NCBI GenBank assembly: GCA_958296225.1
Contig: OY282456.1
Location: 1,178,001-1,242,000, forward strand
Origin: an uncultured Dehalococcoidia bacterium
Lineage (GTDB): Bacteria; Chloroflexota; Dehalococcoidia; Lucifugimonadales; UBA3495
Direction: 5' to 3'
Length of the DNA: 64,000 nt
Shown piece by piece: positions 1-64,000 of this stretch. A program made the position numbers and the translations under genes. The stretch's first letter is position 1; each line of letters starts with the position of its first letter. Under the pieces are notes generated by a model that saw only the letters and a list, made by a program, of their open reading frames with translations, was not told the DNA's origin and searched no databases.

Positions 1-525
1 CACCCGCTGGATGCGTTCCTGGACATTGCCCTGGACGAGGATTTGGAAACCGAATTCGCTCACCCGGCCGGGGGGCAGGGGGACGACGCCCGCGCCGAAA
101 GGCTGGTCAATCCCTTCGTACACATCTCGGTGTCCGACGGCGGCGCCCACACCCGGTTCCTGGTCAACAGCGTGTGGCCCGTTTATTTCCTGGGCCACTG
201 GATTCGCGACAACGAGCTGATGACGCTGGAGGAAGCCCACCAGAAGATGAGCGCGCTGCCGGCGTGGTTCTCCGATATGAAGGGCCGCGGCACCCTGCGC
301 GTCGGCGACTGGGCCGACGTTATGATTTACAACATGGAAGAGCTGGGGCTGCTGTACGACAAGCCCCGGTTCGAGACGGACTTCCCCGGCGGCGAGAAGC
401 GGTTGGTGCAAAAGCCCACCGGCATCCGCTACATTCTGGTCAACGGCGCCGTTACCTTTGTGGAAAACGAATGCACCGGCGCGCTGCCCGGCAAACTGCT
501 TCGCAGCTATGATATGGTAGGCTAG
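1..525 (+). CDS. N-acyl-D-amino-acid deacylase-type amidohydrolase, C-terminal part (5' cut by window edge)
   Basis: The frame is open from base 1 (HPLDAFLDIALDEDLETEF...) to TAG at 523-525, so only the last 174 residues are present. SVSDGGAHT carries the Asp that in the amidohydrolase-3/D-aminoacylase family sits after the last barrel strand. RGTLRVGDWADVMIYNMEELG and ILVNGAVTFVENECTGALPGKLLR are the small C-terminal beta domain typical of these enzymes (GxLxxGxxADxxxxD and VxVNGxxxxxxGxxTGxxPGxxLR). The family hydrolyses N-acylated D-amino acids or related amides in the cytoplasm, using Zn. The substrate cannot be told from this fragment. It is followed by a strong hairpin, so it is probably the last gene of its transcript. 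Confidence 0.85.
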   Translation, partial: HPLDAFLDIALDEDLETEFAHPAGGQGDDARAERLVNPFVHISVSDGGAHTRFLVNSVWPVYFLGHWIRDNELMTLEEAHQKMSALPAWFSDMKGRGTLRVGDWADVMIYNMEELGLLYDKPRFETDFPGGEKRLVQKPTGIRYILVNGAVTFVENECTGALPGKLLRSYDMVG

Positions 526-555
526 TCCTGCCCCGGACGTTCTCCCGGTGAACGC

Positions 556-586
556 CCCGCCCCGGGAATTCAAACCCCGGGGCGGG
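556..586. terminator. Hairpin terminator between convergent genes
   Basis: An 11-bp perfect GC-rich stem (CCCGCCCCGGG at 556-566 and its complement at 576-586) encloses a 9-nt loop. It lies between the converging deacylase and Rieske genes. The T-run on either side is weak, so efficiency is uncertain. Confidence 0.6.
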
Positions 587-594
587 ATTCTATG

Positions 595-963
595 CTACTC
601 GTCGGGCACTAATGCGACCAGGTGGTCGTTTTGCAGAGTAACCAAAAACGCCTTCATGCGGAAATCGGGGCGATTGGCGCAGGTGCCTTCGGTCTTTTCG
701 TACTGCCAGCCGTGCCCGTCGCAGACGAACAACTCGTCGCCCTCGTCTTCAATCTGCCCGCCTTGATGCGGGCAGATCGTGGACAATAGCTTGTAGCCGT
801 CACGCCCGCGCACCAGAAAATACGACGCATCCCCCACTTTCACGGGAGCGGGAAAGGTATCAAACGCAGATTCCGCTCCCAAGTCCACTCTTACTTTTCT
901 GGACCGGGCGGAGCCACTGACCTGGCGAAGGGTAACGGTCCCTCGGCGACGTTCGGTAGTCAT
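595..963 (-). CDS. Rieske [2Fe-2S] ferredoxin-like protein
   Basis: 122 aa. The cluster ligands are clear: CPHQGG (Cys-Pro-His) around residue 64 and CDGHGWQY (Cys-x2-His) about 17 residues later, which is the CxH...CxxH Rieske pattern. There is no transmembrane segment and no oxygenase catalytic domain, so this is a stand-alone soluble electron carrier, or an orphan ferredoxin component of a dioxygenase or nitrite-reductase-like system. The spacing between the two ligand pairs fits the bacterial ferredoxin type. No partner oxygenase lies next to it. Start ATG at 963; the upstream region is short and no neighbour is co-directional. Confidence 0.85.
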   Translation of the reverse strand: MTTERRRGTVTLRQVSGSARSRKVRVDLGAESAFDTFPAPVKVGDASYFLVRGRDGYKLLSTICPHQGGQIEDEGDELFVCDGHGWQYEKTEGTCANRPDFRMKAFLVTLQNDHLVALVPDE

Positions 964-1291
964 CGTAAATGTCCTTGTTGTCGTGACGGAGTTTTGACTA
1001 TGGGGAGTGGCTGCCCAATTATAGCACCACCACGTGGGCAGCTACTCGGCAATAAAGCCCGGCAGCGTTCCGTTTCCGGTGGCATTTTTACAGCGCCGGA
1101 CAGGATGAATAGGATTTTTGCGATTGGGGTTTGGCGGATTCCGGCCCCGTATCAAGTGCGGGGTGACGTTCTTTCGCGGGAATGACCGGAGCAAATTGCC
1201 CCTGGCGAGATTGCCCGGGCAGTGGTGGCGGCGCGATGGACATAATGCTACACTAACCTGAATGCAAGCTGCAAAAGCGCTGGAGGTTGTG
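964..1291. promoter_or_regulatory. Divergent intergenic region with a likely -10 box for the downstream pair
   Basis: This 328-bp gap separates divergently transcribed genes. TACACT at 1249-1254 is a plausible -10 for the plus-strand pair starting at 1292. A TTCGCGGGAATGACC fragment near 1173-1186 resembles the dispersed repeat near 12279. No coding signal is seen. Confidence 0.35.
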
Positions 1292-2386
1292 ATGGTTGAT
1301 TACGCAACCGCAACAAGTCGGTCGGATTATGGTCTGGAAATCGGCACGCCGGCAATCAAGTCGGTGGGGCCGCTGGCCTTTGGCCCGGAGGGAATACTGT
1401 TCGTCGGGGACAACGTGGGGGCGGCCATTTTCGCCATCGACGTTGGCGACTCCGACGCGGGCGGCGGTTCGCACGCCGTGAGCGTGGACAATTTCGACAC
1501 CGCGCTGGCGTCCTACCTGGGCTGCAACCGGGAGGACGTAACCATTCGGGATATGGCGGTTCACCCCGTCTCCGACAACCTGTACTTTTCCGTCATGCGG
1601 GGCAGCGGGGACGCCGCCGTTCCGGTGCTAATCAAGGTCTCCGGCGGCGGGGCCATCAGCGACGTGTCCCTGGAGGGAGTGGCCTTCTCCCAATACGACA
1701 TCACGGACGCGGCCGCTGCGGACGACCCGCGCCTGGTTACCCGGCTAAAGTTGCGGACGGTGACGGTGACCGATATGTCCTACGTGGACGGGCTGCTGCT
1801 GGTGGCCGGGACTTCCAATGAGGAGTTCTCCTCCACATTGCGGCGCATCCCCTTCCCCTTCAATGGTGAGGCCGAGTCCAACTCGCTGGAGATATTCCAC
1901 GTGTCCCACGGCCAGTACGAAACGGCGGCCCCCATCCGCGCCTTCGTTCCCTACCAGGGGAACGCGAGCATTCTGGCCAGTTATACCTGCACTCCGGTAG
2001 TGCAATTTTCCCTGGCCGATTTCGAGCCGGGCAAGCAGGTCAAGGGCAAGACCGTCGCCGAGCTGGGCTCCCACAACCGTCCGCTGAACCTGATTTCCTA
2101 CGAACATGAGGGCGGGGAGTACCTGCTGGTGTGCAACGACCGGCATCCCCTGTTCAAGATTGCCTGCCAGGACATCGACGGGCAAGGCCCGCTGACGGTG
2201 CCGGACGATTCACTGGACGCCAGCCCGGCCGACCCGGTTACTCCGGGGGTGGGCGTACCCCGCCAGCTATTGCCCCATCCCGGAGTCAAGCGAATGGCCA
2301 ACCGCAACGGCAGCGACGTATTGATGCTGCAGCAGGACGAGGACGGCAACACCCACCTGCGTTCCTACGCCACCGCGACGCTGTGA
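1292..2386 (+). CDS. Predicted beta-propeller protein of unknown function
   Basis: 364 aa. I chose the start at ATG 1292 because GGAGG lies at 1282-1286, five bases upstream; an in-frame ATG at 1262 has no such site. Repeating stretches such as GPEGILFVGDN, MAVHPVSDNLYFSVMRG, MSYVDGLLLVAGTSNE and ISYEHEGGEYLLVCNDR have the spacing of propeller blades, each with a glycine/aspartate turn followed by a hydrophobic strand. There is no signal peptide, so it is probably cytoplasmic unless exported by another route. It overlaps the next gene by a GTGA junction, so the two products probably work together. I do not recognise a named family or catalytic residues. Confidence 0.75.
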   Translation: MVDYATATSRSDYGLEIGTPAIKSVGPLAFGPEGILFVGDNVGAAIFAIDVGDSDAGGGSHAVSVDNFDTALASYLGCNREDVTIRDMAVHPVSDNLYFSVMRGSGDAAVPVLIKVSGGGAISDVSLEGVAFSQYDITDAAAADDPRLVTRLKLRTVTVTDMSYVDGLLLVAGTSNEEFSSTLRRIPFPFNGEAESNSLEIFHVSHGQYETAAPIRAFVPYQGNASILASYTCTPVVQFSLADFEPGKQVKGKTVAELGSHNRPLNLISYEHEGGEYLLVCNDRHPLFKIACQDIDGQGPLTVPDDSLDASPADPVTPGVGVPRQLLPHPGVKRMANRNGSDVLMLQQDEDGNTHLRSYATATL

Positions 2387-3528
2387 CCCCAAGCCGACAA
2401 CTGCGCCTGGAATGGGCGGAAAACCGGGGGCGCACTTGCCTGCGGGTTCGCGGTTGGACTGAAGCCGAGTTCCGCGCGCTGGACGGTCCGGATGCCGGCG
2501 ACCCGAGCCGGCGGTTGGCCCTCCTGCCCAGCGCAGTCCTGGCCGCCGGCGGCGATTACCGGGCCGTCCCGCCCGTTGCCGGCAAGTTCACTCTGGAACG
2601 CGATTCGGTCTGCTTCGTCCCCCGGTTCCCCTTTGTGGACGGCGTGAGCTACTCCCTGTTTATTGATTCCGGGTTTATTGATTCCGGCGCTGGCATCGCG
2701 AACCCGGAGGTCTGGGCGATCCGGCGTCCGTCCGCGCCTTTGGCTCCTGCTGCGGAAGTCGTGGCAATCTACCCTACGGCCACCGAACTGCCCGTCAACC
2801 TGCTGCGGATATACGTCCACTTTTCCGGCCCCATGAGCGAAGGCTGGGCAGGGCGGGCCGTGCGGGTGTGCCGGGAGGACACCGGCGCCGTGTTGGCGGG
2901 AGTTTTTCTCCCCCCGGAGCCGGAGCTGTGGGACCCGTCGCGGCGGCGTTTGACTATGCTGCTGGACCCGGGCCGGATTAAGCGCGGCCTGGTTCCCAAC
3001 CGGGAAATTGGCTACCCGCTGGTTGAGGGAGCCGCGGTCAGAATAGTCGTGGACTCCGAGTTCCGGGACGCCGGAGGACAGCCCCTGCAAGCCGGCGCGG
3101 AACGCAGCTACCGGGTTGGCCCGGCTTTGCGGGAGCGGATTGACCCAGGACGCTGGCGGCTGACTACACCCGAGGCCGGTTCTGTGAACCCATTGCTGGT
3201 TGAATTCTACCGCCCCCTGGACAATGCGATGCTGCAGCACAGTCTCCGGGTTTGCGATTCAGACGGCGCCCCATTGCCGGGCCACGGCGCGCCGGGGGCG
3301 TCGGAACAGAGTTGGCGGTTCACGCCGGCCGCGCCCTGGCCGGAAGGCCATTGCCAGTTGCAGGTCGAACCCGGCCTGGAAGACATCGCCGGGAACTCCG
3401 TCCTCCGGGTCTTTGACCGCGACATTGCCCGGACTGCGGACTCCCCATCGGGAGGCGGGCGGGTTGCCGTCGGCTTTTCTTGCGTCCCGGCTGCATCCTT
3501 CGTTGCCAGGCGGGTCAGAAGAATGTAG
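2383..3528 (+). CDS. Protein with Ig-like repeats, coupled to the propeller gene
   Basis: 381 aa from a GTG at 2383 whose bases overlap the TGA stop of the upstream gene (GTGA). The frame is open further upstream, but that stretch is only the shadow of the propeller gene. At least two segments resemble bacterial Ig-like folds of the SbsA/Big type: LPVNLLRIYVHFSGPMSEGW around residue 130 and NPLLVEFYRPLDNAMLQHSL around 270. Each is followed by a strand-rich stretch ending in GYP or EDIAGNSVL, the usual end-of-domain D-xxGN motif. No signal peptide is visible. The family is not recognised; a structural or adhesive role paired with the propeller is only inference. Confidence 0.7.
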   Translation: MTPSRQLRLEWAENRGRTCLRVRGWTEAEFRALDGPDAGDPSRRLALLPSAVLAAGGDYRAVPPVAGKFTLERDSVCFVPRFPFVDGVSYSLFIDSGFIDSGAGIANPEVWAIRRPSAPLAPAAEVVAIYPTATELPVNLLRIYVHFSGPMSEGWAGRAVRVCREDTGAVLAGVFLPPEPELWDPSRRRLTMLLDPGRIKRGLVPNREIGYPLVEGAAVRIVVDSEFRDAGGQPLQAGAERSYRVGPALRERIDPGRWRLTTPEAGSVNPLLVEFYRPLDNAMLQHSLRVCDSDGAPLPGHGAPGASEQSWRFTPAAPWPEGHCQLQVEPGLEDIAGNSVLRVFDRDIARTADSPSGGGRVAVGFSCVPAASFVARRVRRM

Positions 3529-3581
3529 GATGCGCCCTGTAAGGCCATCGACTCAACCGCAGCTTGGCTAAGGAGAATCGT

Positions 3582-3899
3582 ATGTACGTAATCATCGCGC
3601 CCATTCAAATCCGGGAAGGTCACCGGGAGGAGTTCATTGAGGCCATCATAGACGACGCCAAAGGGTCGGTTAACGACGAACCCGGCTGCCTGCGGTTCGA
3701 CGTTATCCAGGACGCGGACGACTCCCATCGCATCTGGCTTTACGAAGTGTACGAGGATGAGGCCGCCTTCCAGGCCCACACCCAGGCGCCCCACTTCATC
3801 AAGTGGCGGGACGCTACCCAGGACATCCGGGTGCCGGGCATATCAGGCGCGGCCCGGGGCAGCAGCAACATCTGGCCGACCGACGGCGAATGGCAATAA
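3582..3899 (+). CDS. Antibiotic-biosynthesis-monooxygenase (ABM) fold protein, copy 1
   Basis: 105 aa, start ATG 3582 behind AAGGAG at 3570-3574. The protein begins MYVIIAPIQIREGHREEF and contains GCLRFDVIQDADDSHRIWLYEVYEDEAAFQAH, the classic dimeric ferredoxin-like ABM pattern (PGC.RFDV..D......i.lyE.Y.de.Af.aH). Family members include quinol monooxygenases (YgiN-like), autoinducer-2 degrading LsrG and small cofactor-free oxygenases. It is a tandem paralogue of the next gene: both have the same length class, the same order of motifs and an IWPxDGEWQ tail. The true substrate is unknown. Confidence 0.85.
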   Translation: MYVIIAPIQIREGHREEFIEAIIDDAKGSVNDEPGCLRFDVIQDADDSHRIWLYEVYEDEAAFQAHTQAPHFIKWRDATQDIRVPGISGAARGSSNIWPTDGEWQ

Positions 3900-3957
3900 C
3901 TCCCCATTCCTTCCTCTACAAGCGGGCAGGATGATGGAGCAATAAGGAGCGCGAGCG

Positions 3958-4281
3958 ATGTACGTAATCATAGTGCCGATACAAATTAAAGAGGGCGCCA
4001 AAGAGCAGTTCCTGGAAGCCATGCTGCCCAATGCCCAAGGGTCAGTCAACGACGAACCGGGCTGCGTGCGTTTCGACGTCATCCAGGACGCCGCAGACCC
4101 CAACCGGATTTGGCTCTACGAGGTTTACACCGACGAGGCCGCTTTCCAGGCCCACGGGCAATCGCCCCATTACCTTGCCAACATAGGAACCATCCAGTCC
4201 TTGCGCGAGGACGCGGCGGGATTGCAGGGTTCGGCCCGGGGCAGCGTCAACATCTGGCCGCCGGACGGGGAGTGGCAATAA
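3958..4281 (+). CDS. Antibiotic-biosynthesis-monooxygenase (ABM) fold protein, copy 2
   Basis: 107 aa, 58 bases downstream of its paralogue, with its own AGGAGCG site at 3945-3951. MYVIIVPIQIKEGAKEQF and GCVRFDVIQDAADPNRIWLYEVYTDEAAFQAH match copy 1 closely, and both end in NIWPxDGEWQ. The proteins differ mainly in the central loop (ANIGTIQSLREDAAGLQG here). ABM proteins are dimers, so the pair may form a heterodimer; that is inference. The gene sits just upstream of lexA, but lexA has its own promoter. Confidence 0.85.
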   Translation: MYVIIVPIQIKEGAKEQFLEAMLPNAQGSVNDEPGCVRFDVIQDAADPNRIWLYEVYTDEAAFQAHGQSPHYLANIGTIQSLREDAAGLQGSARGSVNIWPPDGEWQ

Positions 4282-4411
4282 CCCGTCGTCGCTTTCCGCG
4301 CGGCGGTGGCTATTGGGAACAACTGCGCCGACCGGAGCGCCTGCCGGCAAGCCCGCCGGCGACGGCATACGGGCCAGCAGGCGCGGCGGTCTGGCCGGCG
4401 ATATTTCAGAA

Positions 4412-4440
4412 TTGACAAACCCACGCCGGAACGTTAGTAT
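4412..4440 (+). promoter_or_regulatory. Sigma-70-type promoter of lexA
   Basis: TTGACA at 4412-4417, a 17-bp spacer, then TAGTAT at 4435-4440. The predicted transcription start is near 4447, about 58 bases before the lexA ATG. This is one of the best promoter matches in the window. Confidence 0.75.
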
Positions 4441-4462
4441 ATCAGTACGGAACATAAGTTTG
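4429..4462. promoter_or_regulatory. Tandem LexA operator candidates at the lexA promoter
   Basis: GAACATAAGTTT at 4450-4461, read with one base each side, matches the Gram-positive SOS box CGAACATATGTTCG at 11 of 14 positions. A weaker copy, GAACGTTAGTAT, lies at 4429-4440 and overlaps the -10 box. The two half-site starts are 21 bp apart, two helical turns, so two dimers could bind the same face. Autorepression of lexA is the usual arrangement; binding here is inferred. Confidence 0.65.
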
Positions 4463-4504
4463 CGCAAAATGACGACCAACCACATTACCCGGAGGTAGTT
4501 GCCT

Positions 4505-5158
4505 ATGCCACCGAAGAACAGCTTGCGACCACGACAGCAGCAGATCCTGGAATTTATCGAGCAGTTTCTGGACGAAAACGGCCTCCCGCCCACGGTACGG
4601 GACATCCAGCGGGGTTGCAAAATCAGCAGCACGTCGGTTGTGGACTACAACCTGCGCATCATGGAGCGGGACGGTTACCTGAAACGCCGCTCGGAAGTCG
4701 CCCGCGGCATCGAACTGCTGGACGAGACGGGCCAGCCGGTAGTCAACGGCTCCGTCCGCGTCCAGATTGTCGGCAGTATCGCGGCCGGTGAACCGATACC
4801 GGCCTTTTCCACCGAAGGCGCCGCGTCCGCCGCCGAGTTTGACATCGTGGAAGTGCGGCCCGAACTGAAGAAGAAGCACGGCCGGCTCTTTGCCCTGTCC
4901 GTGAAAGGCACCTCAATGATTGACGCCCTGATCGACGACGGCGACGTGGTGGTAATCAAGCCCACCTCTACTGCGCGCAACGGCGAGATGGTGGTGGCCT
5001 GGCTGAAAGAAGAGGAAGAAGCGACCCTCAAGAAGTTCTATCGCGAAGGCGACCAAATCCGCCTGCAGCCGGCCAACAGCACCATGGAACCCATCTACGC
5101 GGACGCGAACAACGTGGAGGTCAGGGGGCGCGTGGTCGAGGTGCTGCGGCAGTTCTAG
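4505..5158 (+). CDS. lexA: LexA SOS repressor / self-cleaving S24 peptidase
   Basis: 217 aa. ATG 4505 is preceded by GGAGG at 4491-4495; an in-frame TTG at 4499 is too close to that site. Residues 7-62 form the winged-helix DNA-binding domain (RQQQILEFIEQFLDENGLPP... STSVVDYNL). The scissile bond is Ala94-Gly95 in SIAAGEP. The catalytic Ser137 is in VKGTSMIDALI and the general base is Lys176 in EATLKKFY. The Cys at position 38 is not part of the active site. RecA* on single-stranded DNA triggers self-cleavage and induces DNA-repair genes. The operators upstream suggest autoregulation. The protein has the usual length for LexA. Confidence 0.95.
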   Translation: MPPKNSLRPRQQQILEFIEQFLDENGLPPTVRDIQRGCKISSTSVVDYNLRIMERDGYLKRRSEVARGIELLDETGQPVVNGSVRVQIVGSIAAGEPIPAFSTEGAASAAEFDIVEVRPELKKKHGRLFALSVKGTSMIDALIDDGDVVVIKPTSTARNGEMVVAWLKEEEEATLKKFYREGDQIRLQPANSTMEPIYADANNVEVRGRVVEVLRQF

Positions 5159-5170
5159 CGCTGCCGGGCG

Positions 5171-5482
5171 TCAGTTCCGGCTGTTGGACAACGCGCCGTA
5201 GGTTGCCACCAGAAAGGGGACGCAGTAGGTCAGCGGAATCTTCCAGGCCAGCGCCCCCGCCAGTTGGCCCGACAGAATGGCATCGCCCTGATTGAGAGCA
5301 GTCAGGGCGGTGCCAACCACGGCGCCGGCGATGAGGGAGCGACGCAGCATCGGCCAATGGCGGAGCGCGCAGCGCAAACATTTGGCGATGCCGGCTGCTC
5401 CGCCCCGGGGGCGAAAAGTGTAGCTGGCGCCGTTACGCACCCGGCGGCGGCACTGCTGGCAGGAAACGTCGGCAGTCATCAT
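5171..5482 (-). CDS. NrtS-like small membrane protein with N-terminal zinc ribbon
   Basis: 103 aa from ATG 5482; a longer reading to 5521 would run through a dispersed repeat and has no better ribosome site. Residues 7-40 hold two CxxC pairs (SCQQC and KCLRC), probably one zinc ribbon. Residues 45-103 contain two hydrophobic helices with LIAGAVVGTALTALNQGD and WKIPLTYCVPFLVATYGAL, closely resembling the NrtS family of small nitrate/nitrite transport proteins known from cyanobacteria and other bacteria. NrtS proteins act as oligomers in the inner membrane. The family call rests on the NQGD and KIPLTYxVPFxVxTYGAL signatures. It converges with lexA. Confidence 0.65.
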   Translation of the reverse strand: MMTADVSCQQCRRRVRNGASYTFRPRGGAAGIAKCLRCALRHWPMLRRSLIAGAVVGTALTALNQGDAILSGQLAGALAWKIPLTYCVPFLVATYGALSNSRN

Positions 5483-5497
5483 CGCACAGTTGGAATC

Positions 5498-5525
5498 GCG
5501 ATTGCCACGCTTCGCTCGCAATGAC
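5498..5525. repeat. Dispersed palindromic repeat (GCGATTGCC...GCAATGAC type)
   Basis: The sequence GCGATTGCCACGCTTCGCTCGCAATGAC-like element has related copies at 23361-23388 and 45634-45660 (both in the opposite orientation). It is an imperfect palindrome with ATTGC/GCAAT arms and occurs only between genes. It resembles REP-type elements. Confidence 0.6.
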
Positions 5526-5552
5526 AGTCCGGTTCAGGTTAATGGGACGTGC

Positions 5553-6506
5553 CTACGCCGGTAATGGAGCGTAGGGAGACGGTTCCGAAGAATGGAACAC
5601 CCGCGTAGGCTGCCAGTGGCCGGTGACGGGTTGATACTGCACCAGCGCCAGGAAGATGCCATCCGGGTCGTAGGCCCGCCGCTGTTCGTTGTCGTTCGTC
5701 ACGGTTGCGCTATCGCCGGCCCGGACGGGCTGGCCGTGGCGGATGGCCTCTGCTGCGGCCGCGCTCACCAGCAGGGGCGAAAACTCCCGCAGCGCCCAAT
5801 CCACCGGATAGAGCTGACGCCGCCAGTCGCCGGCTGATTCGGCCAGTGCTTCCAGGGTTACGCTGTCGGCCGCGTCAAATCCGCCACAAGACAGTCTGGC
5901 AAGCTGCTTGGTATATCCGCCGCAGCCCAATGCCTGGCCTAGGTCGTGGGCAATGGAGCGCAGGTAGGTGCCCCGTCCACAGTCAACTGTCAAATTCAAA
6001 TCGGGCAGGTCGATGCTGTCGATTTGAATGGCGCGCACTGCAACCCGGCGGGGTGTGCGCTGAATCTCCTTGCCGGCGCGGGCCAGGTCGTACAGTCGCT
6101 GGCCGTCCACTTTGATGGCGCTGTACATAGGCGGCACCTGTTCAATTACGCCGACGAACCCGTGCAACGCGGCGGCGATGTCCCTGCGGGTCAACCCGGC
6201 AGGGTCGGCAACTTGGGTGATTGCGCCCTCTGCGTCATAGGTGCTGCTGGTTGCGCCGAGGCGCACGGTCATACAGTATCGTTTCCAGCCGGAAACGACT
6301 TGCTCCATTAGCCTGGTGGCCTGGCCGAAGCAGATGGGCAGGACGCCTTCGGCCAGCGGGTCGAGGGTTCCGGCGTGGCCCACTTTTTTGCGCTGGCCGG
6401 TGATGCGCTTCACGCGGCGCAACGCTGCCATAGAGGTGATGCCGACGGGTTTGTAGCAGTTGAGGAACCCGTTGACCGCCGGCGTTGTCCGTGCGCCAGG
6501 GGGCAT
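5553..6506 (-). CDS. truB: tRNA pseudouridine(55) synthase TruB
   Basis: 317 aa from ATG 6506, four bases after the rbfA stop; a GTG at 6542 would overlap rbfA. NGFLNCYKPVGITSM and KKVGHAGTLDPLAEGVLPICFGQATR are TruB signatures, the second holding the catalytic Asp (TLDP). YSAIKVDGQRLYDLARAGKE and VDCGRGTYLRSIAHDLG complete the catalytic domain, followed by a PUA-like tail containing AAAEAIRHGQPVRAGD. The enzyme converts U55 to pseudouridine in the T-arm of tRNAs. It is the last gene of the nusA operon, the usual order in bacteria. Confidence 0.95.
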   Translation of the reverse strand: MPPGARTTPAVNGFLNCYKPVGITSMAALRRVKRITGQRKKVGHAGTLDPLAEGVLPICFGQATRLMEQVVSGWKRYCMTVRLGATSSTYDAEGAITQVADPAGLTRRDIAAALHGFVGVIEQVPPMYSAIKVDGQRLYDLARAGKEIQRTPRRVAVRAIQIDSIDLPDLNLTVDCGRGTYLRSIAHDLGQALGCGGYTKQLARLSCGGFDAADSVTLEALAESAGDWRRQLYPVDWALREFSPLLVSAAAAEAIRHGQPVRAGDSATVTNDNEQRRAYDPDGIFLALVQYQPVTGHWQPTRVFHSSEPSPYAPLPA

Positions 6507-6510
6507 GGCT

Positions 6511-6906
6511 TCAGGCGCGCCCCGCCGACGTGGTGGTTCCACCGTCGCCGGCCGCCTCCGGTGGGCCGAGGTCGTCGATGATTCGCATGAGCCGGTCGGC
6601 TTCCAGCATGGCGTTGTCCAGCACGAATTTGAGAAAAGGCACGTAGCGCAACGACACCCGGCTGCGCAACTCCCGGCGCAGGTAGGACGCGGACGACTGG
6701 ATGCCGGCCAGCGCCTCCTGCCGGGTGGACTCCGCCCCCATCACGCTCACGTACACGCGGGCGCTGCGCAAGTCGGAGGCCGTTTGCACCTGAGTGATGG
6801 TGATGATGCCACGGAGCCGGGGGTCGTTCACCTGCGAGGCAATCAGGTTGGAGATTTCCTCGCGGAGCAGTCCGTTCACCCGCTCAATTCGCCTGCGGTC
6901 GGCCAT
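6511..6906 (-). CDS. rbfA: 30S ribosome-binding factor RbfA
   Basis: 131 aa starting at ATG 6906 with AGAGGT just upstream; a longer frame to 6957 has no ribosome site. MADRRRIERVNGLLREEISNLI and DPRLRGIITITQVQTASDLRSARVYVSVMG are the KH-type RbfA core, and LRRELRSRVSLRYVPFLKFVLD is the conserved C-terminal part of the fold. RbfA binds immature 30S subunits and assists 16S rRNA 5' maturation. It sits between infB and truB, as expected. The tail after residue 115 is glycine/threonine-rich and variable. Confidence 0.93.
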   Translation of the reverse strand: MADRRRIERVNGLLREEISNLIASQVNDPRLRGIITITQVQTASDLRSARVYVSVMGAESTRQEALAGIQSSASYLRRELRSRVSLRYVPFLKFVLDNAMLEADRLMRIIDDLGPPEAAGDGGTTTSAGRA

Positions 6907-7007
6907 GAGTACCTCTTGCTCAAACCCAGTTCGCCATTCCGGCGCCTGCCGCAACAAGTATGGGGTGATGCTCCGGCGCGGGAATGACGGGATACATAGG
7001 GTTGCGT

Positions 7008-8813
7008 TTAGTTCACCCGCTCCATGCGGTAGGCCACGATAACATCGCCTTCCTCATAGCCATTGTAGTCGCTCAGTACGATACCGCAGTCGGTGCCGGC
7101 TGTAGCCTGGTTCACTTCGTCGCGGAAGTGGCGAAGACTGCCGATTTCAGTTTCCGCCATCAGGTTATTCTCGCGCATCACACGTACCTTGCCCTGGCGC
7201 GTGATGCGGCCGTCAAGGACCCGGCAACCGGCAATGCGGACGCCGCGGCGTCCGAGGAAGATTTCGCGCACTTCCGCCCGGCCGATGACTACCTCCGTGA
7301 ACTCGGGCTCCAGCATACCCTTGAGGGCCTGCTCAACGTCTTCCAGCAAGCGGTAGATAATCTGGTAGTTGCGTACTTCGACGCCCAGCCGTTCGGCGGT
7401 TCGCTCGGCGCCAATTTCAAAGCCCACGTTGAAGGCGAGGACAATTCCGCCGGAGGCTGACGCCAGCTGCACGTCGGAATCGCTGACGGCGCCGGAGCCG
7501 GCGTGGATAATGCGGGCTTTCACGTCGCCTTCCGACAGCTTCTCCACGGACTGGACGACGGCCTCAACGCTGCCCTGCACGTCCGCTTTGAGCACCAGCA
7601 CCAGCTCTTTAACATCGCCGGCGTCAATCTGCTTAACCACGCTGTCCAGCGTCAACACGGTATCCAGGCTGCCCACCTGGGCGCGCTGGCCGTGGCGGGT
7701 CGCTGACTGGCGCGCGGTTCGCTCGTTAGACACTACCTTCAAAATGTCGCCAGCTTCCGGGGTGGCATTGAGGCCGATAACCACGCCGGGCGAGCCGGGC
7801 TTGACCGCATCCATCGTTGCGCCCCGTTCGTCGGTAATGGCGCGCACCCGGCCCCACGCGGAGCCGGCCACGATGGTGTCGCCGACGCGCAGCGTGCCGG
7901 TTTGTATCAGCACGGTGGCGGTAGGGCCGCGGCGTCGATCCAGCGTGGCCTCTACGATTACGCCGGCCGCGTCCCGGTCGGGGTTGGCCCGGAGCTCCAT
8001 AATCTCGGCCAGCGCCGACAGGTTTTCCAGCAGGTCATCCATCCCCTCGCCGGTTTGGGCGGAAACGGGAACGGCAATCACCTCGCCACCCCAATCCTCC
8101 ACCAGCAGGTTGCGCTCGCTGAGCTGGCGTTTCACCACCTCCGGCTGCGCTCCGGGCAGGTCCATCTTGTTGATGGCAACCACGATGGGGACCTCGGCGG
8201 CGCGGGCGTGGGAAATGGCCTCGTCGGTCTGGGGCATGATGCCGTCGTCGGCGGCAACGACCAGCACCGCAATGTCGGTGACTCGCGCGCCCCGCGAACG
8301 GATGGCCGTGAACGCGGCATGGCCCGGCGTGTCCAGAAAGGTTATGGACTGGCCGTCACGGGACACCTGGTACGCGCCGATGTGCTGGGTGATGCCGCCG
8401 GCTTCTTTCTCCACCACGGCGGATTCGCGTATGTAGTCCAGCAGGCTGGTCTTGCCGTGGTCAACGTGCCCCAGGATAGTAATGACCGGGGGCCGTGGCT
8501 GCAGGTCGTCAGCAGCGTCGTCGTTGGCGCCGGCGCTGATGGCGGCGGTGGCGGCGGTGTGTTCCGCCAGACGGGTTCGGACGCCATAGGCCGCCGCCGC
8601 GACGGTAGCAACCTGGTGGTCGATGACCTGGTTCACCGCGACCATGATGCCGTGGCGCATCAGCTGTTTGATAACGTCCACCGCCGACTGGTCCAGCAGT
8701 TCGGCCAGCTCTTTGACGGTTAGCGTTTCGGGCAGGGTGAGGGCGCGTGGCCCGGCGCGGCGGGGTTCACCGCGCCGGGCGCGTCGGGGCGCGGTGCGTT
8801 GTTCGGTTGTCAT
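7008..8813 (-). CDS. infB: Translation initiation factor IF-2
   Basis: 601 aa from ATG 8813, which follows GGAGGAGGT; the frame is open further upstream, but that stretch overlaps the ylxR gene. Residues about 30-70 form an IF2_N domain ([22 protein letters not shown]). The GTPase domain has [12 protein letters not shown] (G1), DTPGHAAF (G3) and NKMDLP (G4), then two beta-barrel domains and the C-terminal fMet-tRNA-binding domain ending near [16 protein letters not shown]. The protein is short for IF-2: the N-terminal region before IF2_N is only about 30 basic residues, so it lacks the long N-terminal extension seen in enterobacteria. Confidence 0.95.
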
Positions 8814-8868
8814 AGGTAACACCTCCTCCGTCAGAACGATACTGGCGGGCCGGGTTGCTCTGCGTTCT

Positions 8869-9204
8869 CTATCGTTCTGCTCCACGGGCTGCACGGTCGG
8901 CAGCCCCTGACCCAGTGGCATAAACACTGGATGCAATAGTTTCAATGAAATATCGTTTCAGACCATCCAGGTCATCGTTGGACACCGGCCCGCGCAGGCT
9001 CCGTTCCAGGGCGCGGCGCACCAGGCCCTTCTCCCAGCAGGCCGCCCGATAACAGAGGTAGGCGCCGCGACCGTTGCTGCGCCCCGTGGGGTCGGCTCGC
9101 ACCGGCCCCTCCGGGGTTCGGACAACTCTAACCAGCTCGCCTTTCGGGCCCTTATGGCCGCAGGCGATGCAGGTGCGCTCGGGTATGTGCCGCGCTTTGG
9201 GAAT
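8869..9204 (-). CDS. ylxR: YlxR-family RNA-binding protein with a non-canonical start
   Basis: About 111 codons. HIPERTCIACGHKGPKGELV followed by VVRTPEG, DPTGRSNGRGAYLC and C-x5-KGLVRRALERSL are the full YlxR (DUF448) fold, including the CxxC. The only in-frame ATG/GTG/TTG is a GTG at 9102, which lies after the CxxC motif and would delete half the domain. Upstream, the frame runs back to a TAA near 9228 without a standard start. ATT at 9204, before the conserved PKARHIPERTC, is the most likely initiator, with AACAGGT upstream. It lies between nusA and infB, as in most bacteria. A sequencing error is an alternative explanation. Confidence 0.75.
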   Translation of the reverse strand: MPKARHIPERTCIACGHKGPKGELVRVVRTPEGPVRADPTGRSNGRGAYLCYRAACWEKGLVRRALERSLRGPVSNDDLDGLKRYFIETIASSVYATGSGAADRAARGAER

Positions 9205-9268
9205 AGGGATTACCTGTTCCGATTATGGTGTGCTTGCGGGAGTCGCCAAGGGCAGCGCATCGGGGGGG

Positions 9269-11044
9269 TTAGCGGCGGCGTGGGCCGGGGCCGCGCGCGC
9301 CCGGAACGTTGCCGCCCCGACGGTTGGCGCCACCGCGCCGGCGGCGTCCCTCGCCACCCCGGAAATCACCCATGATGTCTTCGGCAAACCTGATCCTGCC
9401 GGCGTCGGGCGCTAGATTGGGCAAACCGGCCAGCAAGTCGGCCATGTTTTCTTCCGGCTCTTCCTCTTCGTACTCTTCTTCATCGTCAAGTTCGGGGGTG
9501 TCTTCGATAACGTCGTCGATGGTCAGGTTTTCCAGCGCGTCCACGCTCATGCCGGCGGCGGCCTGGGCCACCGGCTCCGGCGTGCTGGCGGCGACAGTAG
9601 CGGCCGCTTCTTCTTCCGCAATGAGGGCTTCCAGCATCGCCTCTTCGTCGTAGTCGGGTTCGGACGGCGGCGCCGCCACCGTGGTTATGTCGGGCACGGC
9701 CTCTGCCATCGGTTGCGGGCGGTCTGCGATGATTACGATTTCGTCCTCAACCGGCGTTTCAACCACCGGCTCGCTGACGGCCACGGCCAGCTCGGCCTCC
9801 GTTATCAAGCCGGTTTCCGCGATGGCGGCTTCGGCAGCCTCGGCCACGGGAAGTATATCGACCCCGGCCTCCTCAGCTTCCAGCGCAACCCGTTGCGCGG
9901 CCTCTTGTTCGGCGAGCCGGGCGGCGGCCTCTTCGGCGGCGATTCGCGCGGCCTCGGCGGCCCGGGCGGCGCGCAGGGCTTCCCACTGCTCTACGTTCTT
10001 GATGTCCAGGCGCCAGCCGGAGAGGCGGGCCGCCAGCCGGGCGTTCTGCCCGTCCCGCCCGATTGCCAGCGACATCTGGTTTTCGGGCACGACCACATAG
10101 GCGGTGTTTTCGTCCAGATCCAGCTCAACGGCGCCAACGTCGGCGGGACTTAACGCCCTGGTAATCATAACCCGGGGGTTGGAGTCCCATTCGATAACGT
10201 CGATTTTCTCGCCCTGGAGCTCGTTGACGATGCTCTGAATCCGGTTGCCGCGCAGACCGATGCAGGAACCAACCGGGTCAACGCCCTCCTGATGGGATGC
10301 AACGGCCACTTTGCTGCGTACCCCGGGGTCGCGGGCGATGGCGCGAATTTCCACGGTGCCGTTGCCAATCTCCGGCACTTCCGACTCCATCAGCCGGCGC
10401 AACAGGTCCCGGTGGGAGCGGCTGACCACGACTTCCGGGCCACGGGGGGTCTGCTGTACTTCGACCAGAAGGACTTTGATATTCTGGCCCTTGCGGTATC
10501 GTTCGTTCCCGACCTGGTTATCGGGCCGCATTATCCCCCGGGCCCGGTTCTGATTCTGGGCCTGGTGGGGGTTCAGGTTGACGAATACGGTGGGGCCTTT
10601 CTCAATGCTCTCCACGCTGCCGCTAACCAGTTCGCCCTGGTAGGCCGAATATTCTGCAAAAATCTTTTCCCGTTCCGCTTCGCGCAGGCGCTGCATAATC
10701 ACCTGCCGGGCGGTCTGGGCCGCGATGCGGCTGGCGTCGTGGGGGACTTCTTCTGATTCGGCAATCTCATCTCCAATTTGGATGTTGGGGCGGATTCTTT
10801 GCGCCTCCGCCAATTCGATTTCAGTTTCTGGAAACTCAACCTCTTCCACCACCGTCCGCAGGGCAAAGATGCTGATGTCGCCGGTGTTGGGGTTGAGTTT
10901 GACGGACAGGTTCTGCCCGCCGGCTGGGTCGTCCCGGCGGAATGCCGAAGCCAGCGCAACCTCAATGGCGCGGAGAACCTGGTCCTTGGCCAAACCTCGT
11001 TCCGCGGATAACTGATTCAACGCCATCATGAAATCGCTTTTCAT
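9269..11044 (-). CDS. nusA: Transcription termination/antitermination factor NusA with a long C-terminal extension
   Basis: 591 aa from ATG 11044, behind GGAGG. Residues 1-125 are the RNA-polymerase-binding domain ([22 protein letters not shown]), 135-210 the S1 domain, and 210-350 the two KH domains ([16 protein letters not shown] and [19 protein letters not shown]). Residues 351-591 form a 240-residue extension: an Ala/Glu-rich probable helix, a very acidic stretch ([16 protein letters not shown]), then a short conserved-looking [17 protein letters not shown] and a basic Arg/Gly tail ([16 protein letters not shown]). The core acts in pausing, termination and antitermination. The tail resembles low-complexity RNA-binding tails, but its function is unknown. 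Confidence 0.93.
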
Positions 11045-11095
11045 CGTCGTCCTCCGCGGGCTAGCCGTCCAGTAAATCAATTCGTTGCGCCCTTA

Positions 11096-11148
11096 AGGTT
11101 CACAATAATAAAGCGGGTGTACGCCCCGCTCTCAAAACCCGTGAACCT
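11096..11148 (-). ncRNA. Structured 5' leader RNA of the nusA operon (candidate)
   Basis: On the minus strand an 8-bp outer helix (AGGTTCAC at 11148-11141 paired with GTGAACCT at 11103-11096) encloses an inner 6-bp hairpin (AGCGGG at 11130-11125 with CCCGCT at 11117-11112, 7-nt loop). The inner hairpin is followed by TTATTATT, as in an intrinsic terminator. The element lies inside the 5' leader, about 50 bases before nusA. Leader hairpins before the rimP-nusA operon are known in other bacteria; similarity in function is inferred. Competition between the outer helix and the inner terminator-like hairpin would suit NusA autoregulation. Confidence 0.6.
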
Positions 11149-11209
11149 CTTGCTGCCGGCTGGGGAGGGCTACTCCGTATCATCCTGCAACTGGGCGCGA
11201 TTTGGCGAC

Positions 11210-11238
11210 ATTATAGCACCGGTGTCAGGGCAGGGCAA
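11210..11238 (-). promoter_or_regulatory. Promoter of the nusA-ylxR-infB-rbfA-truB operon
   Basis: Reading the minus strand: TTGCCC at 11238-11233, a 17-bp spacer, TATAAT at 11215-11210. Predicted start near 11203, giving a leader of about 160 bases that contains the structured element at 11096-11148. Confidence 0.65.
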
Positions 11239-11311
11239 GGGTCGTTGACCGGGTTTCGGTCGGGTGTGCATCATCCTAATGTGGCGGCTGTGCTTTGCCG
11301 GCCCCATGGAC

Positions 11312-12262
11312 TTACCACCAGATTTTTCCCTGGGCCTCTTTGGCCAGCGTTTCGTAATCTTTCGTCCACAGCTGGCTGCTCAGGTATTTCCACCCGCCGT
11401 CGGCCAGCAGGCAGACTACGTTGCCGCCTTCCATACGCTCAGCCTGCTTCACCGCCCCGGCGATTACCGACCCGGACGATATGCCGGCGAAAATCCCCTC
11501 TTTGTCCATCAATTCCTTGGTCATATAAAAGGAGTCGAAGCTGTTGACCAGGAGCCGGTTGTCCAGCAGATTAATGTCCAGAATGGGCGGGATGAATCCG
11601 TCTTCAAGACGGCGCAGGCCGGAGATGAAATCGTCCGGCTCCGGGGCGACGGCGATTATCTTGATGTCGCTGCGGTGCTCTTTGAGCCGGCGGGCGTTGC
11701 CCATCAGAGTGCCCCCGGTGCCGAGGCCAGCGATGAACACGTCAACGTCGGGCAGGGCCGCAACAATTTCCTGGCCGGTGCCTTCGTAGTGGGCTTCCGG
11801 GTTGCCGTCGTTGCCATACTGGTACAGCATCAGGTAATCGTGGGGGTTCTGCTCGACCATTTCCTGGGCGACGGCGACGCTCCCATTGGTGCCGAGGGTG
11901 CCGTCGGAATAGACAATCTCCGCGCCGTAAGCTTCAAGCAGCATGGTGCGTTCCACCGACACGTTTTCGGGCATCACCACCTTGACCTTGTAGCCCTTCA
12001 GGCGGCCAATCATAGCCAGGGAGATGCCGGTGTTGCCCGACGTAGGCTCCAGGATGGTCCGGTTGGGCGTAATCTCGCCGTCGGCTTCCGCCCGCTCAAT
12101 CATCTTGAGGCCGATGCGGTCTTTCACGCTGCCGGTGGGGTTCTGCCCTTCGAGCTTGGCGTAGATGCGGACATTAGGGTTGGGAGTGAGATTTTCCAGC
12201 TCCACCAGCGGCGTGTTGCCGATGGTGCCCAGGATGCCCTTGTATCTGGTTTTGGCGAGCAT
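11312..12262 (-). CDS. cysM: Cysteine synthase of the CysM (sulfur-carrier-protein-dependent) type
   Basis: 316 aa from ATG 12262. GNTPLVELENL, EGQNPTGSVKDRIG (PLP Lys in SVKDR), EPTSGNTGISLAM and AGLGTGGTLMG mark the beta-family of PLP enzymes. Several features recall mycobacterial CysM rather than ordinary CysK: MPENVSVERTMLLEAYGAEI, LYQYGNDGNPEAHYEGTG, EGIFAGISSGSV, and the C-terminal ADGGWKYLSS...EAQGKIWW. In Mycobacterium this enzyme makes cysteine from O-phosphoserine and a thiocarboxylated carrier protein, CysO. The Arg in GLRRLEDGF lies where CysM has an Arg in LRNMDEGF. An E1-like gene upstream supports carrier-protein chemistry, but no CysO or Mec homologue is adjacent. Confidence 0.88.
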   Translation of the reverse strand: MLAKTRYKGILGTIGNTPLVELENLTPNPNVRIYAKLEGQNPTGSVKDRIGLKMIERAEADGEITPNRTILEPTSGNTGISLAMIGRLKGYKVKVVMPENVSVERTMLLEAYGAEIVYSDGTLGTNGSVAVAQEMVEQNPHDYLMLYQYGNDGNPEAHYEGTGQEIVAALPDVDVFIAGLGTGGTLMGNARRLKEHRSDIKIIAVAPEPDDFISGLRRLEDGFIPPILDINLLDNRLLVNSFDSFYMTKELMDKEGIFAGISSGSVIAGAVKQAERMEGGNVVCLLADGGWKYLSSQLWTKDYETLAKEAQGKIWW

Positions 12263-12278
12263 TAGCGGCGTCTCAATT

Positions 12279-12305
12279 CTGGATTCCCGCGAAAGTGGGA
12301 ATGAC
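12279..12305. repeat. REP-like palindrome (ATTCCCGC...GTGGGAAT)
   Basis: CTGGATTCCCGCGAAAGTGG and the following GAATGAC form a short hairpin with ATTCCC/GGGAAT arms. Shortened relatives containing GCGGGAATGAC occur nearby at 12313-12322, near 1177 and near 6978, always between genes. Confidence 0.5.
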
Positions 12306-12341
12306 GGGAGTCGCGGGAATGACCGGGGAATGTCAACCTGA

Positions 12342-13190
12342 CTAGACTGCGCCGGCGGCGATAGCGGCCGGTTCGGGGGCTTCGGCCACGCCACAGAACA
12401 CCTCATAGTCGATGAGTTCGGTAACGGTGGGGCGGTCGCCGCAGAGCGGACAGGCCGGGTTGCGACGCAGGCGCACTTCCCGGAACTGCATACTGAGGGC
12501 GTCGATGACCAGCAGGCGGGACGCCAGGCTGTCGCCGATGCCGAGGATGTGTTTCAGGGCCTCAGTAGCCTGGATGGAGCCGACCAGCCCGGTGAGCGCG
12601 CCCAGCACGCCGGCCTCGGCGCAGTTGGGCACCATCCCCGGCGGCGGGGGCGCCGGGAATAGGCAGCGATAGCAGCCGTAGCCGGGCAGGAAGACCGTAG
12701 CCTGGCCGTCAAAAATCAGGATGCTGCCGTCAATGAGCGGCTTGTCCAGCAGATAGCAGGCGTCGTTCACCAGGTAACGGGTGGCAAAGTTGTCGGCGCC
12801 GTTGATTACAATGTCGTATTGGCCGATGATGTCAAAGGCGTTTTCCGACGTGAGCCAGGTTTCGTGGAGCGCCACGTTAACTTCGGGGTTGTAGGACATA
12901 ATGTTGTCTTTGGCCGACTGCACCTTGGGGCGGCCCACGTCGGGGGTGTGGTGCAAAATCTGGCGTTGCAGGTTGGACAGCTCAACCACATCGAAATCGA
13001 CGATGCCCAGTTTGCCAACCCCTGCCAGAGCCAGGTACACCGCCGAGGGAGAACCCAGGCCGCCGGCCCCGATAATCAGCGCGCTGGATTCCATCATCTT
13101 GCGCTGGCCGGCGCTGCCGACATCCTGCATAATGATATGACGGCTGTAGCGTTTGACCTGCTCGGGGGTCAAGCGAAGGGGTTGGACCAT
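12342..13190 (-). CDS. moeB: MoeB/ThiF/HesA-family E1-like adenylyltransferase
   Basis: 282 aa, ATG 13190 behind GGAGG. RYSRHIIMQDVGSAGQRKM, then GAGGLGSPSAVYLALAGVG (ATP-binding), DFDVVELSNLQRQ, NGADNFATRYLVNDAC, and the zinc ligands CYRC and CPLC are all present. The VPNCAEAGVLG stretch holds the Cys that in some relatives attacks the adenylate. The enzyme adenylates the C-terminal glycine of a ubiquitin-like sulfur carrier (MoaD, ThiS or CysO). There is no C-terminal rhodanese domain, so it is MoeB-length, not MoeZ. Its position upstream of cysM suggests it activates a CysO-like carrier for cysteine synthesis. Confidence 0.85.
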   Translation of the reverse strand: MVQPLRLTPEQVKRYSRHIIMQDVGSAGQRKMMESSALIIGAGGLGSPSAVYLALAGVGKLGIVDFDVVELSNLQRQILHHTPDVGRPKVQSAKDNIMSYNPEVNVALHETWLTSENAFDIIGQYDIVINGADNFATRYLVNDACYLLDKPLIDGSILIFDGQATVFLPGYGCYRCLFPAPPPPGMVPNCAEAGVLGALTGLVGSIQATEALKHILGIGDSLASRLLVIDALSMQFREVRLRRNPACPLCGDRPTVTELIDYEVFCGVAEAPEPAAIAAGAV

Positions 13191-13451
13191 TTTGGATTCC
13201 TCCGTGGTGGCGGTTGGCCTGTTGCAAATGCCGGCATCAGGACGGTTGCAGCGGCCCTTTTTAGCATCGGAAAGCCGGCGCCGGGAACCGTCGGGCGGAT
13301 GCTTTGGGTGAGCGCCGGCGCGGCGCGAGTGGCAATCGGCCTGCCCCTAAGCGTGAGGACAGCCGCCGGCGAAACGTGGCATTGGGTGGGCATCATTTCC
13401 CCGCCAGTGTATCGCCGGGCCGTCAAAAATGTCAAGCGAAGTGAGCCCGGC

Positions 13452-14527
13452 GGTAGCGTTCCGTTTTAGGTGGTTTAGTTGTAGGATGGCTGCAAATACC
13501 GGCTCCGGAGTCAGAGGGAGGGGCGCTGCCATGGGACTGCTTTACGACTTGGAAACCCGGCTGGAGCAGCAGATACCCGTCCAGTTGCAACAGTCGTTGC
13601 AGCTGGCTTTGGATGATTACCAGCCCCTCTGCCCGGACTGCGGTTTAGCGATGCACCGGCATCATCGGTACGCCCGTACTATCACCACCCGCTATGGGGC
13701 AATTCGGTTGCAGATGCCCGTGTTCCGCTGCGGCCAGTGCGGCCGGATGGCCAGCGGCGCCGACCTGCTGGGCGAAGCAGAACGTCATCAAAGGTACTCA
13801 AAAAAACCCGCGAACTAGCCATCAAACTGGCGGCGCAGGGGTTGAGCTACGCCCAGAGCGGCCAGTGGTTCGGGTTCGTTAAAAGCACCATGTGCCGCTG
13901 GCTGCGACGGGAGCCAATAGCGCAGCCGGAGTTGCGGGGGCGGGTGTTGGAGCTCGACGGATTGTGGACCAGAACGCGGGCCGGAGCTACGGAATTGAAG
14001 GTCATCCGAGATGAAAACGGCGTGGCTCTGGGGGCCTTTGGAGGTTGGGCAGGGGTGATTGACCAGGCCTGGCGGCAGGGAGCGGTTCAGCCGGCGCATC
14101 TGGTGAGCGACGGGGATGCGGCCATCGCCGCGGGCATCCGGATGGTCTATGGCCGGCAAGCGCCCCACCAGCTCTGCCATTTTCACCTGCTGCGGGAGTA
14201 CCGGCGGAACATTGGGGAGACTGGTTGGCGGGAGGCGCGGCGACTGCTGGCGTCGTCCGGCCTGGCGGAGGCCCGGGGCTATGCGGCGCGGGTGGCCGCG
14301 TTGACCGGAGGCCAGGGGACGTACTGGTGTCGGAAAGCCCTGGAGAAAGGACTGCGCCATTTAGCCACCGGGCAAGCGCGATTCAAGACAACCTCCCCTT
14401 TGGAACGGCACAACCGGGAGTTTCGGCGGCGGGAAAAGATGGGCACCGTATGGACACCGCACAACCTGCTGGTATTGCTCCAAAACCGGGGCCTGCTCAA
14501 CCAAACCACCTAAAACGGAACGCTACC
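13452..14527 (+). mobile_element. Complete insertion sequence, 1,076 bp, with 25-bp perfect inverted repeats and 9-bp target duplication
   Basis: The ends 13452-13476 (GGTAGCGTTCCGTTTTAGGT...) and 14503-14527 are perfect 25-bp inverted repeats. Both sides carry GAGCCCGGC (13443-13451 and 14528-14536), a 9-bp target duplication. The element holds one frameshifted DDE transposase gene. The intact repeats and duplication show a recent insertion. It sits between the Rrf2 regulator and moeB-cysM, and inside the last codons of the regulator gene. The family is not firmly assigned: the 9-bp duplication and motifs fit the Mutator/IS256 superfamily and its ISLre2/ISKra4-like relatives. Confidence 0.93.
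13531..14513 (+). CDS. DDE transposase made by programmed -1 frameshifting (orfA 13531-13818, orfB joins at 13806)
   Basis: OrfA starts at ATG 13531 behind GGAGGGG and ends at TAG 13818 (95 aa). It has a zinc ribbon: CPDCG near residue 32 and FRCGQCG near 70. Seven A residues at 13800-13806 form the slippery site. A -1 shift moves translation into the second frame (KKTRELAIKLAAQGLSYAQSG), giving a 327-aa fusion. The catalytic domain has an Asp in VLELDGLW, an Asp in LVSDGDAAI, then QLCHFHLLREYRRN and a Glu in SPLERHNREFRRREKMG, consistent with a DDE triad. An HTH-like segment (YAQSGQWFGFVKSTMCRWLRR) lies at the junction. Confidence 0.85.
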
Positions 14528-15011
14528 GAGCCCGGCCCGGCTGGACTGCTGCCACCGGAACCGGCCCCGCAATCGGCTGCCGGCGGTCGGCCTCGTCGAT
14601 CAGGGCGCTCTGCCGTTCGGCCAGGTGGGCCAGCGTCGTCGCCTCCAGAACCCGCTGTATCGATTCCTCCACCGATTGCCAGATTTCCTTCTGGGCGCAG
14701 GAATCGGCGAACCTGCAGTCCGTAGGCAGGGTCAGGCAGTCCAGCGGGGAGGCGTTGCCGTCCAGTTCCTGCATAATGTCATACAGATTGACGTGGTGAG
14801 GCGGGCGGGCCAGCAGATGGCCGCCCTGCGGCCCGCGCCGGCTGTGGACGAACCCGCTCTTGTTCAAAGTGGACATCAGCCGTTCCAGGTACGGCTCCGG
14901 GATGCCCTGCCGGTAGGCGATGGCCGCGGTTTGCACCGGCCCCTCGCCGTAGCGCATGGCCAACTCGACCAACGCGCGCACACCGTAATCAACTCTCATG
15001 GGGATGCGCAA
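14523..15011 (-). CDS. Rrf2-family transcriptional regulator (IscR/CymR-like), C-terminus altered by the insertion sequence
   Basis: 162 aa from TTG 15011, six bases after GGAGGTG; the ATG at 14999 is too far from that site. RVDYGVRALVELAMRYGEGPVQT and the HTH EPYLERLMSTLNKSGFVHSRRGPQGG are typical Rrf2. DCLTLPTDCRFADSCAQKE gives three cysteines (Cx6Cx5C), close to the [2Fe-2S] ligands of IscR-like members. The stop lies inside the right inverted repeat of the insertion sequence, so the last residue R and the stop are new. Removing the element restores ...GRAHFA and a TGA at 13434-13432. Before insertion this gene led into moeB-cysM on the same strand, so it may regulate cysteine synthesis, as CymR does. 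Confidence 0.85.
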   Translation of the reverse strand: MRIPMRVDYGVRALVELAMRYGEGPVQTAAIAYRQGIPEPYLERLMSTLNKSGFVHSRRGPQGGHLLARPPHHVNLYDIMQELDGNASPLDCLTLPTDCRFADSCAQKEIWQSVEESIQRVLEATTLAHLAERQSALIDEADRRQPIAGPVPVAAVQPGRAR

Positions 15012-15034
15012 AACGACACCTCCGTACAGCCGCG

Positions 15035-15063
15035 ATTATACCCATTAGAGCCAAGTCTGCCAA
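15035..15063 (-). promoter_or_regulatory. Promoter of the Rrf2 regulator gene
   Basis: Minus strand: TTGGCA at 15063-15058, 17-bp spacer, TATAAT at 15040-15035. Predicted start near 15028, five bases before GGAGGTG at about 15023. Confidence 0.7.
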
Positions 15064-15806
15064 CCCAGCGCCAATGCCGGGCCGAGCCTTTTCAAAGCCA
15101 TTAACCCTCCCCCTTGCGGGAGAGGATTGGGTAAGGGTTAATCCGCCTGCTCCGGCGCAAGGGAAATCCAGTGCCCGCAAAAATATCCTGTCCATCCTGC
15201 CTGTCCATCCCTGCAAAATTACCCCTTGCATCAACTAGAACCCCCGTGCTATCATAGCCGTGTCAGGCAAAAGCAAGACCCCGACCGGGTTTCAGGTAAT
15301 CACGGCCACTATCAGCATCCAAGTCGCTACCGGCTCGTTGAGACTGTCGCCGATCTCATTAACCGGCGTAGTCGCTGCGGCCACGGCGTCAGCCACAGCG
15401 CCCCATGCCTTGGGCATGGAAAATACCGAGCTAAAAACCCCAGCGCAAAACCTCCGGCCGTAGGGCTGATAATCCCTGAAACCCGGTCCACCGCAAACCT
15501 TTCGCCCGACATCGCACCCACGCCTGACCATCGCCGACCAAATCCCCAACGCACGGAGCCAAAGGAGCCGCCATTCCAACACTTAGCCGAACCGCCCCTG
15601 AGGGCAACCCTCGCGGCAGCCCGGCGCCTGACTGCCGCCGCATCAAAAGCTAACGCCAACTCACCCATCTCAACCAAATCAGGGAGTGCCACTGCAATAG
15701 GAACCATCCCAAATAGTCGCCAACGCTGCCGCGCTTAACACTTCAACCCCGACCGCTGCATCGGTTATACTTGCCCCGGTCAAACTCCCCTTGACTTGGT
15801 GTCGCC
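15064..15806. other. Long intergenic stretch with no recognisable gene
   Basis: Frames on both strands are short and of improbable composition. The stretch 15290-15345 resembles 23494-23547 (GGTAxTCACGGCC, TCAGCA, TACCGGCTCG in the same order), so both may be decayed copies of one repeat or gene end. TATACT at 15766-15771 could be a -10 box for the dehydrogenase gene at 15807. Confidence 0.4.
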
Positions 15807-16823
15807 GTGGCTCGCGCTGAAACTTCATCTCCCCGCATCCTCATCACCGATTACGTCTGGCCTTCTACCCGGCCGGAGCGGGAGGCGCTGGCCGCCGTCA
15901 ACGCCGACGTGGTAGAAGCGCCCGACCCGTCCGAGGCCACCCTGGCCGTGTTGGCCGCCGATTGCGACGCCATTATGACCTGCTTCGCTCAGGTTACGCC
16001 GGCGGTGGTGCGGGCTGCGGAGCGCTGCCGGGTTATCAGCCGCTATGGCGTCGGCGTGGACAATATCGCTGTGGACGTGGCGACCGCGTTGGGCATTCCC
16101 GTCACCTACGTCCCCGACTACTGCGTTGATGAGGTCAGCGACCACGTGATGGCGCTGCTGCTCACCTGGAACCGGCAGGTCGGTTTCTACGATGCCGCGG
16201 CGAAAGCGGGCCGCTGGGAGGGCGTGCCATCGCCGCACCCGCTGACCCGGCTGCGCGGCCAGACCATCGGCATCGTCGGATTCGGACGCATCGGCCGGGC
16301 GGTGGCGGCCAAAGCCCGCGCCTTCGGCCTGTCGGCAGTGGCTCACGACCCCTATCTGCCGGATAGTGCGCCGCTGCCCGACGGCGTTACGGCGGCATCC
16401 CAGGACGACCTGCTGGCCGCCGCCGACTACGTTACGGTACACACCCCCCTGAACGACGAAACGCGCGGGTTAATTGGAACGCCGGCATTGGCGCGGATGA
16501 AACCGTCGGCCTACCTCATCAACTGCGCCCGCGGCCCCATCGTGGACGAGACGGCCCTCTATACTGCTCTGCGCGAGGGACATATCGCCGGCGCCGGCCT
16601 GGACGTGATGGAATCGGCATCGCCGCCGGCCGACCACCCGCTCTTCGCGCTGGACAACGTAATCGTAACGCCCCACGTGGCATTCCTGTCGCAACAGTCG
16701 GTGCTGGAACTGGAAGTGCGCACGGCGCGGGCTACAGTGGACGTGCTGCAAGGGCGAATGCCCGAGTTCCTGGTCAACCCGGCGGTATTGCCCCATTCGC
16801 GGGTAAAATTGCGTAAAGTGTAA
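15807..16823 (+). CDS. D-isomer-specific 2-hydroxyacid dehydrogenase (SerA/CtBP-like)
   Basis: 338 aa from GTG 15807. GQTIGIVGFGRIGRAVAAKARAFG (split as GQTIGIVGFGRIGRA and following) is the NAD-binding Rossmann motif near residue 150. NCARGPIVDE supplies the catalytic Arg, GLDVMESA the Glu and VTPHVAFLS the His, the standard triad of the family. The N-terminal half is a second flavodoxin-like domain (ITDYVWPSTRPEREAL). There is no ACT domain, so it is not a long-form SerA. The substrate could be phosphoglycerate or another 2-keto/2-hydroxy acid; the sequence looks closest to the CtBP-like group. The next gene starts 23 bases downstream. Confidence 0.88.
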   Translation: MARAETSSPRILITDYVWPSTRPEREALAAVNADVVEAPDPSEATLAVLAADCDAIMTCFAQVTPAVVRAAERCRVISRYGVGVDNIAVDVATALGIPVTYVPDYCVDEVSDHVMALLLTWNRQVGFYDAAAKAGRWEGVPSPHPLTRLRGQTIGIVGFGRIGRAVAAKARAFGLSAVAHDPYLPDSAPLPDGVTAASQDDLLAAADYVTVHTPLNDETRGLIGTPALARMKPSAYLINCARGPIVDETALYTALREGHIAGAGLDVMESASPPADHPLFALDNVIVTPHVAFLSQQSVLELEVRTARATVDVLQGRMPEFLVNPAVLPHSRVKLRKV

Positions 16824-16846
16824 TCAGGCGGGATTAACGCGACAAG

Positions 16847-17677
16847 ATGGAGGATGATTTGGCAACGGCAGGCTTTACCATCAGCTACCTCGGCACCGGC
16901 GCCGGCGGCTGCATCATGCGCAACCACACCGCCATCGTGCTGGAATGTCCCGGCGGCGAGCGCATACTGCTCGACGCCGCCTCAGGCAACACCGTGCTCC
17001 GCCACGCGCAGCGGTTGGGAATGTCGCCCACCGATTTCGACCACTGCCTGCTCAGCCACAGCCACCCCGACCACTGCGAGGGCCTGCCCCACATTGAGAT
17101 GCAGCGCAGCCGCCGCAACCCGGCCGAGCAGCCCATGCGGGTGTACGCCTCCGCAGCAGCGTTGGCCGACATCGCCGTACTCCTGTCCTATCCAACCCGG
17201 GGCCTGTCCGTAGATGCGGACGGCGCGCAACGGCGCGACGGCCGGCAAGTAATTTCCTTCCGGCCCGCCGAACCGGACGAGTGGATAGAACTGACGCCGG
17301 ACGTGCGGGCCAAATGCGCCCCGGTCAACCACATCGGCGGCGCGGTAGCCTGGCGAGTGGAATCCGCCGGCCATTCAATAGTGTTCTCCGGCGACACCCG
17401 CTGGCATCCGCCCCTGGCAGAGTTGGCGGAGGGCGCAACGCTGCTGATTCACGAAGCCATCTGCACCGAAGCCGACCGCCGCCGCGCCGACGGCGCCGCC
17501 CATGCCACGGCCGCCGAGGCCGCCCGCATCGCCCAACTGGCCGGCGTCCAGTCGCTAACGCTAACCCACATCGACAACGCCTTCCACGCCGATACGGAAT
17601 CGCTGGCGGCAGAGGCGAGGTCGGTGTACGACGGGCCGGTGTCAGTAGCGTCAGACTGCTGGCAACAGCGGGTTTAG
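16847..17677 (+). CDS. Metallo-beta-lactamase-fold hydrolase (RNase Z-like)
   Basis: 276 aa, 23 bases after the dehydrogenase, so probably co-transcribed. SHSHPDHCEGLPH is the HxHxDH zinc motif at about residues 65-77. Later ligands are H in APVNHIGGAVAW, D in VFSGDTRWHPPL and H in LTHIDNAF, completing a two-metal site. ATLLIHEAICTEADRRRADG and [23 protein letters not shown] are typical of the RNase Z/ElaC/PhnP-like branch. Relatives include tRNA 3' endonucleases, arylsulfatases and phosphodiesterases. It lacks the exosite of true RNase Z as far as I can see, so a small-molecule hydrolase is as likely. Confidence 0.82.
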   Translation: MEDDLATAGFTISYLGTGAGGCIMRNHTAIVLECPGGERILLDAASGNTVLRHAQRLGMSPTDFDHCLLSHSHPDHCEGLPHIEMQRSRRNPAEQPMRVYASAAALADIAVLLSYPTRGLSVDADGAQRRDGRQVISFRPAEPDEWIELTPDVRAKCAPVNHIGGAVAWRVESAGHSIVFSGDTRWHPPLAELAEGATLLIHEAICTEADRRRADGAAHATAAEAARIAQLAGVQSLTLTHIDNAFHADTESLAAEARSVYDGPVSVASDCWQQRV

Positions 17678-17693
17678 CCGGGCGGCGGTCAGA

Positions 17694-18206
17694 TTATGGC
17701 GCCGGGCTGCTGCCGTTGGTTCCGGGTTCGTCAGGGGGCAGTATGTCATCAGGGTTGAGGCCCTGGGCTATGAGCCGGTCACGGATGGCGGCGCGCTCGG
17801 CGGCGCGGCCTTCAGCAAGGCCCTCCGCGATGCCTTCGGCGTGGCCCTCAGCAAGGCCCTCGGCGTGGCCCTCAGCAAGGCCCTCGGCGTGGCCGGCAGC
17901 ATGGCCGGCGGCTCTGGCTTGGGCTTTGAGCTGTTCGTTTTTGCCCCGCCACTCGCGGTAGCGGTCAACTCCGGTGAAAATTGATACCATGATCCGATTT
18001 CCTCCCAAAATGGCCAGGATAATTATGATGAACCAGCCGGCGCTGATGTTGCCAAGTTCGGACAGATGGCCGGCAACCGCCTGGGCCAGCCACTGCGGCA
18101 ATGTGCCGTCGGGGGCCAGGTTTTTGGTGAGCAGGATGACGAGTCCGGCGCCTCCTGATATGTAGAGCGTGACGGTTATCCAACGCTCCAGCCGTTGCCA
18201 ATCCAC
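17694..18206 (-). CDS. Two-helix membrane protein with EGxA tandem-repeat tail
   Basis: 170 aa from GTG 18206. Two hydrophobic segments (WITVTLYISGGAGLVILLT and GWFIIIILAILGGNRIMVSIF) flank a short loop. A cytoplasmic tail follows: about 35 residues of a four-residue repeat, EGHA/EGLA, encoded by a 24-bp tandem DNA repeat near 17839-17893, then an Arg/Glu-rich helix and a Pro-rich end. The repeat could form a helix or a copy-number-variable spacer. Only six bases separate a TATAAT box from the GTG, so the message is probably leaderless. The family is not recognised. Confidence 0.65.
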   Translation of the reverse strand: MDWQRLERWITVTLYISGGAGLVILLTKNLAPDGTLPQWLAQAVAGHLSELGNISAGWFIIIILAILGGNRIMVSIFTGVDRYREWRGKNEQLKAQARAAGHAAGHAEGLAEGHAEGLAEGHAEGIAEGLAEGRAAERAAIRDRLIAQGLNPDDILPPDEPGTNGSSPAP

Positions 18207-18212
18207 AGAGGC

Positions 18213-18218
18213 ATTATA
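18213..18218 (-). promoter_or_regulatory. -10 box immediately upstream of the start codon
   Basis: TATAAT on the minus strand, six bases before GTG 18206. The expected transcription start coincides with the start codon. No clear -35 box is seen. Confidence 0.5.
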
Positions 18219-18280
18219 GCATTGCCAACCAATTTTCGTGCCGGGGCGCCCGGACTGCCCCACGCCAGCCCGTTAGGTAG

Positions 18281-18286
18281 TACAAT
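18281..18286 (+). promoter_or_regulatory. -10 box of nhaA
   Basis: TACAAT, 12 bases before ATG 18299, implying a 5' leader of about six bases and no Shine-Dalgarno site. Confidence 0.45.
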
Positions 18287-18298
18287 TTCTGCCGGTAA

Positions 18299-19660
18299 AT
18301 GGACATTCCCACTTTGGGGCCAGTAAGCGCCATGCACACCCGACCCGCCAATTACATCCACCCGGTAGCCCGCGCTGCCAACATCATGCAGGAATTATCG
18401 CTGCCTCTGATTGCCGGCGTGATTTCGGGCCTCATCGCCGCCAACGTCAACCAACGCTGGTATGAGTCGGTGGTCGAGTTCAACCCCTTCGGCCATCACG
18501 CCGCGGTACTGGGCCACGAGCTGACCGTCCAGTTCATCACCAACGGGATGTTCATGTGCCTGTTCTTTGGCATCGCCGCCAAAGAAATCACCGAGTCAAC
18601 TCTGCCCGGCGGCGTGCTCAACCCCCTGAAACGCGCTATCAACCCGCTGGTGGGCACGCTGGGCGGCGTGTTCGGCCCCGCCGGGCTGTACCTGCTGCTG
18701 GCGTGGCTCCTCTACCGAGGTACGGGCGACTTCGCCGCCGTCGCCAACGGTTGGGCCATCCCCACGGCCACCGACATCGCCCTGGCCTGGTTGACGGCGC
18801 GGGTGGTATTCGGCCCCATGCACCCGGCGGTCAACTTCCTGCTGCTGCTGGCGGTGGCCGACGACGCCATCGGCCTGGGCATCATCGCCGTTTTCTACCC
18901 CGACCCGCACCACCCGGTGCAGCCGTTATGGTTGCTGCTGGTAGCCGGCGGCATGGCGGCGGCCTACGTCATCCGGCGGTTCCATGTCCGCTGGTGGCCG
19001 GCGTACATCGTCATCGGCGGCGCGCTGTCCTGGGTCGGACTGGCCAAAGCCGGCGTGGAGCCGGCGCTGGCCTTGGTGCCCATCGTCCCCTTCCTCCCCC
19101 ACCAGGCGCACGATGCGGGCCTCTTTGAGGTGGAAGCCCGCACCCTGGACGACCCCAGCGCCCCGGCCAGTGACGCGCCCTACGGACATATCGAGTTATT
19201 CGGCCACAGCGTCCTTGACCAGTTTGAACACCAGCTCAAGCTGTTCGTGGACGTCGGGCTGTTTTTCTTCGCCTTCGCCAACGCTGGCGTCGCCTTTTCC
19301 AGCATCGGGTGGGTCACCATGATGGTGTTGGTATCGCTCATCGTGGGCAAGGCCATTGGCGTTACTCTCTTCTCATGGGTGGCGTCCCTGTTCGGCTTCC
19401 CGCTGCCCGATGGGATGGGAGTGCGGCACCTGCTGGTAACGGGCATCATCGCCGGCCTCGGCCTTACGGTGGCACTGTTCGTAGCCGGCAAAGCCTTCCC
19501 CGCCGGTTCACCTTTCCAGGACCCCGGCAAGATGGGAGCGGTGTTCAGTATCGTCTCCGCGTTGGTCGCCTACGTCATCGGCATAGCCCTGCGCGTAAAA
19601 ACCCGTCCCGGAACCAATGCCACCGATACCACTCGCCGGAGCACTACCGCAGACAACTAG
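18299..19660 (+). CDS. nhaA: Na+/H+ antiporter NhaA
   Basis: 453 aa; a second ATG at 18332 is possible. Hydrophobic throughout, with about 12 helices. NGWAIPTATDIALAWLTARVVFG and LLLAVADDAIGLGIIAVFY (the paired Asp residues that bind Na+/H+) are the NhaA signatures. FFGIAAKEITESTLPGG and GLTVALFVAGKAF also fit the family. NhaA exchanges internal Na+ or Li+ for external H+ and supports pH and salt homeostasis. The protein is longer than the E. coli enzyme because of a loop near residue 265 (VEARTLDDPSAPASDAPYGH) and an N-terminal extension. Confidence 0.93.
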   Translation: MDIPTLGPVSAMHTRPANYIHPVARAANIMQELSLPLIAGVISGLIAANVNQRWYESVVEFNPFGHHAAVLGHELTVQFITNGMFMCLFFGIAAKEITESTLPGGVLNPLKRAINPLVGTLGGVFGPAGLYLLLAWLLYRGTGDFAAVANGWAIPTATDIALAWLTARVVFGPMHPAVNFLLLLAVADDAIGLGIIAVFYPDPHHPVQPLWLLLVAGGMAAAYVIRRFHVRWWPAYIVIGGALSWVGLAKAGVEPALALVPIVPFLPHQAHDAGLFEVEARTLDDPSAPASDAPYGHIELFGHSVLDQFEHQLKLFVDVGLFFFAFANAGVAFSSIGWVTMMVLVSLIVGKAIGVTLFSWVASLFGFPLPDGMGVRHLLVTGIIAGLGLTVALFVAGKAFPAGSPFQDPGKMGAVFSIVSALVAYVIGIALRVKTRPGTNATDTTRRSTTADN

Positions 19661-19685
19661 CCCCCGCACACAGGAGAAAGCTGAC

Positions 19686-19979
19686 ATGGCATTGATTGGC
19701 GTACTAACTCACCACTGGGCCAAAGCGGACCAAGTAGCCGCGGCCAAAGCGCTGTTGGACCGCAACGGCGAAGCCCAGAGCCGCGCGCCCGGCTTCGGCG
19801 CCCGCCAAACCTTCATCTCCCTGGCCGACCCGACGAAAATCTCAACGCTGGTAACCTGGGACAGTAGCGAAATCTACGACGCCTGGCGCGCCAGCCCGGA
19901 GCGGGCAGAGGCAATGGCCGGCGCGGAAGAGCTATGGTCTCAGCCGCCGGAGTCAGAGCGGTTCGAGATGCAGGATTGA
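19686..19979 (+). CDS. Small ABM-fold (dimeric alpha-beta barrel) protein
   Basis: 97 aa, ATG 19686 after AGGAGA. MALIGVLTHHWAKADQVAAAK, APGFGARQTFISLADPTKISTLVTWDSSEIYDAW and SPERAEAMAGAEELW resemble the ABM/EthD-like dimeric ferredoxin fold. It may be a small monooxygenase or a cofactor-free isomerase. It lies 25 bases after nhaA on the same strand but probably has an unrelated function. Confidence 0.6.
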   Translation: MALIGVLTHHWAKADQVAAAKALLDRNGEAQSRAPGFGARQTFISLADPTKISTLVTWDSSEIYDAWRASPERAEAMAGAEELWSQPPESERFEMQD

Positions 19980-19987
19980 AAAGTACC

Positions 19988-20009
19988 GGGGCGAATAATC
20001 ATTCGCCCC
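19988..20009. repeat. Dispersed palindrome GGGGCGAAT-N4-ATTCGCCCC
   Basis: A 9-bp perfect stem with a 4-nt loop between two converging genes. A related 11-bp-stem copy is at 56125-56152. It may also act as a bidirectional terminator. Confidence 0.6.
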
Positions 20010-20015
20010 TACGGG

Positions 20016-20993
20016 TCAGAACAACCCCGCCAAATCCACCCGCCCCGCCAGCAACTCGGCCATCCGTTCCGCCTTGTGCACTTTATGGGCCGCCGCCGCC
20101 CCCAACAGCTCGCCCACGGCATCGGCGGTGGCCACTGTTCCGCCGTCAACCAGCAGCACCGGAACATCCCGCTTGGCCGCCTCCACCCGGATATACTCCG
20201 TGGGCCGCGCCCCGCCGGTCAGCACCAGGCATCGCGTATCCTGCATCAGAGACGCCAACTGAATGTCGGGCCGCTCGGCGCGGGTGATTACCGCCTGGTG
20301 CGCGAAACGCCCGAAGTAGCCCTCGCCGGAGTCCATAATATTGCCGCCAATCAGAAAGCGGTCAACCCAATCCTCGCCATCCGACGGTTCCAACTCCCAG
20401 CGCCCGCCCAGTTCCTGAGCCAGTTGCGTCATCGTAAGCGATAACATAGGCCGGTCTTCGGGCAAAGCGGCGATTACCGGCACGCCCGCGCCCGCCACTT
20501 CGGAGAGAATCCCCCGCGCCTGCTGCCCCCGATAGCGGGGCACCTGGTTGATTATTACGCCGGCCAGCGCCTCGCCCAGCGTAGCCACGCTGCTGGTCAC
20601 CGCCACCGCCGACAGCTCGGCATCGTACTCGAAAACTGCCACCACCCGCGCCGACAACCGCTCCGCCAACCCGGCAGTCAGTCCCGATGCGACGCCCGCG
20701 CCCCCGGCGGGGTTGGCAACCTCCACTACCACGTGCTCGCTGATGCCGGTCAGCGACCGGACGGCGTTGGCCGCAGCATCCAGCGCGGCATCGTCGTCGC
20801 TGGCCGTAACCGCCACGTCGCCGCGAAAATGCCGGGCGAAGTAAGCGGCATCAGGGTCGGTGCGGCCGGCCGGCGACAGCGGTTTGCACACGGACACGCT
20901 GGCCCCGCTCTGGCCGATAAGGGTCGCCAGGCCCGCCGCAATGGCCGTCTTGCCCGCGCCGGGCCGATGGGATGCTACCAGGAGGATGGCCAT
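20016..20993 (-). CDS. P-loop (BioD/Pta-N-like) and DRTGG-domain protein
   Basis: 325 aa. LVASHRPGAGKTAIAAGLATLI is a Walker A P-loop like those of dethiobiotin synthetase and the N-terminal domain of long phosphotransacetylases; EVANPAGGAGVASGLTAGLAE and VIINQVPRYRGQ also fit. The C-terminal half (FLIGGNIMDSGEGYF, AVITRAERPDIQLASL, LVLTGGARPTEYI, VPVLLVDGGTVATAD) is a DRTGG domain. This two-domain form without the acetyltransferase domain is widespread in Chloroflexota and archaea and is thought to be regulatory, sensing or linked to acetyl-phosphate metabolism. The exact role is not known. Confidence 0.85.
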   Translation of the reverse strand: MAILLVASHRPGAGKTAIAAGLATLIGQSGASVSVCKPLSPAGRTDPDAAYFARHFRGDVAVTASDDDAALDAAANAVRSLTGISEHVVVEVANPAGGAGVASGLTAGLAERLSARVVAVFEYDAELSAVAVTSSVATLGEALAGVIINQVPRYRGQQARGILSEVAGAGVPVIAALPEDRPMLSLTMTQLAQELGGRWELEPSDGEDWVDRFLIGGNIMDSGEGYFGRFAHQAVITRAERPDIQLASLMQDTRCLVLTGGARPTEYIRVEAAKRDVPVLLVDGGTVATADAVGELLGAAAAHKVHKAERMAELLAGRVDLAGLF

Positions 20994-21021
20994 AGGATAC
21001 TGGCGTTGTTATAGCCGGAGC

Positions 21022-21312
21022 CTATTCCGCGCTGACCGGCACACGAAACACCGGCAGGCCGTCTGCATCGTGGGTGTGGTTCGCCAACGCCTGCAACAAC
21101 TGCTGGTTGCCCCGGCGTATCTCCTCTTGAAGCTCTTCCCTAAGCTCGCGGAACCCTTCCCGCATATCGGTGGACAGTTGGTCAACCTGTTTGCCGAGCT
21201 GATCAACCCGATTGCTGAGCTTGCCCAGCCAATAGGCGCCGCCGGCAGCAAGCAAGAGCAAAGTTACGATGCCGACCATCGCCGTGATAGCGGCCGGGTC
21301 GAGGCTAATCAT
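21022..21312 (-). CDS. Single-helix membrane protein with coiled coil
   Basis: 96 aa. One N-terminal transmembrane helix (AMVGIVTLLLLAAGGAYWL), then a heptad-rich coiled coil (SNRVDQLGKQVDQLSTDM, ELREELQEEIRRGN) and a short polar tail. Such proteins often act as oligomerising anchors. Nothing else identifies it. Confidence 0.6.
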   Translation of the reverse strand: MISLDPAAITAMVGIVTLLLLAAGGAYWLGKLSNRVDQLGKQVDQLSTDMREGFRELREELQEEIRRGNQQLLQALANHTHDADGLPVFRVPVSAE

Positions 21313-21345
21313 GGCAAATACCTCCGGCGAGATAGCGGCAGTGGC

Positions 21346-22047
21346 CTAGTAATCATCCACTCGATTCTCAATGACCATGGGGTCAAAGCCGGGCGGGAAT
21401 CTGGTGGTATCGTCCCACTTGCCCATCGTCATATCGCAGCGGTGCAGGCTGGCCTTGTCGAAATTCGCGCCGCGCAGGTCGGCCATAACCCACATCGAAT
21501 CGCGGATTTTGGCGGCGGTAAAATCCGCCCCGTGCATCACCGCCCGGCTCACGTCGGCCCCGTTCATATTGGCGCCCTGCCAGTTGGAGTTGGTCAGGTT
21601 GGCCGAGCGCAGGTCAACCTCGATGGCGGTAGTCTGGCTGCAATCGGCCCCGGTCAAGTCCGTATTGAGGAATGACGCCCGGTTCAGACGCGACCACTGC
21701 AAGATGGATTCCTGCATATTGGACTGTTTCAGGTCAGCCCAGAACAGGTTAGTATTACGCAGGATGGTGGTGGCCATTTGGGCCGACGACAGCGTTGCGC
21801 CGCCCAGGTCGGCTCCGGTCAGGTCGGCGGCCCGTAGGTCGGTACGGGCCAGGTTGGCTTTGGTCAGCCGGGCGTCGGCCAGCGTAGCCCCGCGCAGGTC
21901 GGCCTCCCGGAGGGAAATACCGGCCAGGTCCAGCCCGCGCAGGTCGGCGACGCGCAGGTCCAGCCGGCCATCCGGGTTCTCGGCGCGCCATGCGTCCAGG
22001 GCGGCTTTGCCCGCGCGGACGACTGCCACGTGTTGCGGATTAGCCAT
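21346..22047 (-). CDS. Pentapeptide-repeat protein
   Basis: 233 aa beginning one base after the selenoprotein stop codon. From residue 30 on there are many A(D/N)LxX repeats (ADLRGLDLAGISLREADLRG, ANLARTDLRAADLTGADLGG), forming a right-handed quadrilateral beta-helix. The family includes Qnr/MfpA DNA mimics that protect gyrase, but most members are of unknown function and the presence of this fold alone does not imply that activity. There is no signal peptide or membrane segment. The ATG at 22047 directly follows the TAG of the upstream gene, so the two are translationally coupled. Confidence 0.88.
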   Translation of the reverse strand: MANPQHVAVVRAGKAALDAWRAENPDGRLDLRVADLRGLDLAGISLREADLRGATLADARLTKANLARTDLRAADLTGADLGGATLSSAQMATTILRNTNLFWADLKQSNMQESILQWSRLNRASFLNTDLTGADCSQTTAIEVDLRSANLTNSNWQGANMNGADVSRAVMHGADFTAAKIRDSMWVMADLRGANFDKASLHRCDMTMGKWDDTTRFPPGFDPMVIENRVDDY

Positions 22048-22359
22048 CTAGTTATTGCCTGCCATCATCTCGTCTTCAACGTCAAAGACCCGTTCCGCAA
22101 CGACCATTTTGAGCTCGTTGACCTTCTGGTAACTGGGGTATTCCTCCGCGTCCTCAAAACGGTCAAAAATCTTTTCCCCGTCCAAGTAAATCTCAAAGCG
22201 GCCCCTATCGGACGGAGTGAGCTTCACCGCGATGTCGCCCACGTTTTGGGAGCGCCAGAACTCAATCGCCAGCCACGTGGCGAGGCCGTGGTAGCCTCAA
22301 GGGACGCAGTAGACGATGTCCACTTCAACTTTGCCAAACTCTGACCTGGTCATTGCCAT
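22048..22359 (-). CDS. selW: SelW/Rdx-family selenoprotein with in-frame UGA at the redox site
   Basis: 103 residues counting selenocysteine. From ATG 22359 (GGGAG upstream) the frame reads GKVEVDIVYCVP, then TGA at 22299-22297, then GYHGLATWLAIEFW..., GRFEIYLDGEKIFDR. The Rdx family has CxxC or CxxU in this exact context ((V/I)xYCxPCxY...A.WL), followed by GxFEVxxDGxxIFSR, so the UGA sits where Cys or selenocysteine belongs. The downstream sequence can form a hairpin (CCACG/CGTGG, 9-nt loop beginning with G), which is a candidate bacterial SECIS element. Without UGA readthrough only 20 residues would be made. The protein is a small thioredoxin-like redox enzyme. A sequencing error remains possible. 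Confidence 0.82.
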
Positions 22360-22432
22360 TCGTGTCGCTCCCGTTAGTCGGTCGTTGAGCAGGGGAATCC
22401 GCTTGGGGCGGCCCGGTGTGCCCGGCATGGTT

Positions 22433-22858
22433 TTAGCCGGTCGCCACGGCGCTGGCCTGGCCCACGGCGGTTTTGTCGCCGTTCTGGTTTTCGCAATAAA
22501 CGTCCACCGTAACCAGCGTGCCGCCGTCGTCCTGCGCCTCCCGGCTGTTGACCTGCCCGTGGATGGTAACGGTGTCGCCGTCCTTAACGGGGCGCAGGAA
22601 CTTCAGGTTTACGTTGCCGCTGCGGTGGAAGTCATCGGCGCCGATGAACTTACGCATGGCCTCGGTGCAAAAAGCGATGCTCATGCGGCCCGAGGCGATA
22701 GCATAGTTGGTGCCGAGGCGTCGGGCGGCCAGCTCCGGGTCGTTGTGAATGTTGGCCCGGTTCAGGATGCCGCAAGCCTCAAACTGGTTGATGACTTCCT
22801 GGGTGATGTGCTTGGTGATGACGGGCAGCGTTTCGCTGTCTAGCCTTGCGGATGCCAT
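22433..22858 (-). CDS. MaoC-like hot-dog dehydratase, subunit 2
   Basis: 141 aa. The N-terminal part (HITQEVINQFEACGILNRANIHNDPELAARRLGTNYAIASGRMS, read in pieces) has the MaoC-type pattern with IHNDPELA and a GxxMS helix end. VNLKFLRPVKDGDTVTIHGQV and TVDVYCENQNGDKTAVGQA are the strand-rich half of the hot-dog fold. The usual hydratase signature is D-x4-H; here N-x2-H-ND is present, so the active site may be altered. It overlaps the upstream hot-dog gene by 19 bases, suggesting a two-subunit (R)-enoyl-CoA hydratase-like enzyme. Confidence 0.72.
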   Translation of the reverse strand: MASARLDSETLPVITKHITQEVINQFEACGILNRANIHNDPELAARRLGTNYAIASGRMSIAFCTEAMRKFIGADDFHRSGNVNLKFLRPVKDGDTVTIHGQVNSREAQDDGGTLVTVDVYCENQNGDKTAVGQASAVATG

Positions 22859-23265
22859 TTCTTGCCCAACTCCTCCGGTTTCTTCAACTGATAGGTACGC
22901 ATCTTCTCAATGAGCCGTCCGTCCTCGTCAATGGCGGTCGCTTCGATGACCAGGTACGGGTTCTCGCGGCGGATGTACTTGTCGTGAATCCGGCCGGTAA
23001 CGCGAATCGTCTTGCCGGGCACGGGCGGGTTGTGCAGCTCAATCTCGTTGCCGGCGTTCACGCTGCCGGTCTGGTCATTGTACGCCAGCGACAACGAAGT
23101 GGCGTCGTGCTTCACGGCGATGGTGGGAAACACCGCATCGGGGTCGTCAACGGCCCGCCGGTAAAGGTCCACCATCTCCTGGGTCAGCACGTACTCGTAA
23201 GAGCCAAGCTCCTCCCCAATCTGAACCTCGTCGTAAACGAACAAGGGCAGCTCTTGTTCCGCCAT
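22840..23265 (-). CDS. MaoC-like hot-dog dehydratase, subunit 1
   Basis: 141 aa. YDEVQIGEELGSYEYVLTQEMVDLYRRAVDDPDAVFPT resembles the N-terminal hot-dog of split MaoC or FAS1-like hydratases; GNEIELHNPPVPGKTIRVTGRIHDKYIRREN and LVIEATAIDEDGRLIEKMRTYQ complete the fold. Paired hot-dog proteins of about 140 aa each are seen where one carries the catalytic site and the other is structural, as in mycobacterial HadAB. The downstream partner begins before this gene ends. Confidence 0.7.
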   Translation of the reverse strand: MAEQELPLFVYDEVQIGEELGSYEYVLTQEMVDLYRRAVDDPDAVFPTIAVKHDATSLSLAYNDQTGSVNAGNEIELHNPPVPGKTIRVTGRIHDKYIRRENPYLVIEATAIDEDGRLIEKMRTYQLKKPEELGKKWHPQG

Positions 23266-23621
23266 AATTAGTACACCCCCAACAAGCCGGTGCGTAAGTC
23301 GCCACTACCATACCGCAGCCTCGCCCGGCAGTCAATCGGAACAGGCCATAACGTGGCCCGGTCATTGCGAGCGCAGCGTGGCAATCGCGTCGTGGTGGCC
23401 GTATGGCCGTATGCAACGTATCGGGCAACAACATCCATCCATCCCACCCGCCTTTGGTTGGCCCGCAAACCGGCCGTGGTGAAACTGCCGGGTCTCAGGT
23501 AGTCACGGCCGCTTGTCAGCAACAAAATCGCCTACCGGCTCGCGTCGGGCTGGCGTCGCCTGCGACTTGCTGACGGCGTTTGCAGGGTTAACGGCCTCTG
23601 CCCCAGTCTCACCGAGATGCC
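23266..23621. other. Non-coding stretch with decayed repeats
   Basis: No credible gene. It contains a dispersed palindrome at 23361-23388 and a region at 23494-23547 resembling 15290-15345. Confidence 0.5.
23361..23388. repeat. Dispersed palindromic repeat, second copy
   Basis: GTCATTGCGAGCGCAGCGTG then GCAATCGC: same family as 5498-5525 (opposite strand) and 45634-45660. Confidence 0.6.
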
Positions 23622-23990
23622 TTACCATCGCCATCCAGCGTCAAGCAGAGCGGCTTCTCCCAGTACGGGACGGGTTTCTTCGTATCTGTACACTCTGGAC
23701 ACCCGGCGGATTCCCGGTTCGTCGCCGGCCGGGAACGCCGTGAAACGCAGAACCCTCTCTTCCCGTGGCTCCGGCTGGGCCCGGACGAGCACGTCAACGT
23801 AGCCGCGCTGGAAGGGAATACGGAGGGTTCGCTCGATATCGTACTTTGCGAACGACCGGCTTGGGTCGCGGGCCAATTCATCCAGATACAGGATGTAGGC
23901 GCGGTACCAGAATTGATCGGTGAAACCGGCCTCCCTTGCCACGGCGTCGCTGAAGAAGTCGCTGGGGGTTATCGGTGGGAGTTCAACCAT
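23622..23990 (-). CDS. Small unknown protein
   Basis: 122 aa. Begins MVELPPITPSDFFSDAVARE and is rich in aromatic and charged residues (GFTDQFWYRAYILYLDELARDPSRSFAKYDIERTL, given here in outline). It has no signal peptide or membrane helix, and I do not recognise a family. It lies just downstream of, and on the same strand as, two Uma2 genes, separated by 35 bases from the nearer one, so it may belong to that unit. Confidence 0.5.
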   Translation of the reverse strand: MVELPPITPSDFFSDAVAREAGFTDQFWYRAYILYLDELARDPSRSFAKYDIERTLRIPFQRGYVDVLVRAQPEPREERVLRFTAFPAGDEPGIRRVSRVYRYEETRPVLGEAALLDAGWRW

Positions 23991-24025
23991 GCTATGGCTC
24001 CTCAGCCCGGGTCAGGAGTGCGGCA

Positions 24026-24607
24026 TTACCGCCGGATGCGCGCCGGGTGGTCAAACAGCTGCGCCAGCGGCCGGCTGAACGCCGGGAACAGGGGCGTGGT
24101 CAGAGTGTCGGCGGCGGTGCGGACGGCCCGCTCCCGGTAGCGCCCATCGTCGCCCAGCGCCAGCGGGGTGAGGGTGTCGGCGTCCGGGTCCAGTATCCAG
24201 TATTCCGGGACGCCGGCCGCAGCGTACCACTCCCGTTTGTCCACTAAATCCCGGTTGCGGTCGGAGGATAATACTTCCACCACGATGTCCGGCGCGCCAT
24301 AAACCCGGACTCGATGAATGATGTCCTCCCGCCCAGCACGCACGACGATGATGTCCGGCGCAACGCAAACCGTTGCGGACAGCGCCAGGTTCACGGGCAC
24401 ATAGGCATAAGCGAGGCCAGCCGCCACCAACTGGTCGAACAAGTACTTCCAAAGCAATTGCGTCAGGAATTGATGGTCGAGATTCGGTTCAGGCATTATG
24501 TACAGCGCTCCCTCGTGAAGTTCGATGCGCTGCTCCATCTCCGGCAACTCGAAGAATTCATCCAGGGTCAGCCGTGCGCCCGCCTTGATGTTAGTGGTAG
24601 TCGTCAT
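24026..24607 (-). CDS. Uma2-family (DUF820) restriction-endonuclease-fold protein, copy 1
   Basis: 193 aa from ATG 24607. LTLDEFFELPEMEQRIELHEG and the core VAPDIIVVRAG, PDIVVEVLSSDRNRDLVDKREWYAAAGVPEYWILDP are the Uma2 signatures; PDIVVEVLS...K gives the D-ExK-like acidic triad of the PD-(D/E)xK fold. Uma2 proteins are abundant in cyanobacteria and Chloroflexota, and their substrate is not established. The 3' half is nearly identical in DNA sequence to the next copy, which implies recent duplication or gene conversion. Confidence 0.85.
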   Translation of the reverse strand: MTTTTNIKAGARLTLDEFFELPEMEQRIELHEGALYIMPEPNLDHQFLTQLLWKYLFDQLVAAGLAYAYVPVNLALSATVCVAPDIIVVRAGREDIIHRVRVYGAPDIVVEVLSSDRNRDLVDKREWYAAAGVPEYWILDPDADTLTPLALGDDGRYRERAVRTAADTLTTPLFPAFSRPLAQLFDHPARIRR

Positions 24608-24657
24608 CGCAATCGCCTCGTTCCAGCATATCAGCCACACTGTACCTGCCAGCGGCA

Positions 24658-25242
24658 TTACCGCCGGATGCGCGCCGGGTGGTCAAACAGCTGCGCCAGC
24701 GGCCGGCTGAACGCCGGGAACAGGGGTGTGGTCAGGGTATCGGCGGCGGTGAGGACGGCCCGCTCCCGGTAGCGCCCATCGTCGCCCAGCGCCAGCGGGG
24801 TGAGGGTGTCGGCGTCCGGGTCCAGTATCCAGTATTCCGGGACGCCGGCCGCAGCGTACCACTCCCGTTTGCGAACCAGGTCCACGCTGCGGTTGGATGA
24901 CAACACCTCTACCACAATGTCCGGCGGGCCATAAAGTCGCGCCCGGTGAATGATGTCAGCCCGCTCCGCGCGAACTACTATAATGTCCGGCGCAACACTG
25001 ATGCCATCGGACAGCACAACGTCAACGGGTAGAAAGACATACGCTGCGCCTGCATCCTCAAGTTGCGCCGATAGCTGCCTGTTGAGCCATTTGGTCAGTT
25101 GCTGATGGTCGGGTATTGGCTGCGCCACAATGTACAACTCTCCCTCGTGAAGTTCGTAGCGAGTTCCTGCCGTTTCCGGCAGCTCGAAGAACTCATCCAG
25201 GGTCAGCCGTGCGCCCGCCTTGATGCTGATGGTAGTTGTCAT
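24658..25242 (-). CDS. Uma2-family (DUF820) restriction-endonuclease-fold protein, copy 2
   Basis: 194 aa. Same architecture as copy 1: LTLDEFFELPETAGTRYELHEGELY, VAPDIIVVRAE, PDIVVEVLSSNRSVDLVRKREWYAAAGVPEYWILDP. The N-terminal halves of the two copies have diverged (TKWLNRQLSAQLEDAGAAY here versus TQLLWKYLFDQLVAAGLAY), while the last 75 codons are almost identical. The pair is a tandem array and probably shares a promoter upstream of 25242. Confidence 0.85.
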   Translation of the reverse strand: MTTTISIKAGARLTLDEFFELPETAGTRYELHEGELYIVAQPIPDHQQLTKWLNRQLSAQLEDAGAAYVFLPVDVVLSDGISVAPDIIVVRAERADIIHRARLYGPPDIVVEVLSSNRSVDLVRKREWYAAAGVPEYWILDPDADTLTPLALGDDGRYRERAVLTAADTLTTPLFPAFSRPLAQLFDHPARIRR

Positions 25243-25296
25243 CGCAATTGCCTCGGTCAGTGAACTGGCAGCATAGTACCGTTCCGGCCCGCCGCC

Positions 25297-26406
25297 TTAC
25301 GCTACGGCAACCCGCCGCCCTTCGTCGCTGGACTGGCGGATGGCGTCGATGAAATGGTGGAGGTTCACCGCGTGGTCAAAGTCGGGTACTGCCGGCTCAC
25401 CGTTGGCCGTGCCCCGAATCGACGCTGCGAACATACTGTACAGCTGCCCCACGTTGTAGGCGGCGGTGGCGGGAATCTCCGGGGCCAGGTGCAGCTCTTC
25501 GGCCGGCGTCAGGTCTTGCAGGTCGTTGCTGCCGCCGCGCGTCCCCCGGATGCTGACCTGCTGCAGCTGGGGCGAGTCCACCGACACGGCTACCAGCGTC
25601 CCTTCCTCGCCGTAGATTTCCATGCGGTAGCCGCTGCCGGCCCAGGCCGTGCTGCCGATTTGCACCGACGCCACGCCGCCGCTTTGCAGGTTGCCGCTGA
25701 CCAGCACGTTGTCCGGCGATGTTGCGGGCAGGTCCTGGCCGGTGTCGGTCTCGTGCCAGGTGGTGGCCTGCGTGCTGACCACGGTGGACACGTCGGCAAA
25801 ATCGCCCACCACGCTGCACAGGGCGTCGATGGTATGGCCGCAGGCGATGGTGAGAGTGTGCGCGCCCAGCTCATCGTCCCGCTGCCAGGTGCGGCCGGAG
25901 TCGCGGGACAGCACGCCCTCGCGCATCAGCCGGACGTGGCAGGTCATCACCCGGCCCACGTAGCCGTCAGCGACCAGGTTGCGGAGGTGGACGATGGCGG
26001 GGTTGGCGCGGGCTTGCAGTCCTACCGCTGTCTTGACGCCCTGCTGCCGGGCCAGGTCGGCCATCTCAATGGCCTCAGCGGTGGTGCGGCCCAGGGGCCA
26101 CTCGGTGAAAGTGTGCTTGCCGGCGCGCAGGGCGGCGGTGGTGGGTTCGTAGTGGCGGGGGACGCGCAGGGAGATGGTAGCCGCCTCCAGATTGCCGTCG
26201 GCCAGCATCCGGTTGTAGTCGTCATAAGCGGCGCCGGCGTTGTAGGCGGCCCTGGCTTCGTCGGCGGATTCCTGCCGGGTAGTGCAGACGGCGGCCAGGT
26301 CAAAGTCGGGATGGGCGGCCAGCGCCGGCAAATGCGCCCGGGGCGACCAGCCCTGGTGAATGTTGGCGCCGATGAGGCCGATGCGGATGGGCTGCTGCGT
26401 AGTCAT
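25297..26406 (-). CDS. Gfo/Idh/MocA-family oxidoreductase
   Basis: 369 aa from ATG 26406 behind GAGGAGG. RIGLIGANIHQGWSPRAHLPALAAHP is the dinucleotide-binding motif, followed by EWPLGRTTAEAIEMADLARQ (the EKP region, here EWP, with Trp in place of the catalytic Lys) and a C-terminal alpha/beta domain with VSGNLQSGGVASVQIGS. In this family the Lys of EKP usually assists catalysis, so EWP suggests a variant subclass, as seen in some fungal-like dehydrogenases. NAD(P)-dependent oxidation of a sugar or inositol derivative is likely, but the substrate is not known. Confidence 0.85.
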   Translation of the reverse strand: MTTQQPIRIGLIGANIHQGWSPRAHLPALAAHPDFDLAAVCTTRQESADEARAAYNAGAAYDDYNRMLADGNLEAATISLRVPRHYEPTTAALRAGKHTFTEWPLGRTTAEAIEMADLARQQGVKTAVGLQARANPAIVHLRNLVADGYVGRVMTCHVRLMREGVLSRDSGRTWQRDDELGAHTLTIACGHTIDALCSVVGDFADVSTVVSTQATTWHETDTGQDLPATSPDNVLVSGNLQSGGVASVQIGSTAWAGSGYRMEIYGEEGTLVAVSVDSPQLQQVSIRGTRGGSNDLQDLTPAEELHLAPEIPATAAYNVGQLYSMFAASIRGTANGEPAVPDFDHAVNLHHFIDAIRQSSDEGRRVAVA

Positions 26407-26500
26407 GGCGATGCCTCCTCTTGGGGTGGGTAAAGTCATCGTAGTTGTGGTAAGCGCGCCCATCGTAACACACGGGAGATGCGCCTCACCGACGGGATGG

Positions 26501-26506
26501 TACAAT
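26501..26506 (+). promoter_or_regulatory. -10 box of the OLD-like ATPase gene
   Basis: TACAAT, 33 bases before ATG 26540, in the gap between divergent genes. Confidence 0.4.
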
Positions 26507-26539
26507 CAGGACATTCCCCGGCGCGTGGCGGTAAGTGCG

Positions 26540-28237
26540 ATGCTAACCAAGATGACGGTGCGCAATTTCAAGCAGTTTGATGAGATTACGGTCGAACTGG
26601 ACAACGTGGTGGTGTTCGTGGGACCTAATGATTCCGGCAAAACTACCGCCTTGCAGGCGTTGGCGCTTTGGGAGTTGGGCTTGCGACGATGGCGAGAACG
26701 CTGGGGGATGGCGCCTACGGACGACTTGCAGCGTCCCGGCGTGTCAATCAACCGGCTGGATTTATTTTCTATGCCAGTTAGCCATGCCAACCTGCTGTGG
26801 CGTGGTTTGAGAACCCGCGAAGCTAACCGTCAGGAAGGCGGCACGGCCAATGTTCGCATTGAAGTTATAGTTGAGGGAATTTCCCAAGGCGGCAAAGAGT
26901 GGACTTGCGGGCTGGAGTTTGACTATGCCAATGCCGAGTCGTTTTACTGCCGCCCCTTGCGAACGACTGCCGACGGCAAATCCCGAATGCTCGTACCGAC
27001 GGAAGCCTTTGATGAACAGGTCGCCTTTCTCCCGCCAATGTCAGGTTTATCATCCTCAGAGGCCATGCTGCAGCCGGGAACGGTGAACGTTCTGCTGGGG
27101 CAAGGGCGCACGGCAGAAGTTCTCCGCAACCTTTGTTTTGAGGTGTTTTTGCAGCATCGGGAACTCTGGGATGCCGTTTTGGTGCCGCGAATCGCGGATA
27201 TTTTCGGCGCTACTATCCTGCAGCCGCAGTACAACCCGGAACGCGGTGAAATTACGGTGCGTTATCAGGACGCTTATATGGCAAGCCTGGAGTTGGACTT
27301 GTCATCATCAGGCCGGGGGTTCCAGCAAATGTTGCTGCTGGCGGCCTATATGCTATTACACCCGAACTCGGTAATTTTGCTCGACGAGCCGGACGCGCAT
27401 CTGGAAATACTCCGCCAGCGCCAAATCTACCAGGCCATTGCCGAAACCGCCGAAAGCCAGGGCAGCCAGTTGGTAATTGCCACACACTCCGAAGTCGTGC
27501 TTAACGAAGCTGCCGGCCGGCATCAAGTAACGGCATTCGTCGGCACTCCCCACCGCATTGACGGGAACGCCAGTCAAGTGCTAAAGGCCCTGGCGTACAT
27601 AGGATTTGAGCAATACTTGCAAGCTGAGTTAACCGGCTGGGTACTGTACCTGGAGGGCTCAACCGACCTTGCCATATTGCAGGCTTTCGCGCGGAGATTG
27701 CAGCATCCGGCTGCCGCAGCCCTGGAACGCACATTTACTCACTATGTAGGCAACCAGCCGATGCAAGCGCGGCAGCATTTCTGGGGATTGCGGGAAGCCT
27801 GCCCCGGCTTGCGCGGGTTCGCTCTGTTCGACCGCCTTAACCTGCCCGGCGACAGCAATGCAGTTTTGTATGAACACAGCTGGGAGAAACGCGAGATTGA
27901 AAATTATTTCTGTACTGCCGACGTCCTGGTACGCTGGGCAGAATCGGAAGTTATGCTTTTTCGCAGCTTTATGAACGACGCAATTGCAGAAATTGAGGAT
28001 GCGCTCACCCGGTTGAATCAGGGCTCGCCATGGGACGGCGACATGAAAGTATCGGAACTGTTTTTGCCGCCGCTGTTCCAGTCTTTCTACCGGAAATCCG
28101 GCATATCCAGCATCGCGTCAAAATCCGATTACCATTTTCTGGTCAATCACATTGAACCCGACGAAATTGACCCGGAAGTTATCTCCGTGCTGGATGCCAT
28201 CGCCGGCATTGCTGACGATGCCGCCGGCGCGCGCTGA
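26540..28237 (+). CDS. OLD-like AAA ATPase with TOPRIM-like C-terminal domain
   Basis: 565 aa from ATG 26540 (MLTKMTVRNFKQFDEITVEL). FVGPNDSGKTTALQAL is Walker A near residue 30. SSSGRGFQQMLLLAAYMLL stands in for the ABC signature, SVILLDEPDAHLEI is Walker B, and LVIATHSEVVLNEA supplies the switch His. The C-terminal part has GWVLYLEGSTDLAILQAFA (the TOPRIM Glu) and then FALFDRLN and KREIENYFCTADVL, typical of OLD-like nucleases. This architecture occurs in phage-exclusion and other defence systems (OLD, Gabija GajA, PARIS-type ATPases). There is no obvious partner gene here: the next gene is an aldo/keto reductase, so it may act alone. Confidence 0.82.
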   Translation: MLTKMTVRNFKQFDEITVELDNVVVFVGPNDSGKTTALQALALWELGLRRWRERWGMAPTDDLQRPGVSINRLDLFSMPVSHANLLWRGLRTREANRQEGGTANVRIEVIVEGISQGGKEWTCGLEFDYANAESFYCRPLRTTADGKSRMLVPTEAFDEQVAFLPPMSGLSSSEAMLQPGTVNVLLGQGRTAEVLRNLCFEVFLQHRELWDAVLVPRIADIFGATILQPQYNPERGEITVRYQDAYMASLELDLSSSGRGFQQMLLLAAYMLLHPNSVILLDEPDAHLEILRQRQIYQAIAETAESQGSQLVIATHSEVVLNEAAGRHQVTAFVGTPHRIDGNASQVLKALAYIGFEQYLQAELTGWVLYLEGSTDLAILQAFARRLQHPAAAALERTFTHYVGNQPMQARQHFWGLREACPGLRGFALFDRLNLPGDSNAVLYEHSWEKREIENYFCTADVLVRWAESEVMLFRSFMNDAIAEIEDALTRLNQGSPWDGDMKVSELFLPPLFQSFYRKSGISSIASKSDYHFLVNHIEPDEIDPEVISVLDAIAGIADDAAGAR

Positions 28238-28263
28238 CTCTCTCACAACCACAGGTGACGCCA

Positions 28264-29283
28264 ATGACGCTACCCACCGAAAGCCGCCTCCAATTCGCCG
28301 CCGGCCTCCCCGTCTGCCGCATCCTCAACGGTATGTGGCAGGTGTCCGGCGCCCACGGGCGCATTGACCCGGCGGCGGCCGTCCGCGCTATGTTCGACTA
28401 CCTGGACGCCGGCTTTACCACTTGGGATTTGGCCGACCACTACGGCCCCGCCGAGGATTTTATCGGCGAGTTCCGCCGGCAGCTGGCGGCGGCCCGGGGT
28501 GAGGAAGCCTTGTCCGGCGTCCAGGCTTTCACCAAGTGGGTTCCCTCGCCGGGGCCGATGACCCGGCAAATCGTTGCGGACAATGTGGATATTTCCCGCC
28601 GCCGCATGGGAGTGGAACGGCTCGACCTGCTCCAGTTTCACTGGTGGGAGTACCGGGACAACCGCTATCTGGATGCCTTGACGCACCTGGCGGAACTGCG
28701 GGATGCCGGCAAGATTCACCGGCTGGCCCTGACCAATTTTGACACGCAACGGCTGCGGGACATCGCCGGCCACGGCATCCGGGTGGTATCCAACCAGGTG
28801 CAGTATTCCCTCATCGACCGCCGGCCGCAGGTGCAAATGTCCCCGGTATGCGCGGAGCAGCGGGTTTGGCTGCTGGCTTATGGCGTCCTCTGCGGCGGCC
28901 TGCTTTCCGACCGCTATCTGGGCCAGCCCGAACCGTCCGCCGCCGCGCTGAACACGGCCAGCCTCCGCAAGTACAAGCAGATGATTGACGCCTGGGGCGG
29001 GTGGGCACTGTTCCAGCAGCTGCTGGCCGCGCTCCGGGCCATCGCCGACAAGCACGGCGTCAGCATCGCCAACGTCGCCGTCCGGTATATTCTGGACCAG
29101 CCGGCGGTGGCCGGCGTAATCATCGGCGCGCGCCTGGGGGTAGCTGAGCATATCGCCGCCAACGCCCGCGCGTTCGCCTTCCAGCCGGATGCCGCCGACC
29201 TGGCGAACATCGCCGCCGTGCTGGCCAACTCCCGCGACCTCTACCAAATCATCGGCGACTGCGGCGACGAATACCGCCGTTAA
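28264..29283 (+). CDS. Aldo/keto reductase
   Basis: 339 aa; ATG 28264 is preceded by AGGTG, while a GTG at 28255 lies inside that site. The tetrad is visible: Asp in TTWDLADHYGPAEDF (with Tyr), Lys in AFTKWVPSPGP, and His in LLQFHWWEYRD. FDTQRLRDIAGHGIRVVSNQVQYSLIDRRP and GVSIANVAVRYILDQPAVAGVIIGAR cover the cofactor-binding barrel end. It is an NADPH-dependent carbonyl reductase or a sugar/aldehyde reductase. The substrate is unknown. Confidence 0.88.
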   Translation: MTLPTESRLQFAAGLPVCRILNGMWQVSGAHGRIDPAAAVRAMFDYLDAGFTTWDLADHYGPAEDFIGEFRRQLAAARGEEALSGVQAFTKWVPSPGPMTRQIVADNVDISRRRMGVERLDLLQFHWWEYRDNRYLDALTHLAELRDAGKIHRLALTNFDTQRLRDIAGHGIRVVSNQVQYSLIDRRPQVQMSPVCAEQRVWLLAYGVLCGGLLSDRYLGQPEPSAAALNTASLRKYKQMIDAWGGWALFQQLLAALRAIADKHGVSIANVAVRYILDQPAVAGVIIGARLGVAEHIAANARAFAFQPDAADLANIAAVLANSRDLYQIIGDCGDEYRR

Positions 29284-29419
29284 TCCCCGGACTTGCCTTT
29301 GGAATTAGCCGGTCGCCATCCGTGTCGCAGTCAGGATGCGCGGCCAGGCCGCGGTTTGACCGCCTTTTGATATGCCCGCTCCGGCGGCGCATAATCCCGG
29401 CGTTGCGCACCGGGCAAAA

Positions 29420-31947
29420 ATGATACGTAAACCACGCTCAATCATGACTACCCGCCACGATGCCAAATCTACCCCCCACCGACTTTCAGGGCTCTGCAAG
29501 CGATACTGCTTACATACGACAACGGCCGTCGTCCTCATCCTTTTGGCGGCGGCCGGTTTTCTGGCCACTGCTGATTGGGGGACGGCGCCAGTCTCGGCCC
29601 AAACTGCGCCGGCAGCACGGCGGTAGCGGCGCATACTCCGGCCACGGCCACCAGCACACCCGTCATCCTGGACTGCAACGCGCTGCTGGACCTCAAGGAT
29701 ACACTGCGGGGCACGGCCACGCTGAACTGGAGCAAAGACCTGGCGATGCGAAGCTGGGACGGAATCTCGGTCGGCAATTCTATCGAAGAGGGATGCAATC
29801 CGCCCGGAGGCGGCGACCGCGTCACCAGCATCAGCCTTGACAACCGCCATAATCCCGACGCCCGGCTGAACGGGCAGGTGCCGGCCGGGTTCGCCGACGT
29901 AACCGCTATGCGCCACATCAACCTGCGGGTCAACGATCTGACCGGCGGCATACCGGCCGCGCTGGGCGGTATGCCGTGCCTGCGCTCGCTGACTTTAAAC
30001 GGAAACGACCTCACCGGCCCCATTCCCACAGCACTGGGCAGTCTCCCTAATCTGGGCGGCACCCTTGACCTGTCCGAAAACGGACTGTCCGGCGCCATCC
30101 CGAAAGAGCTGGGCAACTTGACCGACCTGCAAGGGCTGAACCTGGGGGATAACGCGCTGACCGGCGCCATCCCCAAAGAGTTGGGCGATATGGCGACATT
30201 GAGCTGGGCAACCTCTCCAACCTGCGAAGGCTGCGGCTGGAAGGCCCCACCGGGCGCACTGCAGACGACGACGGCGGGCTGACCGGCAGTATCCCCACAG
30301 AGCTGGGCCAGCTGTCCAGGTTGCAGCTCCTGTACCTGCAACGCAATCGGCTTACCGGCCCCATTCCCAAAGAGCTGGCCAACATTACCCGCGCGGAGCC
30401 CTGGGAACCGGGGATGGCATACGGCCTGTACCAGCTGAACCTCTACCAAAACCGGCTCAGCGGGCCAATTCCGAAAGAGCTGGGCAACCTGTCTCAATTG
30501 AACGGTCTGATACTGCATCGCAACCAGCTCAACGGCCCAATACCCAAAGAATTGGGCCGGCTTACCCTTCTGGACACGCTGACCCTGAGCGATAACCGGC
30601 TCGCCGGGACAATTCCGCCGGAGCTGGGCGCGCTGACTGAGTTGCAGTATCTGTATCTGCACAACAACCAGCTGACCGGGGCCATTCCCCCCGCGCTGAG
30701 TGGCCTGACCAAACTGCAGCCCCGAAGTACCGGCTTGTACGGCAACGACCTGACCAGCGCCGTTACCCTGGCCAGATCCCCCGCCGGCCTGGCGGAGGGC
30801 GACGGCGCCACCGATTTCAGCGTTACGGCCACCCTGGACGCTGGCACCGCGTGGGCGGCCGGCTTGCGCAGCGACGACGTGGCCCAAAACGTAACCATTC
30901 TGGGCCTGCCCAGCGGGAGGGCCAACGCGGTGGGGTTCACGGCCACGACGACGCCTTTCACCATCGCCGCCGGCGACGACAGCGGCAATAGCGTCCTCAA
31001 AATCACGCCGACGGACAACACGCAGGACAACGCCAACGAAACGATTACGGTGTCCGTGAGCGGCACGGGCGCGCCGGGCATCGCCAACACCCGGCTGATA
31101 CCCGCCGCCGCGTACAGCATCACGCTGTCCGACGACGACGAGCGCGTTACAGACCCTCCGGTTGACCCGCCAAACCCTCCGGTTGACCCGCCTACCGCAT
31201 TCCCAGCGCTGTCTTTGTCGCTGACGCCGCCGGACATATCCGAGCAAGGCGGGGTCAGCGTGGTAACGGCGTCCCTGTCGGAGGCTTCTGCCGCCGCTAC
31301 TACGCTAACGGTAGTTGCCGCCCCGGTGTCGCCGGCAGTGGCCGGGGACTTTACGCAGAGCGGAAGCACGCTGACCATCCCCGCCGGCGAAACGGCCAGC
31401 GCCGGCGCGGTGACCATTACCGCCGTGGACAACGACAGCGTCACCGGAGACCGGCAGGTCACCGTGTCGGCCACGGCAACGAATACCGACGCGTGAACAC
31501 GGTGAATACGGCCCAAATGCTGACGATAATCGACGACGACCGGCGCCGGCAAGATGAAACGACGCCGACGGTTGCGCCCACACCACCAACGCCAACAGCC
31601 ACGCCCACGCCGGCGGCGGCGACACCTACGCCCACGCCCACGGTTGCGCCGATACCAACAGCTACGCCAAGGCCGACGGTTGCGCCAACTCAAACCCCGA
31701 CGCTTACGCCGGCCCGTCCGCGACGCCAACGCCGGCGCCATTGCCGACGGAGACGGCGACGGTTGCCGCGCCGCCGGGGCCGCTGCCCACGGCAACACCG
31801 CCGCTCGTCCCGACGCCGGAACCGGAGCCGCCGGACACGGACGACGGGGGGCTGTCGTTCCAGTGGTGGCTGCTGCTGCTGCTGGCCCTTTTGCTGGCGG
31901 CCCTGATTGCGTTCATCGTCCGGCTGCTGTGGTGGCGCCACGGGTAA
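29420..31947 (+). pseudogene. Leucine-rich-repeat/Calx-beta surface protein, first tandem copy, disrupted by at least four frameshifts
   Basis: From ATG 29420 (MIRKPRSIMTTRHDAKS) the frame runs through a signal peptide and stops near 29624 after a 7-base deletion relative to the second copy. It is then readable in a second frame to about 30200, where a further deletion breaks LRR 8. The third frame covers LRRs and Calx-beta repeats until a TGA at 31494 created by a single missing base (GACGCGTGA versus GACGGCGTGA). A fourth frame runs to near 31710, and another missing C leads to a fifth frame with the C-terminal membrane anchor ending at 31947. The intact relative is at 32169-35120. Both copies share their upstream sequence, so this is a decayed tandem duplicate. 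Confidence 0.85.
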
Positions 31948-32146
31948 GGTCGGGTTAGGCCGGGGCAGCGCGCCGCGAGATGGGCGCGCCTGATGGTTGG
32001 CGTCGCTGGGGAGCGGCCAGGCCGCGGTTTGACCGCTCTTGACATTCCCGCTCCGGCGGCGCATAGTCAGCCGTTACGTACCGGACAAGCAAGAATGAGA
32101 TACAAACCGCGCTCAATGATGACTACCTGCCATAATGCCAAATCTG

Positions 32147-32160
32147 CCCCCCCCCCCCCC
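32147..32160 (+). repeat. C14 homopolymer tract at the 5' end of the LRR gene (candidate phase-variation switch)
   Basis: Fourteen consecutive C residues. The start codons conserved with copy 1 (ATG 32095, MRYKPRS; also 32116 and 32119) lie upstream and are out of frame with the LRR gene at C14. A tract of 12 or 15 C would join [19 protein letters not shown]-poly-Pro to CKRYCLN and the signal peptide. The corresponding tract in copy 1 is only CCCCCCACC and in frame. Confidence 0.75.
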
Positions 32161-32168
32161 GACTTTCA

Positions 32169-35120
32169 GTGCTCTGTAAGCGATACTGCTTAAATCCGTT
32201 AACGGCAGCTATCCTCGTCCTTTTGGCGGCGGCCAGTTTTCTGGCCGCCGCTCATTGGGCCGCGGCGCCCGCCTCGGCCCAAACCCCGAACTGCGTCGGC
32301 AGCATGGCGGTGGCGGCGCTTACTTCGTCCACCGCCACCAGCACGCCCATCATCCGGGACTGCCACGCGCTGCTGGCCCTCAAGGATACGCTGCGCGGCA
32401 CGGCCACGCTGAACTGGAGCACCGGCGTGCCGATGCGAGACTGGGACGGAATCGCTATCGGCAATCCCCACGGAGAGGGATGCAATCCGCCCGCCGGCGC
32501 CGGCGGCCAACGCGTCACCAGCGTCAGATTTGACAACCGCCGTAATCCCGACGCCCGGCTGGACGGGCAGGTGCCGGCCGCGTTCACCAACCTGACCGTC
32601 CTGCGCAGCATCAACCTGGAGGGCAACAGTCTGACCGGCAGCATCCCGAAAGAGCTGGGCAGTATGTCGTGCCTGCGCCGGCTGACTTTAGGCCAAAACA
32701 ACCTCACCGGCTCCATTCCCAAAGAGCTGGGCAGTCTCCATCTGACCCACAACCTTATCCTGTCCGACAACCAACTGTCCGGCAGCATACCGCCCGAGCT
32801 GGGCAACTTGACCCAGCTGCAATGGCTGTTCCTGGATGGTAACGCGCTGACCGGCTCCATTCCCAAAGAGCTGGGCAATATGGCCTCATCAACCGCCCTG
32901 CAACTGGACGGCAACCGGCTTAGCGGCCCCATCCCCAAAGAGTTGGGCAATCTCTCCGAGCTGGAAACGCTGTATCTGAGCGGCCCCGCCGGGAGCGCTG
33001 CGGACGACAGCGTCGGGCTGACCGGCAGCATCCCCAAAGAGCTGGCCGGGCTGCCCAAGTTGTGGCGGCTGGACCTGCACCGCAACCGGCTCACCGGCCC
33101 CATTCCCAAAGAGCTGGGCGAGATGCCCAGTTTAGGTTCGCTGAGTCTGTACCGCAACCGGCTGACCGGGACAATTCCGAAAGAGCTGGCTAACTTGTCT
33201 CAATTGGGGAGTCTGCTGCTGGATTACAACCGGCTCAGCGGCCCAATACCCAAAGAATTGGGCGGGCTGGCCAATCTGCGATACTTGACCATGGGCAATA
33301 ACCGGCTCACCGGGACAATTCCGCCGGAGCTGGGCAACCTGTCTGCGTTGCAGATTCTGTATCTGCATAACAACCGGCTGACCGGGGCCATTCCCCCCGC
33401 GCTGAGCCGTCTGACCAATCTGCTGTCCGGACGCACCTACTTCGACGGCAACGACTTGACCAGCGCCGTTACCCTGGCCATATCCCCCGCCGGCCTGGTG
33501 GAGGGCGACGGCGCCACCGATTTCAGCGTTACGGCCACCCTGGACGCTGGCACCGTGTGGGCGGCCGGCTTGGACAGCGACGACGTGGCCCAAAACGTAA
33601 CGATTCTGGGCTTGCCCAGCGGGACGGCTAACGCGGTGGGGTTCACCGCCACGACGACACCCTTCACCATAGCGACTGGAGCCAGCAGCGGCAGCGGCGT
33701 CCTCAAAATCACGCCGGAAGACAACGCGCAGGACAACGCCAACGAAACGATTACGGTGTCCGTGAGCGGCACGGGCGCGCCGGGCATCGCCGACACCCGG
33801 CTGATACCCGCCGCCGAGTACAGCATCGCGCTGGCCGACAACGACGAGCGCGTCACAGACCCTCCGGTTGACCCGCCTGACCCTCCAGTTGACCCGCCTG
33901 ACCCTCCAGTTGACCCGCCAAACCCGCCGGTTGACCCGCCTACCGTATTCCCAGCGCTGTCTTTGTCGCTGACGCCGCCGGCCATATCCGAGCAAGGCGG
34001 GGTCAGCGTGGTAACGGCGTCCCTGTCGGAGGCTTCGGGCGCCGCTACTACGCTAACGGTAGTTGCCGCCCCGGTGTCGCCGCCAGAGGCCGGGGACTTT
34101 TTTACACAGCAGGGGGCCACGCTGACCATCCCCGCCGGCGAAACGGCCAGCGCCGGCACGGTGACCATTACCGCCGTGAACGACGACGCCGTCACCGGAG
34201 ACCGGCAGGTCACCGTGTCAGCCACGGCAATGAATACCGACGGCGTGAACACGATGAATACGGCCCAAACGCTGACGGTAATCGATGACGACCGGCACCG
34301 GCAAGATGAAACGACGCCCACGCCCACGCCGACCGTTGCGCCCATTCCACCAACGCCAACAGCCACGCCCACACCCACGCCGGCGGCGGCGCCGACACCT
34401 ACGCCCACGCCCACGGTTGCGCCAACTCAAACCCCGACGCCAACGCCAACAGCTGTGCCCAGGCCAACACCCACGCCCACGCCCACGGTTGCACCGATAC
34501 CAGCAGCTACGCCAAGGCCGACGGTTGCGCCGACTCAAACGCCCACGCCTACGCCCACGGTTGCGCCAACTCAAACCCCGACGCCAACGCCACTGCCCGA
34601 TGACGATGATGACGACGACGATGGCGGCAATGGCAATGCCCCGGCGCCGGCGTCGCAACCGGAGCCGACGGCGGCGCCCACACCCGCGCCCGAAAATGTC
34701 GCCACCGTCGCGCCCGACCGGTTCGCCCGCAGCCAGGATGATGCCGTGTCGGACCAGGGCAGTTCGCAAACCGCCGCGCCATCCCTGACGCCGACGTTGA
34801 CGCCGACACCTACGCCGACGCCAGCGGCAACTTTGACGCCGGTTCCGACGCTTACGCCGGCGCCGCTGCCCACGCTTACGCCGGCCCCGTCCGCGACGCC
34901 GTCGCCGGCGCCATTGCCGACGGCGACGGTTGCCGCGCCGCCGGGGCCGCTGCCCACGGCAACACCGCCGCCCGTCCCGACGCCGGAATCGGAGCCGCCG
35001 CCCACGGACGACGGGGGGCTGTCGTTCCAGTGGTGGCTGCTACTGCTGCTGGCCCTTTTGCTGGCGGCTCTGATTGCGTTCATCGTCCGGCTGCTGTGGC
35101 GCCGGCGCGGGCCGGGTTAG
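32169..35120 (+). CDS. Secreted, membrane-anchored leucine-rich-repeat / Calx-beta surface protein
   Basis: 983 aa as the frame now stands from GTG 32169; the conserved start is at ATG 32095, in frame only if the C14 tract changes length. A signal peptide ([20 protein letters not shown], cleavage after ASA near residue 37) is followed by a cap with two Cys. Residues 110-420 hold about 13 LRRs of the plant type (LxxLxLxxNxLTGxIPKELGxL). Two Calx-beta-like domains follow ([14 protein letters not shown], then [16 protein letters not shown]), separated by a DPPVDPP repeat linker. The next 250 residues are a Thr/Pro-rich, wall-spanning repeat ([17 protein letters not shown]) with a poly-Asp patch. 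The C-terminus has one helix ([19 protein letters not shown]) and an Arg-rich tail. Likely an adhesin or ligand-binding surface protein. Confidence 0.85.
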
Positions 35121-35157
35121 GCCGGGGCAGCGCGCCGCGAATCGCCGGGCGGTTAGC

Positions 35158-35280
35158 GGTAGCGTTGCAATTTAGGTGGTTTAACATTCGGAACGGTAGG
35201 GGCGACCTCATGAGTCGTGCCTATGCCCGCCGTCAAAACAACGGTATCGCGCCTCAAACCACCTAAAACGAAACGCTACC
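35158..35280. mobile_element. 123-bp MITE related to the insertion sequence at 13452-14527
   Basis: Its ends match the insertion sequence's 25-bp repeats at 22 of 25 (left) and 24 of 25 (right) positions. It is flanked by a perfect 9-bp target duplication, GCGGTTAGC (35149-35157 and 35281-35289), so it moved as a unit. It has no coding capacity; the internal sequence shares nothing obvious with the transposase gene. It is probably mobilised in trans by that transposase. It lies between the LRR gene and the LLM oxidoreductase. Confidence 0.9.
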
Positions 35281-35359
35281 GCGGTTAGCGGCGCAGTAGA
35301 TTTATCCGGCCATCTTGTCTATCCTGTGCATCATCGTAAAATTGTTCCCGGAGCAGGCA

Positions 35360-36262
35360 ATGCAAATCGGCGCCATCTTTCCCCAAACCGAAATCGGCCC
35401 CGACCCGGCCGCCATCCGCGACTACGTGCAGGCCGTTGAGGCGATGCAGTTTGACTACCTGTTCATCGCCGACCACGTGCTGGGCGCCGACCCGGCCCAC
35501 CACGCCCACGTGCGCGACCATTACTATACGCATCACAGCGTCATTCACGAGTCGCTGACGACGCTGGCCTTTGTGTCGGCCGTCACGACGCGCCTCCGGC
35601 TGATTACCGGCATCCTCATCCTGCCCCAGCGTCAAACCGCCCTGGTGGCCAAGCAGGCCGCCGAGATTGACGTGCTCAGCGGCGGCCGCCTGACCCTGGG
35701 CATCGGCATAGGCTGGAACCACGTAGAGTTTGAGGCCCTGGGCGAGGATTTTACGAATCGAGGCCGCCGCTCCGAGGAGCAGATTGAGCTGATGCGCGCC
35801 CTCTGGACGCAAGACGTAGTGGACTTTGAGGGACGCTGGCACACCGTCCACGCCGCCGGCATCAAGCCCCTGCCGGTGCAGCGGCCCATCCCGGTTTGGT
35901 TCGGCGCCGGCGGTACGGCCGGCCCGGCGCCTCGCGATGTCGTCCTGCGTCGCATCGCCCGCATGGGCGACGGCTGGTTCCCCAGCTTTGGCCCCGACGA
36001 CACCGCCCGCGCCGTGCTGGACCAGATGCAGACCTACATCGCCGAGGCCGGCCGCCAGCCGTCCGACGTGGGCTTGGCCGGACGCCTGCGGATGCCCGGC
36101 AAGTCGCCGGAGGAATGGCTGGCCGAGGCCGAGGGCTGGCGCAATTTGTCTGCAACGCACATTATGGCGGAGGCGCGGCGGGGGCCGCTGTCATCGGTTG
36201 CCGGGCATATTGAGGCGATGGCACGGTTCCGCGAGGTCATTCCCGCCGGCTGGGGGCAATAA
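35360..36262 (+). CDS. LLM-class (luciferase-like, probably F420-dependent) oxidoreductase
   Basis: 300 aa from ATG 35360 with GGAGCAGG upstream; a longer frame to 35315 has no ribosome site. MQIGAIFPQTEIGPDPAAIRDYVQAVE, FIADHVLGADP, LRLITGILILPQRQTALVAKQAAEIDVLSGGRLTLGIGIGWNHVEFEALGEDFTNRGRRSEEQIELMRALWT (in overlapping order) are the LLM barrel signatures, including the GGRxxLGxGxGW motif. Proteins of this type in Chloroflexota and Actinobacteria commonly bind F420. It is a monooxygenase or dehydrogenase of unknown substrate. The MITE lies just upstream. Confidence 0.88.
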   Translation: MQIGAIFPQTEIGPDPAAIRDYVQAVEAMQFDYLFIADHVLGADPAHHAHVRDHYYTHHSVIHESLTTLAFVSAVTTRLRLITGILILPQRQTALVAKQAAEIDVLSGGRLTLGIGIGWNHVEFEALGEDFTNRGRRSEEQIELMRALWTQDVVDFEGRWHTVHAAGIKPLPVQRPIPVWFGAGGTAGPAPRDVVLRRIARMGDGWFPSFGPDDTARAVLDQMQTYIAEAGRQPSDVGLAGRLRMPGKSPEEWLAEAEGWRNLSATHIMAEARRGPLSSVAGHIEAMARFREVIPAGWGQ

Positions 36263-36265
36263 CCC

Positions 36266-37135
36266 CTAGCGGGAACCCGTAGTATAGGGCGTATCTCCCA
36301 ATGGATGGTCGGCCCACTTGCCGGCTTCCACCGCCGTCAAAAAGTCAGCCACCAGCTGATTGAACAGAGCCGGCTCCTCCAGGTTGATGGCGTGGCCGCA
36401 TTGGGGCAGCGTTGCCAGCCCGCTGCGGGGGATGGCGCGTTTCATCATTATCGCCGGCTCTACGCAAGGGTCATCCTCGTCGCCAATCATAATCAGCGTC
36501 GGCACCTGCAGCTGATTCAGCTGCGGGATTAGCCGGTCAATCGTAGGCCGCCGGAGCTGCACTCCCCGGAAGGTGTAGGCCGCGCCGCGGGCGTTGTGGC
36601 CCAGCAGCAGGCGCATAAACTCCTCATAGCCGCGCGGGTCTTTGCGCCGCAGCTGCACCCGTGTCGGGCCGCTGCCATAGTCCTTCATCACCGGCGGCGT
36701 GCCTTCGGCCAGCATCCGGGCGGCCATGGCCTCGCCGCCGGCGCGGAACGCCTCATTGTGCGTGGTGCCGGAGCCGGCCGACGCTACGACGATAGCCCGG
36801 CAACGCGCGGGGTAACGCAGCGCAAAGCTCAGCGCCACGCTGCCGCCCATAGACAGCCCGCCGATGTACGCCTGCGCGATGCCCAGGTGGTCCATCAAGC
36901 GGCGCAGGTCCTCAATGGTAATGTCCTGCGAGTACGCCTCCGGGTCGTCCGGCACGTCCGAGGGCGGATAGCCCCGGTCGTTGTAGGTGATAACTTGATA
37001 GCGGTGGCTGAAATAGCGCACCTGCTGCTCCCAGCTTTCGTAAGAGCCGGCGAATTCGTGGCTCCAGATGAGCGGAAATCCCGACCCGGTAGTCTGGTAA
37101 AAGATATGAACGCCGTCAGAGTCAAAAGTGGGCAT
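36266..37135 (-). CDS. Alpha/beta hydrolase
   Basis: 289 aa. LIWSHEFAGSYESWEQQVRYF is the oxyanion-hole region, GLSMGGSVALSFALRYP the nucleophile elbow (Ser in GxSxG near residue 99), then PTLIMIGDEDDPCVEP (acid Asp) and LPQCGHAINLEEP (His). The family spans esterases, haloperoxidase-like and C-C hydrolases. It converges with the LLM gene, three bases apart. It could act on esters or lactones; the substrate is unknown. Confidence 0.88.
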   Translation of the reverse strand: MPTFDSDGVHIFYQTTGSGFPLIWSHEFAGSYESWEQQVRYFSHRYQVITYNDRGYPPSDVPDDPEAYSQDITIEDLRRLMDHLGIAQAYIGGLSMGGSVALSFALRYPARCRAIVVASAGSGTTHNEAFRAGGEAMAARMLAEGTPPVMKDYGSGPTRVQLRRKDPRGYEEFMRLLLGHNARGAAYTFRGVQLRRPTIDRLIPQLNQLQVPTLIMIGDEDDPCVEPAIMMKRAIPRSGLATLPQCGHAINLEEPALFNQLVADFLTAVEAGKWADHPLGDTPYTTGSR

Positions 37136-37185
37136 TAGCGCGCTCCCGTAGGTTTCGCAACGTGACCAGGTGAATGGAAATCCGG

Positions 37186-37740
37186 CTACCGGCGCCGGCG
37201 GAACAGCCGCCAGACGGGGATGCTGAACCCCGGCAGCAGGTCGCCGCCGTCCAGAATATCATCCTCGCCCAATACCTCCGGCTCCGCGCCGGGGCGATAC
37301 CTGGTGATGCTGACCGGATTCGGGTTAGCGGCCCATACTTCCCGGCTGCCGTAGTTGAGCCACATCGCGGCCCTCTCGGCCATCTCTCGCGGCGTATCGT
37401 TGGGCGATTTGACTTCCACTGCCAAATCAGGAATCAGGCTGGGATAGCCGGCGATGGCCTCGGTAATGCGCCCGGGCGCAATCCAGGCTATGTCGGGAGC
37501 GCGTACCGTGTCGGGGTCAGACTCCAGCCGGAATCCGGCGTTCTCAACTACCGCCCCGTAGTCATTTTCCTCACAGTAGCCGGTTATTGCGTAGGCAAAC
37601 CGATTGGTCACAGCACCGTGTCTATACCCTGGCGGCGGCATTTTTTCCGTCAACACTCCCCGCGCCAGCTCGTACCGATACCCGTCGTCGGGCATAGCCA
37701 GCAATTCCGCGGCGGTTATCAACTTGGTCGTAGTGGTCAT
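37186..37740 (-). CDS. Uma2-family (DUF820) protein, third copy
   Basis: 184 aa. ITAAELLAMPDDGYRYELARGVLTEKMPPPGYRHG, then VRAPDIAWIAPGR, YPSLIPDLAVEVKSPNDTPREMAERAAMWLNYGSREVWAANPN show the Uma2 core with the PDLAVEVKS acidic/Lys triad. It is more diverged from the 24-25 kb pair, so it is not a recent copy. The gene is on its own, 45 bases upstream of the hydrolase. Confidence 0.85.
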   Translation of the reverse strand: MTTTTKLITAAELLAMPDDGYRYELARGVLTEKMPPPGYRHGAVTNRFAYAITGYCEENDYGAVVENAGFRLESDPDTVRAPDIAWIAPGRITEAIAGYPSLIPDLAVEVKSPNDTPREMAERAAMWLNYGSREVWAANPNPVSITRYRPGAEPEVLGEDDILDGGDLLPGFSIPVWRLFRRRR

Positions 37741-37793
37741 GTTGCACCGGGCCGTCAGGAGTGGTTAGTGTCCGCATTGTAGCATAAGTAAAT

Positions 37794-37819
37794 GGCCCCT
37801 CTCCGTCAGGAAAGGGGCC
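37794..37819 (-). terminator. Terminator of the BNR-repeat gene
   Basis: GGCCCCT (37794-37800) pairs with AGGGGCC (37813-37819) over a 12-nt loop. On the minus strand the stem is followed by ATTTACTT, a modest T-rich tail. Confidence 0.5.
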
Positions 37820-37843
37820 GTGCTTGCTGGTTGTGCGCAAAGC

Positions 37844-38830
37844 CTAGTCGTTGGGCGTCAGCGCCACGGAGCGGATTTCGCCAAACTCCTTTTGCAGCTT
37901 CTCCCAGTTGTCGCCGCCGTCGGCGCTGACGTACACGTAGCCGTAGATGCTGGCGGCCACCATCACGTCGGACACGTTGGGGCTGGCGGCGAACCAGTAC
38001 ACCACCGAGTTGGGCGTCTGCGACATTGTGGGAGCGTCCCACGAACCGCCGGCGTCCCGGGTGCGGCGGATGGCGCCGGTTACGCCGGGGATGGTGTCGC
38101 CGTTGCCGACGAACATCACGCTGGCGTTGTCGGGCCTGATGACCATGCCCCGGCAGTAGGAGCGGGTGTCCTCGGCATGGAAGCGGGGGAACTCGTGCAG
38201 TTCCCAGCTCTCGCCCTCGTCGGTGCTGGTGGAGATGCCGAAGGGGGTGGTGCAGTAGATGGCGGCGTCGGGGCCGGGCTTGAGGGCCATGCCGTGGATG
38301 TCGCCGTGGAAGGGGTCGGGGCCGAGGTCGGGCAGGCGCGTCCAGTTGTCGCCGCCGTCCAGGCTGCGATACACGCCGTCCACCTCAATGCCGGCCCACA
38401 CGGTGCGGGTGTCCCGCGGGTCCACGATGATGTTGGTGGTGCGCGGAATCCCGATGGGACAGGGCATCCGCACGCCCAAATCCAGCGACTCCCAGGACTG
38501 GCCGCCGTCGCGGGAGCGGAAAGCGTTGGGCCGCGTGCCGACGAACACCGTATCCGAGTCGTCCGGGTCCACGCCCACCGACCAGATTTGCAGGTCGTCC
38601 ATGGGCGATTCAACGTACTCCCAGGTAAAGCCGTTGTCGTTGGAGCGGAACAGGCCGTTGTCGGAACCGGCGTAGATGCGGTGCCGGTGGTTGGGGTCAA
38701 CGGCCAGCGCGCGGATATTGCACTCGGTAGGCAGCGGGTTGCGGATGCGGTTCCAGCTTTCGCCGCCGTCGGGGCTGACCGACAGCCCACCCCCCACGGT
38801 GCCGACGCTGATAGTGTAATTTCCAGCCAT
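37844..38830 (-). CDS. BNR/Asp-box beta-propeller protein (sialidase-like fold)
   Basis: 328 aa from ATG 38830 behind GAGGAGG. Regular Asp-box-like repeats SxDGGxxW occur about every 45-60 residues (SPDGGESWNRI, SNDNGFTWEYV, SRDGGQSWESL, SLDGGDNWTRL, STDEGESWELH, TRDAGGSWDAP, SADGGDNWEKL), giving a seven-bladed propeller. The catalytic residues of sialidases cannot be confirmed, and there is no signal peptide, so function is unknown. A paralogue is at 59929-60918 with the same repeat order and the same C-terminal end (EISSVMWFPN there). Confidence 0.85.
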   Translation of the reverse strand: MAGNYTISVGTVGGGLSVSPDGGESWNRIRNPLPTECNIRALAVDPNHRHRIYAGSDNGLFRSNDNGFTWEYVESPMDDLQIWSVGVDPDDSDTVFVGTRPNAFRSRDGGQSWESLDLGVRMPCPIGIPRTTNIIVDPRDTRTVWAGIEVDGVYRSLDGGDNWTRLPDLGPDPFHGDIHGMALKPGPDAAIYCTTPFGISTSTDEGESWELHEFPRFHAEDTRSYCRGMVIRPDNASVMFVGNGDTIPGVTGAIRRTRDAGGSWDAPTMSQTPNSVVYWFAASPNVSDVMVAASIYGYVYVSADGGDNWEKLQKEFGEIRSVALTPND

Positions 38831-38948
38831 AATAACCTCCTCAACTGCGCGCAAAGCGTAACGCAGGATGCAGACCGGCGGCGGGATGCCGCACGGGGGC
38901 ATCATAACATAACGGGGGCGGGAGCGTTGCGCCGCAAGTCGGGCCGGC

Positions 38949-38954
38949 TATAAT
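38949..38954 (+). promoter_or_regulatory. -10 box just before a start codon
   Basis: TATAAT, nine bases before ATG 38964, between divergent genes. It implies a leader of only one or two bases. Confidence 0.5.
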
Positions 38955-38963
38955 AGGCGCCGG

Positions 38964-39512
38964 ATGATGCCGCGGCCGATGCTTAACTTGAACGAACTGA
39001 GCGCCGGCAACGTCCCGGCCATCACCCCGGCCATGGGGGCGGCGCTGGCCGAGGCCGGCGGCGTGTGCCTGGAATCGCAGGGCCATACGCCGGGCGTCCG
39101 GCTCATTGTGCAAGGCTGCCGGGACGGCAGCTATGGGCTTACCTGGCATCCGGTTAGCGAGCAGGCCCGGCGCAGTTGGAACGACGAACGCAAAGCCACC
39201 GAGATGGGCGCTGAGGGAATTGCGATTTTGGTTGCAGATATCGCAATAGGGTACTCGGCAATTGAAGCTTCACGTCAAGGCACTGGTTTCGACTATTGGT
39301 TAGGCGATGAAACGAATGCTACGTTCCAGCGTAAAGCCGGGTTGGAAATATCCGGCATCCGGCAGGGCAATGACAGCATGGTTAGGCGTCGGGTAAGCGA
39401 GAAGTTGCGACAGACGGAACGCCCGGAAAACCCTGACCTGCCGGTTTACGTTATCGTGGTAGAATTTGGGAGACCTTTAGCGGAGGTTCAAAAAAATGAG
39501 CGCGATGAATGA
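38964..39512 (+). CDS. Conserved unknown protein, first of a gene pair
   Basis: 182 aa. Its best-preserved part (RRSWNDERKATEMGAEGIAILVADIAIGYSAIE, ASRQGTGFDYWLG, KAGLEISGIRQGND and LPVYVIVVEFG, each a separate motif) belongs to a widespread family seen in cyanobacteria and Chloroflexota, with no assigned function. An N-terminal hydrophobic segment is followed by VCLESQGHTPGVRLIVQGC, with a Cys. In those genomes it is regularly followed by a small helical gene, as here. The pair arrangement, with overlapping reading frames, recalls toxin-antitoxin or effector-immunity pairs, but nothing supports one role over another. Confidence 0.7.
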   Translation: MMPRPMLNLNELSAGNVPAITPAMGAALAEAGGVCLESQGHTPGVRLIVQGCRDGSYGLTWHPVSEQARRSWNDERKATEMGAEGIAILVADIAIGYSAIEASRQGTGFDYWLGDETNATFQRKAGLEISGIRQGNDSMVRRRVSEKLRQTERPENPDLPVYVIVVEFGRPLAEVQKNERDE

Positions 39513-39858
39513 TTTCCACCACCAAGCTATGGAAGCCGCATTTCTCGCCGACTTGGCCCGTGGCCGGGACGGCGACGAGGAAAAAGCCACGGCGCTGTTC
39601 GCCCAAGCCCTTGACCTGGAGCTCAAAGCTTTGGCGGAACTAACCGAGCCTATCGAGCCAACCCACTCGATATTTCACCGCAGCGCCGGCTGGCTGGCCC
39701 TGGACTGCAACCAACCCCGCCTGGCCGAAAAACTGGCCTGCAAAGCCCTGGCCGGCGACCCGCCCGCCCCCATCGATGAACAACTGCGGGAGCTGCTGGA
39801 CGCAACCCACGCCAGGCTGCGCCCGGAGCGCGCCGCCGCAGCTACGGCAGCCGATTAG
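39496..39858 (+). CDS. Small helical partner protein (second of the pair)
   Basis: 120 aa; it overlaps the previous gene by 17 bases and has GGAGGT at 39482-39487. DFHHQAMEAAFLADLARGRDGDEEKATALFAQALDLELKALAEL and HSIFHRSAGWLALDCNQPRLAEKLACKALAGDPPAPIDEQLRELL suggest a TPR-like helical hairpin set (described in overlapping motifs). It has no membrane helix. The same two-gene neighbourhood is familiar from other bacteria. Role unknown. Confidence 0.7.
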   Translation: MSAMNDFHHQAMEAAFLADLARGRDGDEEKATALFAQALDLELKALAELTEPIEPTHSIFHRSAGWLALDCNQPRLAEKLACKALAGDPPAPIDEQLRELLDATHARLRPERAAAATAAD

Positions 39859-39880
39859 CCGCCCGCCATGCCCCGGCAAA

Positions 39881-40336
39881 CTACTCGCCGTGTTTCGCCA
39901 GCAACTCCCGGACGGCGGGGATAATCTCGTCGGGGACCTGGACAGAGGTTTTGCCTTTCAGTTGCATTTGCAGTTCAGCTTCGTCTTCCTCGGTCCAATT
40001 TGCCTCTTCATCTTCCATCTCGGCGATGAGGCGCTGCACTCGTTCCGAGTTCCAGCCAGGCGGAAAGTTGCCCTCTTGCGGGGTTGGTTGCTTTGCCGGA
40101 GTTGGGGCTGGGTCATCAATGCCGGCAGCCGGTCGGTCATGCTCGGCTTGGGCGACAAGCTGCCCAATGAAGCCCGTCAGCTCGGCAGGCACTATTAGGT
40201 GCGTGTAGCCTTCCTGCCCATGGGCGGCTTCATAGTGAGCGACCCATTCTTCTTCGGTCAGCGAGTCGTAGAACTCGATAATTTCCCGCACCTGTTGGGC
40301 ATCCCATCCCGGCGGGTATACGTTAGGGTCCTTCAT
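39881..40336 (-). CDS. Unknown acidic protein with a duplicated PPGW motif
   Basis: 151 aa from ATG 40336 behind GGAGGAGGAG. The protein contains two related segments: YPPGWDAQQVREIIEFYDSL near the start and FPPGWNSERVQRLIAEMEDE near residue 85. Each is a PPGW loop followed by a helix, and each leads into an acidic stretch. It has no signal peptide. A DUF2281-like or antitoxin-like role is possible, but I cannot assign a family. Confidence 0.55.
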   Translation of the reverse strand: MKDPNVYPPGWDAQQVREIIEFYDSLTEEEWVAHYEAAHGQEGYTHLIVPAELTGFIGQLVAQAEHDRPAAGIDDPAPTPAKQPTPQEGNFPPGWNSERVQRLIAEMEDEEANWTEEDEAELQMQLKGKTSVQVPDEIIPAVRELLAKHGE

Positions 40337-40363
40337 CGCCCGCTCCTCCTCCTGCGCCACTGA

Positions 40364-40822
40364 TTAGTTAGTGCGATGACCTTGGTCTTCCATGAAACGT
40401 TTGACTATCCGAACCATCAACATTTCGTTTCGCAATACAAGCCCAAGTACCAACACTGTTGCAAACGTCAAAACTATCAGCCATAGGTTCCACAACAATC
40501 CATTACCACCGAGAAAAAATCCCACCACGGACATCGCCGAGACAAATAGACCTGCGTACACGCAGTGCATCAAGTAGGCCAGCACATCGTGATGGTATCC
40601 GCTACGGAGAGCCATTCGTAACACCGTTGAGCCGCGCATACCCAGCAGCATATTGCGCTGTGTGGCGGCAAATCCGGCGACCACGATTCCGAACGTCAAC
40701 GTACCAGCAGGCAACGATTTAGGGACTGCTCCGGCACCATAGTTGAATACCACGATTGCAGCTCCAGCGGCTACAATCGTGGCTGACAAAAATGGGAGCA
40801 GTCGCTCTGTCTTGGCTGACAT
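40364..40822 (-). CDS. Four-helix membrane protein of a two-gene low-GC cassette
   Basis: 152 aa with about four hydrophobic helices (LSATIVAAGAAIVVFNYGAG, LTFGIVVAGFAATQRN, LAYLMHCVYAGLFVSAMSVVGFFLGG, and NLWLIVLTFATVLVLGLVL). Its ATG overlaps the stop of the upstream gene by one base (TAATG), so the two are translationally coupled. Base composition is visibly less GC-rich than its neighbours, a sign of horizontal transfer. It lies in a run of accessory genes next to a DNA methyltransferase. I do not recognise a family; a membrane effector of a defence pair is a guess. Confidence 0.65.
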   Translation of the reverse strand: MSAKTERLLPFLSATIVAAGAAIVVFNYGAGAVPKSLPAGTLTFGIVVAGFAATQRNMLLGMRGSTVLRMALRSGYHHDVLAYLMHCVYAGLFVSAMSVVGFFLGGNGLLWNLWLIVLTFATVLVLGLVLRNEMLMVRIVKRFMEDQGHRTN

Positions 40823-41703
40823 TATGCAAGAAACTCTTGACGAATTTCAATGAGCGCATTCCATCGGTCTTGGTAGGAAATTTGCCTCAAGGTGCTGTCC
40901 ACAGTCAACAAACGTTCCCGGCTTTCATGATGCTCAATGAGGTCGATGTCTTCCAAATTATCATTGTCATGCTCACGTCCGCTAAGTTTAAACTCTGTGA
41001 CAGCATTATCCTCGCTGGTAGAGCCTGAAGCATAATTAAACAATTCCCAGACCTTTCGAATTAAGAGTGTAGATGTCCTTGCTCGCGATACACTGATACG
41101 GACAAATATTGTCTCACCTTCAAGTTCATTGCCAAAAGCCTGTACCGCGCCATAACCGCCGTCACGGTCTGCACGTGTTACTGGGCCAATGTTTGCCTTC
41201 ATATCAACCCTGCGAATCGTGTTGTGCTTACGAGCACGCGCTGATGCGTCTTCATCCAATCTCGGCACCAGATCATATTTGGTCATGTCATCTACGAACA
41301 TCTCGCAGTAATTGGCTATTGCTCTGGATCCCATACCAACTAGTGTCGTTTCCACGAAAGCGATCTTGGCTTGATGATCGTACAGCATAGCTGTTCCGTG
41401 CGAGAATGATTCGTCTGGGGCGAGATTGATGGGAGTTACCGCCTGATTCTGAGAAAAACGACCGGGACCAGTGAACTCAGATGTCACGAAATGTAGTAAG
41501 GAATATTCGGCGTCTTGACGGCACTCTTCAAGACGACGATATTTCCCATTTATCAACCTGCAACGGTTCGTAATGGACTGCGCATAGGCGCGCGTGATGG
41601 CATTTTCAAACTTAGTCCTTCCGGCAAATCGCATCTGACCGGATTCTATACTGTCAAGTGTTTCTACTTTATAGACCCTAACTTTGAACAATTTATCAGT
41701 CAT
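40822..41703 (-). CDS. Soluble partner of the membrane protein in the low-GC cassette
   Basis: 293 aa. MTDKLFKVRVYKVETLDSIESGQ starts the protein; the middle contains RRVDMKANIGPVTRADRDGGYGAV (as separate motifs) and the C-terminal region an acidic TEFKLSGREHDNDNLEDIDLIEHHESRERL. No catalytic motif, membrane helix or signal peptide is obvious. The coupling to the downstream four-helix protein and the low GC suggest one transferred module. Possible role: sensor or activator of the membrane component, as in several two-gene defence systems. This is inference only. Confidence 0.65.
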   Translation of the reverse strand: MTDKLFKVRVYKVETLDSIESGQMRFAGRTKFENAITRAYAQSITNRCRLINGKYRRLEECRQDAEYSLLHFVTSEFTGPGRFSQNQAVTPINLAPDESFSHGTAMLYDHQAKIAFVETTLVGMGSRAIANYCEMFVDDMTKYDLVPRLDEDASARARKHNTIRRVDMKANIGPVTRADRDGGYGAVQAFGNELEGETIFVRISVSRARTSTLLIRKVWELFNYASGSTSEDNAVTEFKLSGREHDNDNLEDIDLIEHHESRERLLTVDSTLRQISYQDRWNALIEIRQEFLA

Positions 41704-41784
41704 AGCACTTTCTCCTTCGCAACCAATCCTGAGCAGTGTGTGAATTCATAATACACCATCAGAGGCAACGCTGCAACCACGTAT

Positions 41785-43254
41785 TCATCTCTCCCCGGTC
41801 AGCGTGTACTGCTCCGCCACGTCATCCCGTATCAGCCGCATCCGGTCCAGCGGAGCGGCGACTTGCAGCGGCAACGCCAGCTCCGGCAAACGCTGGTCTT
41901 TGCGCGCCAGGATTTCGTTAATGGTGGCAGCCTGTAGTTTGGGGTAGGTGCGGCCGAGTATGTCCACATCGCCGGCGGATTCCAGTTCGCGACGCATCCC
42001 GTCGGTGATAGGGTATGCTGTCACCAATGCCCCGGCTATTACGCCTTTTTCACTTTCCCGCTCGACCGTGCCCCGCAAATCGCGCACCATCGCCGGGTTC
42101 AAGTGTGTGCCACCTTTCACTGAAACTACCACAAATCGCCATTGATTCCGGCCAACAGCAATAGGAATCAATCCGTCAATTCCGGTATCGCCGCCGCCGC
42201 GTCGCTCACTGTATGGTCGGCAGCCATCAATCAGGCTCAGGGCTGCCCGTTCAAATTCCATAGGATTATCGGCTGCCAGCAGCCGCCAGTCCTGCGACGA
42301 GGCCGGCATTCCGGTTACGGCAAAATTTGCGCCTAGCGATGACGCTTCAAATCGCCCCCGCAAAACGGGCAGCGCCAAGGCTGTGATGTCAATGCCAATC
42401 CAGTCGCGGCCTAATTCCTCGGCAGCGTGGCAGGCAGTGCCACAACCACAAAACGGGTCCAGCACCGTATCGCCGGGATTGCTGGATGCCCGGATGATTC
42501 TACGCAACAAGTCCAGCGGCTTTTGCGTCGGATACCCCAGTTTTTCCCGCGAGAAACTCTTTATCATTATTGAATCGAGGATATCCGCTCGGTTGCAATT
42601 CCAAGTGTCCTCAATCGGTATGCCTTGGCCTGTTGGCAAGCTGCCGTCCCTACGAGTATATCCTTGCGGATATGGTATGTACTCTTTGTTGAAGGTGAAC
42701 TGGTTGCCCAGCGCATAGTAAAGGATGGTGTCGTGGTTACGAATCCAACCCCTCTTGCGGGTTTTGAAACCGGAAACCCATCCGATGCGCCAGATAATTT
42801 CGCTGCGTAGCTCCCCCCTGACCGGGTGAAATACCGCGTCCATCATTACTTTGAGGTAATGGCTGGCAGTCGGGTCGCAATGCAGATAGATGCTGCCGTT
42901 GGGTTTGAGAACCCGGCGCATTTCAATCAGGCGAATGGTCATCCGAGAGAGATACGCCAGCATCCCACACTCGCCCAAAATCGTGCGCATCGCCTGTAGC
43001 TTGGCCCCGATGTTGGGCACTTCCTGGCAAACTTGGTCAAATTCGCGCCGCGCTTCCGGCCCCCACTGCCAAGTATCTTCAAATGCTCGCACCTGCGACT
43101 CGGCAGGGCTGGAACCATCGGGGCCGCTGAACAGCATATTGTAGGTAGCGTCGGACTTGAACGGTGGGTCCAGATAAATCAGGTCCACCGAATCGTCGGC
43201 GATGTGCTGTCGCATCACTGCCAGATTGTCGCCGTAATAGAAATGCCCGGCCAT
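41785..43254 (-). CDS. Fused DNA methyltransferase and Mrr-like endonuclease domain (single-chain restriction-modification candidate)
   Basis: 489 aa. The methyltransferase is the beta-class order: catalytic DPPF (LIYLDPPFKSDATYNML) near residue 29 and the SAM motif DPFCGCGTACHAAEELG near 270, with LGYPTQKPLDLLRRII between. The C-terminal 150 residues resemble a restriction-endonuclease-like (Mrr) fold: NPMEFERAALSLIDGC, then GGDTGIDGLIPIAVG, FVVVSVKGGTHLNPAMVRDLRGTVERE, which carries a D...(E/Q)xK arrangement. Such fusions methylate and cut with one protein and need no separate subunit. It probably acts in defence. The coding sequence contains lower-GC stretches. Confidence 0.85.
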   Translation of the reverse strand: MAGHFYYGDNLAVMRQHIADDSVDLIYLDPPFKSDATYNMLFSGPDGSSPAESQVRAFEDTWQWGPEARREFDQVCQEVPNIGAKLQAMRTILGECGMLAYLSRMTIRLIEMRRVLKPNGSIYLHCDPTASHYLKVMMDAVFHPVRGELRSEIIWRIGWVSGFKTRKRGWIRNHDTILYYALGNQFTFNKEYIPYPQGYTRRDGSLPTGQGIPIEDTWNCNRADILDSIMIKSFSREKLGYPTQKPLDLLRRIIRASSNPGDTVLDPFCGCGTACHAAEELGRDWIGIDITALALPVLRGRFEASSLGANFAVTGMPASSQDWRLLAADNPMEFERAALSLIDGCRPYSERRGGGDTGIDGLIPIAVGRNQWRFVVVSVKGGTHLNPAMVRDLRGTVERESEKGVIAGALVTAYPITDGMRRELESAGDVDILGRTYPKLQAATINEILARKDQRLPELALPLQVAAPLDRMRLIRDDVAEQYTLTGER

Positions 43255-43360
43255 AGCTAATGTTCCCCGGTGTACGGATTTTATCTACACCCATTACTCC
43301 GTCATAAGTGGATGGTGCCGCTATCTTACTAGCGGGTGCCTATTCGGTCAATCATTGCCC

Positions 43361-44962
43361 CTACGTAAAAGGCGTCGGCATCACCCCCACCGGCACCTCA
43401 ATCAACCCCGGCGCATCCGCCGCCAAAGCCTCCCGCAGCGCCGCCGCCAGCGCCGCCGGCCCCTCGGCCCGCACGGCGCGCACCCCATACGCCTCGGCCA
43501 GCTTCACAAAGTCGGGGTTGTGCAGCTCCGCCCCCACCGTGCGCCCGCTGAACTGGTTCACCTGGTCGCGCAGGACGTTGCCGTAGGCGTTGTCGTTGAA
43601 CACCACCGCCACCGCGTTGATGCCGTGCTGCGCCGCCGTGGCCAGCTCCTGCGAGTTGAACAGGAACCCGCCGTCGCCGCACAGGGCCACCACCGGGCGG
43701 GCGGGCTGGGCCACTTTCGCCCCCAGCGCGGTGGGGTAAGCGTAGCCCAGGTTGCCCGAATAGCCGGACGTGATGAACGTGCGCGGCTCGTAGGTGGGCC
43801 AGAAGGCGCGGGCGTAGTAGCCCAGCTGGGTCATCCCCGACACCAGGATGCCGTCCTCCGGCACCGCCGCCCGCACCGCCGCCAGGTAGGATTCCTGCGG
43901 CTCCGGGCGCAATGCCGACTCCCGCCGTCGCTCGCGCAGGGCGGCGGTTGCGGCGGCAAAAGACGGGCGGGCGTCCATGGTGCCGGCCAGGCGCGCGTCA
44001 ATCTGCTCCATAACCGTGCGGGCGTCGCCGGCGATGCCGTAGGTGTTCGCCCAGTTGCGCCCCAGCTCGTCGGGGTCAACGTCAATCTGCACTACCTGCT
44101 GCCCGTCCAGCCACATCGGAAAGGCCATGCGACTGCCCACGCCCAGAATCACGTCAAAGTGCGGTTCCTCTTTGGCCACCGGGTCGTTGCGCAGCCGCAG
44201 CGCGCCCAACGCCAGCGGGTGCCGGTCGTCGATGGCCCCCTTGCCCTCGGCGGTGGTGATGACCGGCGCTTGCAGCCGCTCCGCCAGCCGCGCCAGCGCC
44301 GCCGACCCTTCGGATGATATGACGCCGCCGCCGGCCCAGATGAGCGGACGCCGCGCCGCGCTCAGGATGCGGGCCGCCGCCGCCACCTGCTCCTCGGACG
44401 CGGCCATGCGCGGGTAGCCTTCCGCCTCCAGCAGCGACACCGGCCCCGGTTCGGCCATCGTCTCCGGCGGCATCTCGATTTCCACCGGACGGGGCCGGCC
44501 GGTGGTCAGCTGGCGGAACGCCTCATGCACTGCCTCGGGCGTCTCCGCCGCAGTCATAATCCGCCGCACGTGCTTGGTGATGGGCCGGATGGCGTCCTGC
44601 TGGTCGTTGACTTCGTGCAGGATGCCCCGGTCGGCGCCGATGAGGTCGCGCTCAATCTGGCCGCACACCACCAGCACCGGCGACGACGCCGAGTAGGCCG
44701 TGCTGATGGCCGCCGCGGCGTTGAGCAGGCCGGGGCCGGGCACCATCAACGCCGTGCCCACGCCGCCGCCGGCCCGCGCGTACCCGTCGGCCATATAAGC
44801 GGTCGCCTGCTCGTGCCGCGTGGTAATGAGACGAATGCCCGGCACGTCGTGCAGCGCGTCCAGCGCGTGATAAAGCTGCACGCCGGGCAGCCCGAAAATA
44901 ACCCGCACCCCCTCCCGATACAACGAGCGCATAAGAGCCTGGCCGCCGGTCATCGTGGGCAT
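43361..44962 (-). CDS. Thiamine-diphosphate-dependent enzyme (acetolactate synthase/benzoylformate decarboxylase-like)
   Basis: 533 aa from ATG 44962 behind GGAAGG. The N-terminal PYR domain has EGVRVIFGLPGVQLYHALDAL and the conserved Glu in ITTRHEQATAYMADGYARAGG. The central domain has APVITTAEGKGAIDDRHPLALG. The C-terminal PP domain has the ThDP motif GDGGFLFNSQELATAAQHG and the Mg-binding NDNAYGN. The family includes acetolactate synthases, oxalyl-CoA decarboxylase and benzoylformate decarboxylase. No small regulatory subunit gene is adjacent, so a catabolic decarboxylase is likely. Confidence 0.9.
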   Translation of the reverse strand: MPTMTGGQALMRSLYREGVRVIFGLPGVQLYHALDALHDVPGIRLITTRHEQATAYMADGYARAGGGVGTALMVPGPGLLNAAAAISTAYSASSPVLVVCGQIERDLIGADRGILHEVNDQQDAIRPITKHVRRIMTAAETPEAVHEAFRQLTTGRPRPVEIEMPPETMAEPGPVSLLEAEGYPRMAASEEQVAAAARILSAARRPLIWAGGGVISSEGSAALARLAERLQAPVITTAEGKGAIDDRHPLALGALRLRNDPVAKEEPHFDVILGVGSRMAFPMWLDGQQVVQIDVDPDELGRNWANTYGIAGDARTVMEQIDARLAGTMDARPSFAAATAALRERRRESALRPEPQESYLAAVRAAVPEDGILVSGMTQLGYYARAFWPTYEPRTFITSGYSGNLGYAYPTALGAKVAQPARPVVALCGDGGFLFNSQELATAAQHGINAVAVVFNDNAYGNVLRDQVNQFSGRTVGAELHNPDFVKLAEAYGVRAVRAEGPAALAAALREALAADAPGLIEVPVGVMPTPFT

Positions 44963-45036
44963 AGCAATACCTTCCTGCTGCAAAAATCGGCCTGCTGCGA
45001 CAGGCCGGCCTAACATAGCACACCGCCCCCCGGCTG

Positions 45037-45187
45037 TCATTTAGACGCCAGCGCATCCGGCAGCGCGCGGGCCGCCAGCGCAGCGTCGTCGCCCACCACC
45101 CGGTCAAAGGCCGCCGCGTTGCCCCGCGACGGCTGGCGATACCCGCTGATTTTGCGGACGAACTGCAACGCCGCCGCCGGCTCTTGC
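45037..45187 (-). pseudogene. C-terminal remnant of a DUF2277-family gene
   Basis: About 50 codons on the minus strand read QEPAAALQFVRKISGYRQPS, RGNAAAFDRVVGDDAALAARALPDALASK, ending at TGA 45037-45039. DUF2277 proteins (about 90 aa, MCRNIKxLFNFEPPAT...) have exactly this C-terminal region (AAALQFVRKISGxxKPSxANEAAFxxAV). The frame is closed by TAG at 45188, so the N-terminal half is gone. Confidence 0.7.
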
Positions 45188-45297
45188 TACTCCGGCGCAT
45201 AATACCCTGGCGTCCGGTTTATCTCCGCCCGGTGCATCCCGGTAAAAATTATGATACCCTGCGCCCCGTCAACCAAACCACTACCGGAAAAGGCGCG

Positions 45298-45621
45298 ATG
45301 ATTACCTTCAACTGCACCATCCAGGAGGGAACAATACCCGACGACCTGCGCCCCGAACTGGCGTCGGAACTGGCGCGCATCAGTACCGCCATCCTGGGCG
45401 GCGCGCCCGCCGACGTGGCCGTGCGGTGGATTGAGATTCCCCACGGTTTCGGATTCCGCGGCGGCGAACTTTCAACTACCTCGGCCGTCCGCGGCGAAAT
45501 ACCCCCCGGCTGCGACCAGGAAACCCGCGTCCAACTTATGCAGCAAATTCAGGATCGGTGGCTGGAACTAACCGGCTGCACCACCGACGAACTGGTAGTC
45601 TCCGCCCGCGACCGCCGCTAG
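45298..45621 (+). CDS. Tautomerase-superfamily-like protein lacking Pro2
   Basis: 107 aa; ATG 45298. The beginning MITFNCTIQEGTIPDDLRPE and LASELARISTAILGGAPADVAVRWIEIPHGFGFRGGE are those of the 4-oxalocrotonate/malonate-semialdehyde-type fold, but residue 2 is Ile rather than the catalytic Pro. That removes the usual general base, so the protein is either non-enzymatic or uses another residue. TATGAT at 45250-45255 is a plausible -10 box. It precedes a second tautomerase by 86 bases. Confidence 0.6.
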   Translation: MITFNCTIQEGTIPDDLRPELASELARISTAILGGAPADVAVRWIEIPHGFGFRGGELSTTSAVRGEIPPGCDQETRVQLMQQIQDRWLELTGCTTDELVVSARDRR

Positions 45622-45633
45622 CGCCCCAACGGC

Positions 45634-45660
45634 CATTGCCGGCGCAGCGTGGCAATCGCG
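45634..45660. repeat. Dispersed palindromic repeat, third copy
   Basis: CATTGCCGGCGCAGCGTGGC followed by AATCGCG. Same family as 5498-5525 and 23361-23388. Confidence 0.6.
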
Positions 45661-45707
45661 CCCCCGCAGCAACAACTACTCAACCCCAACCGGCCAGGAG
45701 AAAAACC

Positions 45708-46103
45708 ATGCCCCACTATCGCTGCATCATCCCCCAAGACGCCCTCGCCTTTGAGCAGCGGCAGGAAATCGCCCGTTCCTTCACCGACATCCACTGCGGC
45801 TCCACCGGCGCGCCCCGCAGCTTCGTCTCGGTAACCTTTATCGAGACCCCGCCGGGCGAGACCCCCGAGTTCGGCACACCCTACTACCTGGACGGCGGCA
45901 ACCGGGCCGGCCGGTCGGAAGCAGTTAAGCAGCAGCTCCTCGCCGACCTCACCCAAGCCTTCTGCGAAATCGCCAATATCACCCCCGACCGGATGCCCGG
46001 CCGCATCACCGAAAACCCGGCATCCTGGACTATGGAAGGCGGTATGGTGTTGCCGGAGCCGGGCGAAGAGGGCGCCGAGTGGTACGCCTACGCCGCTGAC
46101 TAG
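45708..46103 (+). CDS. Tautomerase (cis-3-chloroacrylate dehalogenase-like)
   Basis: 131 aa, start ATG 45708 behind AGGAG. It has the catalytic Pro at residue 2 (MPHYRCIIPQDAL), as in Tautomerase_3. SFVSVTFIETPPGETPEFGTPYYLDGGNRAGRSE shows the conserved loop of cis-CaaD-like enzymes, and ITENPASWTMEGGMVLPEPG ends the fold. Family members convert haloacrylates or unsaturated keto acids. The tandem order with the Pro-less protein suggests a diverged duplicate pair. Confidence 0.75.
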   Translation: MPHYRCIIPQDALAFEQRQEIARSFTDIHCGSTGAPRSFVSVTFIETPPGETPEFGTPYYLDGGNRAGRSEAVKQQLLADLTQAFCEIANITPDRMPGRITENPASWTMEGGMVLPEPGEEGAEWYAYAAD

Positions 46104-46134
46104 AACCGGCCCGTTTTCGCCGAAAGATGAGCTG

Positions 46135-46164
46135 AAAGGAGCGATATGCGTAGGTCGCTCCTTT
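46135..46164. terminator. Strong intrinsic terminator after the tautomerase gene
   Basis: Perfect 10-bp stem AAAGGAGCGA (46135-46144) and TCGCTCCTTT (46155-46164), 10-nt loop, followed by TTT-AATAG. The A-rich side lets it serve both strands. Confidence 0.75.
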
Positions 46165-46440
46165 AATAGAATTACCCTGCGGCATATGGTAAAGACTTGG
46201 CGAATTGCAACGACGGGTTTCCCTGCTCCGGGTGTTGGCTATCTCCGGTAGAGGTGTTCGGGCCTGGATTTTCCACCCCGCGAACCGTAAAATTCGCACA
46301 CCGGGTCAGGTATGCAGTTTCCTTGGCCAGGGGCCTGAACCGTCGTACCGACCCGTTTGCCACCACCGGCCCCAGGCCATACAATGACGGCAGCCTCCGG
46401 GTAGTGCGCTAAATCCGCTCCATCACTGCCGGGAGCATGG
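46165..46440. other. Intergenic stretch without a recognised gene
   Basis: 276 bases of GC-rich sequence. Short open frames on both strands have no convincing start site or family. No tRNA-like cloverleaf or known small RNA is evident. Confidence 0.4.
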
Positions 46441-46938
46441 GTGGACTTGATGCGAATGCCCGGACAACGCCGCAGCCAGGAACCGGACGAAGTGGGACAG
46501 CGGGCCGGGCTGTTCGCCGAGTCAATACGTGACGGCGATATGGACCTTGCCTGGTCGATGCTGTCCAAAGAGACCCGCGGGATGCGGATGGGAGTCTGGG
46601 CTACCCGGCTCAGCATTGATATGCAGGTCGCCTACCGCGCCGCCTACGACGCCAACCACCCGATGCGCGCCTCGCTGCTGGATGATTTTCGTACCACTGT
46701 CCTCCGCCTTTGGCCGCTGGAAGACCTTTCCGAGCTGGCCGCCGCGCCTACCCGCTATGTGGACGACGAGCACGCCTTCGTCTTTCTGCCCTTCGGCGTT
46801 ACTGACGAAACCCTGGTGCAGCACAGCCGGCTTATGTCGGGGCTGATGATTCCGATGCTGCTGGAAAACTCCCAGTGGCAGGTTGACCTTCCCGGCTGGC
46901 GCTTCCTGGACACTTCCGACCCGCGCCGCCATGGCTAG
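46441..46938 (+). CDS. Unknown protein of about 165 aa
   Basis: 165 aa from GTG 46441, five bases after GGGAG; ATG codons at 46450 and 46456 are possible alternatives. The protein is soluble, with RAGLFAESIRDGDMDLAWSML, STAPTRYVDDEHAF-like and LMSGLMIPMLLENSQWQVDLP motifs, and ends close to HNH-gene start. The pattern resembles a SnoaL/nuclear-transport-factor-2-like cone fold, but the match is weak. Overlap with the next gene suggests they are transcribed together. Confidence 0.55.
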   Translation: MDLMRMPGQRRSQEPDEVGQRAGLFAESIRDGDMDLAWSMLSKETRGMRMGVWATRLSIDMQVAYRAAYDANHPMRASLLDDFRTTVLRLWPLEDLSELAAAPTRYVDDEHAFVFLPFGVTDETLVQHSRLMSGLMIPMLLENSQWQVDLPGWRFLDTSDPRRHG

Positions 46939-47335
46939 GCGACCGGCGCGCACTCGTTCGCGCGGCGGGCTTAAGGAGCGGACGGCGGCCGCCGTTGCAT
47001 CTCCCGACGGCCCTCGCCAGGGAATCCACACCGGGCGCGAACGGCGCGGCAGTTCAGACGCCGGCCGCTGTGATTTGTGCGAACGCGCCGTCGAGCGCTT
47101 TACCGTACATCATCTGGTGCCGCGGGCGCGGGGCGGGAACCACGGGCCGACGGCGCGGCTTTGCCCCACCTGCCACCGTCAGGTTCACGCCATGTTCTCG
47201 GTTGCCACGCTGGCCGCGGATCTGTACAGCGTGGAACTGCTGCGGGCCAATCCGCGAGTGGCGGCCTTTCTCCGCTGGATGCGGAAACAGCGGGGCGCCG
47301 CGTTCCGGGTACGCCGGGCGCGGGTCGTGCTATGA
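46931..47335 (+). CDS. HNH endonuclease
   Basis: 134 aa from ATG 46931, overlapping the previous stop. CDLCERAVERFTVHHLVPRARGG, then LCPTCHRQVHAMFS, is the zinc-bound HNH motif (CxxC, HH, N-like Gly-Asn-His, CxxCH-x2-H), about residues 50-100. A basic N-terminal region (MARRPARTRSRGGLKER) could bind DNA. The small size suggests a nicking or homing-type nuclease, or a stand-alone restriction component. No partner is evident. Confidence 0.8.
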   Translation: MARRPARTRSRGGLKERTAAAVASPDGPRQGIHTGRERRGSSDAGRCDLCERAVERFTVHHLVPRARGGNHGPTARLCPTCHRQVHAMFSVATLAADLYSVELLRANPRVAAFLRWMRKQRGAAFRVRRARVVL

Positions 47336-47345
47336 TACGGTCACT

Positions 47346-47843
47346 ATGACCGCGCCGCCTGCATTCACACCGCAGCAAGTAACCGATGCTATTGTTTCGG
47401 GCCTCCGCCGGGGCAGCCGGAACGCCGACCTGCCCCCGGCAGACGCGGCCCGGCAGGCCGCTCTCTACCGCCACAATCTGGCCCGCTGCCAGCAGCACGT
47501 CCGAAAAAGCCTGGCCGAAGGCGATTATTTGCAAGCCGCCGAAAAATCCTGGGGTGCCTACGCCCAAACTATCAAAGCCATCAGCGCTGACCGCCGGTTC
47601 ACGGTCTCCCATCACGGCGCCGTCATCGGCGTTGCGGCCCGGCTGGCGCTGCTGGCTGGCGCATCCGACCCGGCATCCGGCCGGGCGTTGTCCGGCGCGT
47701 TAGCTTATGCGCGCAGCCTGCACCAGCATTTTTATGAAAACGACTTGCCGGATGAAACAGTGATTGCCAGTTCCGATGCCGTGGCGACTGCCATTGACTT
47801 GATGCACGAGCTGTTTGCGACCATGCCCGGCGCACAGGGATAA
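47346..47843 (+). CDS. PaREP1-like/HEPN-type helical protein, copy 1
   Basis: 165 aa, ATG 47346, ten bases after the HNH gene. The core LAEGDYLQAAEKSWGAYAQTIKAIS matches the PaREP1 family, in which (E/D)GDxxQAxEKxWGAxxxxxK is conserved. HEPN-related helical bundles are found in toxin-like and RNA-interacting proteins. TATGAT at 47331-47336 ends nine bases before the ATG, which suggests a leaderless start. A tandem paralogue follows directly. Confidence 0.7.
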   Translation: MTAPPAFTPQQVTDAIVSGLRRGSRNADLPPADAARQAALYRHNLARCQQHVRKSLAEGDYLQAAEKSWGAYAQTIKAISADRRFTVSHHGAVIGVAARLALLAGASDPASGRALSGALAYARSLHQHFYENDLPDETVIASSDAVATAIDLMHELFATMPGAQG

Positions 47844-47852
47844 GCCGGAACC

Positions 47853-48338
47853 ATGCCTTTTTCACTATCACCGCCGCAAGTGGCCGCCGCCATCCGCGCC
47901 GGCCTCAGTGGCACCCGGCAGAATGTCGAGCTTGCCACGGGCCGGGCAGCCGAACTGGCTGCTGTCCACCGGAACATACTGGCCCACTATCAGCAGCACG
48001 TCGGGAAAAGCCTGGCCGAAGGCGATTATTTGCAAGTGGCCGAAAAGTCCTGGGGCGCTTACGCCCAAACCATCAAAGCCATCGGAGCAGATTACCGGCT
48101 GCGTATCTCCCATCACGCCGGCATCACCGGCGTGGCCAGCCGGCTGGCTCTGTTGGTTAGCGACTCCGACCCGGCTAACGGGTATGTCTTGCGGCATGGA
48201 TTAGCCACCGCGCGAAGCCTGCACCAGCATTTTTATGAAAATGACCTGCCGGACGATGGCGTAATCGCCGATGCCGATGATGTAGCCACCGCCATCGCCC
48301 TGCTGCAAGAACTGTTCCCGCCGGAGCCGGCCCTCTGA
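47853..48338 (+). CDS. PaREP1-like/HEPN-type helical protein, copy 2
   Basis: 161 aa. Same core LAEGDYLQVAEKSWGAYAQTIKAIG and same tail LHQHFYENDLPDD as copy 1, only nine bases downstream. The stop shares its last base with the ATG of the FAD enzyme (TGATG). Paralogue pairs in this family may form dimers. Confidence 0.7.
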   Translation: MPFSLSPPQVAAAIRAGLSGTRQNVELATGRAAELAAVHRNILAHYQQHVGKSLAEGDYLQVAEKSWGAYAQTIKAIGADYRLRISHHAGITGVASRLALLVSDSDPANGYVLRHGLATARSLHQHFYENDLPDDGVIADADDVATAIALLQELFPPEPAL

Positions 48339-49540
48339 TGACCGGCGCAACCGAAACCGCCGACGCCGTCATCATCGGGGGCGGCGTGATGGGCTGCAGC
48401 ATCGCCTGCAACCTGGCGCTTACCGTCGCCCGGCACGGCCTGCGCCGCATCGTCCTGCTGGAGCGCGACACCCTGGGCAGCGGCTCCACCGGACGCAGCA
48501 GCGCGGCGATTCGTATGCACTACTCCACCGCCGTCAACGCGGAACTGGCCTGGCGCAGCCTGCATATCTTTCGCAACTTTGGCGACATCATCGGCGGGGA
48601 GTGCGGCTATACCCGCACCGGCTATCTGGTATTCGCCGGCCCCGACGACCTGGACTCCTTTCGCGCCAACATCGCCACGCAGCAGTCCGTGGGCGTAAGC
48701 ACCGGCATTATCAGCGCCGCCGACGCCGCCGAACTCGCGCCCGGCTTTGCCGTGGCCGACGCGGCCGCCATCGCCTACGAACCTTATTCCGGCCACGCCG
48801 ACGCCTCCGGCACGGCCTACGCCTACGCCACCCGCGCCCGGGCCGAGGGCGTAGCCATCCGGCTGCAAACGCCCGCTGCGGCCATTGAAACCAGCGCGGA
48901 CGGGAGCCGCGTCGCTGCCGTCCGTACCGCCGCCGGCGCGCGCATCGCCACCGGCGTTGCCGTGGTTGCCACCGGCCCGTGGACGGCGCGGTTCCTGGCG
49001 CCCCACGGCATCGACGTGCCCCTCATCGCCACGCGCCACGAAGTGCTGCACTTCCGCCGCCCCCTGGACCTGGTGCCGTACCATCCCGGCGGCGCCGACA
49101 TCAGCAATCGCATCTACTTCCGGCCAGAGGGACAAGACTTGACCCTTGTCGGCAACGGCAACCACTCGGACATTGTGGACGACCCGGAAGTATTCGCCCA
49201 GCGGGCCAGCCCGGCGTTCATCCAGGACGTTTGGCCGCGGCTGGCCCGGCGCATTCCGCCCATCGCCGACGCCGAGCTGGTGCATGGCTACGCCGGCCTC
49301 TACACCAACAGCCCCGACTCGCATCCCATTATGGACCGTATCGCGGGGGTGGACGGCCTCTATCTGTGCAGCGGGTTCAGCGGCCACGGGTTCAAGCTGT
49401 CGCCGATGGTGGGCGCGCTGATGGCCGAGCTCATCGGCAGCGGCCAGGCGGCCACCATGGACATCAGCCCCCTGCGCCTCTCCCGCTTTGCCGAAGGCGA
49501 CTTGAACAACGCCGGCTACGGGTTTGACGTGCTGGCCTGA
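48338..49540 (+). CDS. FAD-dependent oxidoreductase (DAO/sarcosine-oxidase-like)
   Basis: 400 aa. DAVIIGGGVMGCSIACNLAL is the FAD-binding GxGxxG fold near residue 6; VLLERDTLGSGSTGRSSAAIRMHYST is the typical second half of the DAO motif. GVAVVATGPWTARFL and LYLCSGFSGHGFKLSPMVG close the cofactor site. The family oxidises secondary or cyclic amines (sarcosine, glycine, proline derivatives). Translationally coupled to the upstream gene and followed by an ABC transporter nine bases downstream. Confidence 0.88.
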   Translation: MTGATETADAVIIGGGVMGCSIACNLALTVARHGLRRIVLLERDTLGSGSTGRSSAAIRMHYSTAVNAELAWRSLHIFRNFGDIIGGECGYTRTGYLVFAGPDDLDSFRANIATQQSVGVSTGIISAADAAELAPGFAVADAAAIAYEPYSGHADASGTAYAYATRARAEGVAIRLQTPAAAIETSADGSRVAAVRTAAGARIATGVAVVATGPWTARFLAPHGIDVPLIATRHEVLHFRRPLDLVPYHPGGADISNRIYFRPEGQDLTLVGNGNHSDIVDDPEVFAQRASPAFIQDVWPRLARRIPPIADAELVHGYAGLYTNSPDSHPIMDRIAGVDGLYLCSGFSGHGFKLSPMVGALMAELIGSGQAATMDISPLRLSRFAEGDLNNAGYGFDVLA

Positions 49541-49549
49541 GGCAACGAT

Positions 49550-50488
49550 ATGACTGCTAACGTCGCGGCCACTCCCGCCGTCGCAGTGTCCGGCCTGACC
49601 AAGCATTTTGGGCGGGTGCGCGCCGTTGACGACGTAACGCTGGACATTCCGGCCGGCGGCGTGTACGGCTTGCTGGGCCCTAACGGTTCCGGCAAGACCA
49701 CGCTGCTCGCGATGCTGGCCGGTTTTATCCGCCCCACCGCCGGGGCGATAACCCTGCTGGGGCAAACGGGCCCCGCCGGACAGCAGGCCGCGCGGCGGCA
49801 GATGGGCGCGCTGATTGAACGGCCCACCTTCTGGCCCTACCTGTCCTGCCGCGACAACCTGAAGTGCCTGCAAGGCATTTACGCCTCGGACGGCGGCGAT
49901 ACGGAAATCGCCGATTTACTGGCTACCGTCAACCTGGACGGCGATGCGGCGCAGCGCAAGTTTCGCGCCTGCTCCACCGGAATGAAGCAGCGCCTCGGCA
50001 TCGCCGCCGCGCTGCTGGGCAGCCCGTCCCTGCTGATTCTGGACGAACCGACCAACGGACTGGACCCGGCCGGCATCGTTGAGGTGCGCCAGCTCATCCG
50101 CACGCTGGCCGGCGATGGCCGGCGCACCGTCATCCTGGCCAGCCACCTGCTCAACGAAGTCGAGCAGGTTTGCGACCTGGTAGGCGTGATGGCGCGAGGG
50201 CGTCTGCGCTATTCCGGGCCGGTGTCCGCAATGGGCGCGCCGGCGCAGGTATTCGTCCGCACCACCGACGACGACCGGGCCGTCGCTCTGCTCCGCAGTG
50301 CCGGCTGGGACATTGCGGCCCAGTCCGGCGACGGGCTGGAAATCGCGGCCACGCCCGGCCGGGAGTGGGAAATCAGCCGGGATTTAGCCGGCGCCGGCGT
50401 TTATATCGCCGAGCTGCGCGCCATGGGCGGCGCGCTGGAGGCCGGCTTTATGGAAGTTACCGGCGAGCCGGAGGGCGACACTCCATGA
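49550..50488 (+). CDS. ABC transporter ATP-binding protein
   Basis: 312 aa. Walker A GPNGSGKTTLLAML near residue 42, Q-loop-like QMGALIERPTFWPYLSC, signature CSTGMKQRLGIAAALLG (a drifted LSGGQ), Walker B LLILDEPTNGLDPAG, and the H-loop in ILASHLLNEVEQ. The C-terminal 80 residues are an accessory domain. Such drifted signatures occur in DrrA/NodI-type exporters of drugs or lipids. It overlaps the permease gene by ATGA. Confidence 0.9.
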   Translation: MTANVAATPAVAVSGLTKHFGRVRAVDDVTLDIPAGGVYGLLGPNGSGKTTLLAMLAGFIRPTAGAITLLGQTGPAGQQAARRQMGALIERPTFWPYLSCRDNLKCLQGIYASDGGDTEIADLLATVNLDGDAAQRKFRACSTGMKQRLGIAAALLGSPSLLILDEPTNGLDPAGIVEVRQLIRTLAGDGRRTVILASHLLNEVEQVCDLVGVMARGRLRYSGPVSAMGAPAQVFVRTTDDDRAVALLRSAGWDIAAQSGDGLEIAATPGREWEISRDLAGAGVYIAELRAMGGALEAGFMEVTGEPEGDTP

Positions 50489-51312
50489 GCAGCATCGTCG
50501 CCACCGGCATCGCCCTGCGCTGGGAGTGGTTCCGCCTGCAACGCCGGCTGGCTTTCCGTGCAATTATGGGTATGATTGCGCTGGCGGTTGTCCTCATACT
50601 GCTGGGGGCAGTTCTGCTGCGGAACGAAATCGATGATTACGCCGTATCGCCGGCGGCCTTTCCCTTTCTCATCTTTCTGGCGCTGACGGTAGTGGGGCCG
50701 TTCCTGGGCATCTTTCTGACCGCCATCGTATTCAGCGGGGAATACGGCTGGGGAACGCTGCGGGCAATGGTGGCGCGGGGCAATCCCCGCTGGCAGGCGG
50801 CGTCGGCCAAACTGCTGCTGGTGAGTATCGTGCTGGCCGTCGTCTGGATTGTGTCGTGGATTCTGTCCACCGCAACCGGACTGCTGGCCGGCGAATACGG
50901 CGCATCGTCGGCGATACTGCCCTTTACCGGCGAGGCGGTGGGCTGGGGCGAGACGGCGCTGCTGTTTTTCGGCAACCTGCTGGCGCCCATCGCCTATATG
51001 AGCCTCACCGCGCTGCTGTGCGTAGCAGGGCGCTCCACCACTTTCGGGCTGGCCGTGGCCGCCGCCATCCTGATTGGCGAATCCACCGCCTACCCGGTGG
51101 CGGCGATAATCGCCGGCGAACTCTACGGCATCGACATCTGGGAGTACCTGCGCTGGACGCTGCGGGGCGCAACGTCCGGGCTGGCCGGCCGGTTTGACGA
51201 AACCACCAACCCCTGGTACTTCGTGCCGGCAGTCCTGGCCTACACCGCGCTATTCTGGGGCCTGGCGCTGGCGCTGCTGACCCGGCGGGATTTGGGCGGC
51301 GGGAGCGCGTAA
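50485..51312 (+). CDS. ABC-2-type transporter permease
   Basis: 275 aa from ATG 50485, overlapping the ATPase stop. About six transmembrane helices (AFRAIMGMIALAVVLILLGAVLL, FPFLIFLALTVVGPFLGIFLTA, LLLVSIVLAVVWIVSW, and others). GEYGWGTLRAMVARGNPRWQA is the EYRxGTxR-type motif of ABC-2 exporters, between the second and third helices. With the preceding ATPase it forms a complete exporter; the cargo is unknown. Confidence 0.88.
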   Translation: MSSIVATGIALRWEWFRLQRRLAFRAIMGMIALAVVLILLGAVLLRNEIDDYAVSPAAFPFLIFLALTVVGPFLGIFLTAIVFSGEYGWGTLRAMVARGNPRWQAASAKLLLVSIVLAVVWIVSWILSTATGLLAGEYGASSAILPFTGEAVGWGETALLFFGNLLAPIAYMSLTALLCVAGRSTTFGLAVAAAILIGESTAYPVAAIIAGELYGIDIWEYLRWTLRGATSGLAGRFDETTNPWYFVPAVLAYTALFWGLALALLTRRDLGGGSA

Positions 51313-51342
51313 AACGTTGTCATAACCGGGGCCGCGATGGGC

Positions 51343-51348
51343 TATAAT
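51343..51348 (+). promoter_or_regulatory. -10 box upstream of the tandem unknown pair
   Basis: TATAAT, 40 bases before ATG 51389, which also has AGAGAGGA as a ribosome site. The closest -35-like hexamer (TTGTCA at 51317-51322) is 20 bp away, too far for a good promoter. Confidence 0.4.
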
Positions 51349-51388
51349 GTGGCCCGACCCGCACGCCCGCTGCGCAAGAGAGGATGAT

Positions 51389-51985
51389 ATGGAAAATTGG
51401 GACAAGCAAGTATTCAATCTCCCCGAGAACCACGGCTGGACGGCCAAGCCCGGCAACGTGGTTTTCGTTGCCGACCGGGGCGCGCTGCGGTTTGAGATTC
51501 CGCGCGAATGGACGGTGGAACCCTCCAAAAAGTCCGTCAAGTTCCTGGACGCCAAGCCCCCCAACGACAAAATCAGCCTGGAGGTCTCGGTAATCTACCT
51601 GAACACCCCTGGCCGCAACGTCGATTGGAGCGGGTTGCCGCTATCCGATTTGCTCCGGGATGTCACCGCCGAGGAAACCCCCAACCGCCGGCGCCGGGGC
51701 CGCCGGAAAGACGCCAGCAAAGTCGGAACGCCCCTGACCATCAAAATGGGCAAACTGGAACTGGCCTGGATTGAGACCGAGTTCATCGACCCCGGGGAAA
51801 AGCGGCCGGCCTATTCCCGCGTCGGCATCACGCGGGACACCGACGCCGCCATCCACGCCCTGCTCACCATGAGCTACTGGCCGGAGGACGCCGACCGCGC
51901 CCGGGCCGTGTGGAACGACGTGCTCGGCACCCTCAAAATGGGCGAGTATTACGAGAGCCCCTTGCAAGGCCCCGGCGCGCGGTAA
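51389..51985 (+). CDS. Unknown protein, first of a tandem paralogue pair
   Basis: 198 aa. MENWDKQVFNLPENHGWTAKPG and LRFEIPREWTVEP begin it, and DADRARAVWNDVLGTLKMGEYYESP ends it. The middle is a basic, low-complexity stretch ([15 protein letters not shown]). Strand-rich segments and a conserved W near the end recall secreted or periplasmic DcrB/PsbP-like folds, but there is no signal peptide. The next gene is a clear paralogue, so a local duplication took place. Confidence 0.65.
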   Translation: MENWDKQVFNLPENHGWTAKPGNVVFVADRGALRFEIPREWTVEPSKKSVKFLDAKPPNDKISLEVSVIYLNTPGRNVDWSGLPLSDLLRDVTAEETPNRRRRGRRKDASKVGTPLTIKMGKLELAWIETEFIDPGEKRPAYSRVGITRDTDAAIHALLTMSYWPEDADRARAVWNDVLGTLKMGEYYESPLQGPGAR

Positions 51986-52027
51986 TCGCCTCGCGCCATT
52001 GGCCTTTGCCAACCACAGGTGAGCAGC

Positions 52028-52621
52028 ATGAGCAATTGGGAAAGGCAAGAGTTCAACCTCCCCGAAAACCACCGCTGGACGGCCAAACCCGGCAACCGCG
52101 TTTTCGTCGCCAACAAAGGCGCCGTCCGCTTCGAGATTCCCGAAGACTGGATTCTGGAACTCCCCAAGGGGTCAAAATCCTTCCAGTTCCTGGACGGCAA
52201 GCCGCCCCATGACGACATTCGCCTGGACGTCAGAATAATGTACCTTGCCGCCACCCTGCCCGACGTGGATTGGAGCCGGGTAACCCCGTGGAACCAGCCG
52301 CCCATCACCGACTGGCTCAAGAAAAACATCGCCAAAGACCCCCGCAACCCGACCAAAGTCGGCGCGCCTCTGACCATTAACCTGGGCGACACCACGGTCA
52401 CCTGGGCCGAAATGGACTTTATGGACCCGGTGGAAAAGCGGCCGGCCCATACGCGCCTCTGTTACGCCCTCAACACCTCCTGCGCCCTGCTGTCCATCAT
52501 TGCTATGGACTTCTGGGACGACGACGCCGACCGCGCCCGGCCCGTGTGGAACGAAGTGCTGGGCACCCTTAAACTCGGCGAATACGTCGAAAGCCCCTTC
52601 TTTGGGCCGGAGAGTGGCTAG
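52028..52621 (+). CDS. Unknown protein, second of the tandem paralogue pair
   Basis: 197 aa from ATG 52028 (AGGTGAGC upstream). It shares FNLPENHxWTAKPGN, VRFEIPEDW, EKRPAHTRLCYALNTS and DDDADRARPVWNEVLGTLKLGEYVESP with the first copy. Only the central loop differs. It has no membrane segment. It runs into the M20 gene with one base between stop and start. Confidence 0.65.
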   Translation: MSNWERQEFNLPENHRWTAKPGNRVFVANKGAVRFEIPEDWILELPKGSKSFQFLDGKPPHDDIRLDVRIMYLAATLPDVDWSRVTPWNQPPITDWLKKNIAKDPRNPTKVGAPLTINLGDTTVTWAEMDFMDPVEKRPAHTRLCYALNTSCALLSIIAMDFWDDDADRARPVWNEVLGTLKLGEYVESPFFGPESG

Positions 52622-52622
52622 T

Positions 52623-53858
52623 ATGACCGTCGCCATCAACGCGGCCCGCCTCAACGACCACCTGACCGCCCTGGGCCAAATCGGGCGCGACGATTTGGGA
52701 ATGCAGCGCGTCGCCTTCTCCCACCTGGACATCGCCGGACGCAACTACGTCAGCGGCCTGATGCGCGCCGCCGGGCTGTCCGTCCGCATTGACGCCGCCG
52801 GCAACATCATTGGACGCGCCGCGGGGTCTGACCCGTCGCTGCCGGCCATCGTGCTGGGTTCCCATACCGACACCGTGCCCAGCGGCGGCCAGTATGACGG
52901 CGCATTGGGCGTCATCGCCGCTATTGAGGTCGTTCACGCGTTGCGGGATGCGCCGCGGACACTGCGCCATCCGGTAGAGGTGATGGTGTTCACCAACGAG
53001 GAGGGCACCAGTTTTCACCGTTGGCTGCTGGGCAGTCGCGCGGTGGCCGGACTTTGGGAAGCGGAGGATTTCGCCGCGGTGGCGGACGACGGGGCAACGC
53101 TGGCGGCGCGTTTGCCCGACATTGGCGGCAACAGCTCCCGAATTGAGCAAGCCCGCCGCCGTCCCGACGAACTGGCCTGCTACCTGGAACTGCACATTGA
53201 GCAGGGGCCGACTTTGCACCGGGGCGGGTTCCCCATCGGCGTCGTAACCGGCATCACCGGCCGCTCCGTGTACCACATCGACATCGTGGGCGAGGCCAAC
53301 CATGCCGGCACTACGCCTATGGCGCTGCGCCGGGATGCCATGCCGGCAGCGGCCCAAATTGCCCTGGCCGTGCGCCGCATCGCCGGCGAAATGGAAGTAT
53401 GCCGGGTGGGTACGGTGGGCAGCATGGACGTGCATCCCAACGCCGGCAACGTGATACCGGGGCGGGTGCAGGTGGGCGTCGAGTTTCGCGACGAGCGGAT
53501 GGAGTCGCTGGCCGCCGCCGAAGTGGAACTGCGCCGCACGGCCGCGGAATTAGCCCACGCCGAGCAGGTGGCAATCACGGTTACGGCCCAGCGCAACACG
53601 CCGTCGGTTCCCATCGCGGGCAATATGCAGCAGCTCATCGCCGACGCGGCCGGAATGGCGGGCCTGGCCCACGTCAGCCTGCCCAGCGGCGCCGGCCACG
53701 ACGCCCAGGCCATCGCCGCGGTAACGCCGGCCGCGATGGTTTTCGTCCCCAGCGTCGGCGGCATCAGCCACGCCCCCGCCGAATACACCACGCCGGAGGA
53801 CTGCGCCAACGGAGCGCAGGTACTGCTCAACGCCCTGCTGCTGGCGGATGCGCGGTAG
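52623..53858 (+). CDS. M20-family amidohydrolase (N-carbamoyl-L-amino-acid hydrolase / allantoate amidohydrolase-like)
   Basis: 411 aa from ATG 52623. GSHTDTVPSGGQYDGALGVIA holds two metal ligands (His, Asp); MVFTNEEGTSFHR the Glu pair; LELHIEQGPTLHRGGFPIGVV the third His; and SGAGHDAQAIA the late His. The lid/dimerisation domain (NHAGTTPMALRRDA) sits between. Family members hydrolyse N-carbamoyl amino acids, allantoate or ureidoglycolate in the cytoplasm, often with Mn or Zn. A hydantoinase at 56171 would supply N-carbamoyl substrates, so a hydantoin route is plausible. Confidence 0.9.
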   Translation: MTVAINAARLNDHLTALGQIGRDDLGMQRVAFSHLDIAGRNYVSGLMRAAGLSVRIDAAGNIIGRAAGSDPSLPAIVLGSHTDTVPSGGQYDGALGVIAAIEVVHALRDAPRTLRHPVEVMVFTNEEGTSFHRWLLGSRAVAGLWEAEDFAAVADDGATLAARLPDIGGNSSRIEQARRRPDELACYLELHIEQGPTLHRGGFPIGVVTGITGRSVYHIDIVGEANHAGTTPMALRRDAMPAAAQIALAVRRIAGEMEVCRVGTVGSMDVHPNAGNVIPGRVQVGVEFRDERMESLAAAEVELRRTAAELAHAEQVAITVTAQRNTPSVPIAGNMQQLIADAAGMAGLAHVSLPSGAGHDAQAIAAVTPAAMVFVPSVGGISHAPAEYTTPEDCANGAQVLLNALLLADAR

Positions 53859-53869
53859 CCGCAGCCTGC

Positions 53870-53875
53870 TATAAT
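53870..53875 (+). promoter_or_regulatory. -10 box just before the coxG start
   Basis: TATAAT, nine bases before ATG 53885; the expected leader is about three bases. Confidence 0.5.
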
Positions 53876-53884
53876 CACCATATT

Positions 53885-54322
53885 ATGCAGCTTTCCGCCG
53901 ATTACCATTTCCCCAAACCGCCCGCAGCGGTCTGGGCCGCCCTGATGGACCCGGACGTGCTGGCCGGCTGTATCCCCGGCTGCCGCAGCATCGAACCCGA
54001 CGGGCCAAACCGTTATCGCGCCGCCGTAACCGTCCGCGTCGGCCCCGTCAGCGGGCAGTACACCGCTACGGTGGCGCTGTCCGAGTTGAACCCGCCGCGC
54101 TCTTACACGATGAGCATTGAAGGCTCCGGCAACCTGGGGTTCGCCAGCGGGGTATCTACTATTACGCTGACGCCGGCGGCCGACGGCGGCGCCACCACCG
54201 TCCACGTGGACGCCGACAGCCAGGTAGGCGGCGCCGTGGCGCGCGTCGGGCAGCGGATGATGGGTTCCGTTGCCAAGGGTATGCTGGACCGATTTTTTGG
54301 CTGCCTGGCCGAATCGGTATGA
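53885..54322 (+). CDS. CoxG-like SRPBCC carbon-monoxide-dehydrogenase accessory protein
   Basis: 145 aa. ADYHFPKPPAAVWAALMDPDVLAGCIPGCRSIE is the SRPBCC/CoxG start (FxxxxxxVWxxLxDPxxLxxCIPGC), followed by RAAVTVRVGPVSGQYTATVALSELNPP and SQVGGAVARVGQRMMGSVAKGMLDRFF. CoxG anchors or matures molybdenum-containing CO-dehydrogenase-like enzymes at the membrane. No CO-dehydrogenase subunits are in this window, so it may serve a distant enzyme or another process. Confidence 0.85.
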   Translation: MQLSADYHFPKPPAAVWAALMDPDVLAGCIPGCRSIEPDGPNRYRAAVTVRVGPVSGQYTATVALSELNPPRSYTMSIEGSGNLGFASGVSTITLTPAADGGATTVHVDADSQVGGAVARVGQRMMGSVAKGMLDRFFGCLAESV

Positions 54323-54346
54323 CCGGAAATGAACAGGAGTTGACCG

Positions 54347-55024
54347 ATGCCGCTGGCCAATGACTTGCGCGCCAAATATCACGACCAATGGGAGGCGATG
54401 GTAACGCATCCCTTTGTCCTGGAAATGGGCGACGGCAGCCTGGACATCGCCAGGTTCCGCGACTACTTCCGGCAGGACTACGTGTTTTGCAAAGACCTGG
54501 TGTCCCTGACCGCCATCGCCATTGCCAAGGCGGCGCCGGACTACGAGGCGGGCAAAATCCTCAACGGCTTTCTCGCCAACTTCCTGTCCGCCGAAAACGA
54601 CCTGTTCCTCAACGGCTTCCACGACCTGGGGGTAACGCCGGAACAGTACCATGAAACCGAGGCCAACCCGGTTACGCAGGCTTTCGGCGACTTTATGGTG
54701 CGCACCGCCTTGGAGGGCGACTTTGACGACCTCAGCGCCCTGTTCTACGTAACCGAAGGCACCTACCTGGATTGGGCAACCCGCCTCATTGAATCCGGGG
54801 CCCAACCGGACAACCCCGTTTATCAGGGCTGGATTGACATCCACAGCCCGGCGGCGCTGGGCGGGGTGGTGGACTGGTTCACCGGACGGCTCAACGCCGC
54901 GGGCGAACGGGCCAGCGCCGCCAAAGCGGCCAACCTGGAGCGCATCTTTCACACCACGCTGCGCTACGAATACCGTTTCTGGGAAGCGTGCTATCACGGC
55001 CAGGGCTGGCACGACGCGAACTGA
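54347..55024 (+). CDS. tenA: TenA-family thiaminase-II-like protein
   Basis: 225 aa, ATG 54347 after AGGAG. The all-helical TenA core shows HPFVLEMGDGSLDIARFRDYFRQDYVFCKDLV near the start and the conserved C-terminal ERIFHTTLRYEYRFWEACYHGQGW, with the active Glu in YEYRFWE. The Cys that does nucleophilic attack in classical TenA is normally within the ALFYVTEGTYLDW region; here no Cys is present, so this may be a TenA_E-type member. It acts in salvage of thiamine pyrimidine breakdown products. Confidence 0.85.
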   Translation: MPLANDLRAKYHDQWEAMVTHPFVLEMGDGSLDIARFRDYFRQDYVFCKDLVSLTAIAIAKAAPDYEAGKILNGFLANFLSAENDLFLNGFHDLGVTPEQYHETEANPVTQAFGDFMVRTALEGDFDDLSALFYVTEGTYLDWATRLIESGAQPDNPVYQGWIDIHSPAALGGVVDWFTGRLNAAGERASAAKAANLERIFHTTLRYEYRFWEACYHGQGWHDAN

Positions 55025-55350
55025 CGGCGTTACCGACCTGAAAATCGCCCGGCGCGTCGGTTGTGGCAGCGCCGGGCACCCCTGACGTAACAGCCGGCGT
55101 CAGCGTCAGAGTGGGCCGGGGCGTCGCCGTCGGACGGCGTTGCTCCGGCGGCAGGTAGCTCTCTGTAACGCCATCCACCCAATCCCGCAGTTCTTGCGGC
55201 CACTCTGAACGCGACATAATCTCCGAGGAACCAAGACCTGGTAACCCGACCACGTCGGCCCGTTGCGACAAAGGCGACAGCAAGGATACCAGCGCCAGAA
55301 CATTGAGGTTAGTGACGTAGATAAAGCAGCCGTCTGATTATGCCCAGAGT
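55025..55350 (-). pseudogene. Probable gene remnant cut by the MITE end
   Basis: A minus-strand frame reads DGCFIYVTNLNVLALVSLLS, SQRADVVGLPGLGSSEIMSRSE, DWVDGVTESYLPPEQRRPTATPRP and a Thr/Pro-rich stretch. This looks like the C-terminal region of a surface protein: a hydrophobic-core repeat followed by a PTP-type linker. No start is found upstream because the MITE end at 55377-55428 interrupts it. The stop is unclear and the frame overlaps tenA. Low confidence. Confidence 0.3.
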
Positions 55351-55376
55351 CCCCGGCATCAATCATCCATCTACGG

Positions 55377-55428
55377 GCAGTCAGAACGATGGTATGGCGC
55401 CTCAAACCACCTAAAACGAAACGCTACC
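55377..55428. mobile_element. Solo right end of the MITE/insertion-sequence family
   Basis: 55404-55428 is identical to the right terminal repeat of the 35-kb MITE, and the 27 bases before it also match that MITE's interior imperfectly. The left end is missing and no 9-bp duplication is found, so this is a truncated copy. Confidence 0.75.
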
Positions 55429-55586
55429 GTCTCCGTTCAGATGCTTGACAACCGATGTGGATGGCGGTAGAGTGTGATCTGACCCCCCCATCCTGTTTCG
55501 ACGGATGGGCAGCGGACCGCCCCTCAGTGGGCGGTTGCGCATTTAAGAATGGCAGTTGTCCGGGAATCCGCCATAGCCGGCCGGTC

Positions 55587-56087
55587 TCAATGGTTGTCAA
55601 AGTCGTTGTAGCCGCCTTGCTGCCGGGTCGTTCCCAGATTCAAGGTAGCATAGACTTCAAATATGGTCTGCTCAATCGGGTCGTTTATCTGGACAACGCG
55701 AAACTGCATCTTGCTGATGCGCTCTCTTGCTGCACTGATAACACCTGGATGTTTTTCAGCATCGGAGTTGGTTATTCGTGAAGCAGGCTTGCCAGGTTTT
55801 GACTCAGGGGTTATACCCCTGCACTCCAATTCTCTTTTAGCCACCAAGTACGCAAAAGTAGCGGCTCTGGTAGGTATTGTCGAACCATGTTCCAAAATGC
55901 GTTTCGTCATCCGGTTTGTCCGCCCGACGTAAATAGGCTTGTCGTTTTCGTAGAAAACGTAAATCCCCTGCTCCGGGAGTTTGCAAGGCTTGTCACGGTT
56001 GCGCAATGTGTCCGATTGCAGAGCGCTAAGATACTTCGGCATCTTATCGGCAACATCCTCCCAAGCCTGCGGTTTCTGATTCGTCAT
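55587..56087 (-). CDS. GIY-YIG nuclease-domain protein
   Basis: 166 aa from ATG 56087. QGIYVFYENDKPIYVGRTNRMTKRILEHG is the GIY-YIG motif (Tyr, Tyr, Arg, with Asn nearby), followed by PTRAATFAYLVAKREL. The C-terminal part (RISKMQFRVVQINDPIEQTIFEVYATLNLGTT) provides the catalytic Glu. Members cut DNA by single-strand breaks; stand-alone ones can be repair, homing or restriction enzymes. The window's other nuclease genes do not sit next to it. Confidence 0.85.
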   Translation of the reverse strand: MTNQKPQAWEDVADKMPKYLSALQSDTLRNRDKPCKLPEQGIYVFYENDKPIYVGRTNRMTKRILEHGSTIPTRAATFAYLVAKRELECRGITPESKPGKPASRITNSDAEKHPGVISAARERISKMQFRVVQINDPIEQTIFEVYATLNLGTTRQQGGYNDFDNH

Positions 56088-56124
56088 CGTGGTCGTCCTT
56101 ATGGCTGAGTAGTGCGATGGTGTG

Positions 56125-56152
56125 GTAGGGGCGAATAATACTTCGCCCCTAC
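56125..56152. repeat. Dispersed palindrome, second copy (GTAGGGGCGAA/TTCGCCCCTAC)
   Basis: Perfect 11-bp stem with a 6-nt loop between genes. Related to the shorter copy at 19988-20009. Confidence 0.6.
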
Positions 56153-56170
56153 AATGGTTGCCGGCTCCGG

Positions 56171-57595
56171 CTACCCAATGGGCCGGCTGGTAACCTCCCG
56201 GTCCAGTTTGCGGGGGAGCCATTGGCCGCCGCCGGCGGGGGCGGTTAGCCGGCCGTCCTCTACGGCTACCGTGCCGCGCATGATGGTCATTACGGGCCAG
56301 CCTTCAATCTCGAAGTCCTCCCAGATGCTGTAATCGCTGATGTGGAAGTCGTCCATCGTCAGACGCTTTTTGATGGTGGGGTCGATGAGGGTGATGTCGG
56401 CGTCGCTGCCGGGGGCCAGGGCGCCCTTGCGGGGGTAGAGGCCCATGATGCGGGCGCAGTTGGCCGAGGTTACGTCCACGAACCGTTGCAGGGACATCCC
56501 CCGCTTGGACACGCCTTCGCTGTAGGTGATGCCGACGCGGGTTTCGGCGCCGTTGTGGCCGCCGGTTACGTCGCGCACCGTTTTGCCGGCGATTTTGAGG
56601 TTCCAGTCCGTGCAGTATTCGTCGGTGGCCATGGTGTGCAGGCCGCCCCAGGCAATGCCCTTCCACAGCATCGCGGCGTCTTCCGGCGACTTGAGCGACG
56701 GGTAGGTGTGATATTTCATCCCGTCCTCTTCTTTATAGTTGTTGGCGTTGAAGCAGGCGTAGTTGTGCAGCGTTTCGCCGTAGATGGCCATGCCCTTGTT
56801 CCGCGCCTCGCCAATGGCGTTGATGCCCTCCCGCGCGCTGACGTGGACGAAATACACCGGCGCACCCGTCCACTCCGCAACCCGCAGCACGCGGCGGAAG
56901 GATACGTCCTCCGACTCGTTGCTATGCACCTGCGGCATATTCCACCACTCGTTGCGTTCCTCCCGCTGCAACTTCTCGTACATATACTGCACCATGTCGT
57001 CGTCCTCGGAGTGCACCAGGAGCATGGCGTCGTGGCGCTGGATGACGGTCATCAGGTCGTGGAGATGGCCCATGCCGACCTTGCGCGGTTCGCCCGACAT
57101 TTCGGGCGGGCGGATGTTGGTGGTGAAAATCTTGACGCTGGTCCAGCCGTCCTCAATATGCTCGTGCAGCGATTCCAGGGTGCGCTGGGGGATGTCGCCC
57201 AACAGCATCAGATGGTGGGCGTAGTCGGCGTAGGAATTGCCCCGCCAGGAATTGGTACGCTCTTGCATCGCCTCGGCGATGGTGTTGCCGGGGTGGTGAA
57301 TGGCGAAGTCCAGCAGGGTCGTGGTGCCGCCGAACAGAGCGGCGCGGCTGACCTGCTCCGGCGGCGCGGTGCGCAGGTTGCCGGGGCCCATGATGGGCGC
57401 GTCAATATGGGCGTGGGGTTCAATGCCGCCGGGGACGACGACCTTGCCGGTGGCGTCAATCACCCGGCCCACGTCGTCGGTCATCGTGTTGGGCGCGGTG
57501 ATGGCGACGATTTTATCGCCCTGGATGCAAACATCCCAGTCGCCCACGCCCCAGGGCGTAACGACCTGGCCGCCGCGAATAATCAAGTCCAGCAT
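56171..57595 (-). CDS. Dihydropyrimidinase/D-hydantoinase-family amidohydrolase
   Basis: 474 aa. VVPGGIEPHAHIDAPI gives the HxH metal ligands, WTSVKIFTTN the carbamylated Lys, MLLVHSEDDD and VYFVHVSARE the next His residues, and MATDEYCTDW the Asp. KGALAPGSDADITLIDP is the C-terminal beta domain. The family hydrolyses hydantoins, dihydropyrimidines or related cyclic ureides. The N-carbamoyl hydrolase at 52623 could take over its product, although other genes lie between them. Confidence 0.9.
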   Translation of the reverse strand: MLDLIIRGGQVVTPWGVGDWDVCIQGDKIVAITAPNTMTDDVGRVIDATGKVVVPGGIEPHAHIDAPIMGPGNLRTAPPEQVSRAALFGGTTTLLDFAIHHPGNTIAEAMQERTNSWRGNSYADYAHHLMLLGDIPQRTLESLHEHIEDGWTSVKIFTTNIRPPEMSGEPRKVGMGHLHDLMTVIQRHDAMLLVHSEDDDMVQYMYEKLQREERNEWWNMPQVHSNESEDVSFRRVLRVAEWTGAPVYFVHVSAREGINAIGEARNKGMAIYGETLHNYACFNANNYKEEDGMKYHTYPSLKSPEDAAMLWKGIAWGGLHTMATDEYCTDWNLKIAGKTVRDVTGGHNGAETRVGITYSEGVSKRGMSLQRFVDVTSANCARIMGLYPRKGALAPGSDADITLIDPTIKKRLTMDDFHISDYSIWEDFEIEGWPVMTIMRGTVAVEDGRLTAPAGGGQWLPRKLDREVTSRPIG

Positions 57596-57814
57596 AATTC
57601 CCTCCCTCAGTGGCCAGCCGAATCCGGCGTTGGCATCAATCTTAAACCCGCTCGTAAGCCCGCTAGAACGGTGGCAGTATAGCGCAAAACCGGCCGGATG
57701 TTGGCGCCGGCGCGCCGCGATTTCTGCCTTGACAAGCCGGAATGCCCAGTTACAATTGCCCGGACACCCGGCGCCAGGGCCAGAAAATGGGCTAGGAAAT
57801 GAGGAGGAACTACA

Positions 57815-58573
57815 ATGCCGTTTTATACTAAAGGCGATGTCCGCATCCAGTACGAGGAGGTTGGGGACGGTTTCCCGCTGCTGGTTACCCCCGGCGGGGG
57901 GTTGAACTCTCTAATCAGCAACTGGCCGGGACAGGTGTTCAATGCGATGGAGGAATTTAAGAACGACTTCCGCTGCATCACGATGGACCAGCGCAACGCC
58001 AACGGCGGCGCGTCCAGCGGCCCGGTGCAGGTCAACGACCCCTGGGGCGCCTTTGCCAACGACCAGCTGGGGCTGATGGACCACTTGGGCATCGACGAGT
58101 TCTTTTTCATGGGCTACTGCATCGGCGGCCCCTTTGCGCTCAAGCTCATCGAGCGGGCGCCCGAGCGCGTCCTGGCGGCGGTACTCTGCCAGCCGGTTGG
58201 CCACGCCAGCAAAACCCCGGACTCAATGTACGACTCCGGCCGCGACGTTTGGGGCCCCGAGCTGTGCGCCCGACGGGACGACGTGACGATGGAGACCGTC
58301 GAGCAGTACCTGCACAACCTTTATCGGTTGCAGCCGGACTTTATGTACTGCGTGTCCCGCGATTTCGCCCGCGCGTGCCAGACCCCGATGCTGGTGATGC
58401 CCGACGACACGCCGTCCCATTCCCTGGAGGCCGCCATGGACCTGGTGGAGCTGGCCCCCAAAGCCCAGGTGACGGCGTACCCCTGGAAAGAATCCCCGGA
58501 CTTGAAGGCGGAGACGATAAACCAGGTGCGCGATTTCCTCCGGGCGCATCAACCCGCGCCGGCCGCCCGCTGA
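57815..58573 (+). CDS. Alpha/beta hydrolase with a Cys nucleophile
   Basis: 252 aa, ATG 57815 behind AGGAGG. LLVTPGGGLNSLISNWPGQ is the oxyanion loop; FMGYCIGGPFALKLIERAP is the nucleophile elbow with Cys in place of Ser (G-x-C-x-G), as in dienelactone hydrolases. MLVMPDDTPSHSLEAAMDL contains the acid and probably the His. Such enzymes hydrolyse lactones or thioesters. The divergent hydantoinase is 219 bases away. Confidence 0.8.
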   Translation: MPFYTKGDVRIQYEEVGDGFPLLVTPGGGLNSLISNWPGQVFNAMEEFKNDFRCITMDQRNANGGASSGPVQVNDPWGAFANDQLGLMDHLGIDEFFFMGYCIGGPFALKLIERAPERVLAAVLCQPVGHASKTPDSMYDSGRDVWGPELCARRDDVTMETVEQYLHNLYRLQPDFMYCVSRDFARACQTPMLVMPDDTPSHSLEAAMDLVELAPKAQVTAYPWKESPDLKAETINQVRDFLRAHQPAPAAR

Positions 58574-58591
58574 AAGGCGCCGGCTGCCGAA

Positions 58592-59854
58592 TCAATAACG
58601 GCCGGCATTCTCCCCGAACTGCCGGCCGAACAGGCTTGTCATCAGCGCGCTGGCAATCGTAACTCCCAGGCACAGGTAGCCGATTCCGGCGTAGCCCGTG
58701 TTCGCCAGTAGCGCGCCGGCAATCGCCGCCCCCAGCGCGCCGCCTAACTGGTTGCTCAGCCCCATCAGGCTGGCCCCCGTGGCCTTGGACTCGCCCGAAT
58801 ACTCGGTGCTGATGGCCACCAGCGCGGGCATTGCCGGGCTGAGCAAACCCGTCCCCACCGTGGCCACCGCCACTGCCACCCAGATGTTGGACTCTACGGA
58901 GAAAAGCAGGAACCCGCAAATGCCCCCGGCGACCGAAGTGCCGGCGATGAGCATGGCGCGGCGCCTTTGCTGCGCCACGAACGCCGCCGAGTAGCTGCCG
59001 GCCATCTGTACGACAGCCGTTATCGCCAGCGGCAGAGCCACAAATCCCACGCTCACCCCGTAGGTGTTTATCAAATAGACGGCAAAAAAGGTGACCGTCG
59101 CCCAGTAAGCGATGCGCTGCGTCGTGCCAACGGCGACGGCCACGCGGAAAAAACGCAGCGACAGCAGCGCCCGGTATCGGGAGAAAAATCCCCAGCTGCG
59201 AGTTCTCTGGGCGTTGTTTCGCGGAAACCAGATAAAGTTGGCCACCAGCCCCACCGCCAGCAGCGCCCCGGTAACTAGGAAAGGCAGTTGCCAGCCCCGC
59301 CAGTCGGCCAGCACGGCGATCAGCGGCACGGTGATGAGCAGCGTCAGCCCGTTCAGGCCCAGCAGTGCGCCGACCGCCTGAGCGCGCCGGGCCGGGGAAA
59401 TGACGTCCGACACTGCCCCTACTGCGGTGGGCGGCATCGTCCCGCCGGCCAGGCCGGTCAGCACCCGCAGCGCCAGCAGCGTCTCAATGTTGGGCGCAAA
59501 AGCCGAAGCCGTGACGGACACCGCCAGCACCAGCAGCCCGGCCAGCACCACCGGACGGCGGCCAAAGGAATCGGACAAAGGGCCCACCAGGAGCAACGAG
59601 ACGCCCCAAGCCGCCGCAGTAGCGGTCGCCAGCTGGCCGGCAACCGCTACCGAGATTTCCAGGTCCGATGCAATGTCCTCCAGGAGCGGCGGGACGATGA
59701 AAACCGCGCTTAGAGCGGCAAAGACGGCCAGCGCCAGTACGGTAAAAAACCAGCCCTTGTTTATCTCTTTGGCGCTTGCCGGCGCCGTTTGCGTCCCGAT
59801 GTCCCTTGTTCTCCCAACAGAATCGCGGCCCGACTTGCGCCTTGCGCGCCCCAC
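58592..59854 (-). CDS. Major-facilitator-superfamily transporter
   Basis: 420 aa with about 12 hydrophobic helices. LLLVGPLSDSFGRRPVVL is the MFS loop 2-3 motif (GxLxDrxGrr). GGTMPPTAVGAVSDVISPARRAQAVG matches drug-efflux MFS members. The N-terminal 30 residues are basic and soluble. A drug/metabolite exporter is likely. The substrate is unknown; it converges with the hydrolase gene. Confidence 0.9.
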   Translation of the reverse strand: MGRARRKSGRDSVGRTRDIGTQTAPASAKEINKGWFFTVLALAVFAALSAVFIVPPLLEDIASDLEISVAVAGQLATATAAAWGVSLLLVGPLSDSFGRRPVVLAGLLVLAVSVTASAFAPNIETLLALRVLTGLAGGTMPPTAVGAVSDVISPARRAQAVGALLGLNGLTLLITVPLIAVLADWRGWQLPFLVTGALLAVGLVANFIWFPRNNAQRTRSWGFFSRYRALLSLRFFRVAVAVGTTQRIAYWATVTFFAVYLINTYGVSVGFVALPLAITAVVQMAGSYSAAFVAQQRRRAMLIAGTSVAGGICGFLLFSVESNIWVAVAVATVGTGLLSPAMPALVAISTEYSGESKATGASLMGLSNQLGGALGAAIAGALLANTGYAGIGYLCLGVTIASALMTSLFGRQFGENAGRY

Positions 59855-59928
59855 AATAATAACACGCCCGCCGCCCTATCCGCCGGCAGCGGCATTGACA
59901 CTGCCGGCGGGCAATTCCAGTGCCGGGA

Positions 59929-60918
59929 TCAGTTGGGGAACCACATCACCGAGGAGATTTCGCTGAACTCCCGGTCCAGCTTGGCCCACGACGCGCCGGC
60001 ATCCTCGGATTGATACAGATAACCGTAGCGGCTGCCGGCCAGCAGAAAGTCGGGATTCTGCGGTTGGGAGTTCACTACCCACATTGCGGTGTTGGGTTCC
60101 ACCGGCAAGTCCAGGCTGTTCCACGTTGCGCCGGCGTCTTCCGAGCGCATCACCACGCCGGTGGATCCGGGGGTGGTGTCGCCAAAGGTAGTGTAGATGA
60201 TTTGCGGGTCGTCGGCCTTCACCTTGATGCCCCGGGGGTAGCCCAGGGGGAAGTTCTGCCGCACGCCCAGGTTGCGCCAGGAGCCGCCGTCGTCGTCGGT
60301 GAGAAACACGTCGTCGTTGACCATCACCACTACCCGGTGGGGCGGCCCGGCGGTTACGGTAACGTTGTGGATGTCCAGGTTGGGAATAACGCTGTGGTCA
60401 ACGGTCTCCCAGGTGTCGCCGCCGTCGGCGCTGTGGCGCAGGCCGTCAACCTCAATGCCCACCCACACGCTGTCGCCGTTGGTGGGGTCAATGGCGATGC
60501 CGGTAACGCGCGGCACTCCGACGGCGGGGCACTCGGCGGCAACCTCCACCGGGCGCAACTCCCAGGTATCGCCGCCGTCGCGGGTGCGGTAGATGCGGCA
60601 CGGGTCGGGCGTGCCGGTGCCGGCGAACCCGACTTGCGGATTGGACGGGTCAAAAGCGATGGCCCACACCGCAGTACCGTTCATCGGGGTGTCGATGCGA
60701 CGCCAGGTGTCGCCGTTGTCGTCGCTGCGGATGATGCCCCGGTCGCAGCCGGCGAGGACGCCGCTCTCCGAACCGGGTACGGGGGTCAGGCAGCGCACCA
60801 CGGCATCGGAGTGGATGCCCTGAGTGATGCCCACCCGCCGCCAGGACTGGCCGCTGTCGATGCTGCGCATCACGCCCTGCCCGGCAGTGCCTACGAGGAT
60901 AGTGATTCCGTCTGCCAT
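59929..60918 (-). CDS. BNR/Asp-box beta-propeller protein, second paralogue
   Basis: 329 aa. Asp-box repeats (SIDSGQSWRRV, SDDNGDTWRRI, TRDGGDTWELR, SADGGDTWETV, TDDDGGSWRNL, SEDAGATWNSL, SEDAGASWAKL) are regularly spaced. The order of blades and the closing FSEISSVMWFPN match the gene at 37844 (FGEIRSVALTPND there). No signal peptide. The two paralogues are 21 kb apart. Confidence 0.85.
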   Translation of the reverse strand: MADGITILVGTAGQGVMRSIDSGQSWRRVGITQGIHSDAVVRCLTPVPGSESGVLAGCDRGIIRSDDNGDTWRRIDTPMNGTAVWAIAFDPSNPQVGFAGTGTPDPCRIYRTRDGGDTWELRPVEVAAECPAVGVPRVTGIAIDPTNGDSVWVGIEVDGLRHSADGGDTWETVDHSVIPNLDIHNVTVTAGPPHRVVVMVNDDVFLTDDDGGSWRNLGVRQNFPLGYPRGIKVKADDPQIIYTTFGDTTPGSTGVVMRSEDAGATWNSLDLPVEPNTAMWVVNSQPQNPDFLLAGSRYGYLYQSEDAGASWAKLDREFSEISSVMWFPN

Positions 60919-60962
60919 AATTTCACCTCACAAAGCAGTGTGCAGTTTCCGGTACAGTGCTA

Positions 60963-62273
60963 TCACTCATAAGATGCCAATCTGTACCGCTCACTGTTAT
61001 CTATTTGCCTCTTGACGGTAACAGTGGATACATTGAAATACTCGGAAATCTGGTCCTGATTCTCGTCGGAAAAGTCGCCTTTAAGCATATCATGCGCGTC
61101 TTTCCAGGGACATAGCAGTTGCGCGGCAAAAGCGCGTTGGGCTTTCTGGCGATAGCTGTGCGACCGGGTTGCCGGCGACAACGGCTCAGCAAGCGCGCTT
61201 TCATAATTGGCAAATAGCCGGTCGCCAATCAGGCGCGACACATCAAAGCGACGGCCCGTTTCCAGGTGCGGCCTGATGGCAACGCGGTCGCCATTGTCAG
61301 GGCTATGCAAGACCCAGGACAAGCTGCCCGTGCTGAACTCGGATGTGATGACTTTAACCGCCATTCCGGCCAAATCGGCCAGGTGTGCGTTGGTGACCTG
61401 ACCGGTCAAACCAGCCTCGTGCCTGACGGCGTCAGCCATAGCAATGCCGATGCGCCAAGCCTCAGTACTGCCCCATTGCAGCGGCATTTGGGAAGTCGCC
61501 AACCGGAAACCATCCCCGGCGTTCATCGTGAACCCTAATTTCTCGGATATATCGCCAATCTGTTGTGCCGACAACAAACTGCTTGCGGGGCCGGTCGCCA
61601 GTTCGTACATCGCATTGTCCCCCAGAGATTCCGCATCCGCAAGCCAGTTCTCGATTCGCATTGCATCCGCGCTGTCCGGGTCAAATCCCAACCGCGCTTC
61701 TGTACCGCGGAAACGGGTGAGTTCGTAGTCATTGCGCGCAACGGTGAGGTCATTCCATAGTGTTTGTAGATTCGTACCATAGATATCGGCATCTACCAAT
61801 CGTTGCAGAACGAAGCCCACGAATTCGTCAATGGCGTTTTCGAGTTCAATCGCCGGGACGGCAACCGGCGGCGCCCCGAGGTAGGCGAAAAGCGAGGAGT
61901 CAACCAGGTGAGAGCGTTCCGCAACTATATCACACTGGAAGCCGTCGCACGAAAATGTGATGTTGGGCCATGCGTAACCCTCGCCGATGTCGGACATACG
62001 GTGCGCCAAATCCCACTCCAGAGGTAATTGGAGGCCATCCGACGGGCGGGGTTCCCAGCGTAGCCGCCACCAGTTCCAGACCAGCCACTCCGCGAAGTGG
62101 TAGCCGGACACATACGGCCCAAGCTGGTAACTGCGCTGGTTGCCATCGGCTTCGGTTAAAGCGCTCAACGTATGCTCGCCGCAGGAAATTTCCAGTCGAC
62201 CGAAAGCGGCGCGCTCGTACAGTGGGCCTTCGTCCAGCAACGCTGGAACCAGGCCAATTCTCAGATTGCTCAT
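60963..62273 (-). CDS. ImmA/IrrE-like protein lacking the HExxH zinc motif, second of an ATGA-overlapped pair
   Basis: 436 aa from ATG 62273, which overlaps the stop of the upstream gene (ATGA). The C-terminal region has RRFDVSRLIGDRLF at the place where peptidases of this family read RRFTLAHELGHLLL, so the two zinc-binding His residues and the Glu are missing. It continues with AFAAQLLCPWKDAHDML and a helix-turn-helix-like end (ISEYFNVSTVTVKRQIDN), as in ImmA/IrrE. The first 300 residues are unique (LGPYVSGYHFAEWLVWNWWRL). A pseudo-enzyme sensor or antitoxin-related protein is possible. Confidence 0.7.
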   Translation of the reverse strand: MSNLRIGLVPALLDEGPLYERAAFGRLEISCGEHTLSALTEADGNQRSYQLGPYVSGYHFAEWLVWNWWRLRWEPRPSDGLQLPLEWDLAHRMSDIGEGYAWPNITFSCDGFQCDIVAERSHLVDSSLFAYLGAPPVAVPAIELENAIDEFVGFVLQRLVDADIYGTNLQTLWNDLTVARNDYELTRFRGTEARLGFDPDSADAMRIENWLADAESLGDNAMYELATGPASSLLSAQQIGDISEKLGFTMNAGDGFRLATSQMPLQWGSTEAWRIGIAMADAVRHEAGLTGQVTNAHLADLAGMAVKVITSEFSTGSLSWVLHSPDNGDRVAIRPHLETGRRFDVSRLIGDRLFANYESALAEPLSPATRSHSYRQKAQRAFAAQLLCPWKDAHDMLKGDFSDENQDQISEYFNVSTVTVKRQIDNSERYRLASYE

Positions 62274-62758
62274 GAGCATTTTTCCCGCCATGCAGCAATT
62301 ATATACCGGCGCATCCGCTGCTCCCGGCATAGCCGATACCCATGATAGCTAGTCCCATCATCGCCGAGCTTCGCCTCATAAGGCTCGCCACGACTGTCAA
62401 CGGCCCAGACATATTTGGGAAGCCGGGCGTCAACGAGGCTGCTGCTTATCATACCCAACTGCACACCGGAGCGAAACATCTCAATCGCCTCCCGCAAGTG
62501 CACCGTCCGAATGTCATCGCAGACACACTTATGCGGGCGCGGGTTCACCGGAGGGTTGAAGCTATAGTCAGCCGCCCGCGTTTTGTGGTGGGCGCTGCCT
62601 ACATAGCGGGCTTTGGCAAGATTGGATTCAACTTCCCGGCTGATAATCTCGGGACGGGCTATCCTGCGTTTGGGGTCGTTCCCCTGATATTTCTGATATG
62701 GCACAGGAACTCCGTCGTTGTTATCGCCAAAATCGCGCTGGTTGGCGTTGCTCGGCAT
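62270..62758 (-). CDS. Unknown protein, first of the pair with the ImmA-like gene
   Basis: 162 aa from ATG 62758 behind GGTGG. Motifs: YVGSAHHKTRAADYSFNPP, RPHKCVCDDIRTVHLREAIEMF, and LPKYVWAVDSRGEPYEAKLGD, YHGYRL. It has Cys and His residues spaced in the first half that could bind metal, but no family is assigned. Its stop overlaps the ATG of the ImmA-like gene, so the two are coupled. It diverges in composition only slightly from its neighbours. Confidence 0.65.
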   Translation of the reverse strand: MPSNANQRDFGDNNDGVPVPYQKYQGNDPKRRIARPEIISREVESNLAKARYVGSAHHKTRAADYSFNPPVNPRPHKCVCDDIRTVHLREAIEMFRSGVQLGMISSSLVDARLPKYVWAVDSRGEPYEAKLGDDGTSYHGYRLCREQRMRRYIIAAWREKCS

Positions 62759-62790
62759 GGCGCCACCAGCGCGTTCTATGTCAATCAGGT

Positions 62791-64000
62791 TCAGTTGCCG
62801 TCGCCCGAACCCGCCGGGGCGGCCGCGGCGCGCGCGGTTGTGGCGGCCCCGGGTGTGGGCGACTCGGCGCGAAATTCCGGCGGCAGGTGCTCCTCCCAAT
62901 CCGGCACTTGATGCCGGTGGGTATTGGGCAGGAACAAAATGGCGATTACCCCGCCCAGGCTCATCAGGAAGGACAGCAGGATAGTCCAGCAGTAGGGGTT
63001 GTCGAAAATCATCGGGAAACCCAGCTGCCGCACCCCGATGAGCAGCAGGCTGCCCAACCCGGCGCCGGAGGCCATGCCGGCGCCGGCCCCCATCATCTGG
63101 AAGCCGTAGGCGCTGCCGATGGGCGCGCTGCCGTAGTATTGCCGGTTGATGATGGGAAACGCCGACATTTCGCCGCCAAACCCGATGCCGAACAGGATAG
63201 CGAACAGATAGAACATCCAGGGGTCGCTGGCGAACAGCAGGATTGCCACCGGCATGAACTGCAGGGCGAAGCAGACGGCCATCACCCATTTGCTCCCCAG
63301 CAAGTCCGCGGCGACGGGTACGGCAAAGCGGGTGACGGTGCTGACCAGGCTCATGGTGGCCGCCGCGCCGGCTCCGATGGCCGTAGCCGTCAGCAGGGCC
63401 GGGTCCTGCACGCCCTGGTAGCCTCCCGCCGGCCGCAGGGCGTCAACCACCATAACCGGCAGGAACACGATGACGATGCTATGGCCGGCGCAGCCCCAAT
63501 AGTGGATGCCAATCAGGTTCCAGAACGCCGGGGTTTTGCGTACCTGTTGCAGGAACACGCGGGCCCGCTCTTTGGCGCCGGCTCCGGTGGTCGGCGCCGT
63601 CCGCACCTGTTCGTTGGGGTCGGCGCCCAACTGCCGCATACCCACGTCGGCCGGCGAGTTGTGGAACAGCCGGGTCAACAGCAGCAGGATGATGCCGCCG
63701 AGGATGCCCGGCACCCAGAAGGCCATCCGCAGGCCGATGCTGTCCGCGCTGAAAAACGGGAACGAGTCGGCCCACGCCGCACCGCCGCCCACGGAGAAAT
63801 AGGCCACCAGGCCCAACATTATGGGCGGCGCAATCACCGGGCCAAATCCCTGGGACGACTGCAACAGCCCCATACCCAACCCCAGGTGGCGGCGGAACCA
63901 GGACGTAACGGCCACGGTGAGAGGCACCTGGAATATGCCCATCGAAGCGCTGAGCAGCACGCCAAAGAACACGTACAGCTGCCAGATTTCAGTCATAAAC
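62791..64000 (-). CDS. MFS transporter (oxalate/formate or monocarboxylate-type), N-terminus cut by window edge
   Basis: About 403 residues are visible; the frame is open to the edge of the window, so the first two helices are missing. Ten helices follow (LYVFFGVLLSASMGIFQVPL onward). RRHLGLGMGLLQSSQGFGPVIAPPIM is the helix 4-5 pattern of the OFA/MCT family, and GEMSAFPIINRQYYGSAPIGSAYGF matches the second-half repeat. The C-terminal tail is a long Ala/Pro-rich segment. Likely carries an organic acid. Confidence 0.85.
   Translation of the reverse strand, partial: FMTEIWQLYVFFGVLLSASMGIFQVPLTVAVTSWFRRHLGLGMGLLQSSQGFGPVIAPPIMLGLVAYFSVGGGAAWADSFPFFSADSIGLRMAFWVPGILGGIILLLLTRLFHNSPADVGMRQLGADPNEQVRTAPTTGAGAKERARVFLQQVRKTPAFWNLIGIHYWGCAGHSIVIVFLPVMVVDALRPAGGYQGVQDPALLTATAIGAGAAATMSLVSTVTRFAVPVAADLLGSKWVMAVCFALQFMPVAILLFASDPWMFYLFAILFGIGFGGEMSAFPIINRQYYGSAPIGSAYGFQMMGAGAGMASGAGLGSLLLIGVRQLGFPMIFDNPYCWTILLSFLMSLGGVIAILFLPNTHRHQVPDWEEHLPPEFRAESPTPGAATTARAAAAPAGSGDGN

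Follow-up and report, generated by a model that had tools for sequence, protein, structure and literature searches.

The window, a stretch of 64,000 nucleotides from the genome of a SAR202-like Chloroflexota bacterium, carries on its minus strand a gene of the Rdx family interrupted by one in-frame TGA. This gene lies in a same-strand block at 20016-23265, in the order MaoC2-MaoC1-SelW-pentapeptide-DRTGG. The features of the block are listed below with the evidence for each in brackets; positions with a plus sign are nucleotides downstream of the UGA.

20016-20993, minus strand: DRTGG / AAA_26 protein, often next in the block (PF07085, PF13500; synteny)
21346-22047, minus strand: pentapeptide-repeat protein, downstream neighbour (PF00805, 120.7 bits; synteny)
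22048-22359, minus strand: selW-like gene (Rdx family, CxxU), with predicted selenocysteine (Sec) at residue 21 (translation, PF10262, TIGR02174, orthologues)
22266-22283, minus strand: best-supported candidate SECIS stem-loop, +14 to +19 UCGCCA with +26 to +31 UGGCGA (compensatory changes, shuffles, energy)
22273-22291, minus strand: previously proposed stem-loop, CCACG/CGUGG, +6 to +24, not supported as SECIS
22297-22299, minus strand: in-frame TGA, predicted selenocysteine codon, residue 21 (homologue conservation and Sec apparatus)
22306-22308, minus strand: TGC codon of Cys18, the first CxxU residue (sequence)
22368-22372, minus strand: GGGAG, likely ribosome-binding site 8 nt upstream of the ATG (sequence; inference)
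22433-22858, minus strand: MaoC/FAS1-like dehydratase, upstream neighbour (PF13452, PF01575; synteny)
22840-23265, minus strand: second FAS1-like dehydratase-region protein, overlapping the gene at 22433-22858 (PF13452; synteny)

Translated through the TGA, the open reading frame from ATG 22359 to the TAG at 22050-22048 encodes 103 residues. The TGA at 22299-22297 is its sole in-frame interruption, with 20 codons before it and 82 after. The read-through product begins MAMTRSEFGKVEVDIVYCVPUGYHGLATWLAIEFWRSQ... and places a CxxU motif, C-V-P-U, at residues 18-21 near the N terminus. In profile searches it matches Pfam PF10262 (Rdx) with 51.1 bits (cut-off 22.6), aligned over profile positions 1-68 of 74, and NCBIfam TIGR02174 (CXXU_selWTH) with 40.7 bits (cut-off 34.2); judged by these scores, the Rdx/SelW-family match is not due to chance. 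The closest solved chains are Rdx proteins; 2P0G, 2FA8 and 2OBK, for example, share the family by sequence (E about 1e-5), and the 2P0G chain, as aligned, has Cys where the protein encoded here would have Sec. The first-pass annotation of this DNA had described an Rdx gene starting at ATG 22359, with a TGA at 22299-22297 in the context C-V-P-UGA and 82 family-matching codons in frame beyond it; both the coordinates and the codon count were reproduced.

The surrounding genes are also conserved. The ATG of the pentapeptide-repeat gene directly abuts the SelW stop codon, and a pentapeptide-repeat gene lies 3′ of SelW in all 22 relatives examined, while the MaoC pair, whole or partial, lies 5′ in 16 of the 22. 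The unbroken adjacency of SelW and the pentapeptide-repeat gene suggests a functional link, and a shared function is possible. No description of a link between SelW and a pentapeptide-repeat protein appeared in the papers found.

The interrupted frame was compared across 118 relatives from genus to order level, 99 of which contain a match. In the named collection, the relatives are metagenome-assembled genomes of SAR202, Dehalococcoidia and other Chloroflexota. All 14 genomes of the same genus, this one included, have an orthologue with exactly one internal TGA at 80-99% identity, and an open reading frame with one in-frame TGA is also found in nearly all genomes of the same family. When further Rdx copies are counted, the codon could be read in 126 homologous genes. 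An alignment of homologues at this codon, which had been suggested previously as a check, finds TGA in 121 of them and a Cys codon (TGC or TGT) in the other five.

The five Cys-type homologues (L082, L083, L084, L085 and L086) are nested among Sec forms in the SelW tree, which implies at least three changes between the two states. Two near-complete genomes whose listed SelW copy is a Cys form (G077 and G106) are without SelB; two other Cys-form genomes (G083 and G090) still hold the Sec apparatus, and G078 carries one Cys copy plus one Sec copy. A stem comparable to the SECIS-like hairpin described below was not found in the Cys homologues, except for a weak one in L083. The remark that SelW-like proteins have very few or no Cys homologues among Sec-using bacteria (PMC1794560) agrees with the five Cys codons counted here.

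The genome that holds the window is a single contig of 3.97 Mb and encodes the complete apparatus for selenocysteine. A tRNA-Sec with anticodon UCA scores 66.4 bits (cut-off 47), and profile searches recover SelA at 547.7 bits (cut-off 268), SelB at 351.8 bits (cut-off 242) and SelD at 372.5 bits (cut-off 125), their loci being dispersed around the chromosome. All four components that the first-pass annotation had named as necessary for its reading (selA, selB, selC and selD) are thus present in the same genome. The selD gene (L078, G000:C1:3437634-3438557) likewise contains an in-frame TGA, placed at the active site (SHCAGUAAK), which probably makes SelD a second kind of selenoprotein in this cell. 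Among the relatives, every genome at least 90% complete with a listed TGA form has a SelB or tRNA-Sec match, as read by eye from the matches listed. Several incomplete genomes with a TGA form yielded neither, plausibly through missing contigs. Within the sample searched, the Sec apparatus is carried by SAR202-like Chloroflexota and by most of their order.

These observations bear on three readings of the TGA that do not involve selenocysteine. The first is that a Cys-type Rdx gene was misread in sequencing or assembly: one base change from TGC or TGT would suffice, and correcting it would restore a common CxxC form, seen in five distant relatives. However, the identical TGA recurs through the genus and, in separately assembled genomes, in 121 of 126 homologues; since independent assemblies share it, a base-call error is ruled out and an artefact is virtually impossible. 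It is likewise vanishingly improbable that the lineage reads UGA throughout as another amino acid, such as Trp or Gly, by a global change of code. The frame is indeed open solely with UGA readthrough, but other forms of the gene have Cys at this position, the full Sec apparatus is present, and the sole UCA anticodon among the four tRNA loci looked at belongs to tRNA-Sec. Moreover, the terminal stop is TGA in 19 of 126 Rdx genes, including some, such as homologue L025, that also have the internal TGA. As UGA is both sense and stop in one gene, context decides its meaning and no global reassignment has taken place. Such context-dependent reading of UGA is the role of SelB and the SECIS element.

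The third reading holds that the gene is a pseudogene, or that the UGA is a true stop yielding a 20-residue peptide, and standard gene callers would indeed end the gene at the TGA. Purifying selection nevertheless persists 3′ of it: over aligned codons, 29 synonymous and 7 nonsynonymous changes separate this gene from L024, and 22 and 13, respectively, from L025. In 120 of the 121 TGA homologues the frame past the TGA continues without a stop over 69 to 92 codons, and in the remaining one over 59; this third reading is very improbable.

Where the signal for selenocysteine insertion lies was sought in the sequence 3′ of the UGA, for which the first-pass annotation had proposed a stem-loop at 6-24 nt and a search for a bacterial SECIS. 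In the Rfam search around the UGA no SECIS family was matched, and the 40-60 nt that follow this codon were, when folded, not clearly more stable than shuffled sequences. As fold energy is uninformative here, comparative evidence was used. In a first group of relatives it supports a stem pairing +15-19 with +26-30 (CGCCA/UGGCG) beneath an apical loop, CGUGGC, which in the window lies at 22277-22272 on the minus strand, 19 nt from the UGA. The 5-bp core has an energy of -6.0 kcal/mol, and a sixth pair in the window copy, U14-A31, brings the stem to -7.9 kcal/mol. The bacterial SECIS model asks for a loop of 3-9 nt with G at loop position 1 or 2, a stem of 4-16 bp, a distance of 16-37 nt from the UGA and -7.5 kcal/mol or lower (PMC13188914). 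The stem of 5-6 bp, the loop, the spacing and, with the sixth pair, the energy all fit these constraints, whereas the primary sequence is without any match to an Rfam SECIS family. A hairpin downstream of the UGA does exist, at +15 to +30 and with covariation; the particular stem that the first-pass annotation drew, at 6-24 nt, has none.

When the inner pair +20/+24 is counted, 97.9% of cells in the first stem are paired, and no synonymous-codon shuffle equals it. This control exchanges synonymous codons between sequences and breaks relatedness as well as pairing, so the excess over shuffles is inflated. The two groups of relatives were also defined by their sequence at +17-18 and +27-28; this favours each stem within its group, and the first-stem pairs +17/+28 and +18/+27 consequently carry no weight. 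The outer pair, +15/+30, shows compensatory changes among four Watson-Crick types, and this variety of pair types argues for repeated events. The weight of the evidence for the hairpin is carried by this outer pair together with the second group of relatives, described below.

A different element could in principle serve the same selenocysteine codon. The +6 to +24 stem pairs in the window sequence and, at -6.1 kcal/mol, roughly matches the 5-bp core in stability; a competing local fold beats the +15 to +30 hairpin in energy as isolated RNA, so that the lowest-energy fold is a different hairpin. In the +6 to +24 stem, however, no pair has changed on both sides and pairing is no better than in synonymous shuffles, whereas the +15 to +30 stem shows compensatory changes as well as pairing above shuffles. 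A SECIS formed by the +6 to +24 stem or by some other fold is accordingly unlikely. The compensatory changes found in many homologues reveal a bacterial SECIS by comparison.

The second group extends this picture within the genome itself, which holds three Rdx genes, all with TGA. The window copy (L023, C1:1200051) and the SelW-like gene L076 (G000:C1:1567594-1567851, in-frame TGA) have the stem +15-19/+26-30 with the loop CGUGGC or CGUGGA. In the third, L077 (G000:C1:1281652-1281882), also SelW-like with an in-frame TGA, the stem is +18-21/+27-30 with the loop UGGAU, displaced by 3 nt on the 5′ side. The same stem and loop are found in many order-level relatives outside the first group. Compensatory changes occur there at all four pairs, 98.5% of cells are paired and slid controls fail; covariation is stronger in this stem than in the first. 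The evidence leans towards two SECIS registers within one family and one genome, presumably served by one SelB, with a hairpin that has slid while the protein motif remained unchanged.

The segment 540-575 of another homologue, L119, can form the shifted stem with its four pairs and all but one of the five +15-19/+26-30 pairs. L119 may thus mark the switch between the registers.

Reading frame, family, conserved TGA, full Sec apparatus and covarying hairpin are directly established, and the gene almost certainly encodes a bacterial SelW-like selenoprotein in which the UGA at 22299 is read as Sec by way of SelA, SelB, SelD and the hairpin 15-30 nt downstream. The first-pass interpretation of this codon as selenocysteine gains support from the apparatus, the conserved TGA and the SECIS-like stem; we infer the insertion at residue 21 from these sequence features. 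In the proposed mechanism, SelD would make selenophosphate and SelA would convert Ser-tRNA(Sec) to Sec-tRNA(Sec), which SelB would bring to the ribosome at the UGA through its presumed binding of the downstream mRNA hairpin. The product, a putative thioredoxin-like Rdx protein with a predicted Cys-x-x-Sec redox centre, is probably a cytosolic thiol or selenol oxidoreductase.

Three selenoproteins are listed for Chloroflexi in a comparative study (PMC1794560), and SelA and SelB co-occur in most symbiont bins according to a report on sponge symbionts (PMC5649159). In the literature on selenoproteins of SAR202 and Dehalococcoidia, judging by titles and passages, no description of this gene was found. 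SelW genes of SAR202-like Chloroflexota are prone to truncation or omission by standard annotation.

The bacterial SelW-like (SELENOW-like) CxxU selenoprotein of family PF10262 is itself well documented, from the Sargasso Sea (PMC1088965), the GOS metagenomes (PMC2398784) and a review (PMC13188914). The protein encoded here resembles it in family, in the CxxU motif with UGA at the second motif position, and in the bacterial-type hairpin just downstream and inside the coding region; there is no difference in kind. SelW-like CxxU proteins are among the commonest selenoproteins of marine metagenomes, and since SelW-like proteins already rank first in abundance among the selenoproteins reported there, a specialist would accept the gene without surprise. 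The finding is sound but ordinary, the kind of protein being already known from marine bacteria. What it adds to the known kind is a named lineage and a conserved block with a pentapeptide-repeat protein, and the two SECIS registers are the sole part that goes slightly beyond expectation.
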